Source: Acidimicrobiia bacterium (GTDB lineage: Bacteria; Actinomycetota; Acidimicrobiia; Spongiisociales; JAENVV01). Taken from it: a DNA stretch of 34,820 nucleotides. Positions 1 through 34,820 of this stretch are shown here, piece by piece. The position numbers were made by a program, and so were the translations under genes. Below the pieces are notes generated by a model. The model was not told the origin of the DNA and did no database searches. It saw only the letters and a list, made by a program, of their open reading frames with translations. Numbering within the stretch: position 1 is the first letter of the stretch; the number at the start of each line of letters is the position of its first letter. The DNA is taken from NCBI GenBank assembly GCA_024637275.1, contig JAGXFS010000101.1:1-34820 (forward strand), in the 5' to 3' direction.

Positions 1-1452
1 CCCGACGGCGTCTACTACCTGGGCGAAACCCCCGAGGTGGACGGTGTCTTTGTGGCAGCCGGATTCAATTCGGTCGGCATTCAGTCAGCCGGTGGGGTTG
101 GTTGGGTGCTCGCCGACTGGATTATCGATGGAGAGCCACCGATGGATTTGAGCGCCGTCGACATCCGTCGCGCTTTCCCGTATCAGGCAGAGGAACGGTT
201 TCTGAAGGATCGGATCTCGGAGAGCCTTGGCCTGCTCTATGCCATGCATTGGCCGTTCCGCCAGTACGAGTCAGCCCGAGGGATCATGACGTCCCCGTTG
301 CACGATCGTCTCGACGCGGCCGGAGCGGTGTGGGGAGAGACCGCCGGGTGGGAACGCCCCAACTGGTACGCCAGGCCGGGCCAGGAGCGGGTCTACGAGT
401 ATTCGTATGGAAAGCAGAACTGGTTCGACAACTGCGGAGTCGAATGCCGTGCGGTCCGGGAGACGGTGGGTCTGTTCGACCAGACGTCCTTTGCGAAGTT
501 CACCGTTGACGGTCCTGGTGCTCTCGATGTATTGAATCAACTTTCCGCCAACGACGTCGATGTCGACGTGGGCAAGGTGGTCTACACCCAGTGGCTCAAC
601 ACGAAGGGCGGGATCGAAGCCGACCTCACCGTCGTGCGCCTTGGCCACGACTCGTTCAAGGTTGTCACCGCCGCGGCCGGCAAGACCCGCGAATGGGCCC
701 GACTCCGGCGTCAAGGCGTTGGTCGTGGCGTCAAGATCGCTCATGTACCCGAGCTGATGCTCGGCCTGATGGGACCTAACTCTCGGGAGTTGCTCTCGGG
801 GATCTCTGACGCTGATTTTTCGAGTGAAGCCTTTCCATTTGCAACCGCACAACATGTCACGGTTGGCGGAGTCAAGGTCCACGCCATGCGCTTGAGCTAC
901 GTCGGCGCTCTGGGTTGGGAACTCTACGCTTCGGAAGCCGACGCGGTCGCGCTGTACGACGCCATCGTGGCGGCGGGCGCTGATCACGGCCTGGCTCATG
1001 CTGGCTATCACGCGATGAACTCGCTGCGGCTCGAGTCAGGGTATCGCCATTGGGGTCACGACATCAGCGGCGAAGACACTCCCCTCGAGGCCGGTCTCGG
1101 ATTCGCGGTCGCCTGGGACAAACCAGGAGGCTTCATTGGCAAGGATGCCCTGCTCGCCCAGAAAGGTCTCCCTCTCCCGAAGCGCCTCATTCAAGTTAAG
1201 CTCGACGATCCCGACACGCTGCTCTACCACGATGAACCGATCTACCGCGATGGTGAACTCGTTGGACGGACGTCGTCAGGTATGTGGTCGTACACACTGG
1301 GGTCGGCTCTGGCCATGGGATATGTCACGAATCCAGACGGAGTCACCAAGGGCTGGATCGAAAACGGCAGCTTCGAAATTGAAGTGGCAGGCCGCCGGAT
1401 CGCCGCCCGCGCCCAACTCGGCTCCTGGTACAAGCCTCAACTCCACGGCTAA
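1..1452 (+). CDS. Dimethylglycine/sarcosine dehydrogenase-like flavoprotein, 5'-truncated
   Basis: The reading frame is open from base 1, so the N-terminal FAD-binding part lies outside the window; 483 residues remain. The first ~35 residues match the end of a DAO-type FAD domain (G-F-N-S-V-G-I-Q-S-A-G-G). A short central FAO_M-like segment follows, then a GcvT-like aminomethyltransferase domain from about residue 110 and a GcvT C-terminal barrel from about 380. This order is typical of dimethylglycine and sarcosine dehydrogenases, which oxidatively remove an N-methyl group and pass the one-carbon unit to tetrahydrofolate. A Rieske oxygenase at 13795-15027 resembles betaine demethylases and could supply dimethylglycine, but the two genes are 12 kb apart. 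The family is clear; the substrate is inferred. Confidence 0.88.
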   Translation, partial: PDGVYYLGETPEVDGVFVAAGFNSVGIQSAGGVGWVLADWIIDGEPPMDLSAVDIRRAFPYQAEERFLKDRISESLGLLYAMHWPFRQYESARGIMTSPLHDRLDAAGAVWGETAGWERPNWYARPGQERVYEYSYGKQNWFDNCGVECRAVRETVGLFDQTSFAKFTVDGPGALDVLNQLSANDVDVDVGKVVYTQWLNTKGGIEADLTVVRLGHDSFKVVTAAAGKTREWARLRRQGVGRGVKIAHVPELMLGLMGPNSRELLSGISDADFSSEAFPFATAQHVTVGGVKVHAMRLSYVGALGWELYASEADAVALYDAIVAAGADHGLAHAGYHAMNSLRLESGYRHWGHDISGEDTPLEAGLGFAVAWDKPGGFIGKDALLAQKGLPLPKRLIQVKLDDPDTLLYHDEPIYRDGELVGRTSSGMWSYTLGSALAMGYVTNPDGVTKGWIENGSFEIEVAGRRIAARAQLGSWYKPQLHG

Positions 1453-1472
1453 CGGTCCATTACCCTCGTCAT

Positions 1473-2141
1473 ATGAGGTTGTGGATTCGCCGAATCGTAT
1501 CCGGGCTGGTTCTCATTGCGCTATTGGCGGCGGGGGCTTGGTGGGCGGGTCTGGATTGCGAAACTCGTGCCGTGACAACACTATCCGGCGACGCAACCCC
1601 CAATGCCCCGCGGACCTGGACTGACTTTCGCATACCGAATCTGGCTCGGGTGGTCGTCGTCGATGCTGGCTGGGACCGTTCCGTCGTTGAGCTCGAAGAG
1701 GTGCTCTGGGTCGAATCCACAGGTGGCAGTGTGACGGAGCCGATTCCGGGGACGACGATCGAGGTCGATAATCCGATCCGGCATCGTGGATGCTCTCCGA
1801 AAGCTGGCGAAAGATTTGTTGTCGCAAGCGAAGCCGGGGTGTCCGCTGTTGGCTGGTTGCGGATCCATCCTGATGGCTCGCTCACGGTTGAAGGGGGCGT
1901 CGACCCGGAGCTCGATCAACGCGTATTTGCGGCCAGTGCGGCCGACGGGGTTCTCGATCCGGAGGCGATGATTGCTTTCGCGGCAGACCTGGCGATCCTC
2001 GATCGGTCGACTGTGCGATCTCGTATCGAGGCGGGGGAACTACTTGACCGGCGTGACGGTACAACGCACGGCCCAATGGATGCGGCCATGGTCGAGAACC
2101 TGGCCGTTTTGGCTGAGCGAGACCAGCAGCCGAACTGGTGA
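1473..2141 (+). CDS. Membrane-anchored hypothetical protein
   Basis: This is a 222-residue protein that I do not recognise. Residues 1-25 are an R-rich start followed by a hydrophobic stretch (R-R-I-V-S-G-L-V-L-I-A-L-L-A-A-G-A), which fits a signal anchor or uncleaved signal peptide. The rest is soluble and acidic with two cysteines (C-E-T near residue 29 and G-C-S-P near 106) that could form an extracytoplasmic disulfide. It starts 20 bases after the dehydrogenase stop and may be co-transcribed with it. No clear Shine-Dalgarno sequence precedes the ATG. It ends 9 bases before the convergent MOSC gene. Confidence 0.7.
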   Translation: MRLWIRRIVSGLVLIALLAAGAWWAGLDCETRAVTTLSGDATPNAPRTWTDFRIPNLARVVVVDAGWDRSVVELEEVLWVESTGGSVTEPIPGTTIEVDNPIRHRGCSPKAGERFVVASEAGVSAVGWLRIHPDGSLTVEGGVDPELDQRVFAASAADGVLDPEAMIAFAADLAILDRSTVRSRIEAGELLDRRDGTTHGPMDAAMVENLAVLAERDQQPNW

Positions 2142-2150
2142 CATCGGGTA

Positions 2151-3098
2151 TCAAACCGAGTGGACTGAATCTCCAGGGCTGATCGTGCCTCCGGTGACCA
2201 CACTGGCGTACCAGCGTGAATGCCCGGGATGTTTTGCGTGAGACAGCCGGGTGAAGTCACCATCGGTGAACCATGGCGCGTTCTGCGAACAAGGTACCGC
2301 CGGCGCCGTCAAGCGACAGACGACATTCCCGATCTGAAGTTCGACACCCGCCCTTAATCCCACCCAGTTGAGTCCATGGACTGTGACGTTTTCGCCGGCG
2401 GATCCGTAGGCGATCGGATGCCCCTGTGCGGCAAACTGATCGATCACTTCGGCGCTGAAGATGCATAAGGCCTGGAAGGGTGCCCCATGGTGCTGCCGGC
2501 TGGCCTGGCGGTCTCCAACGACGCCTGACTTGTCGACTTTGCCAGAGAGAAGGGGGGTTTTCGGTAGGCCGCCACCGGAGCCCGAGACTTGTATGACCTC
2601 GCCTGTGCCAAATTGGGCATTGTCGCCGAGCCGCTTGCGGGCCTGGCCGATGGCAGCCTGCTGGTGCAGTACGGCGTGAGCCAGATGGCGAACAGCCAGG
2701 CCGATGGTCTCGTGGCCAGTGTCGGCGTCGGGAAGGGCCGCATCAAGTTCAGTGGACGTCAGCTTCCGGAGGGCGTTGCTGGCCGTAGCCCCCTCGTGAT
2801 GGAGGGCATCCATAATCGACTCCAAAGAACTGTCCCGGCTCTCGTAATCGTTCGGAGTCACGATCAAGTTCCTCGTGGATCGAAGAACGTCGGTGAGCGA
2901 TTCGACTTGATCGGCAATCGACGGCGAGTCGGCGTCTACGTTGGCGTCGAGGAGCACTGGTTCCATGGATTCACAAGCGAGTTCAATGAGGGCCTTCGCA
3001 TGGCTGATCGTCCGGATGGAGTCCGGTACGTCCCACACTACGATATCGAATCCACATTCCGGGCATTCGTCAACAAATGGATCAAATTGAATCTGCAC
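2151..3098 (-). CDS. DinB-like / MOSC-domain fusion protein
   Basis: The protein has 315 residues. The N-terminal ~155 residues begin with a C-x-x-C-G-F-D motif and continue as a helical DinB/YfiT-like domain with an R-H-L-A-H-A-V-L-H-Q segment near its end. Many actinobacterial DinB-like proteins start with such a C-x-E-C-G-F motif. Residues ~165-315 match a MOSC domain: an early G-x-V-x-x-S-G segment, then G-E-N-V-T, then the conserved cysteine in A-V-P-C-S-Q-N. MOSC domains bind sulfur-carrying molybdenum cofactor or transfer sulfur. The DinB fold is used by thiol-dependent enzymes and metal-binding hydrolases. The fusion suggests a thiol or sulfur-transfer reaction, but no substrate can be named. 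It lies 17 bases downstream of the MFS gene, probably in the same transcript. Confidence 0.82.
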   Translation of the reverse strand: MQIQFDPFVDECPECGFDIVVWDVPDSIRTISHAKALIELACESMEPVLLDANVDADSPSIADQVESLTDVLRSTRNLIVTPNDYESRDSSLESIMDALHHEGATASNALRKLTSTELDAALPDADTGHETIGLAVRHLAHAVLHQQAAIGQARKRLGDNAQFGTGEVIQVSGSGGGLPKTPLLSGKVDKSGVVGDRQASRQHHGAPFQALCIFSAEVIDQFAAQGHPIAYGSAGENVTVHGLNWVGLRAGVELQIGNVVCRLTAPAVPCSQNAPWFTDGDFTRLSHAKHPGHSRWYASVVTGGTISPGDSVHSV

Positions 3099-3115
3099 CC
3101 GGAAAACCTAGCCGG

Positions 3116-4333
3116 TTAGTTAACCGCAGTTGGATGCGAAGGCGACGGGACCCGCATCAAGAGGACGGTCGCGGTGACCGCGAGGGCTGCGCCAGTCCCG
3201 AAGGCGGCCGCCGGCCCAAGCGTCGTGTACAACGCCCCGAACAGCAGGCTGGCCGGCAGGGCAGTAAGTCCCACAGCACCGTGGAAAAAGCCGAACGCTC
3301 CTCCGCGGGAGTCCGCCGGAGCGAGGGCGGCCACCCAGGCGCGTTCGACCGGTTCGGTGAGACCGAAATAGATCCCATAGATAAGGAAGAGCCCAACAAG
3401 GGTGGCAGTGTCCGTCGTGAGACCGAACCCGAGGTAGATGCCAGCGTAGAGAAGCCATCCGGTCCCGATCAACGCCCGGCGACTGACACGATCTGACAGT
3501 TGGCCGCCATAAAGATTGGCCAACAGTTTCACGATGTGGTGTAGCGACCAGAGCACCGCCACCGATGCCGGGGCGAACCCGACGTCGGTCAATCGAAGAA
3601 GTAAGAAGGCGTCGGTGCTGTTTCCAAGGGTGAAGACGATGACCGCCAGGAGGAGTCGCCGGAAAGGTGGCTGGGTAGCTTGCCAGCCCTCGATGATGGA
3701 CGGCGGCGAACCAGGAGCCACCGGCCGATCACCTGGTTCGTTGACCGCAAAGAACAGAACCAGCATGACAACAACTGCCGGAACACCGGCCAGCAGAAAG
3801 ACTTCCCGCAGGCCGATCCCCGGAATCAGAAGCAGGCCGGCCGCGACCAGCGGTCCAACGACCGCACCGCCGTGATCCATGGCTCGGTGCAGTCCGTAGG
3901 CAGCGCCGAGGCGTTCGGGTGGCGTGACGTCGGCGATGAGAGCATCGCGCGGAGAGCTGCGCAGTCCCTTGCCGATCCGATCGGCGAACCGAAGGACCAC
4001 GACCAACGGCCAACTCATAACCAGCCCGATCAAGGGTCGCATCAAGCCAGACAGTCCGTAGCCGCTGACGATAAGGGGTTTGCGACGTCTCATCCGATCC
4101 GCCCAGCGCCCGGAATACGCCTTCAGTACTGCCGCTGTCGATTCGGCAATACCTTCGATCGTGCCGAGGGCGACCGCTCCGGCTCCCAAGACGGTGACAA
4201 GGAACGCGGGCAGCAACGGGTAGATCATTTCGCTCGACATATCCGTGAAAAAGCTCACGAATCCGAGTGCGACGACGGTGCGGGGGAGCCTCGTCAACGG
4301 GGAACGCATCGGGGGGCGACGCTGGTTTGGCAC
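3116..4333 (-). CDS. MFS transporter (multidrug-efflux type)
   Basis: This 405-residue protein has about 12 hydrophobic segments. It carries the major-facilitator loop 2-3 signature as G-R-W-A-D-R-M-R-R-R and a second copy after helix 8 as G-Q-L-S-D-R-V-S-R-R. The sequence F-F-T-D-M-S-S-E-M-I-Y-P-L-L-P near the N terminus is typical of a drug/H+ antiporter-like subfamily common in bacteria. The substrate is unknown. The ATG at 4333 could be replaced by an internal ATG eight codons on (4309). The MOSC fusion gene follows on the same strand. Confidence 0.88.
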   Translation of the reverse strand: MPNQRRPPMRSPLTRLPRTVVALGFVSFFTDMSSEMIYPLLPAFLVTVLGAGAVALGTIEGIAESTAAVLKAYSGRWADRMRRRKPLIVSGYGLSGLMRPLIGLVMSWPLVVVLRFADRIGKGLRSSPRDALIADVTPPERLGAAYGLHRAMDHGGAVVGPLVAAGLLLIPGIGLREVFLLAGVPAVVVMLVLFFAVNEPGDRPVAPGSPPSIIEGWQATQPPFRRLLLAVIVFTLGNSTDAFLLLRLTDVGFAPASVAVLWSLHHIVKLLANLYGGQLSDRVSRRALIGTGWLLYAGIYLGFGLTTDTATLVGLFLIYGIYFGLTEPVERAWVAALAPADSRGGAFGFFHGAVGLTALPASLLFGALYTTLGPAAAFGTGAALAVTATVLLMRVPSPSHPTAVN

Positions 4334-4397
4334 GGGCTGAGGCTAGTTGTGCCAGCTGGCCGCTAGGCGTAGATCCGATTTGTTGGCGGCCCCGAGT

Positions 4398-5225
4398 TCA
4401 GGCAGTTTGGAGGGCTGCCCGCAGGGCCGATGTCTTGGCGTCTCGACACCGATCGGGGAGGGTGATCCGGAAGCAGGCGCCACCGAGAATATCCGATTCT
4501 TCATACGATGCTTGCCCGCCATGCGAAGCGGCGATCGCGGCCACGACTGCGAGACCCACTCCCGACCCCGGGATGGCCGTGTTGAACCGGTTGGCACCTC
4601 GTTCAAAACGTTGCCACATGATGTGTCTGTCGCGCTTCGGGACGCCCGGCCCGTTGTCGTGGACCTCCAACACCAGGTCGCCATTGCGATTCTGGGCAAC
4701 GACGGCGATCCTTCCGTCGCCGTATCGGATCGCGTTCTCGACCAGATTGATGAGAACCTGTTGCAGTCTTCCGCGGTCGAAGTTGGCTGCTAGATCGTCG
4801 CTGACCATGATTTCGATTTCAGCCCCATCAGGGTCAATGGTGCGGAGGGTCTCGCCAATCAGGGATGACACCGAAATCGACTCCTCGACGAGGGAGATTT
4901 TGTCGGGCGCGAATCGGGTCAGCAGGATGACGTCGGCGACAATGCGGGACATGCGGGTGGCTTCGCGGTGGGTGATCGCGATGAGCTCAGTGTGCTCCTT
5001 GAGGGTGAGTCCACTTTCGGGGTCGTTCATCAACTCCAGGAAGCCGACGACAGCTGTCAAGGGAGTCCGTAGTTCGTGCGAAATCGACGAAACGAGGTCG
5101 CTGCGCTTTTGGTCAACATGAATGCGGTTGTCGTGAATGGCGAGTCCTTGCCGAAGGGTTACCAGACCACCGACCACCAAGGTTGCCACCGTCAAGAGTC
5201 CGTACGGGCGGATCGAAGCCGGCAT
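4398..5225 (-). CDS. Sensor histidine kinase (catalytic part)
   Basis: The 275-residue product has one hydrophobic segment (about residues 9-22), a HisKA dimerisation domain with the phosphorylatable His at 50 in S-H-E-L-R-T-P-L, and a HATPase domain with N box (L-I-N-L-V-E-N-A-I-R-Y), G1 (D-N-G-P-G-V-P) and G2 (G-S-G-V-G-L-A-V-V). It should autophosphorylate and pass the phosphate to a response regulator, but none is encoded in the window. Its first ~30 codons overlap the 3' end of the upstream membrane-protein frame by 113 bases. The two frames together read like one membrane kinase, so this start may result from a frameshift and not be a native start. Confidence 0.85.
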   Translation of the reverse strand: MPASIRPYGLLTVATLVVGGLVTLRQGLAIHDNRIHVDQKRSDLVSSISHELRTPLTAVVGFLELMNDPESGLTLKEHTELIAITHREATRMSRIVADVILLTRFAPDKISLVEESISVSSLIGETLRTIDPDGAEIEIMVSDDLAANFDRGRLQQVLINLVENAIRYGDGRIAVVAQNRNGDLVLEVHDNGPGVPKRDRHIMWQRFERGANRFNTAIPGSGVGLAVVAAIAASHGGQASYEESDILGGACFRITLPDRCRDAKTSALRAALQTA

Positions 5226-6117
5226 AGGGAAGCGACACGAGGGTTGCAGCTACCAGGCTCAGAGCCACGCCGTATGGGGCAGCCGCCGCGAGACAGTGGA
5301 TGGTGCGTTCTGTGTACTCCCGTGGCTTCGGCGCTGTGTCGGCGAAGTAGGCGCTTGCAGCCAGGCAGCCCGATGCGGCGATGAAGAGGGGGTAGACGGG
5401 CTGAGCCTCGGCGAAGCTGCTCGGAACGCCATTCTTAAGAAATGTCAGGTCGGCCGCCACTTGAAAGGCGGCACCGGTGGCGAGCAGGACCAGGCGAAGA
5501 TCCATCCGATAGAGGGATCGGCGGCTTATCAACGTGACGAACATGATGATGGTGAGGATGTCGAGGGCCGGGTAGGCGGTCCCTAGCCAGCGAGCCCATG
5601 AGTTCGCGCCGCTGAAGTAATCCACGAGGTCACCCACTATCAGGATCCAGCCGAGAGCACTCACCGAGATTGCTCCGACTATCCCGTCGATAATGGTTCC
5701 AGCCAGGTCTCTTCGTCCAGCAAAAGCATTCGGCAGAGAAGCGGCTCCGGCCAGAACTCCCAGGTATCCCCCGATGAACAAGATATCGATCGGGCCGAAT
5801 GCAGGTGGGTGGACACCGAACGCTTCGAGAAGGAAAAGCAGGCTAACTCCAGCCCCTGCCGACGTGAGGCCGCCACCGATCAGGGTCCACACCAGGCGTT
5901 CGCGGCCATCTTTCGATTTGGCGTGGCGAAGTGCCACTCGACCACCGGTTACGTATCCGATGAGGAGGCCGAAAGCACCGGTTATGTCGGCGACTTCGGG
6001 GAATATGACTGTCGAGGCCGCCAGAGTCGCGAGTGCAACCACGAACGCGATCGGTTTCCACTTCAGCATCAGCTGATCTGTGGTCACCTGACCAAGCCTG
6101 AGTGCGGTGATCTGCAT
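5113..6117 (-). CDS. Multi-pass membrane sensor region, probably the N-terminal half of the adjacent kinase
   Basis: This frame encodes 334 residues with about seven to eight hydrophobic helices up to residue ~300 (ending near S-L-V-A-A-T-L-V-S-L-P). The last ~35 residues are polar and low in hydrophobic content (S-A-R-T-R-H-S-R-Q-P), unlike the rest. The overlapping +1 frame encodes a hydrophobic helix that leads straight into the kinase dimerisation domain. The likely ancestral product is a ~575-residue membrane histidine kinase with a 7-8 helix input domain. Its upstream region shares a 16-base motif with the promoter region of the neighbouring alpha-oxoamine synthase. Confidence 0.72.
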   Translation of the reverse strand: MQITALRLGQVTTDQLMLKWKPIAFVVALATLAASTVIFPEVADITGAFGLLIGYVTGGRVALRHAKSKDGRERLVWTLIGGGLTSAGAGVSLLFLLEAFGVHPPAFGPIDILFIGGYLGVLAGAASLPNAFAGRRDLAGTIIDGIVGAISVSALGWILIVGDLVDYFSGANSWARWLGTAYPALDILTIIMFVTLISRRSLYRMDLRLVLLATGAAFQVAADLTFLKNGVPSSFAEAQPVYPLFIAASGCLAASAYFADTAPKPREYTERTIHCLAAAAPYGVALSLVAATLVSLPYAGFDPPVRTLDGGNLGGRWSGNPSARTRHSRQPHSC

Positions 6118-6158
6118 TAGTCAAATATCGGCCCTGTTTAGGGGCTACTTGACTGAAA

Positions 6159-6174
6159 TGTCTTGCTTTGTCCT
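6159..6174 (-). promoter_or_regulatory. Shared motif AGGACAAA-N4-GACA, copy 1
   Basis: On the minus strand this reads AGGACAAAGCAAGACA, 42-57 bases upstream of the membrane-sensor ATG at 6117. It matches 12 of 16 positions with the copy at 7473-7488 upstream of the oxoamine synthase. GACA steps repeat at about 10-base spacing, as expected for a protein that contacts one face of DNA. The binding protein is unknown. Confidence 0.4.
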
Positions 6175-6183
6175 GTTTTGCGA

Positions 6184-7452
6184 TCAGATCGCGGAACGCC
6201 GCCCGAAAACCGGCTGATGCAGTTCCTCGGTGAGGTCGATGACCTCGGGAGGATTGGTGTATTCGGCCAGGGTGTAGATCAGTGCCTCGATTTCAGCTGC
6301 GGAGTGTGCGGCGGTGACGGTGAACCGGACGCCTCCTTCGCGGATCGGAACGGCCGGGTAGCCGGCCGCATTGACGAAAAACCCATTGGCCATCATGATT
6401 TTCGTCATCCGGATCGCATCGTCGGAGGTGCCTACCCGGACGAATGTGATCGGGGTACGGGCCAGCGATGGGACGGACAACCCGCACTCATCGACGAGTT
6501 TGTTCACCAGGTCGATGCGTTCGTACAACACCTCCTGTCGCTCGGCATGTTCACGACTCAGGTGGATGTCGCCGGATCGAACGCCCGCACCGAGTACTGC
6601 CGGGTGGATTGGCCCGCCGAAGGTCAAAGTCCCACCGGTCAGGAGGATTCTTTGCGCCATTACCGGGTCACCGATGGCCAGAGCGGCGCCCCCCGCTCCG
6701 AAGGACTTCGACAGAGACACGGCCACAACCTTGCGCGGGTTGAGTTGGGTGTTCTCGAGCACGTAGCCAACTCCGTGCCGTCCCGCCCATCCGAATCCGT
6801 GGGCGTCGTCGTAGTAGACGTACAGGTTCCCGAATTCCTCCATCAATAGGTCGATCTCGGCGACGGGTGCGACGTCACCAAACATGGAATAGACCCCATC
6901 GGCCAGGTACCAAACCTTTTCATAGGTATCGGCCGCCGATGAAAGGACGGAGCGGAGCGCGTTCATATCGTTGTGTCGAACGACCTTTACCGTCATCCCG
7001 CGTCCCCGCAACACGTCGACCGCCATGTGCATGGAGGCGTGAGACTGTATGTCAATTACTACGAGGTCGCTGCGCGAAACCAGCACCGGGAGGGCGGCCA
7101 GGTGGGCAAGGGTGGTGGTGGGCGCTGGAATTACGGAGTGCCCACCGAAGATCTGGGTGAGCCGCTCTTCAAGGTCGGTGTAGAGGTCTACCGATGCGTA
7201 GGCGACCGACGACGAATAACTAGGCCCGAAGCGTTCGACCGCCGACGCCGCGGCTTGCTTGAGGCGCGAGTCCTGGCCCAGTCCGAGGTAGGAACAAGAT
7301 CCGAAGTTGATGAGGTCCCGGCCGTTGACCCGGATATTGGTGCCGGTCAGTTGGTCGTCGGTGATGCGAACCCTGATGACACCCGCGTCAACAGCTTCCT
7401 GCATTGATGACTGAACCATCTCTAATAGACGCGCTTCTCGCTCGCCACCCAT
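6184..7452 (-). CDS. Alpha-oxoamine synthase family PLP enzyme (BioF/KBL/SPT/CqsA-like)
   Basis: The protein has 422 residues, the usual length for alpha-oxoamine synthases, which join an acyl-CoA to an amino acid with loss of CO2. Expected residues are visible: N-F-G-S-C-S-Y-L-G-L near 50, the PLP-stacking His in S-H-A-S (138), R-H-N-D at 159-162, D215 and H218 in Y-D-D-A-H-G, and the Schiff-base Lys249 in S-L-S-K-S-F-G. No biotin gene (bioA, B, D) or threonine dehydrogenase is nearby, so BioF or KBL is not supported by context. It is next to a membrane histidine kinase, which resembles the cqsA-cqsS and lqsA-lqsS arrangement, where the synthase makes an alpha-hydroxyketone signal. That role is inference. 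An AGGG-rich ribosome site precedes the ATG. Confidence 0.87.
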   Translation of the reverse strand: MGGEREARLLEMVQSSMQEAVDAGVIRVRITDDQLTGTNIRVNGRDLINFGSCSYLGLGQDSRLKQAAASAVERFGPSYSSSVAYASVDLYTDLEERLTQIFGGHSVIPAPTTTLAHLAALPVLVSRSDLVVIDIQSHASMHMAVDVLRGRGMTVKVVRHNDMNALRSVLSSAADTYEKVWYLADGVYSMFGDVAPVAEIDLLMEEFGNLYVYYDDAHGFGWAGRHGVGYVLENTQLNPRKVVAVSLSKSFGAGGAALAIGDPVMAQRILLTGGTLTFGGPIHPAVLGAGVRSGDIHLSREHAERQEVLYERIDLVNKLVDECGLSVPSLARTPITFVRVGTSDDAIRMTKIMMANGFFVNAAGYPAVPIREGGVRFTVTAAHSAAEIEALIYTLAEYTNPPEVIDLTEELHQPVFGRRSAI

Positions 7453-7472
7453 TGAACGACCTACCCTCTATC

Positions 7473-7497
7473 TGTCGCATTTTGTCCTACTTTGTCC
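7473..7497 (-). promoter_or_regulatory. Shared motif AGGACAAA-N4-GACA, copy 2, with an extra GGACAAA
   Basis: On the minus strand GGACAAAGTA is followed directly by GGACAAAATG and then CGACA, giving three GACA steps at a 10-base period, 21-45 bases upstream of the oxoamine synthase ATG. The inner 16 bases (7473-7488) match the copy at 6159-6174 at 12 positions. It is a candidate operator for coordinate control of synthase and kinase. Confidence 0.4.
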
Positions 7498-7580
7498 GAG
7501 GGAGCGTAGTGGCAAGACGGCGGCAATGCCAGAAGTGCGAACGATGGCCGATCGAACCAGGCGGGAGGCGATCTGTCTAC

Positions 7581-8492
7581 TCAGGAGTTGTTGGGTCGGA
7601 TCCAGGGCGGAGGGGGTGCGTCAATGCGCGCCAGGGTCGAATTGACCTCGCCGAAACGATCCGTGTTCTGGTTCTGCCAGTCAAGCCAGGCCTGGGTCAG
7701 CTCATCGCGGGTCCGAGCGACGAAGTTCCACCACATCTGGATACGCTCCTCCAATGGGACGCCACCGAGCAACATGACCCGGGCGCCGGCCTGGCCGGCC
7801 CCGATCATAAGGAGCTCAGCTCCGACCGGGACCATCCCGAGCCAGCCGGGTTCGACGATCGCTTCGCCGATCCTGACCGGTGCATCTATCGGCACTATGG
7901 CGTATTCGAATCGCGGATTGGCTGGTATCTCGACGGTGCCTGGTCGCAGCCGGAGTTCGGTACCGACAAGGTCGCTGTCGACGACCGCCGGGGACACGGC
8001 ATCACCGAGGGTTCCCAGGAGCACAGTTGCTTGCGCCGTACCGAAGGTGGCGGTGGGCAGTTCGGCGTGGTGCTCAAAGCGCGATGGTCCATGCCGGGTC
8101 GCTTCCGGTTGAGCGAGCCACATTTGGAAGCCCCGCCCGGCGGCCGTGACCCCGAGTTCTGAGTGAGCAATGCCCTGTCCGGCGGTCATGAGGTTCAATT
8201 GACCAGGCCGAATGAGCTGTTCGGTCCCCAGTGAGTCGCCATGCAAGGCCTCGCCTTCGAACAACCAGGTCACCGTGGCCAAGCCGGTATGCGGGTGTGG
8301 GCCGACTTCGAGCGGATGGGGTTCGGCGAATTCGTCAGGCAAGATGCAGTCGACAAAGCACCAAGGCCCAACAGTTCGGCGGCTCCTGTTTGGTAGGACC
8401 CGCACGACCCCGACTCCGCCAACTGACGCATGGCGGCCTTTGGCTACCTCGATGCGATCGAGCGGCCCTGATGGTTCTTGGTCCCGGTTCAC
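7581..8492 (-). CDS. Pirin family protein
   Basis: This 303-residue bicupin has the pirin N-terminal signature G-P-W-C-F-V-D and the metal-binding set P-H-P-H-T-G-L plus A-G-Q-G-I-A-H-S-E. Pirins bind Fe(II) or another divalent metal; some have quercetin 2,3-dioxygenase activity and others act as redox-sensing regulatory partners. The C-terminal cupin is followed by an M-W-W-N-F-V segment typical of the family. It lies 40 bases downstream of alanine dehydrogenase on the same strand and may share its transcript. The cellular role cannot be fixed from sequence. Confidence 0.92.
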   Translation of the reverse strand: MNRDQEPSGPLDRIEVAKGRHASVGGVGVVRVLPNRSRRTVGPWCFVDCILPDEFAEPHPLEVGPHPHTGLATVTWLFEGEALHGDSLGTEQLIRPGQLNLMTAGQGIAHSELGVTAAGRGFQMWLAQPEATRHGPSRFEHHAELPTATFGTAQATVLLGTLGDAVSPAVVDSDLVGTELRLRPGTVEIPANPRFEYAIVPIDAPVRIGEAIVEPGWLGMVPVGAELLMIGAGQAGARVMLLGGVPLEERIQMWWNFVARTRDELTQAWLDWQNQNTDRFGEVNSTLARIDAPPPPWIRPNNS

Positions 8493-8532
8493 CGGCGTAG
8501 CCTCCGTAGCGGACTCTACGCCACGACTCCGG

Positions 8533-9618
8533 CTAAACGGCTAGTTGAGCGGCTACTACTTCGTGCACGATCTGGCCGTGACGGACGTTAAGGCCCCCGA
8601 CCAGTTCTGGTCGGCGTTCCATCGCCGCGTCAATGCCATCGCTGGCAAGCAATCGCAAGTACGGGGTGGTCACGTTGGTCAACGCGAAGGTGGAGGTGCG
8701 AGGCACGGCGCCCGGGATATTGCCAACCGCATAGTGCACCACGTCGTCCACCAGATAGGTGGGATCGGAGTGTTTGGTCTCCCTGGAGGTTTCGAAACAT
8801 CCACCCTGATCGATCGAAATGTCAACCAAAACCGATCCGGCTCGCATGTTGGTCACATCTTCTCGATTCAATAGCCGTGGGGCTCGAGCGCCGGGCAGCA
8901 ACACCGCGCCGATCACCAGGTCAGCGTGGGCGGCTGCATTCTTGATGTCCATGGCCGTCGCCACCCGGGTCTTTACCGCGCCGTGGTATTGCTTGTCGAT
9001 CGCTCGGAGCGGGACCGGGCTCATGTCGTAAACGTGAACATCGGCTCCCATGCCATAAGCCATCTGCGCAGCGTTGGATCCGGCGACACCGCCACCGATG
9101 ATGACGACTGTGGCCGGTTCGACTCCCGGCACGCCACCGAGCAGAATGCCTCGTCCGCCGGCATAGCTTTCGAGAAAGCGGGCGCCCACCTGAACTGACA
9201 TGCGGCCCGCTACCTCGGACATTGGAGCGAGCAGCGGGAGGGAGCGATCCGGCAGTTGCACAGTCTCGTATGCGATGGCAGTGGTTCCGCTCACCGTGAG
9301 CGCCTCGGCCACCTTCGGGTAGGCAGCCAGATGGAGGTAGGTGAATAGCGTGAGATCGTCGCGGAGGTACTCGAATTCAGATTCCTGTGGTTCTTTGACC
9401 TTGACGATGATGTCGGCGGTCGACCACACCTCATCCGCCGCGTCGAGAACCTTTGCGCCGGCAGCTTCGTATTCGGCGTCGGCGATTCGAGACCCCACTC
9501 CGGCACCGGCCTCGACGAGCACCTCGGCTCCGTCCTCTACAAGAGCATGGGCACCCGATGGTGTCAGCGCGACGCGATTCTCGTCGATTTTCGTTTCCCG
9601 GACGACTCCGACTCGCAT
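8533..9618 (-). CDS. ald: Alanine dehydrogenase
   Basis: The enzyme converts L-alanine and NAD+ to pyruvate, ammonia and NADH. The 361 residues start M-R-V-G-V-V-R-E-T-K and show V-K-E-P, Y-L-H-L-A, the nucleotide-binding G-G-G-V-A-G-S-N-A-A loop and D-I-S-I-D-Q-G-G-C-F-E-T-S, all typical of Ald. Length is close to the usual ~370. The ATG at 9618 is chosen because GGAGG lies 8 bases upstream; a TTG five codons earlier overlaps that ribosome site and is unlikely. The pirin gene follows by 40 bases and a MocR-type regulator gene lies upstream on the same strand. Confidence 0.95.
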   Translation of the reverse strand: MRVGVVRETKIDENRVALTPSGAHALVEDGAEVLVEAGAGVGSRIADAEYEAAGAKVLDAADEVWSTADIIVKVKEPQESEFEYLRDDLTLFTYLHLAAYPKVAEALTVSGTTAIAYETVQLPDRSLPLLAPMSEVAGRMSVQVGARFLESYAGGRGILLGGVPGVEPATVVIIGGGVAGSNAAQMAYGMGADVHVYDMSPVPLRAIDKQYHGAVKTRVATAMDIKNAAAHADLVIGAVLLPGARAPRLLNREDVTNMRAGSVLVDISIDQGGCFETSRETKHSDPTYLVDDVVHYAVGNIPGAVPRTSTFALTNVTTPYLRLLASDGIDAAMERRPELVGGLNVRHGQIVHEVVAAQLAV

Positions 9619-9734
9619 CTGTTTTACCTCCAAGGCGCGTGCTACCAGCGGTTCTAAGAACGACTCTCAAGGTACACGCTGGTTGGTATCACGTAAAGAG
9701 CCAGAATGATCTATCGGTCCGGTACCAGATGGCT

Positions 9735-11201
9735 TTAGTTCAGACGGTCGATGACCCGGGCGAGCATGGCCAGTCCTGGTTCGATGGCCGGGAGCGGCGT
9801 CGACGCATATCCCAGCTTGAAGTGATTGCGCGGGATGGGTTGGGTAACGAAGCACGGTTCGCCTGCCTCGACAACCACACCCTGGTCGATCGCTAGCTCG
9901 GCCATGGTGGTGGCATCAAAGTCAGGTGGTCCGGTCACCCAGATGGAGAGCCCTCCTGTCGGGATGGGAACGGGCCAGGGGATGTGTGTTTCGACAGCTG
10001 CCGACATCGCCGCCCATTTCTCCTTGTAGATCTTACGAATCCGACGGACGGATCGGTTGTAGTCCCCGCTTTCGATGAACAGGGCTAGAGCCCTTTGGAG
10101 CAACCCTGGGGGATGGCGAAGTTGGTAACGGCGCAGATCGCGCAAATGTTCGATGAGTGGAGGCTCGGCGACCACAAATCCGAGTCGCAGTCCTGGAGCC
10201 AGGAACTTCGAGAAGCTGCCGAGGTAGATGACCCGGCCGGAGTTCTCAATGCTCTTCATCGCTGGAGTAGATTGCCCGAGGTAGCGAAACTCGGAGTCGT
10301 AGTCATCCTCGATGATGACGAAATCGTCGCGGGATGCCTGGGACAGGAGAGCTTGCCGGCGGCCAATCGACAGGGTGGCGTTGGTTGGGTACTGATGCGA
10401 TGGCGTCACGAAAACCATGTCCACATCAGACAGATCTGACGGGATCACGGCCCCTTGATCGTCAACCGGCAACGCCCTGATGGCCGCTCCCCGGGAGCGG
10501 ACCATGTGCCGGGCATCCGGGTATCCGGGTTCTTCAATCGCCACCATCGACCCGGAGCCCAGGAGCGCGGCCGCGACGAGACCCAGTCCGTGCTGTGAGC
10601 CGAGGGTTATCAAGATTTCCTCAGGCTTGGCCGTGATACCGCGGCCGCGCAGAACGTGGCGTCGGAGCATCTCTATGAGCAACGGGTCGTCGCGGTCGAC
10701 GAGGTCATGCAGGCTGGCGCCAGCATGCTCGGGGATCAGGGCTGACCGCATTGCCCGGCCCCATGATTTGGATGGGAACATGTCCGTCTCTACCTGACCG
10801 GCGATGAAGGGATACGGGTAAGTCGACCAGTTGGCCGGCTTCCAAATGTGGCCGAAGTCGCTCGTATCGGTGGCAAGTCGTCTCTCCCAGCCCAATGACT
10901 CGCTACGCGGACGGGGCTGGTCATTGAGGTGCGCCTGAAAGTCGGGGTTGACCGTGTGGCCGACCCTCGGTATCGAGGTGATGTAGCCGTCCGAGAGCAG
11001 CATTTGCAGGGCCAGATTCACCGTGTTCCGTGAAAGGCCCAGGTCGTTCGCAAGGGTCCGGGACGAGGGGAGGAGTTCGGCGGTGTTGAAGTGTCCTTGT
11101 TCAATGGCTCCGACAAGCGCTTTGGACAGCTGTTTGTACAGCGGCTCGGTTGAACCAGGATCGAGCGCGATGAGCACTTGACTGACCGGCTTCTTTGTCA
11201 T
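9735..11201 (-). CDS. MocR/GabR/PdxR-type transcription regulator (GntR HTH + aminotransferase fold)
   Basis: This 488-residue protein has an N-terminal winged helix (P-S-S-R-T-L-A-N-D-L-G-L-S-R-N-T-V) at about 45-75 and a class-I aminotransferase domain over the remainder, with the PLP Lys in L-G-S-F-S-K-F-L. MocR-family proteins bind PLP or an amino-compound adduct and control nearby aminotransferase, pyridoxal or transporter genes. It is divergent from the class-III aminotransferase at 11346, its most likely target, over a 144-base intergenic region. The ATG at 11201 is preferred because a GGCGAG element precedes it; a GTG at 11234 is an alternative. Confidence 0.92.
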   Translation of the reverse strand: MTKKPVSQVLIALDPGSTEPLYKQLSKALVGAIEQGHFNTAELLPSSRTLANDLGLSRNTVNLALQMLLSDGYITSIPRVGHTVNPDFQAHLNDQPRPRSESLGWERRLATDTSDFGHIWKPANWSTYPYPFIAGQVETDMFPSKSWGRAMRSALIPEHAGASLHDLVDRDDPLLIEMLRRHVLRGRGITAKPEEILITLGSQHGLGLVAAALLGSGSMVAIEEPGYPDARHMVRSRGAAIRALPVDDQGAVIPSDLSDVDMVFVTPSHQYPTNATLSIGRRQALLSQASRDDFVIIEDDYDSEFRYLGQSTPAMKSIENSGRVIYLGSFSKFLAPGLRLGFVVAEPPLIEHLRDLRRYQLRHPPGLLQRALALFIESGDYNRSVRRIRKIYKEKWAAMSAAVETHIPWPVPIPTGGLSIWVTGPPDFDATTMAELAIDQGVVVEAGEPCFVTQPIPRNHFKLGYASTPLPAIEPGLAMLARVIDRLN

Positions 11202-11259
11202 CGTCCACTCGCCTTTTACGGGACGCCGGATCACCTTCAGAGCGGCAACGGCTTGCGCG

Positions 11260-11279
11260 TGGTACCGCTACTTGGTGCC
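11260..11279. promoter_or_regulatory. Direct repeat TGGTACC / TGGTGCC, candidate MocR-type operator
   Basis: Two heptamers that differ at one base occur in direct orientation 13 bases apart in the region shared by the divergent regulator and aminotransferase. MocR/GabR proteins often bind direct repeats in such regions. The assignment rests on position and repeat structure only. Confidence 0.35.
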
Positions 11280-11345
11280 TTTCTGGCACTTTACCTGGGT
11301 CCAACGGCGCAGTATCGTCGGAGCGGCTATTTCCAAAGGAGAACC

Positions 11346-12680
11346 ATGAGTGTCAACAAGGCGGATCTTCGCCATATGCTCCTGCACTTCACGAGCGGCA
11401 AGGCATGGCGAGACGGGAACGTTCCCATGTATGTGCGCGGTGAGGGCGTCTATCTCTGGGACGACGACGGCAACAAGATCTTCGACGGGTTGGCCGGCCT
11501 GTTCGTTGTTCAGCTCGGCCACGGTCGGTCTGACCTGGCAAATGCCGCCGCCAAACAGATGGAATTGTTGGCCTACACCCCCACCTGGGCAGCCGCCCAT
11601 CCGTCGGCCATTGAATGCGCCAAGCTCATCAGCGAGGTCGCGCCGTCAGGGATGGACTCGGTGTTCTTCGTAAGTTCGGGTTCCGAAGCCGTCGAGTCAG
11701 TTATCAAGTTCGCCCGTCAGTACCACTACATGCGCGGCAATCCGACCAAGACCGGCATCATCAGTCGTAACTTTTCGTACCACGGTACGACCATGGGAGC
11801 TCTGTCGCTCACCGGGCTCGAAGGTATCCGGGCGCCTTTCTATCCGTTGCTGCCGAACACCCACAAAGTCGCGAATACGTTGGAAGCCGGGATGGGCGGC
11901 GCGGCCGCATTTGAAGAAACCATCCTGCGGGTCGGGCCGGAGAACATCGGTTTGATTACGGCTGAACCCGTTCAAAATGGCGGCGGTGCTCTGGTACCTC
12001 CCGACGGCTATTGGCAGGAGCTGCGGAGGATCTGCGATAAGTACGACATCCTTCTCCATGCTGACGAAGTGATTACCGGGTTTGGCCGGCTAGGCGACTG
12101 GTTTGGGTCCCCCCTCGTTGGTGCCGACCCCGACTTCATTACCTTCGCCAAAGGTGCGACCTCTGGATATGCGCCCATTGGCGGAGTGATTATTCGTGAC
12201 GAGGTTGTCAACGATCTGCTCGTCGAGCACGACTCGGGCTTCACGCATGGGGCGACCTGGGGCGGTCATCCCATGGTTATGGCCACGGCTATCGCCAACA
12301 TCACCGCCATGCGGTCCGAGCACGTCGTTGAGAACGTGACCGCCAACCAGGATTACTTTGGGGCAAAGCTGGCCGAACTCGAAAATGCCCATGACGTCGT
12401 CACCGACATTCGGGGGATGGGCTACTTCTATGCGGTTGAGCTGGGTCGTAGCCGGGAGGCCGGCCAATACCTCACCGAGGAAGAGACCGCCCTCTACGTG
12501 AAGGAGCGTCTCCCAAGGTTCATTCAGGATGCCAATCTGCTGATCCGGGCCGACGACCGGGGCAATGCCAAGTTGATGCTCTCGCCTCCTCTTATTTGTG
12601 AGGCAAGCGACCTTGACGAACTCATGGCCGGCGTCGATCAGGTGGTCTCCCGATTTGCCGAGGATCTCACAACGTATTAA
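11346..12680 (+). CDS. Class-III omega-aminotransferase
   Basis: The 444-residue protein has the class-III aminotransferase set: F-F-V-S-S-G-S-E-A-V-E at 107-117, S-Y-H-G-T-T at 144-149, the PLP-ring Asp in H-A-D-E-V-I-T-G-F-G-R near 240, and the Schiff-base Lys269 in F-A-K-G-A-T-S-G-Y. The subfamily includes beta-alanine, putrescine, GABA and taurine:pyruvate aminotransferases, and the substrate is not decidable here. The divergent GabR-like regulator suggests an inducible amino-compound pathway. Alanine dehydrogenase next to it could recycle the alanine formed when pyruvate is the amino acceptor; this link is inferred. An AAAGGAGAA ribosome site lies 5 bases before the ATG at 11346. Confidence 0.92.
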   Translation: MSVNKADLRHMLLHFTSGKAWRDGNVPMYVRGEGVYLWDDDGNKIFDGLAGLFVVQLGHGRSDLANAAAKQMELLAYTPTWAAAHPSAIECAKLISEVAPSGMDSVFFVSSGSEAVESVIKFARQYHYMRGNPTKTGIISRNFSYHGTTMGALSLTGLEGIRAPFYPLLPNTHKVANTLEAGMGGAAAFEETILRVGPENIGLITAEPVQNGGGALVPPDGYWQELRRICDKYDILLHADEVITGFGRLGDWFGSPLVGADPDFITFAKGATSGYAPIGGVIIRDEVVNDLLVEHDSGFTHGATWGGHPMVMATAIANITAMRSEHVVENVTANQDYFGAKLAELENAHDVVTDIRGMGYFYAVELGRSREAGQYLTEEETALYVKERLPRFIQDANLLIRADDRGNAKLMLSPPLICEASDLDELMAGVDQVVSRFAEDLTTY

Positions 12681-12738
12681 CCAAGCGGGTTTTCGGCTGC
12701 TCGGTGTTTGGTTTGTTGAGCCTATGGCGCAGGTGAGA

Positions 12739-12770
12739 GTTCGGGATGGGCCTGTCGAGCCATCCCGAAC
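12739..12770. terminator. 11-bp hairpin between convergent genes
   Basis: A perfect 11-base inverted repeat (GTTCGGGATGG / CCATCCCGAAC) with a 10-base loop lies between the aminotransferase stop and the convergent cupredoxin gene. No T tract follows on either strand, so it is at best an atypical bidirectional terminator. Confidence 0.55.
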
Positions 12771-12792
12771 GTCATCGTCTGTCTACCGGCAC

Positions 12793-13383
12793 TTATGGTT
12801 CGACAATCACCGAAGCGATCATGCCAGCCGCGTAATGACCTGGCTGATGACAACCCAGAAACACTGTCCCTGCTTCAGTAAACGTCCATGTCAGCGCCTT
12901 TGACTCCCCGGCTAACAGGGCGAAACCGTTTTCTTCGTCAGCCATAGTCATATTTCCGCTAGCCACCATTTCAGCCATCTCGGCCTCGTGGGCGTCCTGT
13001 CCTGCCATGTCGTCGAGGACGACGTCGTGGGGGACATTTCCATCGTTGGTGATTCGGAAAGTCACAGTTTCTCCAACCTTCACCGTGATCGGGTCGGGGG
13101 TGAATCGGAATGTGTCGAGGGTTGAGACATCGATGATCCGTGCGGCGGACGACGCGTCAGCCGGTTCGCCGAACTCAAAGACGTGCTCGTCATCGGCGTG
13201 CTCATCCATGTCCATGGGCATGGAGTCTTCGGTTGCCATGTCATCCATGGCCGTGTCGTTCATAGGCATTGTGGTCGCGATTACTGGTGGCAGAGTTGGG
13301 ACGGTGACTGCGGTTTCGGCGCCGCACGCCGATAGAACGAGTCCTAGCGCGACGATCGAGGTCGTGGTTTTTGTGTGACGCAT
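12793..13383 (-). CDS. Cupredoxin-domain lipoprotein
   Basis: The 196-residue protein starts with a lipoprotein signal (L-V-L-S-A-C, lipidated Cys20), so it should be anchored outside the membrane. Residues 40-67 are rich in Met, Asp and His (M-P-M-N-D...M-P-M-D-M-D-E-H), a composition that often binds copper. Residues ~85-196 form a plastocyanin/azurin-like domain with type-1 copper ligands His119 (N-V-P-H-D), Cys178, His183 and Met188 in C-H-Q-P-G-H-Y-A-A-G-M. It probably transfers electrons or buffers copper. AAGGAG precedes the ATG at 13383. It follows a small Met/His-containing exported protein. Confidence 0.88.
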   Translation of the reverse strand: MRHTKTTTSIVALGLVLSACGAETAVTVPTLPPVIATTMPMNDTAMDDMATEDSMPMDMDEHADDEHVFEFGEPADASSAARIIDVSTLDTFRFTPDPITVKVGETVTFRITNDGNVPHDVVLDDMAGQDAHEAEMAEMVASGNMTMADEENGFALLAGESKALTWTFTEAGTVFLGCHQPGHYAAGMIASVIVEP

Positions 13384-13434
13384 TGTGCGTGCTCCTTGGT
13401 AGCTGGTGTTCACAAACGGGCGCGACTCGCCGGC

Positions 13435-13752
13435 TTATGTCCGCCAGATACCCAGGGTCGCCTGATCCAATGGCTGAAATGAGTGGTTGTTGAGCGGGGC
13501 GGGCCGGTCGGCTGACGCCACCGGCGAACGCTTCATCTGCTCGGCTGCAACCGGGGCGGCCACAGCTTGCTCGTGGATGGTACGACACGCCGATCCGTTC
13601 ATATGGTTGGCGCCCATCGTCGTCTGTGCGCCGTGGCTGGTGGGCATGGCATGCGATACGGCCGGAGTATGCATCATAACCAAAGCCAGAATGGTCACCA
13701 TGAGGGCGAACTGAAGCACAGTGATGTGCCGAACCCAGCTCCTGCGTTCCAT
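13435..13752 (-). CDS. Small exported Met/His-rich protein, unknown function
   Basis: I do not recognise this 105-residue protein. An N-terminal R-R-S-W-V-R segment is followed by a hydrophobic helix (F-A-L-M-V-T-I-L-A-L-V-M-M) and a possible signal-peptidase site at S-H-A. The next ~30 residues hold several Met and His (M-P-T-S-H-G, M-G-A-N-H-M-N-G) plus one Cys. With the cupredoxin 51 bases downstream, a copper-related periplasmic role is plausible but unproven. No ribosome site is visible. A TATACT element ends 6 bases before the ATG at 13752, so a leaderless transcript is possible. An in-frame ATG at 13779 is an alternative start. Confidence 0.6.
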   Translation of the reverse strand: MERRSWVRHITVLQFALMVTILALVMMHTPAVSHAMPTSHGAQTTMGANHMNGSACRTIHEQAVAAPVAAEQMKRSPVASADRPAPLNNHSFQPLDQATLGIWRT

Positions 13753-13794
13753 GCGGGCAGTATATGCGGGTGTTCGCATAGGTGTCGGCCGGGG

Positions 13795-15027
13795 CTACTC
13801 GGGCGGTCCGAACCTGCTGGCTACTTCCGGACTGTCGCCGGCTGGGATCCGGTCGATTCCACACATCCGGTCGATGACCATGTTCTGGAATCGATGGACC
13901 GGTTCCTCGAAGTGATAACACATCCGTCCCCCCTGGTACTCGGGGGTCGACAGCCCAATCTGGACCCGTTCGACAATGGCTATGTCTTCACGGTTGACTT
14001 CATCCCAGAATTTCGAGAGCTTGTCGAGTCCTTCACTAGCGGTCGGCGTGTCCACCGAATCAGGATGGGTCAACACCGTCGTAGTTTCGATGGTCCGGTT
14101 GGGGCTTTGGGGATCAAGCATGATTACGAACGCGTGGTTCGGTAGGAAGGAGATGGCCACGTTGGGGAACAAGGTGACATGACGGCCCGAGATGCGGTCG
14201 CTTCCGGCGATTCGCTGGTGCGGCGGTAGGTCGAGCCATCCCGACTTGTCGTCCTGGGTAACCGGGGTGGTGGTCATGGCGGTGTACATGCCCGGGCCCT
14301 GCCAACGGTAGTGATCATCCATGCGCGACACTTTCATCAGCTCCGGATGCACCCACGGCAGGTGGTAGTACTCCATGAAGTTCTCGGCGATCAGTTTCCA
14401 GTTGGCGGCGATGTCATACGGATTGACTGCTTGGATCTTCCACTCCTCCAGCCCGTATCCGGCCATCCGGTCGGGCAGGTCACCAAGCCACTGCGAAAGC
14501 GGTTCTGCGGAGCCATCGATGTTCACGAACACGAGGAACGCCCAGGTGTCGACAGACACCGGGAACAGCCCGTAGTCGGCCCGGTCGAATTCCTTCGTCG
14601 CTGACATGTCGAAAACCGGCTGCTGTTCCTCCGGGATCCCTGATCCTTCAAAGAGCGGCGTTCCGAGGCACTCGCCATCGAAGCCATAAGCCCATGCGTG
14701 ATAGGGGCATCGGATTCGTTTGGCCAGGGTGCAGTCTTCGGTGATGAGTTGGGCACCCCGGTGGCGGCATACATTGAGAAAGGCGTTGAGCTGCCCATCG
14801 ATCGCGCGAACAATGATGACTGACCGTCCCGCCACATTGCGCACGAGCACCTGTCCGGGATCGGTCACCTGCTCGATGAAACCGACGGCTACCCAGGAGT
14901 TGGTGAAGAGATGGGTCCGCTCGGAATCGAAGTAGTCGACCGACCGGTAAGCATCCGGGTTTAGCGTGCTGGCCCGCTCAACCGGTAGACGGGTTTGGGC
15001 GTAGGTCTCCTCGCTGGTCCACGACAT
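13795..15027 (-). CDS. Rieske ring-hydroxylating-type oxygenase, alpha subunit (betaine/choline-demethylase-like)
   Basis: The protein has 410 residues. The Rieske [2Fe-2S] ligands are Cys87, His89, Cys107 and His110 (C-R-H...C-P-Y-H). The mononuclear iron site is in N-F-M-E-Y-Y-H-L-P-W-V-H-P-E (His222 and His227), with a carboxylate expected in the D-I-A-I-V-E segment. The spacing and E-Y-Y-H-L...H-P pattern resemble glycine betaine monooxygenase (GbcA), stachydrine demethylase and choline monooxygenase more than aromatic dioxygenases. If so, it would demethylate a quaternary amine and feed the dimethylglycine dehydrogenase-like enzyme at 1-1452. No reductase partner is nearby. Substrate assignment is inference. 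Confidence 0.88.
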   Translation of the reverse strand: MSWTSEETYAQTRLPVERASTLNPDAYRSVDYFDSERTHLFTNSWVAVGFIEQVTDPGQVLVRNVAGRSVIIVRAIDGQLNAFLNVCRHRGAQLITEDCTLAKRIRCPYHAWAYGFDGECLGTPLFEGSGIPEEQQPVFDMSATKEFDRADYGLFPVSVDTWAFLVFVNIDGSAEPLSQWLGDLPDRMAGYGLEEWKIQAVNPYDIAANWKLIAENFMEYYHLPWVHPELMKVSRMDDHYRWQGPGMYTAMTTTPVTQDDKSGWLDLPPHQRIAGSDRISGRHVTLFPNVAISFLPNHAFVIMLDPQSPNRTIETTTVLTHPDSVDTPTASEGLDKLSKFWDEVNREDIAIVERVQIGLSTPEYQGGRMCYHFEEPVHRFQNMVIDRMCGIDRIPAGDSPEVASRFGPPE

Positions 15028-15140
15028 CGTGCTCGACGATACCTACCAACCGTGCGGTCTGTCCGCGGGATCCGACATTTCTCACCCTCGCAATCACGTC
15101 ATAAGTTCCTCAGTATCCGTCACCATGGCACAATGAGACT

Positions 15141-15383
15141 GTGACTTCTACTGACACGGACCTCAAGCCAGAGACAACCGATATAGGCGGCGACCACGAC
15201 CGTTTCTCGCATTACGTCAAGAAGGACGACATCGTGCGCGCCAATATCGAAGGAGTCCCGGTGATGGCCCTCTGTGGGAAAGTCTGGATTCCCAACCGGG
15301 ATCCTCAGCGCTACCCGGTCTGCAAGACGTGTGAGGAGATCATGGCCGTGATCCGGAAGGCCAAAGGTGGTGGATCCGCGTGA
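15141..15383 (+). CDS. DUF3039 family protein
   Basis: The 80-residue protein carries the DUF3039 signature: H-Y-V-K-K-D-D-I, V-x-A-L-C-G-K-V-W-I-P, and R-D-P-Q-R-Y-P-V-C-K-T-C. Three cysteines (A-L-C-G and P-V-C-K-T-C) may bind a metal. The family is small, cytoplasmic and restricted to Actinobacteria; its function is not known to me. It uses a GTG start at 15141 with no clear ribosome site, and its stop overlaps the start of the next gene (GTGA). It is a useful taxonomic marker in this window. Confidence 0.88.
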   Translation: MTSTDTDLKPETTDIGGDHDRFSHYVKKDDIVRANIEGVPVMALCGKVWIPNRDPQRYPVCKTCEEIMAVIRKAKGGGSA

Positions 15384-15739
15384 GACGGTTGCTGGTGATC
15401 CTGGCCGTAGCGTCGCTCGCCCTTGGCTCCTGTGCGGCGATCAAGGAGAACGTCACCGTGGATGTCGAGGGCATCATCGCGTCTTCCTGTTCGCAGCTAG
15501 CAGACAAGTTCTCTGAACAGCTGGCCGACGCTTTGGTTGAATTGAACGCCAGCACTGATGCTGAACTCCCCGATATCGATGTCGGGGCGCTTATTGATCG
15601 AGCGGGATCGCTTGGCTGTTCGCCCAACGAGATGAAGCAACTGGTGGCGGCCAAGCTCGAACAAGCCGACGCGACCAGCGAGAAAGCCAAAGCCCTGATC
15701 GCAACGGTAAGCGGCGAACTCGACTCCGTGAGCGGGTGA
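15380..15739 (+). CDS. Small putative lipoprotein
   Basis: This 119-residue protein has an N-terminal hydrophobic signal ending in the lipobox L-G-S-C (Cys18). The mature part is helical and acidic, with cysteines near residues 36 and 79. It is coupled to the DUF3039 gene by a 4-base GTGA overlap. I recognise no domain. Confidence 0.75.
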   Translation: MRRLLVILAVASLALGSCAAIKENVTVDVEGIIASSCSQLADKFSEQLADALVELNASTDAELPDIDVGALIDRAGSLGCSPNEMKQLVAAKLEQADATSEKAKALIATVSGELDSVSG

Positions 15740-15749
15740 CGGGCGGTCC

Positions 15750-16370
15750 ATGTCCCGGACCCACGTACGAGCCGGCGAATCTGGCAACGCGGCCGGATGG
15801 CGGGTCTGGCGGTTGGTCCGTACCGATGATGACCGAATGCCGGCTCTCGCCTCGACCGAGCGCCAATTTGTATGGAACGATCGGTCAGTTCGCGCTCGAT
15901 GCCTGCCGCCCAGCGACCACTTCGGGGTGTCAGACTGGTATCGATCCCATCGTAAGACCCCCGATCACGCCCCTCCCGCGGTGGTGTGTGGATGCGGCAT
16001 CCATGCCTATTGGACAGAGTCTGATGCCTTTGATGACGTGACGTTGGGTCGGGGCACTTTGCGTGCTGTTGGTCAGGTGGAGCTCTCCGAGCGGATGCTT
16101 GAGACAGACGCTGGCGTTCGAGCTGAGGCGGCCCGAATCGTCGGACCGGTCTGGCTGGTCGGTGAATGTGGGCATTCGAGCGGTGAGCGACCTGACTGCG
16201 GCAATGTCGCGAAGATCGATGTCGAGACTTTCGCTCTCCGGTGTGGCGAGCATACGGTTGCCGGGCAGATCGACGCTGAGGAAGTCATTTGGTCGCTATG
16301 TCAACAACTCGAATCGCGATATCAGATTGAGGTTGTCAGTGCCGTGACATCGTCGGAGCGGCACGACTAA
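15750..16370 (+). CDS. Conserved actinobacterial-type hypothetical protein
   Basis: The 206-residue protein has a central C-G-C-G-I-H-A-Y motif followed by G-R-G-T-L-R-A-V-G-Q-V-E-L-S-E and G-V-R-A-E-A-A-R-I-V-G-P-V-W-L-V. This resembles uncharacterised actinobacterial proteins with a C-x-C-G-I-Y-A motif, in which a Cys pair leads into a short beta-rich region. Further cysteines occur downstream (G-E-C-G-H, P-D-C-G, R-C-G-E-H), giving a possible metal-binding set. The ATG at 15750 lies 10 bases after the lipoprotein stop, in the same run of + strand genes. Function unknown. Confidence 0.7.
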   Translation: MSRTHVRAGESGNAAGWRVWRLVRTDDDRMPALASTERQFVWNDRSVRARCLPPSDHFGVSDWYRSHRKTPDHAPPAVVCGCGIHAYWTESDAFDDVTLGRGTLRAVGQVELSERMLETDAGVRAEAARIVGPVWLVGECGHSSGERPDCGNVAKIDVETFALRCGEHTVAGQIDAEEVIWSLCQQLESRYQIEVVSAVTSSERHD

Positions 16371-16403
16371 AAAGCCGTGGCATACAACGTAGGATGGTGC
16401 CCG

Positions 16404-16853
16404 ATGCTTCCTGTGGTTACCCTCCTTTTCGCCGCGGTTTTTCTTATTGGGCCGCCCGCCACGCTTTCGCTCATGGGGCGGTCGCCAAAACTACGTCACG
16501 TACTGTGGTTGGTGGGAGCGGCGCTGGCAGTGGCGGTGTCGTGGGACCTGCCGAGTCCCTGGTTCAGTGAGTACACCGCGACGTTTTCCCAACACCTGGT
16601 TGGCGGCGGGATCAGTTCCGGACTCGTAGCGATGTATTTCATTGCGCATCTGCCTAACCCGACTGCGCGACAACGGTTCCTGGTAGTGCTGGTTGTTGCT
16701 TCCGTGCTCGGCGTGGCCAACGAAGTTCTGGAGCTGGGGTTGGATCTCGTGCGGGGCACGACGCTCCGGCGTGATGCATCGTTTGATTTGCTGGCGAACA
16801 TGATCGGTGCCATGGCAACCTGGTTGGTTAGCGAGTTGTTCCGGAAACGTTAG
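16404..16853 (+). CDS. Small multi-pass membrane protein, VanZ-like
   Basis: This 149-residue protein has about four hydrophobic helices. The central W-D-L-P-S-P-W-F region, the N-E-V-L-E-L-G segment and the C-terminal D-A-S-F-D-L-L-A-N-M-I-G-A pattern resemble VanZ-like membrane proteins (an E-x-x-Q/L-x-x followed by D-x-x-x-N-x-x-G). VanZ-like proteins are small integral membrane proteins of mostly unknown role. The start is set at ATG 16404 because GGATGG precedes it; an upstream in-frame GTG at 16377 has no ribosome site. Confidence 0.7.
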   Translation: MLPVVTLLFAAVFLIGPPATLSLMGRSPKLRHVLWLVGAALAVAVSWDLPSPWFSEYTATFSQHLVGGGISSGLVAMYFIAHLPNPTARQRFLVVLVVASVLGVANEVLELGLDLVRGTTLRRDASFDLLANMIGAMATWLVSELFRKR

Positions 16854-16899
16854 TTCCAGCAGGTCTTTACGATTAGCCACCCGACGGAGGTGCTCGACT

Positions 16900-17688
16900 G
16901 TGATGGATCGACGGGTCTTTCTCAAAGATCTTGGCAAACTCGGCGTGGCCATGGTGGTCGTTTCTGCGTGTGGAACCGACCAGACTGATGTCCCGGGATC
17001 GACAATCGTGTCAAATACGGGTCCGACTCTCGGGGGCGGAACCACTCTGGGGACCACGACGACGCTCCCGGCTACGACCGTCGGCGCGGTTCCATCTGGT
17101 CAGACGACCTGGGAACGGGTCCGGTTGGGATCCGTTTCCGCTTACGTTCTGGCGCGCGGGGGCGAGGCAACGATCATCGACACTGGCGGATCGGGGAGCG
17201 CGCCGGCGATTGGCGACTCGCTTGGCCAGATCGGCCTCGGATGGGCCAACGTCTCGCACGTCGTTGCGACCCATTTACACCCCGATCACATCGGAAGTTG
17301 GGCCGACGTCATGGTGGCGGCGGCTGGAGCCGCAGGGTATGCCGGCCGTGCTGACCTACCGGCTATCTCGTCCCCACGCCCCCTGACCGGACTCGGCGAC
17401 GGGGACATGGTGTTCGATCTGCGCGTAATCGCTACCCCCGGCCACACTCCGGGTCACATCTCGTTGCTTGATGAGTCAGCTGGCATTCTCGTAGCCGGGG
17501 ACTCGCTCAATGGAACCGACGGGACCGGTCTAACCGGTGCCAATCCCCAGTACACCCCCGACATGGCTACCGCCAATGAGTCGATAGCCAAAATGGCCGG
17601 GTTCGACTACTCGGTGGTGTTGGTCGGCCACGGCGACCCGGTCGCCGCGAACGGTTCATCGCTCGTCGGAGCGCTCGTCTCTGGTTAG
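16900..17688 (+). CDS. Exported metallo-beta-lactamase-fold hydrolase (Tat-type signal, lipobox)
   Basis: The ~262-residue protein starts with D-R-R-V-F-L-K-D, a twin-arginine motif, and has a lipobox-like V-V-S-A-C, so it is probably a Tat-exported lipoprotein. A Thr/Gly-rich linker covers about residues 30-60. The hydrolase domain has the zinc motif T-H-L-H-P-D-H-I-G, a third His region in A-T-P-G-H-T-P-G-H-I, the metal-bridging Asp in V-A-G-D-S-L and a final G-H-G-D. This matches glyoxalase-II-like MBL hydrolases. The substrate is unknown. GTG 16900 lies 9 bases after GGAGG; the next codon, ATG 16903, is an alternative start. Confidence 0.85.
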   Translation: MMDRRVFLKDLGKLGVAMVVVSACGTDQTDVPGSTIVSNTGPTLGGGTTLGTTTTLPATTVGAVPSGQTTWERVRLGSVSAYVLARGGEATIIDTGGSGSAPAIGDSLGQIGLGWANVSHVVATHLHPDHIGSWADVMVAAAGAAGYAGRADLPAISSPRPLTGLGDGDMVFDLRVIATPGHTPGHISLLDESAGILVAGDSLNGTDGTGLTGANPQYTPDMATANESIAKMAGFDYSVVLVGHGDPVAANGSSLVGALVSG

Positions 17689-17698
17689 TGTCACCGGC

Positions 17699-17875
17699 AT
17701 GGCTCAATCGAAAAGCCCGGTGGTTCTGCTCGTTCGACTGGTGCTTATCATTGCGGTCGGATTAGGGCTGTTTATCGTCTTGGCTCCGCTGGCGCCCGAT
17801 GGATCTTGGTTCGAGAACGCCGGGTTGAGCCTTCGCGACATCATGTCGGCCTGGTGGGGACAGCCGATCAGATAA
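17699..17875 (+). CDS. 58-residue single-span membrane protein
   Basis: A short frame begins at ATG 17699, 10 bases after the hydrolase stop. It encodes M-A-Q-S-K-S-P, a hydrophobic helix of ~22 residues (V-V-L-L-V-R-L-V-L-I-I-A-V-G-L-G-L-F-I), then a short tail ending W-W-G-Q-P-I-R. Position, length of the hydrophobic span and fit in the gap before the next lipoprotein support a real gene. No domain is recognised and no clear ribosome site is seen. Confidence 0.6.
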   Translation: MAQSKSPVVLLVRLVLIIAVGLGLFIVLAPLAPDGSWFENAGLSLRDIMSAWWGQPIR

Positions 17876-17942
17876 GGCGATCTGTGACATTCGGCGGCCA
17901 GACTCGCCGAAGTAGTGAGCCAACCTTGCCAGACTGGGGCAT

Positions 17943-18503
17943 ATGCGAAGTTACTTATTGATCTTTTTTCTTGCCATTTCGGTCGTTCTTGCCGCCTGCG
18001 GTGACGACGGGACTGCCGAAGTCGCCTCCATCGACTCAACCACGACCACCTCGACCACCGTCGCCTCCGCTGTTGCTGACGACAACCAGGCCGAGGCGGC
18101 CATGCTGGCGTTCACCGCCTGCCTCCGGGCAGAGGGTGTCGACGTGCCCGATCCCACGGTCGACGCTGACGGAAACCCCCGCTTCACCCAGCCGCCTGAT
18201 CTGTCCGACGTTACGCCTGACGACCTCAACGCGGCCGTTGATGCTTGTCGCGACGAGTTGAATCAGGTCACGATCGGTTTTATCGGAACCGATCTGACGG
18301 GTATCGAGGATTCCCTGCTCGAATACGCTCAGTGCATGCGTACCAACGGGTTCGATTTGCCTGACCCGAAGCTGGACTTGAACTTTGGTGGCCCGGATGG
18401 TTTCCAGGGGCCTTTTGGTGAAATCGACTTCAACGATCCCGACTTCATCGCGGCAGACGCCGAGTGTGCGTCGATCATCGAGAACCTCAACCCTGGTCGC
18501 TAG
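17943..18503 (+). CDS. Lipoprotein with two C-R-x-x-G-x-x-x-P-D-P repeats
   Basis: The 186-residue protein starts with a strong lipoprotein signal (L-A-A-C-G-D-D, Cys19) and a Thr/Ser-rich linker. The mature part has two related units: F-T-A-C-L-R-A-E-G-V-D-V-P-D-P and Y-A-Q-C-M-R-T-N-G-F-D-L-P-D-P. Each is followed by a later Cys (V-D-A-C and D-A-E-C), which suggests two disulfide-stabilised helical hairpins. Similar lipoproteins are common in Actinobacteria and are uncharacterised. It ends 12 bases before the convergent SLH gene. Confidence 0.82.
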   Translation: MRSYLLIFFLAISVVLAACGDDGTAEVASIDSTTTTSTTVASAVADDNQAEAAMLAFTACLRAEGVDVPDPTVDADGNPRFTQPPDLSDVTPDDLNAAVDACRDELNQVTIGFIGTDLTGIEDSLLEYAQCMRTNGFDLPDPKLDLNFGGPDGFQGPFGEIDFNDPDFIAADAECASIIENLNPGR

Positions 18504-18515
18504 TGGGGCTGGCGA

Positions 18516-19508
18516 TTAGGCACTGATTTTGAGAGTGATGGTGGTCTTGTACAGGACCTGACCAGCCCAACGCCAGGCGCCCGTGAATACGTAAGTCCCC
18601 GGTGCGAGCTTGCCAAGGGTTGCTGTGTACGAACGCCTGGTCGTCGAACCGTTTGTGATGTCGCTCCCAACCGCGAGATTGAGGGGTGCATCGTTCAAGG
18701 AGACGGTGAAGGTGGCTTCGTCGAAACGGTCCTCGTCGCCAGGAGCGAATGGGCCATCATAGAACCAGCCTTCGTTGATGTAGTACTCGTCGAGCCTTGG
18801 TGAATTGATGGTGATCTGGCAGGTGACCTGAAGCGGGTCACAGACTCCTGAAAAAGGAATCGAGAACAGCAGTTGGTCATGGAGCAGCGGGATCGGCAAA
18901 GGAACCGCTCTCGTCAAGAAAGTAGCCATCTCGCCGCGAGTGACCGTGCGAGTCGGGCAAAACCTTTGGGGGGCGCAACCTGCGGTGATGCCTGCCGCGG
19001 CGAGAGCGTTGATGTCGTTCTCGAACAGGGTGCCGTTGTCGTCGGTGAAGAAGTTGGTAGTCGATCCGGACAGTTGGAACCCTCTGACCAAGAATGCGGC
19101 CATTTGGCCGCGGGTGACCGCCTGGTCAGGGCAATAACGATCACCACTCGGACGGCACCCGGTCGTGATGCCGGAGGCGCGGAGCGAATTGATCGCCGAT
19201 TCGTGAATATTGCCGGTGTCGTCGTCGAAATAGTCGGCGCTCGTGGCTGGCAGGTCGAGGGCTCTGACCAGGAAGGTCGCCATCTCGGCACGGGTCACGT
19301 TGTTGAACGGGCAGAACCGGGTGTTTGCCGGAGGGTTGCATCCCTTGGTAATGCCGGCCGCCCGCAACGCGTTGATGTTCTGCTCGTGCACGATGCCCTC
19401 GTCATCGGTGAAGTACCCATTTGGGGGGATATGGTCGGCCAGGGCAGGCGTGGCCGGTAGTGCGAGCGCGGCAACCAGCATCATGACGAGCGTGAGCTGG
19501 CGACTCAT
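18516..19508 (-). CDS. S-layer-homology (SLH) repeat surface protein
   Basis: This 330-residue exported protein has a signal peptide (M-L-V-A-A-L-A-L-P-A-T-P-A-L-A) and three SLH-like repeats at roughly 31-85, 88-142 and 145-195. Each repeat holds F-x-D-D-x-G, I-N-A/S-L, A-G-I-T-x-G-C, an R-F/Y-C-P and V-T-R-x-E/Q-M-A. The two Cys in each repeat probably form a disulfide. The last ~120 residues are a beta-rich domain of unknown type with two further Cys. SLH repeats bind cell-wall polymers. The ATG at 19508 overlaps the upstream stop as ATGA, so this is the last gene of the Mau-like operon. Confidence 0.87.
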   Translation of the reverse strand: MSRQLTLVMMLVAALALPATPALADHIPPNGYFTDDEGIVHEQNINALRAAGITKGCNPPANTRFCPFNNVTRAEMATFLVRALDLPATSADYFDDDTGNIHESAINSLRASGITTGCRPSGDRYCPDQAVTRGQMAAFLVRGFQLSGSTTNFFTDDNGTLFENDINALAAAGITAGCAPQRFCPTRTVTRGEMATFLTRAVPLPIPLLHDQLLFSIPFSGVCDPLQVTCQITINSPRLDEYYINEGWFYDGPFAPGDEDRFDEATFTVSLNDAPLNLAVGSDITNGSTTRRSYTATLGKLAPGTYVFTGAWRWAGQVLYKTTITLKISA

Positions 19509-19981
19509 GGCAAGCTGAGGGTGTCCAACACCTCGTTGGCCTGAGCGACCAGGGTTTCGGCGTCGCGTCCTGACCCGAGGACGACAAACAGACAAAACGG
19601 TCGGCCGCTTGCCGATGAAAAGAACTGTTGTAGCCCGGCCTGGCCGGGGAGGGGCCTCTGCAGGCGGTTGGCGTCGAAGTCGGCCGGCCGGAGCGGCCAA
19701 GGTACGGTCGTGCTTGAGAACAGGGCGGTACCCCGCTCAGCCTCCCCGTATTCGAAAAGCACTATGAGGATGTCGTCGAGCCGCATGAGCTCAACGGCGC
19801 CTCCGCCGAAATCGCCTCGTTCGTTTGGCAATGGCCAGTTGGCGAAATGGGCGATCGTGGTTGTGACTTCGGGGGCGTGCCCTTCGGCAAGTGGAGCGGC
19901 TGCGGCGTTTCGCCGGTAAAAGTCGGCCTCCCACCCGGCCGGTAGATCAACCGTGATGCCGCGATCGCTGATCTGGGTCAC
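19505..19981 (-). CDS. 158-residue hypothetical protein of the Mau-like operon
   Basis: This product starts at GTG 19981 (M-T-Q-I-S-D-R-G-I-T-V-D-L-P-A-G-W) and runs to 19505. It has no signal peptide. The opening 'I-x-V-x-L-P-x-G-W-E-A' and the later F-F-S-S-A-S-G-R-P-F-C-L-F-V-V-L-G-S resemble small beta-rich actinobacterial proteins of unknown role. One Cys near residue 129 is the only thiol. Both ends overlap neighbours by 4 bases (GTGA at the start, ATGA at the end), which points to translational coupling. Upstream in-frame codons do not look coding. Confidence 0.72.
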   Translation of the reverse strand: MTQISDRGITVDLPAGWEADFYRRNAAAAPLAEGHAPEVTTTIAHFANWPLPNERGDFGGGAVELMRLDDILIVLFEYGEAERGTALFSSTTVPWPLRPADFDANRLQRPLPGQAGLQQFFSSASGRPFCLFVVLGSGRDAETLVAQANEVLDTLSLP

Positions 19982-20568
19982 AACCGTCCGCCGATGACAA
20001 CGAGACCAGTAGCCACGACGGCAAAACGGACGAGCCAGTCTGCCCGCGGTGCGTACGATTGCATGCGCCGATGATAGGTGCGGAGCGTTTTGCCGGAGAC
20101 GACCCGACCGACCGTAAGGATCGGCAGTCCACGCACCAGGCCAAATGTCCCGCCGATCACCGCACCACTCAAGGGTTGAGCCGACAGTATGGCGAGGGCG
20201 ACCATTGCATACACCGCAGTGGTCGTCACGATCGTCACCACGCCGAGGCCGAGCTGAAAACCGAAGCCACCTCCGTAGACCCAGCTGCGATACATGGACA
20301 GCCAGTCTTCGTTCACCTGCCGGTGGATCGTCGGGATGGTCAAGCCCGAAAGGTCCCACACAAGGGCAATCGCCAGGATGGCGGCGATCGCGGCGGCCTG
20401 ACCGGTCGGGGTCGGGTCCCACCATGCCAGGCCCAACCAGCCGATGGCACCTGCCGCAGCACCCAGGACAAGTCCGCCGATGAGTCCGCCCACGAGGTAG
20501 TAGACGGCGGTTAGGCCCCATTGATTGTTGCGGGTCCGCTCACCGAGCGGATGGATGCTCGACAGCAT
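19978..20568 (-). CDS. Multi-pass membrane protein of the Mau-like operon
   Basis: This 196-residue protein has about five hydrophobic helices separated by short loops, including a Gly-rich first helix (G-G-L-I-G-G-L-V-L-G-A-A-A-G). It has no cysteine, so a direct redox role is unlikely. I recognise no family. A GAGGGGAG ribosome site precedes the ATG at 20568 and overlaps the stop of the 21-codon frame upstream. The stop overlaps the next start as GTGA. Confidence 0.75.
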   Translation of the reverse strand: MLSSIHPLGERTRNNQWGLTAVYYLVGGLIGGLVLGAAAGAIGWLGLAWWDPTPTGQAAAIAAILAIALVWDLSGLTIPTIHRQVNEDWLSMYRSWVYGGGFGFQLGLGVVTIVTTTAVYAMVALAILSAQPLSGAVIGGTFGLVRGLPILTVGRVVSGKTLRTYHRRMQSYAPRADWLVRFAVVATGLVVIGGRL

Positions 20569-20577
20569 CGACTCCCC

Positions 20578-20643
20578 TCAAGGTGACCAACTCGCCCTGA
20601 TGGCTGCGGCGATGGCCACCACGACTCCTGCAGCGACGATCAC
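20578..20643 (-). CDS. Possible 21-residue hydrophobic micro-ORF
   Basis: A GTG at 20643 overlaps the MauD-like stop as GTGA and follows a GAGG by 7 bases. It opens a 21-codon frame with hydrophobic residues 2-15 (I-V-A-A-G-V-V-V-A-I-A-A-A-I) and a polar end R-A-S-W-S-P. Its stop is followed 9 bases later by the next gene's ATG. The frame fills the only gap in an otherwise overlapping operon, which argues for translation, either as a tiny membrane peptide or as a coupling element. Its length makes chance quite possible. Confidence 0.4.
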   Translation of the reverse strand: MIVAAGVVVAIAAAIRASWSP

Positions 20644-21365
20644 GGTTGGACCTCGGGTGCGTCGGTTGGATATAGCGAGGGGTCTCCCGGTTCGATACCG
20701 GCCGCCCGCAGTTCGTCATCGGCGTATTTCTCGCGGTCCGAGCCTGGCCGGTGGGCGCGCGTCCGGATCGTTGAATCACGGTAGGCCTGCGTGAGCAGCG
20801 ATTGGACCTGTTTCCATGACCCGGCTGATCCCTCGCCAACGATCTTTCCTGCCTCCACGAGGATGAAATAGGGCGAAACGGGGATTTTGTATTGATCCCA
20901 AGCTTGTGAAGTCATAACCACGGGATGATGGCGGGGCGCGAGCTTTTCGAGTTGCGATTCGCTTTCATGTTCGAGGCTCTTCGTGACAATCACTAAGCGG
21001 GTGTCGAGTCCCGGCAGGTCAAGGTCCGCTCGCTCGCTGAACTCTTTCCAGAAGATCTGACAGGTTGAACAGCCGGTCGTCATGAATGCCAAAAGCGTCG
21101 TGTGCTCGGTTCCCAGCACCCCAACATGTCGGGTGGCCCCGTCGGGTTTGGTGCCGGAAATATCGAAGGCCGGGGTGGTCTCGGTGCGGGGCTCGGCGAT
21201 CCCCTCCCGGGTCTTCAGTCCAGAACTACGGGTGGCTTTTCCACCCTCGCCAACTCCCAACTCGTGCAGCGCCCGAAGGATCTCGGCGTGGCTCCGCAGC
21301 AGGCCGGCCACCAGGATTGCCAGCAGCGCGACTGCGACAGTGAGCGAGACGATCAGGGCGGTCAT
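20640..21365 (-). CDS. MauD-like membrane-anchored thioredoxin-fold protein
   Basis: The 241-residue protein has an N-terminal helix (residues 1-23) and a thioredoxin-like domain from about 65 to 200 with the redox pair Cys99 and Cys102 (T-G-C-S-T-C-Q-I-F-W) and the cis-Pro in I-P-V-S-P-Y-F. MauD is needed in methylotrophs for disulfide formation in the methylamine dehydrogenase light chain. Here it follows the Cys-rich MauA-like gene directly (TGATG, 1-base overlap), so it probably oxidises or isomerises that protein's disulfides outside the membrane. The C-terminal ~45 residues are charged and not part of the fold. Confidence 0.82.
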   Translation of the reverse strand: MTALIVSLTVAVALLAILVAGLLRSHAEILRALHELGVGEGGKATRSSGLKTREGIAEPRTETTPAFDISGTKPDGATRHVGVLGTEHTTLLAFMTTGCSTCQIFWKEFSERADLDLPGLDTRLVIVTKSLEHESESQLEKLAPRHHPVVMTSQAWDQYKIPVSPYFILVEAGKIVGEGSAGSWKQVQSLLTQAYRDSTIRTRAHRPGSDREKYADDELRAAGIEPGDPSLYPTDAPEVQP

Positions 21366-22750
21366 CAGACGAGCCAGGTTCCGTCGTCGGTGTCGGGCGC
21401 GGGGAGGTCGGGTAGAGCGGTTGGGCTTGCGGACCATACAACCGGCGTGCCGGTCGGCATTTCCAGAGTGACGTTGGCGCCACCCGTCCAGTTGCCGTTG
21501 CGGAGCATCCAGGTTGTGCCGTCACGAATGACGCCGGGTGTGTCGGACCCGTTGCCATCCCAGTCGCCGACGATCGGGGTGTCGGTGGCGAGACCAAAGT
21601 TGAACACCAGGTCGGGCTGTCCGGCCGAATTGGTGTTGCGCAAATACCAGGTTCCGTTGCGGAAATACCCGGGCGTGGCGACGCCATCACCATTCCAATC
21701 GCCAACGACAAACTGATCGCCGACTTGGCCAAACGTGAATATGTAGTCCGGTTCCCCGGTGGCGTTGGCGTTGCGAAGACGGAACTGATTGCCCCGGATG
21801 ACTCCGATGGTTTCGACGCCGCTGCCGTTCCAATCGCCGACGATCGGAATATCGCCTGGTTCGCCGTACGAGAAGATCAAGTCAGGCGTGCCGCCCCCTA
21901 CCGAGTTCTTGAGGCGCCACCAGAGAACCTCGTCGCCCAGACGACCAAATCGGCTGTTGCGCACTACGCCGGGTGTCCGGGTGCCGTCACCGTTCCAGTC
22001 GCCTACGACCGGTATCTCATTGGTGAGACCAAAAGAGAAGTTGGTGTTCGGTGACGACGTTTCAATCCCGTTCTTCAGCGTCCAGCTACCGGCGTTGTAG
22101 ACCCCGGGGAGGGCCGGGTAGTTGGTGGAGTTCTGGAGGCAGGGAGCGTTGTGGAATCGGGTGTTGTTGTCGGTGGCGCTGGTCGTCGAGCAACTGGAGT
22201 CCCACACCCAGGGCGGGGTGCACGTGACAACCCGGCACACGATCGGTCCGAGGCACCTCACATCGTTACCGCACTGGCCATATCGGAAGGAGGTACAGCA
22301 AGCCTTGCGGTTCTTGCAGCTCTTGTTTCCGCATTCGCAATTGCAGCTGACGCACGAACGCGAACACAGCCCGGACCCGCCACAAGAACATCCGTTGCAT
22401 GAGGCGTTGCAGTCGAGGTAATAGCGGGGCTGTCCGACGCCATCGACCGTGCAGTAGCCGGAGCCATCGGCTTTCCACCAACCCGCTGCCGTTGACCCGG
22501 GCGGGCAACCGTTCTCACCCGTCAGGGTGCAGCAGAACTCGGTGTACCCGTCGCAACACTGATCCGAACAGTTGCACGATTGCCCCGAGCACGAACAAAT
22601 GGCTGAATATGCACTCACCGGCTGCATCGTGAACTTCAGCGGAGAAACGACCAGGGCGGTTCCAGCCATGGCGGCTCGTTTGAGAAAGCCGCGACGGTCC
22701 AGTTTGCGGTCCAGCAGGGAGCTGGTCTTGTCAACGAGCCAGCGACTCAT
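21365..22750 (-). CDS. Tat-exported Cys-rich MauA-like domain fused to FG-GAP-like propeller repeats
   Basis: This 461-residue protein has a twin-arginine signal (D-R-R-G-F-L-K-R, Arg19-20). Residues 52-177 hold 26 cysteines. They align in part with the methylamine dehydrogenase light chain: C-P-P-G-S...G-W-W-K (82-93), R-Y-Y-L-D-C (109-114) and G-N-D-V-R-C-L-G (161-168). In MauA the last motif is N-D-I-I-W-C-F-G, and that Trp plus the earlier one form TTQ. Here the position reads Arg165, while Trp91/92 are kept. Residues ~215-440 hold four repeats of ~50 residues with a Ca-loop-like G-D-W-N-G-D-G-x-x-T-P-G-V-x-R, as in FG-GAP/VCBS beta-propellers. The ATG overlaps the MauE-like stop as ATGA. 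It probably acts as an exported structural or redox protein. The catalytic role is unknown. Confidence 0.8.
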   Translation of the reverse strand: MSRWLVDKTSSLLDRKLDRRGFLKRAAMAGTALVVSPLKFTMQPVSAYSAICSCSGQSCNCSDQCCDGYTEFCCTLTGENGCPPGSTAAGWWKADGSGYCTVDGVGQPRYYLDCNASCNGCSCGGSGLCSRSCVSCNCECGNKSCKNRKACCTSFRYGQCGNDVRCLGPIVCRVVTCTPPWVWDSSCSTTSATDNNTRFHNAPCLQNSTNYPALPGVYNAGSWTLKNGIETSSPNTNFSFGLTNEIPVVGDWNGDGTRTPGVVRNSRFGRLGDEVLWWRLKNSVGGGTPDLIFSYGEPGDIPIVGDWNGSGVETIGVIRGNQFRLRNANATGEPDYIFTFGQVGDQFVVGDWNGDGVATPGYFRNGTWYLRNTNSAGQPDLVFNFGLATDTPIVGDWDGNGSDTPGVIRDGTTWMLRNGNWTGGANVTLEMPTGTPVVWSASPTALPDLPAPDTDDGTWLV

Positions 22751-23268
22751 GAGGTGCGAACTGCGCGAAGGATCTGCGGAAGGGCGGTCAGGGCCACATA
22801 GAGAAGGTAGATGATGACCCCGGTCAGTAGGAGCAGCGGAACTCCTGCGCCGGGTTGATCAGCCAGAAGTTCGGTCAATCCGGGGATTGGCCTGGTGGCC
22901 ATGAGTGCGGCGACACCGGCCGCCGCGAGATTCACCATGACGTGAATGATGGAAGGGGGCGTCTCGGCCTTTCCAAAGCAACCGCATGACTGCACGGGGG
23001 TCTCCGCTCGACGGGCGATGAGCACGAACCCGGCGAAACTCACGTAAGCCGCAGCCGTTAGCAATGAGGCAATCGGGTGGCCCGTCCCGAACGCGACGAC
23101 GCCGATCACAATTTCGACGATCCCCAAACTCCGGATCAGTAACGGCTGGGATGGCAGCCCCAGCGCGTCGAGTGCGGTCGCAGTTTCGGTCGGCCGGACC
23201 ACCTTGAGACCTCCGCCGAGCGCGAGCAAGGCGGTCACAGCGAGATAGGGTCCGGCGATACTGAGCAT
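22747..23268 (-). CDS. MauE/DoxX-like redox-associated membrane protein
   Basis: The 173-residue protein has four hydrophobic helices and a C-G-C-F-G motif (Cys95, Cys97) on the loop between helices 2 and 3. MauE-like proteins of the DoxX/DoxD superfamily usually carry this C-x-C-F-G loop and work with MauD in disulfide delivery to exported proteins; a quinone is a probable electron acceptor, by analogy. It is the first gene of the overlapping operon and ends in an ATGA overlap with the Cys-rich target gene. No purine-rich ribosome site precedes the ATG; a 22-base dyad abuts it. Confidence 0.82.
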   Translation of the reverse strand: MLSIAGPYLAVTALLALGGGLKVVRPTETATALDALGLPSQPLLIRSLGIVEIVIGVVAFGTGHPIASLLTAAAYVSFAGFVLIARRAETPVQSCGCFGKAETPPSIIHVMVNLAAAGVAALMATRPIPGLTELLADQPGAGVPLLLLTGVIIYLLYVALTALPQILRAVRTS

Positions 23269-23290
23269 CGGGTAGGAGGATAGCTACCCG
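23269..23290. promoter_or_regulatory. 22-bp dyad CGGGTAG-N8-CTACCCG upstream of the Mau-like operon
   Basis: Perfect 7-base arms with an 8-base spacer abut the MauE-like start codon, 28 bases after the end of the Crp/Fnr-type gene. Length and symmetry fit a Crp/Fnr-family operator, but the arms do not match the standard TGTGA or TTGAT half-sites. The same sequence could fold in RNA and restrict translation of the first gene. Confidence 0.5.
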
Positions 23291-23318
23291 TGGGCGGCAC
23301 CCGAACTGCCCGCGTGTG

Positions 23319-24023
23319 TCAGGTGGTGCGGCCTGAGGTGTGCTTGAGGGCAGCGGTGTTCTCGACCCTGATCAGGCGATAGCCAGTGCTGATCGCGCCA
23401 CTTTCCCGCAGTTCCTTGAGGGCTTCGTTGACGGTTTGGCGGCTGGCACCGAGTAGGTCGGCTATCGCCGATTGGGAGAGGTGGACTTCGCCCCGCTGGT
23501 CGGCTTCGTCGAGCAAGAGTTCAGATACTTGTTCGCGGACGGTGCGGTGCATGAGGCCCAGGACTCGCCGCTGGGTTGACTCAAGCTGGGTGAGGCCAGC
23601 GACGAGCCATCGGAGGGTCAGAACGGGCCGTTGCAGGAGCACGGGGAGGAGCTTGTCCCGGTCGAAACGGAAGGCGGTCACCGCATTGACTGCCCGGGCT
23701 GACGATTTGTAGGGCTCGTCACGAAACATCGCAATGTCACCCAGGACAGACCCGGGATGGGCCCGTCCGATGACCCGTCGGTGGCTGCTGTCGCCCCGAT
23801 AGAGCTCTACTTGGCCGGATTCGATGACATAGGCGGAGGTCGCGTCCTGTCCGCTGCGAAATAGATGGGTACCCGGGTACTTTTCGATGACTTCGCCCGT
23901 TTCGGCGAGAGCTTCGAGGTCGCTGGGACGAAGCGGGAGATACTCGGTTCGACCGAAGGTGCTCGCCAGCCAGGCGAAGTGTTGTGCGCTCTTGTTATCC
24001 ATTTGATCTGGTATTGCCAACAT
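23319..24023 (-). CDS. Crp/Fnr-family transcription regulator
   Basis: This ~234-residue protein has a cyclic-nucleotide-binding-type barrel (about 30-145; G-T-H-L-F-R-S-G, Y-V-I-E-S-G-Q-V-E-L, G-S-V-L-G-D-I-A-M-F) and a C-terminal Crp-type helix-turn-helix (S-Q-S-A-I-A-D-L-L-G-A-S-R-Q-T-V-N-E-A-L-K-E-L). No N-terminal FNR iron-sulfur cysteines are present. The barrel has G-D-I-A-M in place of the G-E-(L)-(A/S) phosphate cassette, so cAMP binding is uncertain. It lies 50 bases upstream of the Mau-like operon and is a candidate regulator of it. Starts at GTG 24050 (overlapping the previous gene) or ATG 24002 are alternatives. Confidence 0.87.
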   Translation of the reverse strand: MLAIPDQMDNKSAQHFAWLASTFGRTEYLPLRPSDLEALAETGEVIEKYPGTHLFRSGQDATSAYVIESGQVELYRGDSSHRRVIGRAHPGSVLGDIAMFRDEPYKSSARAVNAVTAFRFDRDKLLPVLLQRPVLTLRWLVAGLTQLESTQRRVLGLMHRTVREQVSELLLDEADQRGEVHLSQSAIADLLGASRQTVNEALKELRESGAISTGYRLIRVENTAALKHTSGRTT

Positions 24024-24031
24024 TCCGACAG

Positions 24032-24382
24032 TCACTTCTGTTCCCGCCACATGGCTGCCAGCCCCAGAGCGGCGATTCCGCCGACGAGCGAGAACACATA
24101 CGCTTCAAGCGCCGCCCCGCCGACCGACAGGAGAGTCGGCCCCTCCAGTCCGCCGGTCAGTGCCAGGACGGTGGTGGTGGCGGCGCCAACGAGGACGCCA
24201 ACCGCGCTGAGAGCGAAGCGCTTGCGCCAAACGATCGACGGATCCTCGGCCATCGACCCGAGGAGGGGCCAGGCGCCCAGAATCACCGGGGCAAGATGCA
24301 AGGTTCGGGTTGGCGACGTCAGGGCCAGGACAATCCATAACGCCACGAATACGCCAACGGTTAACCATGGCTGTCGTTTCAT
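24032..24382 (-). CDS. Small membrane protein, unknown
   Basis: This 116-residue protein has about three to four hydrophobic helices and no cysteine in the readable part. It ends W-R-E-Q-K, 8 bases before the preferred start of the Crp/Fnr gene, so the two are probably co-transcribed. I recognise no domain. Confidence 0.72.
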   Translation of the reverse strand: MKRQPWLTVGVFVALWIVLALTSPTRTLHLAPVILGAWPLLGSMAEDPSIVWRKRFALSAVGVLVGAATTTVLALTGGLEGPTLLSVGGAALEAYVFSLVGGIAALGLAAMWREQK

Positions 24383-24474
24383 ACTTTGATCAACTGGTTA
24401 GCGGGCCCGAGCCGACCGCAACTGTCACGGATGCGACGATTGTCGAGGCAGTTGTCGCGTCGGTTCGAGAGAAT

Positions 24475-25140
24475 TCAGCCAGCGAGTAGCGCGGCTGCGA
24501 CACCGCCGTACATGACCTTCTTGATCTGGCCAAGCGTGGTGGAGTCCTTGCCGGATAAGGTTCGGGCGTGCGCCACGGCCTCCGAAAGAACGGAGTCTTC
24601 GTCGACGGCATTATCAACGATCCGGGCCTGGGCAGCTTCGGCTCCTCCGAACCGGTAGGCGGTTGTCATGGCCTTGTGAGCGGCTTGTTTGGTGAGTCGG
24701 CTCTGGATCAGCGCAGCCATGCCAGGCGTGAAGGGAATCCGGATGTCGACTTCAGGCAGACCCCAAAACCCCCGATCGGCACGCATTATGCGGAAGTCAT
24801 GGGCGAGTGACCACATCGCGCCAGCTGCCATGCAGTGCCCGTTGATGGCTGCGACGGTTGGCCTGGGGAAGAGGAGGGTTCTGGCGAGCAGCTGCTGGGT
24901 CTCTTTGGCGATTTCGGCAATGCCCCACGCGAAATCGGGGTTCATCGCCTTCTCAAGATCGAGTCCGTTGGAGTAGTACTTTCCCGTCCCGGTGGTGACG
25001 AGTGCTGCCGGCCCGGCGTGGTGTTCAACGGTGTCGAGGGCGTCGTTGATGATGGCCAGTGACTCGGGGTTGAACCGGTTGTCGTCGATGTCCATCGTGA
25101 GGACGAATACATCGTCATCTTGGGTGAGCTCGAAGGTCAT
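24475..25140 (-). CDS. Enoyl-CoA hydratase/isomerase family protein
   Basis: The 221-residue crotonase-fold protein has A-A-I-N-G-H-C-M-A-A-G-A-M (the oxyanion-hole region) and an earlier Y-Y-S-N-G-L-D-L that corresponds to the A-F-S-A-G-x-D-L segment. It is shorter than the typical ~260 residues and lacks the usual Glu pair of classical hydratases in clear form, which favours an enoyl-CoA isomerase or other crotonase activity. It is divergent from the SDR gene at 25192 across a 51-base gap. The exact reaction is not decidable. Confidence 0.88.
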   Translation of the reverse strand: MTFELTQDDDVFVLTMDIDDNRFNPESLAIINDALDTVEHHAGPAALVTTGTGKYYSNGLDLEKAMNPDFAWGIAEIAKETQQLLARTLLFPRPTVAAINGHCMAAGAMWSLAHDFRIMRADRGFWGLPEVDIRIPFTPGMAALIQSRLTKQAAHKAMTTAYRFGGAEAAQARIVDNAVDEDSVLSEAVAHARTLSGKDSTTLGQIKKVMYGGVAAALLAG

Positions 25141-25191
25141 GCGGGAACCCTACTATGGGCGTGAACGGTCGTTAACAAGGAGCAGCGCATC

Positions 25192-26016
25192 ATGGCAGGA
25201 TTGGCGGGCAAGACCATCTTCATGTCTGGGGGTAGTCGGGGGATTGGCCTGGCGATCGCCTTGAAAGCTGCAGCCGACGGTGCCAATGTTGCGCTCATAG
25301 CCAAGACGGCGGAACCGCACCCTCAGCTACCGGGAACGGTGTACACGGCTGCCGAAGAGATCGTACGTGCCGGGGGTCATGCGTTGCCGGTCGTGGGAGA
25401 TATCCGGTTCGAAGACTCCGTTACCGATGCCGTTGAACAAACCGTCGACCGGTTCGGTGGCATCGACATCGTCATCAACAACGCCTCGGCCATCAATCTG
25501 AGCGGGACTGAGTCGCTTTCCATGAAGGCCTACGACCTCATGCAGAACATCAACACCCGGGGCACCTTTCTCGTATCGAAGACCTGTATCCCACATCTGA
25601 AGCAAGCCGATAACCCGCACATTCTTACGTTGTCGCCTCCGCTGAACATGTCCCAGCACTGGTTCCAGAATCATGCTGCCTACACAATCGCCAAATACGG
25701 AATGAGCATGTGCACGCTTGGCATGTCTGCGGAGTTCGCAGCCGATGGGATCGCGGTGAACTCGCTTTGGCCGCGCACCCTGATCGCCACCGCCGCCGTT
25801 CAGAATCTGCTGGGAGGCGATGCGGCGATGGCACGTTCTCGCCGCCCCGAGATTGTTGCTGATGCTGCCTACGAGATCGTTTCTCGCACGGCCAGGGATA
25901 CCACGGGCAACTTCTTCATCGACGACGAGGTGCTGGCTGAGGCCGGCATGACGGATCTCTCCGAGTACACCTACGTCGAGGGTGCTCAGCTTCAGCAGGA
26001 TATCTTCCTCGATTAA
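25192..26016 (+). CDS. Short-chain dehydrogenase/reductase, HSDL2-like
   Basis: The 274-residue protein has the Rossmann loop G-G-S-R-G-I-G-L-A-I-A, N-N-A-S in place of the usual N-N-A-G, and the catalytic Y-T-I-A-K. The long insert after strand 2 (A-E-P-H-P-Q-L-P-G-T-V-Y-T-A-A-E-E-I) and the K-T-C-I-P-H-L-K and L-S-P-P-L-N segments are characteristic of HSDL2-like SDRs, which are linked to fatty-acyl metabolism. AAGGAG lies about 9 bases before the ATG. Its divergent neighbour is a crotonase, which fits a lipid-related pair. Confidence 0.9.
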   Translation: MAGLAGKTIFMSGGSRGIGLAIALKAAADGANVALIAKTAEPHPQLPGTVYTAAEEIVRAGGHALPVVGDIRFEDSVTDAVEQTVDRFGGIDIVINNASAINLSGTESLSMKAYDLMQNINTRGTFLVSKTCIPHLKQADNPHILTLSPPLNMSQHWFQNHAAYTIAKYGMSMCTLGMSAEFAADGIAVNSLWPRTLIATAAVQNLLGGDAAMARSRRPEIVADAAYEIVSRTARDTTGNFFIDDEVLAEAGMTDLSEYTYVEGAQLQQDIFLD

Positions 26017-26109
26017 GGGTCGAAATACCCCTCGGATCGGGAAGTGAAGTTTTGAGGAACAAGTGCCCCCAAAGTTGTCGTAGCTGGGTGGCTGGGGCAT
26101 TCTGGTGTC

Positions 26110-27654
26110 ATGGAAACCGCAATGGAAACACCCACCGATAACAGCACCGACCGAACTCCTCCGCGTGGATCGGGTGCCCTGGCCGGCCTGATCGCCGTGG
26201 CCGTGGCGCTAGCCGTGGCCGAGCTATTCGTCGGTATCGTCGGCCGTGGCCAGTCGGTGATCGTCTCGATCGGAAACTGGGTCATCGGGGTGTCGCCTGA
26301 GTCGATTGTGAAATGGGCGATTCGAACCTTTGGCACCGCCGACAAACTGGTCCTGGTGGTCTCGATCCTTGCCACTGTGTTTGTGCTTGGCGCCATGGTA
26401 GGGGTGGTTGCGACCCGACGCCTTTTGCTGGCAGCTGCGGCGTTTGTCGGCGCCGGAATCCTGGGTTTGATACTTGCCGCCACCGATCCGGTGACGGATG
26501 TCACGGTCGCAGCGTCGGCAGTCGTATTGGCAGTATTCGTCGGTTTTACCGCCCTGGTCGTGTTGGTCAGGAAGCGGCGCCTAGCCGTCACCGATGACTC
26601 GCGACGTTCGTTCCTGACGGCATTGGGTGTCACCGCGGTGCTCGCCGGCCTCGGGGCGATGATCGGGCGGAGTCTCGTGAATCGCATCTCCGCTGCTTCG
26701 GAGCGGGCCGGGATTTTGCTGCCAACCAGTCAGGAAGGCCCGGTCGTAATCCCCGATGGAGCTCAGGTCGATGGCGCGGTCCCGGTAATCACCCCCAACG
26801 AAGACTTCTACTTGATTGATACGGCGCTACGTCCGCCCCCAGTCGATCTCGCCACGTGGACTTTGACCATCAAAGGCATGGTTGACGAGGAAGTGGTCCT
26901 CACCTATGACGACCTATCTGCCCTGGCAACCACCGAGCGGGTCGTGACGCTCTCGTGTGTCTCCAACTCGGTCGGAGGTTCGCTGGTGGGCACTGCCAAG
27001 TGGCTGGGGGTCCCGTTGCGAGATGTGCTCGACATGGCGGGCGTCAAAGAAGGTGCGACCCAGATCGTCGGGCGGGCAATCGACGACTTCACGGTTGGTT
27101 TCCCAACCGACGCTGCTTACGACGGTCGTGATGCACTTATCGCCATCGGCATGAATGACGAACCGCTTCCCGTCGATCACGGCTATCCAGCGCGGCTCGT
27201 CGTCGCCGGTCTCTATGGATACGTATCGGCAACGAAGTGGTTGAGTGAGATAGAACTCACCACCTGGGACGGGTTCGACGCTTACTGGGTGCCGCGCGGT
27301 TGGTCGAAAATCGGTCCGATCAAGACGCAGTCGCGCATTGATTCGCCGACCAAGGAGTCCAGAGTCGCAGCCGGACCGCGACGGATCGCCGGCGTCGCTT
27401 GGGCGCCTAACGTCGGGATTGATGCCGTCGAGGTCAGCATTGACGCGGGCGAATGGATACCAGCAACCCTTGGCGAGCCGCTCAGCGACAACGCCTGGCG
27501 CCAATGGTATGTCGAGTGGGACGCTCCGTCTGGCCGCCACACGATTTCCGTTCGGGCAACCGACAGTTCCGGGTACACCCAGACCGCCGAGCTAGCGGCT
27601 CCGCGACCCGACGGCGCGACCGGCCACCACACGATCGCCGTCAACGTCGCCTAG
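26110..27654 (+). CDS. Membrane-anchored sulfite-oxidase-family molybdopterin oxidoreductase
   Basis: This 514-residue protein begins with four hydrophobic helices (about 15-150), then a signal-like D-S-R-R-S-F-L-T-A-L-G segment before a fifth helix. The soluble part carries the sulfite-oxidase-type cofactor domain from about 220, with the molybdenum-coordinating Cys283 in L-S-C-V-S-N-S, G-x-A-K-W-L-G-V-P-L, H-G-Y-P-A-R-L-V-V and K-W-L-S-E-I-E-L. A C-terminal immunoglobulin-like dimerisation domain covers about 410-510. Such proteins in Actinobacteria are oxidases or reductases of unknown substrate. The nearby sulfur genes make sulfite or an S-oxide a reasonable guess. An ATG 12 bases on (26122) is a possible alternative start. 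Confidence 0.9.
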   Translation: METAMETPTDNSTDRTPPRGSGALAGLIAVAVALAVAELFVGIVGRGQSVIVSIGNWVIGVSPESIVKWAIRTFGTADKLVLVVSILATVFVLGAMVGVVATRRLLLAAAAFVGAGILGLILAATDPVTDVTVAASAVVLAVFVGFTALVVLVRKRRLAVTDDSRRSFLTALGVTAVLAGLGAMIGRSLVNRISAASERAGILLPTSQEGPVVIPDGAQVDGAVPVITPNEDFYLIDTALRPPPVDLATWTLTIKGMVDEEVVLTYDDLSALATTERVVTLSCVSNSVGGSLVGTAKWLGVPLRDVLDMAGVKEGATQIVGRAIDDFTVGFPTDAAYDGRDALIAIGMNDEPLPVDHGYPARLVVAGLYGYVSATKWLSEIELTTWDGFDAYWVPRGWSKIGPIKTQSRIDSPTKESRVAAGPRRIAGVAWAPNVGIDAVEVSIDAGEWIPATLGEPLSDNAWRQWYVEWDAPSGRHTISVRATDSSGYTQTAELAAPRPDGATGHHTIAVNVA

Positions 27655-27703
27655 ATCAGCGTCGTTCTGATTGCCAGGTCGCTCATTGCGTTGTCGCCGT
27701 TCG

Positions 27704-28126
27704 TCAGGAGCCGGCGAGCGGAAGGCCGCTGTCGAGCCAGGACAGGATCCCGCCGTCGACTTCGTAGACTTCCGTGAAACCCAACGAGCGCATTTCCTGA
27801 GCGGTGGTGCCGCTCCGGTTGCCGGATCGGCAATAGAGAACGTACGGCACGTCCTTGTCGAGGTTGGCGAGGTTGGTTCCGAAGTCGGCCTCGTAGAAGT
27901 CGATGTTGATGGCGCCCTCGAGGTGTCCCTCGGAGAACTCTTCCGGGGTACGGACGTCGAGAACGACGAGGTCGGCCGGCGGCGCCGAGGTGATGGCATA
28001 CGCATCGTCTGCCGAAACGGTGATGACACCCGTCTCGGTTGTTGTGATGACGTCGGTCTGCGTGGCGGTCCCGCAGGATGCTAGGAACAATCCGAGGACG
28101 AGCAGTGGGAGCAGGATTCGGCGCAT
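27704..28126 (-). CDS. Rhodanese-domain lipoprotein
   Basis: The 140-residue protein has a lipoprotein signal (L-F-L-A-S-C, Cys18), a short Thr-rich linker and a single rhodanese domain with the active-site loop C-R-S-G-N-R-S. It should move sulfane sulfur (for example thiosulfate or polysulfide) outside the membrane. A cytoplasmic rhodanese gene with the same active loop lies 1 base upstream, so an operon is near certain. Confidence 0.9.
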   Translation of the reverse strand: MRRILLPLLVLGLFLASCGTATQTDVITTTETGVITVSADDAYAITSAPPADLVVLDVRTPEEFSEGHLEGAINIDFYEADFGTNLANLDKDVPYVLYCRSGNRSGTTAQEMRSLGFTEVYEVDGGILSWLDSGLPLAGS

Positions 28127-28127
28127 G

Positions 28128-28454
28128 TCATTGGCCTTTCTTGATGGGTAGGTCTTTTCGGTTCCAGGCGGTGATGCCGCCCCGGACGTTGATGGCGGAG
28201 ATGCCCATGTCTCTGAACATGGCGGCTGCTCGGGCCGACCGATTTCCGGATCGGCAGATCACCAGGACGTCGCTGCCCGCATACTGGCGGGTCAAGGCCT
28301 GGCGGCGCTGCTGGATGGAGTCGAGCGAAACCCGCACCGAACCGGGAACGTGACCCTGGCGCCATTCCTCTTTGGTTCGGACGTCGAGCAGGGTGGTGCC
28401 GTCCGTTTGGCGCTGCCTGGCAGTTAGGACATTGATGGCGTATTTATTGAACAT
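28128..28454 (-). CDS. Cytoplasmic rhodanese
   Basis: This 108-residue single-domain rhodanese has L-L-D-V-R-T-K-E-E-W, G-H-V-P-G-S and the active-site loop C-R-S-G-N-R-S-A-R. The Cys accepts and donates sulfane sulfur. Paired with the lipoprotein rhodanese it provides a cytoplasmic and an exported form of the same activity. A 24-base palindrome lies 43-66 bases upstream of its start and may hold its operator. Confidence 0.92.
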   Translation of the reverse strand: MFNKYAINVLTARQRQTDGTTLLDVRTKEEWRQGHVPGSVRVSLDSIQQRRQALTRQYAGSDVLVICRSGNRSARAAAMFRDMGISAINVRGGITAWNRKDLPIKKGQ

Positions 28455-28496
28455 GAGATCCTGGATGGGGTGCCTAATCGTACTGGCATCGGCGTC

Positions 28497-28520
28497 CTAT
28501 ATGCTAATTCATGCATATAG
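28497..28520. promoter_or_regulatory. 24-bp perfect dyad CTATATGC-N8-GCATATAG
   Basis: Two perfect 8-base arms with an 8-base spacer lie in the divergent region between the rhodanese pair and aldose 1-epimerase. The AT-rich dyad stands out from GC-rich surroundings and fits operators of ArsR/SmtB-type sulfide or metal sensors such as BigR. The binding protein is not encoded in the window. The core ATGCATATA recurs just before the start of the SQR gene (31713-31721). Confidence 0.6.
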
Positions 28521-28554
28521 TGGGTACTAGCTGACCGCGCGGTAGCGTGGCCCT

Positions 28555-29538
28555 GTGCATGCGCCTTTCATTGAGATCGAGGACACCTCCGTTCGTTTCG
28601 GAGACGTCCGGCGGCCGATTCGCGCTTTCAGGCTGTCCAACGGAAGACTTTCGGCAACGGTGTGGGATCACGGTGCGATGCTGGTCGCCGTTGAGACACC
28701 CGACGGGTCCAACCTCGTTCAAGCTCGGAGCCCTGACTCCGATTTCGACGCTGATGATCGGGGTGGCTTCGTGGGGTCGACCATCGGGCGATACGCGAAT
28801 CGGATAGCCAACGCCCGCTTTGAACTCGATGGTGCGGAGTATCTCCTCCCCGCCAATGACGGTCTCCATGCGCTTCACGGCGGTCCGGCAGGTTTTGATT
28901 GCCGGATCTGGACAGCCGAGGTCCTGGAAAGCCCCGATCGGGTTGGGGTTCGATGCAGCTTGCTCAGCGATGACGGAGACCAGGGATTCCCGGGGAATCT
29001 GTCGGTGTCGGTCACCTTCTGGTTGAACGCCGACGATCATTTGGTCTTCGAGTACGAGGCGACTTGCGACGCGCCGACCGTCGTTTCTCTGACCAATCAC
29101 GCTTACTGGAATCTGGCTGGTGATGGCACCATCAGCGAGCACACGCTAGAGATCAACGCCGATGCATACCTGGAAACGAACACGACGCTGATCCCTACTG
29201 GGGTGAAGTCGGTCGGTGGAACCCCATACGACTTGCGGTCTGCCCGGGTCATCATCGACGAGGAGCGTACGGCAGGATTGGACGCGTGCTTTGTGTTGAA
29301 CTCGACCGGGCCCGCAGCAGTACTCACCCACGTCCCGTCGGGGCGGCGGATGACGATCGAAACGGACCAACCCGGCCTGCAGGTGTACACGGCCAACAAC
29401 TTGATCCCTCGACATCGAGGCGTGGCGCTCGAAGCTCAAGCCTTGCCGAACAGCCCGAACCGGCCCGACTTTCCTTCCGTGGTGCTCCGTCCGGGCGAGG
29501 CGTACCGCCAGATGACTATCCATCGGTTCGAATACTGA
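28555..29538 (+). CDS. galM: Aldose 1-epimerase (galactose mutarotase)
   Basis: The 327-residue protein has the mutarotase pattern G-S-T-I-G-R-Y-A-N-R-I-A, the catalytic His in L-H-G-G-P-x-G-F-D, T-N-H-A-Y-W-N-L for the second His, and the general-base Glu in G-V-A-L-E-A-Q-A-L-P-N-S-P-N. It interconverts alpha and beta sugar anomers. The start is GTG at 28555. It has no sugar-operon neighbours here and is followed by a strong terminator. Confidence 0.94.
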   Translation: MHAPFIEIEDTSVRFGDVRRPIRAFRLSNGRLSATVWDHGAMLVAVETPDGSNLVQARSPDSDFDADDRGGFVGSTIGRYANRIANARFELDGAEYLLPANDGLHALHGGPAGFDCRIWTAEVLESPDRVGVRCSLLSDDGDQGFPGNLSVSVTFWLNADDHLVFEYEATCDAPTVVSLTNHAYWNLAGDGTISEHTLEINADAYLETNTTLIPTGVKSVGGTPYDLRSARVIIDEERTAGLDACFVLNSTGPAAVLTHVPSGRRMTIETDQPGLQVYTANNLIPRHRGVALEAQALPNSPNRPDFPSVVLRPGEAYRQMTIHRFEY

Positions 29539-29544
29539 CCCATT

Positions 29545-29592
29545 AACGAAATCGGCCCCCCAGGGGAACTGAGGGGACCGATTTCGTTTTTT
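29545..29592 (+). terminator. Strong intrinsic terminator after aldose 1-epimerase
   Basis: AACGAAATCGG at 29545-29555 pairs perfectly with CCGATTTCGTT at 29578-29588. The stem continues with C-rich and G-rich segments inside, and TTTT follows on the + strand. It lies 6 bases after the epimerase stop. Confidence 0.88.
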
Positions 29593-29606
29593 CGGGGGGC
29601 TTGGCG

Positions 29607-30119
29607 CTAGATGAACAACGTTTGGGCGCCTTCGGCGATCTCGATGAAGTCGGCAGCATTGATGATGCCCTCGACTCGATCAAAGAGGTCCTTTTCTTCC
29701 AGCTGCAGCATATCGGCCGACATGCGACATGCCCACAGGTGGCCGCCGGAGTCGGTTATCAGCTCGAGAAACTCGCGTACCTCGGGCAGATCCAGTCCTG
29801 CAATCTGCGCCTTCATCATGTGGGTAGCGAACGACGTCATACCGGGCAGACCCATCACAAAGTTCGGCATATGCGTGGCAGGGTTGCCAAGCGGGCTGAA
29901 CTTGATGTGATCCATGGTCTTTTCAGTAATCATCTCGAAGCCCCAGAACGTGAAGAACAGGTGGGTTTCGATGCCCTCGCCGAGTGCGGCGTTGGCCAGA
30001 ACGAGGCCCGGATAGGCCATGTCGAGCGAACCCTTGGAGCAGATGATGACCAGCTTGCGATCAGTCTCCTCCTCGTCGCCAAACGTGGGGATGGGGGCGG
30101 CTTCTGTAACGGTGGTCAC
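29607..30119 (-). CDS. DsrE/DsrF/DsrH-like sulfur-transfer protein
   Basis: The 170-residue protein matches the DsrE2-like family: K-L-V-I-I-C-S-K-G-S-L-D-M-A-Y-P near the start, an H-L-F-F-T-F-W-G segment, and the conserved Cys131 in L-W-A-C-R-M-S. DsrE-like proteins accept persulfide sulfur and pass it to TusE/DsrC-type carriers. It is the last gene of the SQR operon, 14 bases after the TusE-like gene, which supports a sulfane-sulfur relay. Confidence 0.88.
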   Translation of the reverse strand: MTTVTEAAPIPTFGDEEETDRKLVIICSKGSLDMAYPGLVLANAALGEGIETHLFFTFWGFEMITEKTMDHIKFSPLGNPATHMPNFVMGLPGMTSFATHMMKAQIAGLDLPEVREFLELITDSGGHLWACRMSADMLQLEEKDLFDRVEGIINAADFIEIAEGAQTLFI

Positions 30120-30133
30120 GACAGCAATCCTTC

Positions 30134-30448
30134 CTAGACGCAGCCAGCTGGCTTCGGAACACCAGCTACATATGCGCTTTTCTTCTGTGGTTTCTTGGGG
30201 AACAGTTCGAACTGTTCTTTGGTCGGGAAGCCGCCGGATGCATTGACCCGTCGGGTTCCCGGTGTCACGCCATTGGCGGCGTAGTCGTCGCGGATGAAGC
30301 GAAGCATTTCCCAGTGCCGGTCGGTCAACTCAATGCCGATGTTCTCGGCTAGTTGCTTGCCGATCTCTTCGGTCCATTCGGTCGAGTCGGTGAGGAATCC
30401 CTCATCGTCGACCTGGACATCTGCGCCAGCGATCGTTGCGGTCGTCAT
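30134..30448 (-). CDS. TusE/DsrC-family sulfur carrier with only the C-terminal Cys
   Basis: The 104-residue protein ends G-V-P-K-P-A-G-C-V, the DsrC/TusE signature with the penultimate Cys103. The second Cys of true DsrC proteins, 11 residues earlier, is Ala92 here. Proteins with a single Cys act as TusE-like carriers and not as the DsrAB partner that forms a trisulfide. No dsrAB is present. It lies 3 bases downstream of the SQR gene and feeds or receives sulfur from the DsrE-like protein. Confidence 0.9.
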   Translation of the reverse strand: MTTATIAGADVQVDDEGFLTDSTEWTEEIGKQLAENIGIELTDRHWEMLRFIRDDYAANGVTPGTRRVNASGGFPTKEQFELFPKKPQKKSAYVAGVPKPAGCV

Positions 30449-30451
30449 TGT

Positions 30452-31714
30452 CTAAACCTCCGTGGTTTCTAGTTCTTTGGGTTCTTGTTTTCCGGCCATC
30501 GACATCAGGGCGGGTACGGGAAGCGGACGTCCTTTGAGCAGGAGGTTCCAGTACATCCACTTGAAGAACATCTTGCCCTGATGGTTGACCCGGGATTCTT
30601 CGAGAAGGCTGAACGGGCCTACGCCTGGCAGCGGGTACTTACCTGGTAGTGGCTGGGTGTCGTAGTTGAAGTCGATGAGCATGCCCTTGCCATCACCCGA
30701 CTCGATGAAGCAATTGGCGTGGCCGTCAAAGAAATGGACCATCTCCTCGCCGGCTATGTGGCTGACGAAGTTCTCCGCGAACAGGTCAACCGCGAAATGC
30801 GCAACGGACCCGGCTTTGGAGGCCGGAATGTTCGATGCATCACCGATCGCAAAGATGTTGTCGTACTTGTCGGACAAGAAGTTCTGCTTGTTGACCGGCA
30901 CGTAGTTCAACTCGTCGCCCAGACCGCTGGCAGCGACGAAGTCGGCGCCCATGTTGAGCGGGACCGTTACCAGCAGATCGAAGGGGATTTCCCGTTCGTC
31001 GTAGGACACGATCTTGCCGTCGTCGACGCGTTCGATGATGAAGTCAGGCTCAACTGCGACATCGCGATCTGACAGCATCGACCCAAGGGCTGCCGAGGCA
31101 ACCGGCTTGGTGAAGGCGCCGTCGAGAGGCGTGACGTAGGTGATTTCAACCTTGTCGCGCATGCCCTTCTGCTTGAAGAAGTCGTCGGCCAGGAAAGTGA
31201 ATTCGAGAGGAGCGACCGGGCATTTGATCGGCATCTCGGTGATGTGGATCACGAGCTTGCCGCCCGGCCAGTCCTTGAGCTTCTCGCCGAGGGCTTTGGA
31301 CCCTTCGAAGGAGTAGAACTCGTGGACTGTGTCGTGGAATTGAGGTCCGTCCATACCTTCGGTCTGGTCCGGGCGAGGGGTAGTTCCGCTGGCGATCACC
31401 AACTGGTCGTACGGGAGTTTCTCACCGTTGGCGAGCAACACCTGGTTTTCTTCGGGCAGTACCTTCTCGATTTCGGCTACCCGAAAGTCGACCCCGTTGG
31501 GGAGGAACTTGCGCTTGGGCTTGACGATGTCGTCAGCGCTGTAGGTTCCGAATGGAAGGAAGAGGAAGCCTGGCTGATAGTGGTGCGCCGTGCTGGAGTC
31601 GACGATGGTGATGTTCCATTCGTCCTTCTTCAGCTTCTTGCGGAGCTTGTTGACGACCATGGTTCCGGCGGTACCGGCTCCCAGGACGACGAGGTTCTTC
31701 TTGTTGGCGGGCAT
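30452..31714 (-). CDS. Sulfide:quinone oxidoreductase-like flavoprotein
   Basis: This 420-residue FAD protein has the dinucleotide loop V-L-G-A-G-T-A-G-T, H-H-Y-Q-P-G-F-L near residue 45 as in SQRs, and I-F-A-I-G-D-A-S-N near 288 for FAD. Its only two cysteines are Cys165 (P-I-K-C-P-V-A-P) and Cys335 (H-A-N-C-F-I-E), the expected redox pair; the third Cys of type I enzymes is absent. It should oxidise sulfide to sulfane sulfur with quinone reduction at the membrane. AAGGAG precedes the ATG by 10 bases. The operon with TusE-like and DsrE-like genes supports the assignment. Confidence 0.88.
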   Translation of the reverse strand: MPANKKNLVVLGAGTAGTMVVNKLRKKLKKDEWNITIVDSSTAHHYQPGFLFLPFGTYSADDIVKPKRKFLPNGVDFRVAEIEKVLPEENQVLLANGEKLPYDQLVIASGTTPRPDQTEGMDGPQFHDTVHEFYSFEGSKALGEKLKDWPGGKLVIHITEMPIKCPVAPLEFTFLADDFFKQKGMRDKVEITYVTPLDGAFTKPVASAALGSMLSDRDVAVEPDFIIERVDDGKIVSYDEREIPFDLLVTVPLNMGADFVAASGLGDELNYVPVNKQNFLSDKYDNIFAIGDASNIPASKAGSVAHFAVDLFAENFVSHIAGEEMVHFFDGHANCFIESGDGKGMLIDFNYDTQPLPGKYPLPGVGPFSLLEESRVNHQGKMFFKWMYWNLLLKGRPLPVPALMSMAGKQEPKELETTEV

Positions 31715-31726
31715 GTATATGCATCT

Positions 31727-31748
31727 CCTTGAATGTTCTCTATCAAGG
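31727..31748. promoter_or_regulatory. 22-bp dyad CCTTGA-N10-TCAAGG before the SQR operon
   Basis: Perfect 6-base arms lie 13-34 bases upstream of the SQR start and overlap its ribosome site (AAGGAG). A protein bound here would block transcription or translation. The ATGCATATA string between this dyad and the ATG is also found in the rhodanese dyad. Confidence 0.45.
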
Positions 31749-31827
31749 TACGTCCCGCCGGGGTTAATTGCTTAGGGCCGAACGACCTATGGGCGAGTGC
31801 CATGGGTCGAAATCAGTTCGGACGTCA

Positions 31828-31858
31828 CTAGGCCGGGCTCCCCACCAGCCCGGCCTAG
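31828..31858. terminator. Perfect 12-bp hairpin downstream of dps
   Basis: CTAGGCCGGGCT and AGCCCGGCCTAG form a perfect 12-base stem with a 7-base loop, 39 bases after the Dps stop. No T tract follows on either strand, so termination would be of the GC-hairpin type common in high-GC Actinobacteria. It separates the Dps operon end from the SQR promoter region. Confidence 0.65.
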
Positions 31859-31896
31859 AACCTGGAATGTGACGACGGTCAGAGCCGTCAGAAGCG

Positions 31897-32472
31897 TCAG
31901 GACCGGCTGGAGGCGGCTGCGGCTGCGGCGCTCTCTTCGATTTCTTCGTCAGCCGAGACGAGGACGCCGTCGACGTTGGCCAGGTGGGCTCGAACAAACC
32001 ATTGGTAGAGCTCCAAGGGGCCGAGATGCTGCGTAAACAGGTCGGTCGTAACCGGGTCGAGCGACTCAGCTTTTGAGAGAGCCTTGCGGTGGTCATCGAT
32101 CACGCCCGTATAGACGAGGTTGAGCGCCGCCAGGTGGGCGTCAACGCTGGCTCGCCCGAGTGCGTAGTCGTCCCAATCGCGCGCTTCGACGAGTCCGCCG
32201 GCGAGACCATTCGGTACAAAACCAAGTGTGGCGATTCGCTCAGCAACTTCGTCGACCATCTTGCGAATAGCGATCAGATGTTCGTCAAGCATCTCGTGAA
32301 CGGCGATAAAGCCGACCCCGACGACGTTCCAGTGAGCGTGCTTGATGACGAGCGTCAGGTCGAGCAATCCGTAGAGGCGGTCCTGGAGAAGTTTGCGTAA
32401 ATCCTCGGCATCCTTCTCGGTTAGGCCGGCTGGACGGAAGTGTGATTCCATTTGGTCTGATTGGTCTGACAT
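31897..32472 (-). CDS. dps: Dps-family DNA-protection ferritin
   Basis: The 191-residue protein has the Dps ferroxidase segment K-H-A-H-W-N-V-V-G (His near 44 and 46), V-H-E-M-L-D-E-H and V-D-E-V-A-E-R-I, with a helical fold throughout and an Ala/Ser-rich tail. Dps dodecamers oxidise Fe(II) with peroxide and protect DNA. It is the last gene of a three-gene stress operon, 5 bases after the preceding stop. The operon starts with a SigB/SigF-type promoter, which fits known control of dps by general-stress sigma factors. Confidence 0.93.
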   Translation of the reverse strand: MSDQSDQMESHFRPAGLTEKDAEDLRKLLQDRLYGLLDLTLVIKHAHWNVVGVGFIAVHEMLDEHLIAIRKMVDEVAERIATLGFVPNGLAGGLVEARDWDDYALGRASVDAHLAALNLVYTGVIDDHRKALSKAESLDPVTTDLFTQHLGPLELYQWFVRAHLANVDGVLVSADEEIEESAAAAAASSRS

Positions 32473-32477
32473 TGGTG

Positions 32478-32978
32478 TTAGCCCCTTACAAGGTCTATTG
32501 GTGACATCGACCAGAGCCGTTCGACGGCTTCAGTCACCGTGATGCCACGGTTGGATTGGACGACGGCCTCGATAGGCCGGTCGGTGGGTGTGCGAAAGGT
32601 GGCACGCCAGGCTGGAGATTCACCGACCTGAGTGCGAGCCCAGGCGGCGCCGACGAGAGCGGTGGCGATAAACACTGCGGCAATCGTCGTGATGTCGAGC
32701 TGGCCGAACTGGCCCAACATCGACAGCAGCCCGATGGCCAGGACGGTTGATCCTAAGCCGACATTCCAGCGGAGCTGGCGTACCCAGGCGGGATAGCGGT
32801 CTGAGTCTTTAGCGGTCGAATCAGCGACGTGGGGGATGCTTAGCTCGTCGGGCTGGATCCCCATCCGTTCGAGGGTCCTCACGGCCCTTCTGGCCCCGGC
32901 TGGTTCCTGGAACAGCGCCGTTACACGGTGCTGTTCCAGGAACTGATCGGTCGTATCCGTTAGGTCTGTGGTATGCAT
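32478..32978 (-). CDS. Two-helix membrane protein of the stress operon
   Basis: The 166-residue protein has an N-terminal cytoplasmic segment that resembles general-stress-protein-17M-type domains (V-T-A-L-F-Q-E-P-A-G-A-R-R-A-V-R-T-L-E-R-M-G), then two hydrophobic helices (about 75-115) and a short cytoplasmic end. Its ATG overlaps the GlsB-like stop as TGATG. It is expected to be induced with GlsB and Dps. The function is unknown. Confidence 0.78.
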   Translation of the reverse strand: MHTTDLTDTTDQFLEQHRVTALFQEPAGARRAVRTLERMGIQPDELSIPHVADSTAKDSDRYPAWVRQLRWNVGLGSTVLAIGLLSMLGQFGQLDITTIAAVFIATALVGAAWARTQVGESPAWRATFRTPTDRPIEAVVQSNRGITVTEAVERLWSMSPIDLVRG

Positions 32979-33235
32979 CAGGCCAAGCGGGAGTTGGTCG
33001 CGGCCCGGTAGAGGAGCAGCGCCACTATTGCGCCAAGCACGGACCCGATGAATCCGACGGTGGTCAGCTCAAATCCGCCACCGGTGAACAGGTTGGCGAG
33101 GAATCCACCGACGAACGAACCGACGATACCGAGAAGCATCGTGGCGAGCCAGCTCATTGAGTCGGTTCCGGGGATTAGGAATCGGGCGACGGCTCCGACG
33201 ATGAGGCCCATGACTAGGAAAATGATGATGTCCAT
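32978..33235 (-). CDS. GlsB/YeaQ/YmgE-family stress membrane protein
   Basis: The 85-residue protein matches the transglycosylase-associated (GlsB/YeaQ) family: I-I-F-L-V-M-G-L-I-V-G-A-V-A-R, the G-I-V-G-S-F-V-G-G-F central motif and a final Gly-rich helix G-F-I-G-S-V-L-G-A-I. It forms three membrane helices and is induced by stress in many bacteria. The start ATG 33235 follows AGGAGG by about 10 bases; upstream in-frame codons look noncoding. It is first in an operon with the membrane protein and Dps. Confidence 0.92.
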   Translation of the reverse strand: MDIIIFLVMGLIVGAVARFLIPGTDSMSWLATMLLGIVGSFVGGFLANLFTGGGFELTTVGFIGSVLGAIVALLLYRAATNSRLA

Positions 33236-33270
33236 TTCTTCTTTCCTCCTGAGTAGGTGTGTAACTAGAT

Positions 33271-33296
33271 CTACCCACCCTGCACCGCACTCAAAC
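33271..33296 (-). promoter_or_regulatory. SigB/SigF-type promoter GTTT-N16-GGGTAG upstream of the GlsB-Dps operon
   Basis: On the minus strand GTTT (33293-33296) and GGGTAG (33271-33276) are separated by 16 bases and lie 36-61 bases upstream of the GlsB-like start. This matches the actinobacterial SigB/SigF consensus. Two further promoters with the same 16-base spacing lie within 750 bases. Confidence 0.75.
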
Positions 33297-33358
33297 ATCG
33301 CATTCGCGGAACCCGGAGTGGTTCTTGGGGCCCCAGTGCCCAGCAACCGATGATGGGC

Positions 33359-33448
33359 GTACGAACCCAGGTTTCAAGCAATCCGGGGGTTCTCGGGGCT
33401 CTATCTAACGGAATCCGGGGGTACGAACCCTGGGTTGAACCCAGGGTT
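33359..33448. repeat. Cluster of short direct and inverted repeats
   Basis: Two copies of GTACGAACCC (33359-33368 and 33421-33430), two copies of AATCCGGGGGT (33380-33390 and 33412-33422) and a 23-base near-continuous palindrome of AACCCTGGGTT and AACCCAGGGTT around one G (33426-33448) fill the 258-base gap between the GlsB operon promoter and the anti-sigma gene. I see no ORF in this gap. It could hold regulator sites or a duplicated promoter element. Confidence 0.6.
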
Positions 33449-33492
33449 GCAGCTAACTCCAGGTCGGGAGGAGCGGAGGAGCGGCGGGGCGG

Positions 33493-33843
33493 CTAGAGGG
33501 CGAAGCGGGCCCAGACCGATGAGGGTCCGGTGCCCCAGGTACTGGCAAGTGCAGCAACGATCGCGAGGCCGCGTCCTCCGACCTCTGGCTGGTCAGGCGT
33601 CCGCACTTGACGCGCCGGGCCTGGCTGTTGCACCTCAACGCGCAGTTCGCGGTCGGCGACCTCGAGGAGTATGTCAATCGGTTGATCGCTCGAGCGATGG
33701 ACGACGGCGTTTGTGACAAGCTCGCTCACCACGAGCGCAACATCATCGCGCCTGGTCTCAGGCGTCCGCCGTGCCACAAAGCGGCGCGCTTCTCTTGGAG
33801 CATCGGCATTCGGTTGGACTTGTAATCGATATGTCAAGGTCAA
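33493..33843 (-). CDS. RsbW/SpoIIAB-like anti-sigma regulatory ATPase
   Basis: This 116-residue GHKL-ATPase-only protein has the N box V-S-E-L-V-T-N-A-V-V-H-R and the G2 region G-G-R-G-L-A-I-V-A-A-L-A-S-T-W-G. The G1 position reads Q-Q-P-G-P, where most relatives have D-x-G. RsbW-like kinases bind a stress sigma factor and phosphorylate an anti-anti-sigma protein. No sigma factor or STAS partner is encoded here. Its own upstream region holds a GTTT-N16-GGGTA promoter, and its neighbours hold two more, so it is a plausible member of the regulon. Confidence 0.85.
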   Translation of the reverse strand: MTLTYRLQVQPNADAPREARRFVARRTPETRRDDVALVVSELVTNAVVHRSSDQPIDILLEVADRELRVEVQQPGPARQVRTPDQPEVGGRGLAIVAALASTWGTGPSSVWARFAL

Positions 33844-33877
33844 GGCTCTGGTCAGTTTCTGTTTCGTACTAGCGCTT

Positions 33878-33902
33878 TACCCAGCGCGTCGATCATTCAA
33901 AC
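33878..33902 (-). promoter_or_regulatory. SigB/SigF-type promoter GTTT-N16-GGGTA upstream of the anti-sigma gene
   Basis: On the minus strand GTTT (33899-33902) and GGGTA (33878-33882) are 16 bases apart, 35-59 bases upstream of the anti-sigma start. It suggests autoregulation by the cognate sigma factor. Confidence 0.72.
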
Positions 33903-33978
33903 TGATCGGCATCACTCTCTCGGGGCTCTAACGACCGGCCCCATCGAGCCAATCGGTGGGCCGCTCCTGAAACCCGAT

Positions 33979-34003
33979 GTTTCGGTTTCTGGCCAGACGG
34001 GTA
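33979..34003 (+). promoter_or_regulatory. SigB/SigF-type promoter GTTT-N16-GGGTA upstream of the small membrane protein
   Basis: GTTT (33979-33982) and GGGTA (33999-34003) are 16 bases apart and lie 48-72 bases upstream of the ATG at 34051. It has the same spacing as the two minus-strand promoters nearby. Confidence 0.72.
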
Positions 34004-34050
34004 CGAGTTAGTCAACCTACGAGTGATTCAACCTAGAAAGGCTGGAAAAC

Positions 34051-34239
34051 ATGTCAGATCAAGTTGTTGTCAAAGAAGCAGAGAAGAGTGGTTCCGGCGC
34101 CATTGCCGCGGTGATCGTGGCTCTGCTGCTGGTCCTATTCGGCTGGTGGGCGGTCAATACATTCGTCGCCGCCGACGGCGGTGATGTTGTCCCCGACGAG
34201 ATCGGGATCACGGTCACCGAGGAAGAACCCGCTCCCTAA
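34051..34239 (+). CDS. 62-residue single-span membrane protein, stress-promoter associated
   Basis: The protein has a short charged N terminus (V-V-V-K-E-A-E-K-S-G), one hydrophobic helix of about 22 residues (A-I-A-A-V-I-V-A-L-L-L-V-L-F-G-W-W-A-V) and an acidic tail ending T-E-E-E-P-A-P. An AAAGG site precedes the ATG. It sits alone between a SigB/SigF-type promoter and an intrinsic terminator, so it is a complete one-gene unit. No family is recognised. Confidence 0.8.
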   Translation: MSDQVVVKEAEKSGSGAIAAVIVALLLVLFGWWAVNTFVAADGGDVVPDEIGITVTEEEPAP

Positions 34240-34263
34240 GCACGGTTCTCACCTAAGAAACTC

Positions 34264-34296
34264 ACTGAAGGCGCCTTCGCGGCGCCTTCAGTTTTG
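34264..34296 (+). terminator. Intrinsic terminator after the 62-residue membrane protein
   Basis: ACTGAAGGCGCC and GGCGCCTTCAGT form a perfect 12-base stem with a 5-base loop, followed by TTTTG. It begins 25 bases after the gene's stop. Confidence 0.88.
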
Positions 34297-34324
34297 TGAG
34301 CAGTTCATCGCTATCGTTTCTGAA

Positions 34325-34820
34325 ATGGGCGATCCGAGCATCTTGGGTAACTGGGAATCTGGAGGCAACGAGTTCTCGGTAGTTACCGTGGACGGTGAGC
34401 TGCTGGTGGTGACCGCGGAGACGCCCGCCGGCTTCGAACCTCGCTTGACTGCCAGCGGCGATGGCTGGATGATCGGAGGCGGTCCCTATTCCGGGGCAGA
34501 CGTCAAGCTCGATGGACCCGACACCGGTTCGATAGGGGGCACGTGGAGCCTGCGGCGCGCCGATCATGCGCCCCGCCCCGTACCTGGTGATGGTCAACGA
34601 GCCCCGGTTCTGCGCGCGGACCCGGATCGAGACGAGTATTTCGAGGGAACGTGGACCGAGGCCCTCGCCGCTTGGCGCAGCTCGCCAAGATCCTGCTCGA
34701 TGCCGGCGACTTCCCCTTCCTAGAGACGATTGGTGGTCACGACGACTCCGAGATCATCACCTTTGGCGAATTGGGCGATCAGGTGTGGGGTGGCATGGTT
34801 TCAGCCAGTCGCAATGGCGA
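34325..34820 (+). CDS. Hypothetical protein, 3'-partial, apparently frameshifted near 34670
   Basis: From ATG 34325 the frame reads M-G-D-P-S-I-L-G-N-W-E-S-G-G-N and looks coding to about D-E-Y-F-E-G-T-W-T-E-A-L-A, then becomes low-quality (R-S-S-P-R-S-C) and stops at 34723. The -1 frame opens into a plausible continuation from about 34672 to the window end (L-A-Q-L-A-K-I-L-L-D-A-G-D-F-P-F-L-E). One protein broken by a 1-base indel is the simplest reading. A second gene starting at GTG 34651 is an alternative. The N-terminal part has no signal peptide. I recognise no family. Confidence 0.5.

Follow-up and report, generated by a model that had tools for sequence, protein, structure and literature searches.

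A conserved pair of genes in Acidimicrobiia encodes a distinct alpha-oxoamine synthase and a multi-helix membrane histidine kinase: a candidate chemical signalling unit

Two adjacent genes on the minus strand are the subject of this analysis of a 34,820-nucleotide stretch of Acidimicrobiia DNA (contig JAGXFS010000101.1), referred to below, at its full length, as the window. The gene at 6184..7452 encodes a predicted alpha-oxoamine synthase of 422 amino acids (Pfam Aminotran_1_2, 85.9 bits) that belongs to a distinct, PRK07505-like clade. On the same strand, 66 bases downstream, lies a gene for a membrane histidine kinase that extends from about 6117 to 4398. In the window assembly the kinase is present as two overlapping open reading frames in different frames: the first (5113..6117, minus strand) encodes the membrane sensor part, and the second (4398..5225, minus strand) the HisKA and HATPase_c domains (57.2 and 81.6 bits). 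Comparison with the nearest relative places a single-base frameshift near 5.2 kb. Since relatives with long contigs carry the intact kinase as a single open reading frame of about 560-590 amino acids, the frameshift in the window would be either an assembly or sequencing error or a recent lesion. An earlier note, made from the letters of the window, had pointed to an oxoamine synthase beside a multi-helix membrane histidine kinase on one strand, with no biotin or threonine-catabolism genes nearby. The pairing is confirmed, with stronger support than the note claimed, and none of the latter genes was recognised among the nine open reading frames scanned between 37 and 12680 (the scan left out those at 1473-2141 and 2151-3098).

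The sensor part of the kinase has no Pfam match. All 17 relatives compared show 9-10 hydropathy peaks here, predicted to be membrane helices, and the sensor from the window, modelled with AlphaFold (pLDDT 83.5), contains nine helices of at least 16 residues over a length of 296. Residues 37-266 of the model match seven-helix bundles, and among rhodopsin-type folds the best match (VIA) reached a Z of 10.9 (rmsd 3.9, 187 residues aligned) with many others near 10, where Z values below about 13 are usual for unrelated helical bundles; the best Foldseek match had an E of 0.2. The kinase motifs are intact in relatives. A Pfam scan detected no receiver domain in the kinase, and no response regulator gene lies close beside it, the one exception being a weak regulator-like match 1.9 kb from the synthase at locus L092.

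Among curated models, the synthase scores best on NCBIfam PRK07505 (NF005697), at 273.7 bits, which is under the cut-off of 342; further scanned members of its clade likewise fall short, at 263-294 bits. The model itself is annotated merely as "hypothetical protein", with no assigned function. Scores on models of characterised enzymes are also under the respective cut-offs: 197.5 bits on the BioF model TIGR00858 (cut-off 426.45), 166.1 and 168.5 bits on the serine palmitoyltransferase (SPT) models NF047599 and NF047600 (500 and 640), 148.2 and 118.8 bits on the KBL models NF005394 and TIGR01822 (460 and 493), and 79.2 bits on the CqsA/LqsA model NF005526 (428). A profile built from 18 orthologues gave at least 459 bits for the wider synthase clade and at most 200 for all BioF, KBL, SPT and CqsA/LqsA proteins compared, with CqsA/LqsA proteins at 69-88 bits. 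A phylogeny of the synthase against these enzymes, which the earlier note had proposed as a check on a CqsA- or LqsA-like identity, went against that identity. In a quick IQ-TREE analysis of 85 chosen rows, with SH-aLRT values as the only support measure, the synthase clade (support 100) stood apart from CqsA/LqsA (100, with six proteins passing NF005526), KBL (99), SPT (sets at 99-100) and BioF. L196 is a long branch that joins the base of the synthase clade.

Conserved residues of the synthase include K249, D215/D216-A-H218 (a DDAH motif), H138 and R376, to which the usual catalytic roles of the family are assigned, with K249 taken as the PLP lysine. Four compared clade members carry TTT-x-x-H at a stretch where eight others have [ST]-[GC]-[YFW]-x-[AV]-N. 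No bioB was detected in any of the 59 related genomes, using a search whose positive control detected the gene in 7 of 14 named genomes, so that a role in biotin synthesis is unlikely. The other member of the oxoamine-synthase family in the genome is a true KBL (L002), with 658 bits against a cut-off of 460. The model scores, the tree and the absence of bioB rule out BioF, KBL or SPT identity, and membership in CqsA/LqsA is ruled out by the NF005526 score, the profile scores and the tree. As judged from its sequence, the enzyme is of the oxoamine-synthase type and lies outside the characterised branches compared, because of the scores, the tree, the difference in the TTT-x-x-H stretch, the absence of bioB and the presence of a separate KBL.

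The pair is conserved well beyond the window, as the earlier note had suggested should be examined. In a first sample of 59 related genomes, including that of the window, a synthase orthologue (E <= 1e-58) is present in 19, and in 17 of these the sensor kinase gene follows it directly on the same strand; in the remaining two, G035 and G053 of one genus, the sensor is on a different contig from the synthase. A class-wide sample of 395 genomes (cut-offs of E <= 1e-55 for the synthase and E <= 1e-20 for the sensor) contained the synthase in 39, the sensor in 44 and both in 37. The sensor is thus found in 37 of 39 genomes with the synthase vs 7 of 356 others (Fisher p 1.8e-42, a value not corrected for kinship), and at the level of genera in 22 of 23 that have the synthase (p 2e-23); the sensor occurs without the synthase in 7 of the 395. 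By listed coordinates the two genes are neighbours in 34 of 39 genomes. The five other cases are G035 and G053, where the genes are apart; G624, where the sensor match is on another contig and the synthase is near a contig end; and G561 and G604, which have the synthase and no sensor match at E <= 1e-20. By its contig coordinates G561 seems to be the same as L101, where a diverged sensor kinase does adjoin the synthase. A separate contig scan covered 29 loci of the Acidimicrobiia-type clade and found the sensor kinase at 27 of them (absent at L114 and L116); the three samples overlap. Acidimicrobiia are represented here almost solely by metagenome-assembled genomes.

Outside the genus the genes flanking the pair vary from family to family, and therefore it is a two-gene unit that is kept and not a larger operon. 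Alanine dehydrogenase was considered as a further member and rejected, as its promoter-like match is not conserved in the genus and the gene is found there in the genus only. Distances between synthases and between sensors are correlated (r=0.82 over 25 pairs, with 0 of 2000 permutations as high), a correlation that shared descent alone can give. The synthase and kinase genes form a portable two-gene unit.

The earlier note's shared upstream motif is also borne out. The window contains exactly three copies of the pattern GACAAA-N4-GACA against 0.05 expected, each on the minus strand and upstream of a gene of the pair (6159-6172, 7473-7486 and 7483-7496). The copy at 6159..6172 (minus strand), a direct repeat, is found within the genus only and lies just upstream of the -35 element of the predicted kinase promoter. 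The other two form part of three GACA(AA) direct repeats with a 10-base period (7473..7496, minus strand), which are conserved in the genus and located between a possible -10 element (TACGCT) and the synthase start. A common regulator could possibly act on both genes through these repeats, whose conservation is limited to the genus and whose position relative to the start differs between kinase and synthase. A scan for a sigma-70 promoter or a terminator of the pair gave results at chance level.

A feature upstream of the kinase that extends across families is a predicted promoter of the sigma-28/WhiG type. In the window it occupies 6125..6152 (minus strand) and consists of TCAAG (6152-6148), a spacer of 15 bases and GCCGATAT (6132-6125); the kinase start codon follows 7 bases past it, and the transcript is therefore possibly leaderless. 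In most families the corresponding pattern is C-T-[TA]-N-A, 15-16 bases, GCCGA[TC]A. This resembles, as a sequence pattern, the flagellar/WhiG consensus given in the available part of PMC8325347, with TAAA at -35 and GCCGATAA at -10. Leave-one-out scores of at least 10 bits were obtained at 32 of 34 kinase loci vs 9 of 323 control gene starts, near-duplicates having stayed in the training set. Two of the nine high-scoring controls are the kinase genes themselves with another start. Scores are weakest in the genus of the window (6.6-10.5 bits). A scan with CTTYA-N16-GCCGAYA returned 18 sites in 9 genomes vs 8 for a reversed control; single sites are therefore weak, and it is conservation across families that bears the claim. 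A FliA/WhiG sigma factor scores above the model cut-off in 50 of 59 genomes, including that of the window. In Rubrobacter, WhiG is bound by the c-di-GMP-dependent anti-sigma factor RsiG, and its proposed targets are type IV pili and c-di-GMP enzymes (PMC8325347).

The clade to which the synthase belongs extends to Bacteroidota, some Proteobacteria, Solirubrobacter, Myxococcota and one cyanobacterium, where most of the synthases carry a fused C-terminal domain of 400-430 amino acids. Modelling of this domain (pLDDT 88.9) indicates a GNAT fold, with FemX as the best Foldseek match (E 8e-11, probability 1.00) and lysyl-phosphatidylglycerol synthases and N-myristoyltransferases also among the closest folds. 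A search of the 59 Acidimicrobiia-side genomes for relatives of the GNAT domain gave none, and its control recovered the domain in 5 of 8 genomes, each of the five having sequences in the query; a split GNAT partner in Acidimicrobiia was rejected on this result. Frequent neighbours of the fused synthase are DUF7793 and a PAS-HisKA_3 kinase accompanied by a NarL-type regulator, or else a HisKA hybrid kinase. At loci chosen by synthase score alone, a histidine kinase lies within 1 kb at 27 of the 51 outside the Acidimicrobiia-type group, the kinases being of other types than the one in the window. Among open reading frames of at least 150 amino acids at wider-clade loci, kinases account for 30 of 95 near the synthase vs 6 of 168 far from it (at least 2 kb), a comparison in which one profile was trained on neighbours and may favour near matches. 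No near kinase was present at any of six Methylobacter/Methylococcaceae loci or at either Solirubrobacter locus.

The joint inheritance of genes for an enzyme and a sensor kinase suggests a chemical signalling system that has not been described; a literature search of open-licence papers found no description of an oxoamine-synthase signal system in Acidimicrobiia. We favour, at a probability only slightly above one half (about 0.52), the reading that the pair comprises a signal synthase and its receptor, with an acyl-aminoketone sensed by the adjacent kinase and reception gated by sigma-WhiG. In its favour are the adjacency and co-occurrence of the two genes, the varying flanks, the correlated distances, the kinases near the synthase in the wider clade, the negative bioB search and the kinase promoter pattern. 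Against it weigh the lack of a response regulator gene beside the kinase, the genomes in which the two genes are apart or one is found alone, the Methylobacter and Solirubrobacter loci without a near kinase, the frameshift in the window and the low promoter scores in its genus. From the chemistry of the family and the conserved catalytic residues, the PLP enzyme would join an amino acid to an acyl thioester in a condensation that yields a lipophilic alpha-aminoketone. This product or a derivative would leave the cell and be sensed by the 9-10-helix domain of the neighbouring HisKA kinase, which presumably hands its phosphate on to a response regulator encoded elsewhere. The sigma-28/WhiG-type promoter would turn on the kinase gene, and the synthase gene would have a promoter of its own. 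A WhiG-type promoter for the kinase would probably couple reception to the RsiG-WhiG lifestyle switch, which is under c-di-GMP control. A wider proposal, tentative and one we would not yet lean on, is that the synthase clade represents a signalling family that spans phyla and is distinct from alpha-hydroxyketone quorum sensing. Its enzymes might make acyl-aminoketones (N-acylated in the GNAT-fused form of Bacteroidota) and be repeatedly wired to different two-component kinases, the Acidimicrobiia receptor being a new 9-10-helix kinase under sigma-WhiG that joins cell-cell signalling to the c-di-GMP switch.

Other explanations of the pair deserve consideration. The synthase could instead make a membrane or envelope lipid, such as a sphingoid-like compound or an aminolipid headgroup, and the kinase monitor that lipid or the state of the membrane, in which case the function would be envelope homeostasis and not cell-cell signalling. 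SPT models are among the better-scoring ones for the synthase (166-169 bits), its best PDB sequence matches are SPTs, and a fused GNAT fold near FemX, lysyl-phosphatidylglycerol synthases and N-myristoyltransferases would fit an N-acylated lipid. We nonetheless regard envelope homeostasis as unlikely, if worth keeping in mind, given a separate clade far under the SPT cut-offs, the absence of a conserved lipid-pathway gene beside the pair outside the genus, and a GNAT domain that is without relative in the 59 genomes.

Biosynthetic genes commonly have kinase neighbours, and the kinase might respond to another cue, such as amino acids or the redox state, and regulate a synthase that makes a secondary metabolite. 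Co-regulation of this kind is suggested by the GACAAA repeats that precede both genes; these are, however, confined to the genus and differently placed relative to the two starts, and the synthase and kinase stand as a lone unit with no other gene common across families, which makes a regulated secondary-metabolite enzyme distinctly improbable. A housekeeping role of the synthase, as BioF or KBL, beside a kinase that is its neighbour by chance might be allowed by the fold-family and by the "hypothetical protein" annotation of PRK07505, but it is already contradicted and can hardly be maintained: the search of the 59 genomes found no bioB, a true KBL is encoded at another place in the genome and the kinase adjoins the synthase in 34 of 39. 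Neither of the outcomes named in the earlier note as refuting the signalling idea, a synthase grouping with BioF, KBL or SPT or a kinase that is not a conserved neighbour, was found. If the signalling interpretation is correct, a small-molecule signal and its receptor are encoded in one two-gene unit that lends itself to expression and testing in a laboratory host, and the pair points to a much larger, unassigned clade of synthases tied to two-component kinases in Bacteroidota.

Among known systems, SPT, KBL and BioF share with the synthase the PLP fold, the catalytic lysine, the histidines and the position of the carboxylate-binding arginine, but the synthase differs from them in its separate clade and its TTT-x-x-H stretch. 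The RsiG-WhiG regulon of Rubrobacter provides a parallel for the kinase promoter, which is near the flagellar/WhiG consensus, although the available part of PMC8325347 names no such synthase or receptor among the targets. The closest parallels are CqsA/CqsS of Vibrio and LqsA/LqsS of Legionella. CqsA and LqsA make alpha-amino- or hydroxyketones from acyl-CoA and aminobutyrate or SAM. There, as here, a gene of the oxoamine-synthase family adjoins that of a polytopic membrane histidine kinase (17 of 19 and 34 of 39 genomes in the present case), the two are inherited as a cassette, the catalytic residues of the family are present in the synthase, and HisKA and HATPase_c follow the sensor. Unlike CqsA and LqsA, the present synthase lies in a separate clade and reaches 79 bits on NF005526 (cut-off 428), and unlike CqsS and LqsS, whose sensor domain has six membrane helices according to the available part of PMC3376566, the present sensor has 9-10 predicted helices. 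The kinase also differs in having neither a receiver domain nor an adjacent regulator, and the system occurs in another phylum. Of the earlier proposal of a CqsA/CqsS- or LqsA/LqsS-like pair, the conserved neighbour genes and the functional analogy survive, whereas membership of that family does not, on the grounds of clade, scores and helix number. With defining features of both synthase and kinase departing from those of Cqs and Lqs, the pair is not a member of their family and would be like them in function, and "CqsA/CqsS-like" is valid as a functional analogy only.

Seven of the 395 genomes in the class sample (G009, G029, G056, G452, G490, G525 and G554) contain the sensor kinase (E <= 1e-20) and no synthase (E <= 1e-55); these are possibly listeners, or genomes from which the synthase has been lost or is missing. 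The Acidimicrobiia-type pair is also present in metagenome-assembled genomes titled Acidobacteria and Armatimonadetes (contigs L107 and L103), where either the bins are mislabelled or the pair has been transferred.

The fused synthase, which carries a C-terminal GNAT-fold domain, is often flanked by one or two copies of DUF7793 proteins (L118:5428-5808, L119:8439-9264), a family for which a search of open-licence literature returned no paper. One MAG of the Pseudomonadales has a tandem arrangement of two such synthases (L113:1833-4325 and L113:5899-8439).

Downstream of the WhiG-type promoter pattern, the same cysteine-rich protein of 98-99 amino acids is found in four of the nine genomes searched (L220:1567-1860, L221:1565-1858, L222:1560-1856 and L232:1560-1856); the L220 copy had no match in Pfam. 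Other matches to the promoter pattern precede a GGDEF-EAL protein (L234:1559-2995), a GAF-HisKA kinase (L235:1566-3026) and a sigma-70 factor (L228:536-1474), although these sites fall within open frames.

Within the window itself, positions 9735-12680 are occupied by adjoining, divergently oriented genes for a class-III aminotransferase and a MocR-like PdxR regulator, the latter scoring 365 bits against a cut-off of 320.

Follow-up and report, generated by a model that had tools for sequence, protein, structure and literature searches.

The known role of MauE, MauD and MauF is to assist the amine dehydrogenases. In an Acidimicrobiia bacterium their homologues flank a gene whose single product joins a cysteine-rich domain resembling the light chain MauA to repeats of beta-propeller type. 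This locus, which lies in a window of 34,820 nucleotides (the whole stretch of DNA analysed; contig JAGXFS010000101.1), thus raises the question of what such helper genes serve here. An earlier note on this DNA had suggested that the two domains may recreate the light-chain/propeller architecture of methylamine dehydrogenase in one chain, and had observed that one of the two tryptophans of the TTQ cofactor is replaced by Arg165.

The fusion gene and its Mau-type operon

The fusion gene (21365..22750, minus strand) encodes a protein of 461 amino acids for which full-length relatives were found. Its Tat leader with the motif DRRGFLKR (residues 1-47; 22610..22750, minus strand) matches the NCBIfam model TIGR01409 with an E value of 2.4e-5 and aligns with the leader of MauA (hhalign probability 92%, E = 5.8e-7), the match being confined to the leader. 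It is followed by the Cys-rich, MauA-like domain (residues 48-207; 22130..22609, minus strand), delineated from alignments of 49-79 relatives, and by a C-terminal propeller (residues about 212-440; 21431..22117, minus strand) assigned from an AF2 model, a fold match and its four GDWNGDG-type repeats, which begin at residues 250, 305, 350 and 395. Besides the Tat signal, a Pfam and NCBIfam search of the fusion protein returned nothing. The earlier description of a MauA-like domain and repeats fused in one open reading frame is borne out, including the length, the quoted motifs, the four repeats and the Arg165 of this protein. The same fused architecture is kept in about 25 full-length relatives, mostly from Acidimicrobiia, and the fusion is thus not an assembly accident. 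The family as a whole comprises about 80 uncharacterised relatives across Actinomycetota and is covered by no Pfam model; when the N-domain alignment was used as query, 30 of the 396 actinobacterial genomes that were sampled contained relatives, and viral contigs yielded no relatives of the fusion protein.

The fusion gene is part of a tightly packed operon with the order MauE, fusion gene, MauD-like, MauF-like, small gene, SLH protein. The MauE homologue (22747..23268, minus strand), a membrane protein of 173 amino acids, is identified by Pfam PF07291 (E = 6.6e-15) and by hhalign against proteobacterial MauE (3.8e-12), and the end of its gene overlaps the start of the fusion gene by 4 nt (ATGA). 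On the other side, the start of the MauD-like gene (20640..21365, minus strand) overlaps the stop of the fusion gene by 1 nt (TGATG at 21365). It encodes a membrane-anchored redoxin with a GCSTC motif, which aligns with MauD over 177 columns spanning membrane anchor and redoxin domain (hhalign E = 4.4e-15) and has no Pfam redoxin match. The MauF-like membrane protein of 196 amino acids (19978..20568, minus strand) matches Pfam DsbD_2 (E = 1.3e-5) and, over 157 columns, a profile of two MauF sequences only (hhalign E = 2.5e-14); the profiles for both the MauD and the MauF comparison were built from annotated mau operons. A small, apparently conserved gene of about 158 amino acids follows (19505..19981, minus strand; no Pfam match), placed by its junction, at which its GTG start overlaps the MauF-like stop. 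The last gene of the operon (18516..19508, minus strand), whose start at 19508 overlaps the small gene by 4 nt, encodes a secreted SLH-domain protein (Pfam SLH, E = 7.1e-14). Just upstream of mauE lies a gene for a Crp/Fnr-type regulator (23319-24050, minus strand); as a part of the system it was rejected, with matches only in the loci of the closest relatives (L004, L016).

This neighbourhood recurs in the family. Flanking sequence of 2.5 kb or more on either side was available for 47 loci of the family, some of which represent the same place fetched twice; MauE and MauD-like genes are present beside all 47 and a MauF-like gene beside 39. The order is E-A'-D-F-X in most Acidimicrobiia and E-D-F-X-A' in several other actinobacteria, and relatives of the small gene occur near most family loci in a search whose seed included some out-of-frame sequence. 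As in the mau cluster of Paracoccus denitrificans, MauF, MauE and MauD homologues thus share one operon with a Tat-exported Cys-rich product. The order in Paracoccus, however, is F-B-E-D-A-C-J-G..., and B, C, J, G and ferredoxin genes were not found here.

The cysteine-rich domain, TTQ and the probable kinship to MauA

Family-wide, the N-terminal domain keeps 16 cysteines together with the motifs CPP..GWW, RYYxDC, FRYGxC and CRVVxC. In the alignment of 79 relatives W92 is invariant (79/79) and W91 nearly so (78/79), which answers the question of the earlier note whether this pair is conserved. Likewise invariant are CP (82-83), R109-Y110, D113-C114, FRYG (155-158), C160, C172-R173 and C177. 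D113 (79/79) corresponds in the alignment to the catalytic Asp that TTQ enzymes have in their YRDCC motif. Of the landmarks previously regarded as kept, CPP..GWW and RYYxDC hold throughout the family, whereas N-D-x-x-C-x-G does not: distant members read, for example, NTQIPGVTEVVC in this region, and Cys166 is kept in only 51 of 79 relatives.

MauA cross-links two tryptophans (57 and 108), of which the fusion family has the first and never the second. Anchoring the register on Cys109 puts MauA Trp108 at Arg165, while a gap-free alignment to the light chain of aromatic amine dehydrogenase puts it at Cys166; neither register gives a Trp in the query. The column of residue 165 is variable (Ala in 24 relatives, Pro in 19, Arg in 7, a gap in 7, Glu in 6, Lys in 4, and others), and a 98%-identical relative carries Thr. 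Since the second-Trp column is variable and never Trp, the arginine noted before is real in this protein but is not a fixed replacement. Nor did any of the 79 relatives carry a Trp at position 165, which the earlier note would have taken as a sign of local misalignment. Its statement that canonical TTQ cannot form thus stands. The TTQ of methylamine dehydrogenase is finished by MauG, which starts from a monohydroxylated Trp and also makes the Trp-Trp crosslink (PMC7876137). For MauG, no PF03150 match was obtained in the 90.6%-complete genome, whereas control genomes did match. For MauB, the genome gave no PF06433 match, but neither did the control genomes, so this absence is soft; phmmer found no MauB relative near family loci, and no relatives of B, C, J, G or NapH were found there either. 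In the absence of both a second Trp and MauG, the known route to TTQ is excluded.

The invariant Trp and Asp113 leave a small chance for other tryptophan chemistry. We regard it as very improbable that the Cys-rich domain has retained MauA's quinone Trp and catalytic Asp and carries a Trp-derived redox cofactor formed without MauG or a second Trp in a surface-anchored protein. We likewise give little credence to the variant in which the N-domain is a redox enzyme partnered by the propeller and bears another Trp-derived cofactor, such as a Trp-Cys crosslink at W91/W92. The invariance of W92 and D113, the latter matching the YRDCC Asp, and the near-invariance of W91 would suit such a cofactor, but 28 of 79 relatives lack the Cys that lies closest to the second-Trp position, no MauG-type gene was detected in the 90.6%-complete genome or near family loci, and relatives of amicyanin, MauB and MauJ were not picked up. 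For the conserved GWW/RYYxDC/FRYGxC core, we favour a binding or structural role over quinone redox chemistry.

Is the mature domain related to MauA at all? The two share the type of Tat leader, dense conserved cysteines, the order of CPPG and YxxDC, a conserved Trp after CPPG and an operon with MauE, MauD and MauF, and the motif layout C..C....C.C..CPPG..W..C..Y..DC..C.C..C..C follows the same order as in MauA. They differ in that the fusion family has 16 conserved cysteines versus 12 in MauA and AauA, lacks a PF02975 match, carries a fused C-terminal module, has no MauB or MauG found with it, and was found in Actinomycetota instead of Proteobacteria. PF02975 matched neither the query nor any of 49 N-domains at E values up to 5, and hhalign of the mature domain against MauA reached only 1.7-2.7% probability around CPPG, which is not significant. 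In a column-shuffle test, equally good shuffles were obtained in 1 of 150 cases with a lenient gap cost, a number that rose to 26 of 150 under a stricter cost. Neither the query nor the N-domain profile found a convincing sequence match in the PDB; weak Pfam matches of N-domains to Secapin, PRTase-CE and Collar were judged to be chance.

Structure models of the N-domain are poor (pLDDT 48, TM 0.25, fold E values above 1). For that of the compact relative L075 (pLDDT 48), the top fold match is the light chain of aromatic amine dehydrogenase, again with E above 1. TTQ light chains account for 7 of the 32 fold matches of this poor model (ranks 1, 3, 7, 8, 9, 16 and 18; E at least 2.9), seven matches that are not independent, from a group making up a small share of the fold library.

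The absence of a significant sequence match for the mature domain could also mean that the Cys-rich domain is unrelated to MauA, having acquired the same type of leader and the cassette while its CPPG...W...DC layout arose by convergence. That other actinobacterial clients of the cassette (L186-L192, see below) differ much from MauA would fit such an origin, which we consider unlikely, though worth keeping in view: the Cys/CPPG/W/Y/DC layout agrees in order with MauA, and TTQ light chains top the fold search despite the poor model. The MauA-type link proposed earlier therefore holds for the operon with its MauE, MauD and MauF homologues and for the leader, but not for the mature domain at the level of significant sequence similarity. 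By its context the N-domain is MauA-like, and it is probably, not certainly, related to MauA.

The exchangeable C-terminal module

In the AF2 model of the propeller, with pLDDT mostly between 75 and 97, four full blades are followed by one that is closed by the C-terminal strand. The best fold match is the GlcNAc-binding lectin of Psathyrella (Foldseek against PAL/PVL, E = 4.6e-4 to 2e-3), whose propeller has seven blades. In line with this match, the modelled fold with its DxNxDG loops is of the integrin/PVL type; the FG-GAP-like blades with DWNGDG-type loops resemble those of the Psathyrella velutina and asperospora lectins, although the model has five blades versus seven. The heavy chain of methylamine dehydrogenase is absent among the 50 listed fold matches, and no profile similarity to MauB was seen.

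Relatives exchange this module. A C-terminal SLH domain is found in L105, and SLH-like domains are fused to the Cys-rich protein in L105-L110. LGFP repeats occupy the C-terminus in L075, L162, L164, L165, L170 and L174, LGFP plus CWB2 that in L164 and L171, and other repeats that in L130, L131, L133 and L136; Ig-like repeats are also among the alternative partners, and L029 and L155-L158 have no C-terminal module. SLH and CWB2 are cell-wall or surface domains. LGFP has been described among the repeats of surface proteins (PMC2447325). The propeller is one such exchangeable module, whose role is most likely to bind carbohydrate or to anchor the protein at the cell surface.

These observations bear directly on the suggestion that light chain and propeller, or light and heavy chain, are remade in one polypeptide. 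Both types of domain do occur in a single chain. However, the C-terminal partner is swapped or missing in relatives, the modelled propeller is five-bladed and lectin-like without profile similarity to MauB, relatives of MauG and MauB were not found, and there is no TTQ pair. Exchangeable C-termini, a lectin-like propeller and the lack of MauB similarity thus argue against a fused light-plus-heavy-chain enzyme, and we can hardly credit a one-chain protein working like methylamine dehydrogenase.

Probable clients of the Mau-type cassette

A scan of actinobacteria with a MauA profile revealed two further Cys-rich families with Tat leaders beside MauE/MauD/MauF-like genes. In the second family (L183, L184, L185; L193, L194), both the leader and the N-terminal half (CWYASGCCADG...CPxGT) are MauA-like; a C-terminal part of about 300 amino acids without a Pfam match follows, and the neighbours are MauE/MauD/MauF-like. 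In one of the two families, the MauA-like N-terminal half reads CWYASGCCADGALKKICDCC...CPSGT. The third, likewise Tat-exported and beside MauE/MauD/MauF-like genes, is found in L186-L188 and L190-L192 (L195-L197), with the motifs YHICGHxYTTGSCPHPY...GGGWSRCC...DCCS. MauF-like and MauE-like domains are joined in one open reading frame at L191 (2121-3092), L192 (2091-3098) and L197 (6252-7382), the MauF-like part covering residues about 4-171 and the MauE-like part about 211-359; these fusions support a functional link between MauF and MauE. Further Cys-rich families beside the cassette are as expected if it serves several clients, and a folding cassette with several clients is the simplest reading of the actinobacterial families.

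As for published work that treats MauE/MauD as a disulfide system of general use, PMC7794033 alone comes close. It describes MauE/MauD homologues in Streptomyces, found by decRiPPter, beside small open reading frames with at least 8 Cys in a RiPP setting, thus, as here, next to a Cys-rich product and without methylamine dehydrogenase. Its passages on these genes present disulfide formation by MauE, MauD and MauF only as a proposal (citing van der Palen 1997), call the disulfide role of MauE speculative and the function of MauD unclear. The Streptomyces products were read as RiPP precursors, and by the same reasoning the Cys-rich protein might be a precursor peptide modified by MauE/MauD. This appears highly implausible for a Tat protein of 461 amino acids with a large folded, surface-type C-terminal domain, whose relatives bear wall-binding domains and in whose operon no tailoring enzyme was seen.

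In conclusion, we consider it reasonably probable that the product is a Tat-exported, disulfide-rich surface protein, in which the N-domain is a client of the Mau cassette and is probably related to MauA, though very distantly and without TTQ, and the propeller is an exchangeable module. Guided by its leader, the protein would be exported by the Tat pathway. By analogy with the Paracoccus mau system, MauE, MauD and MauF, encoded in the same operon, may then introduce as many as eight disulfides on the outer side of the membrane. Finally, the C-terminal module, judged by its fold and its swapping among relatives, would attach the protein through a putative surface ligand.

Across Actinomycetota, the cassette lies beside several Tat-exported Cys-rich families for which neither an enzyme partner nor TTQ machinery was found. 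This suggests that Tat clients share a more general route of oxidative folding, with methylamine dehydrogenase as one specialised case. The accessory genes may hence serve a wider class of surface proteins than one enzyme, and a family of about 80 proteins lacking a Pfam model gains a testable role.
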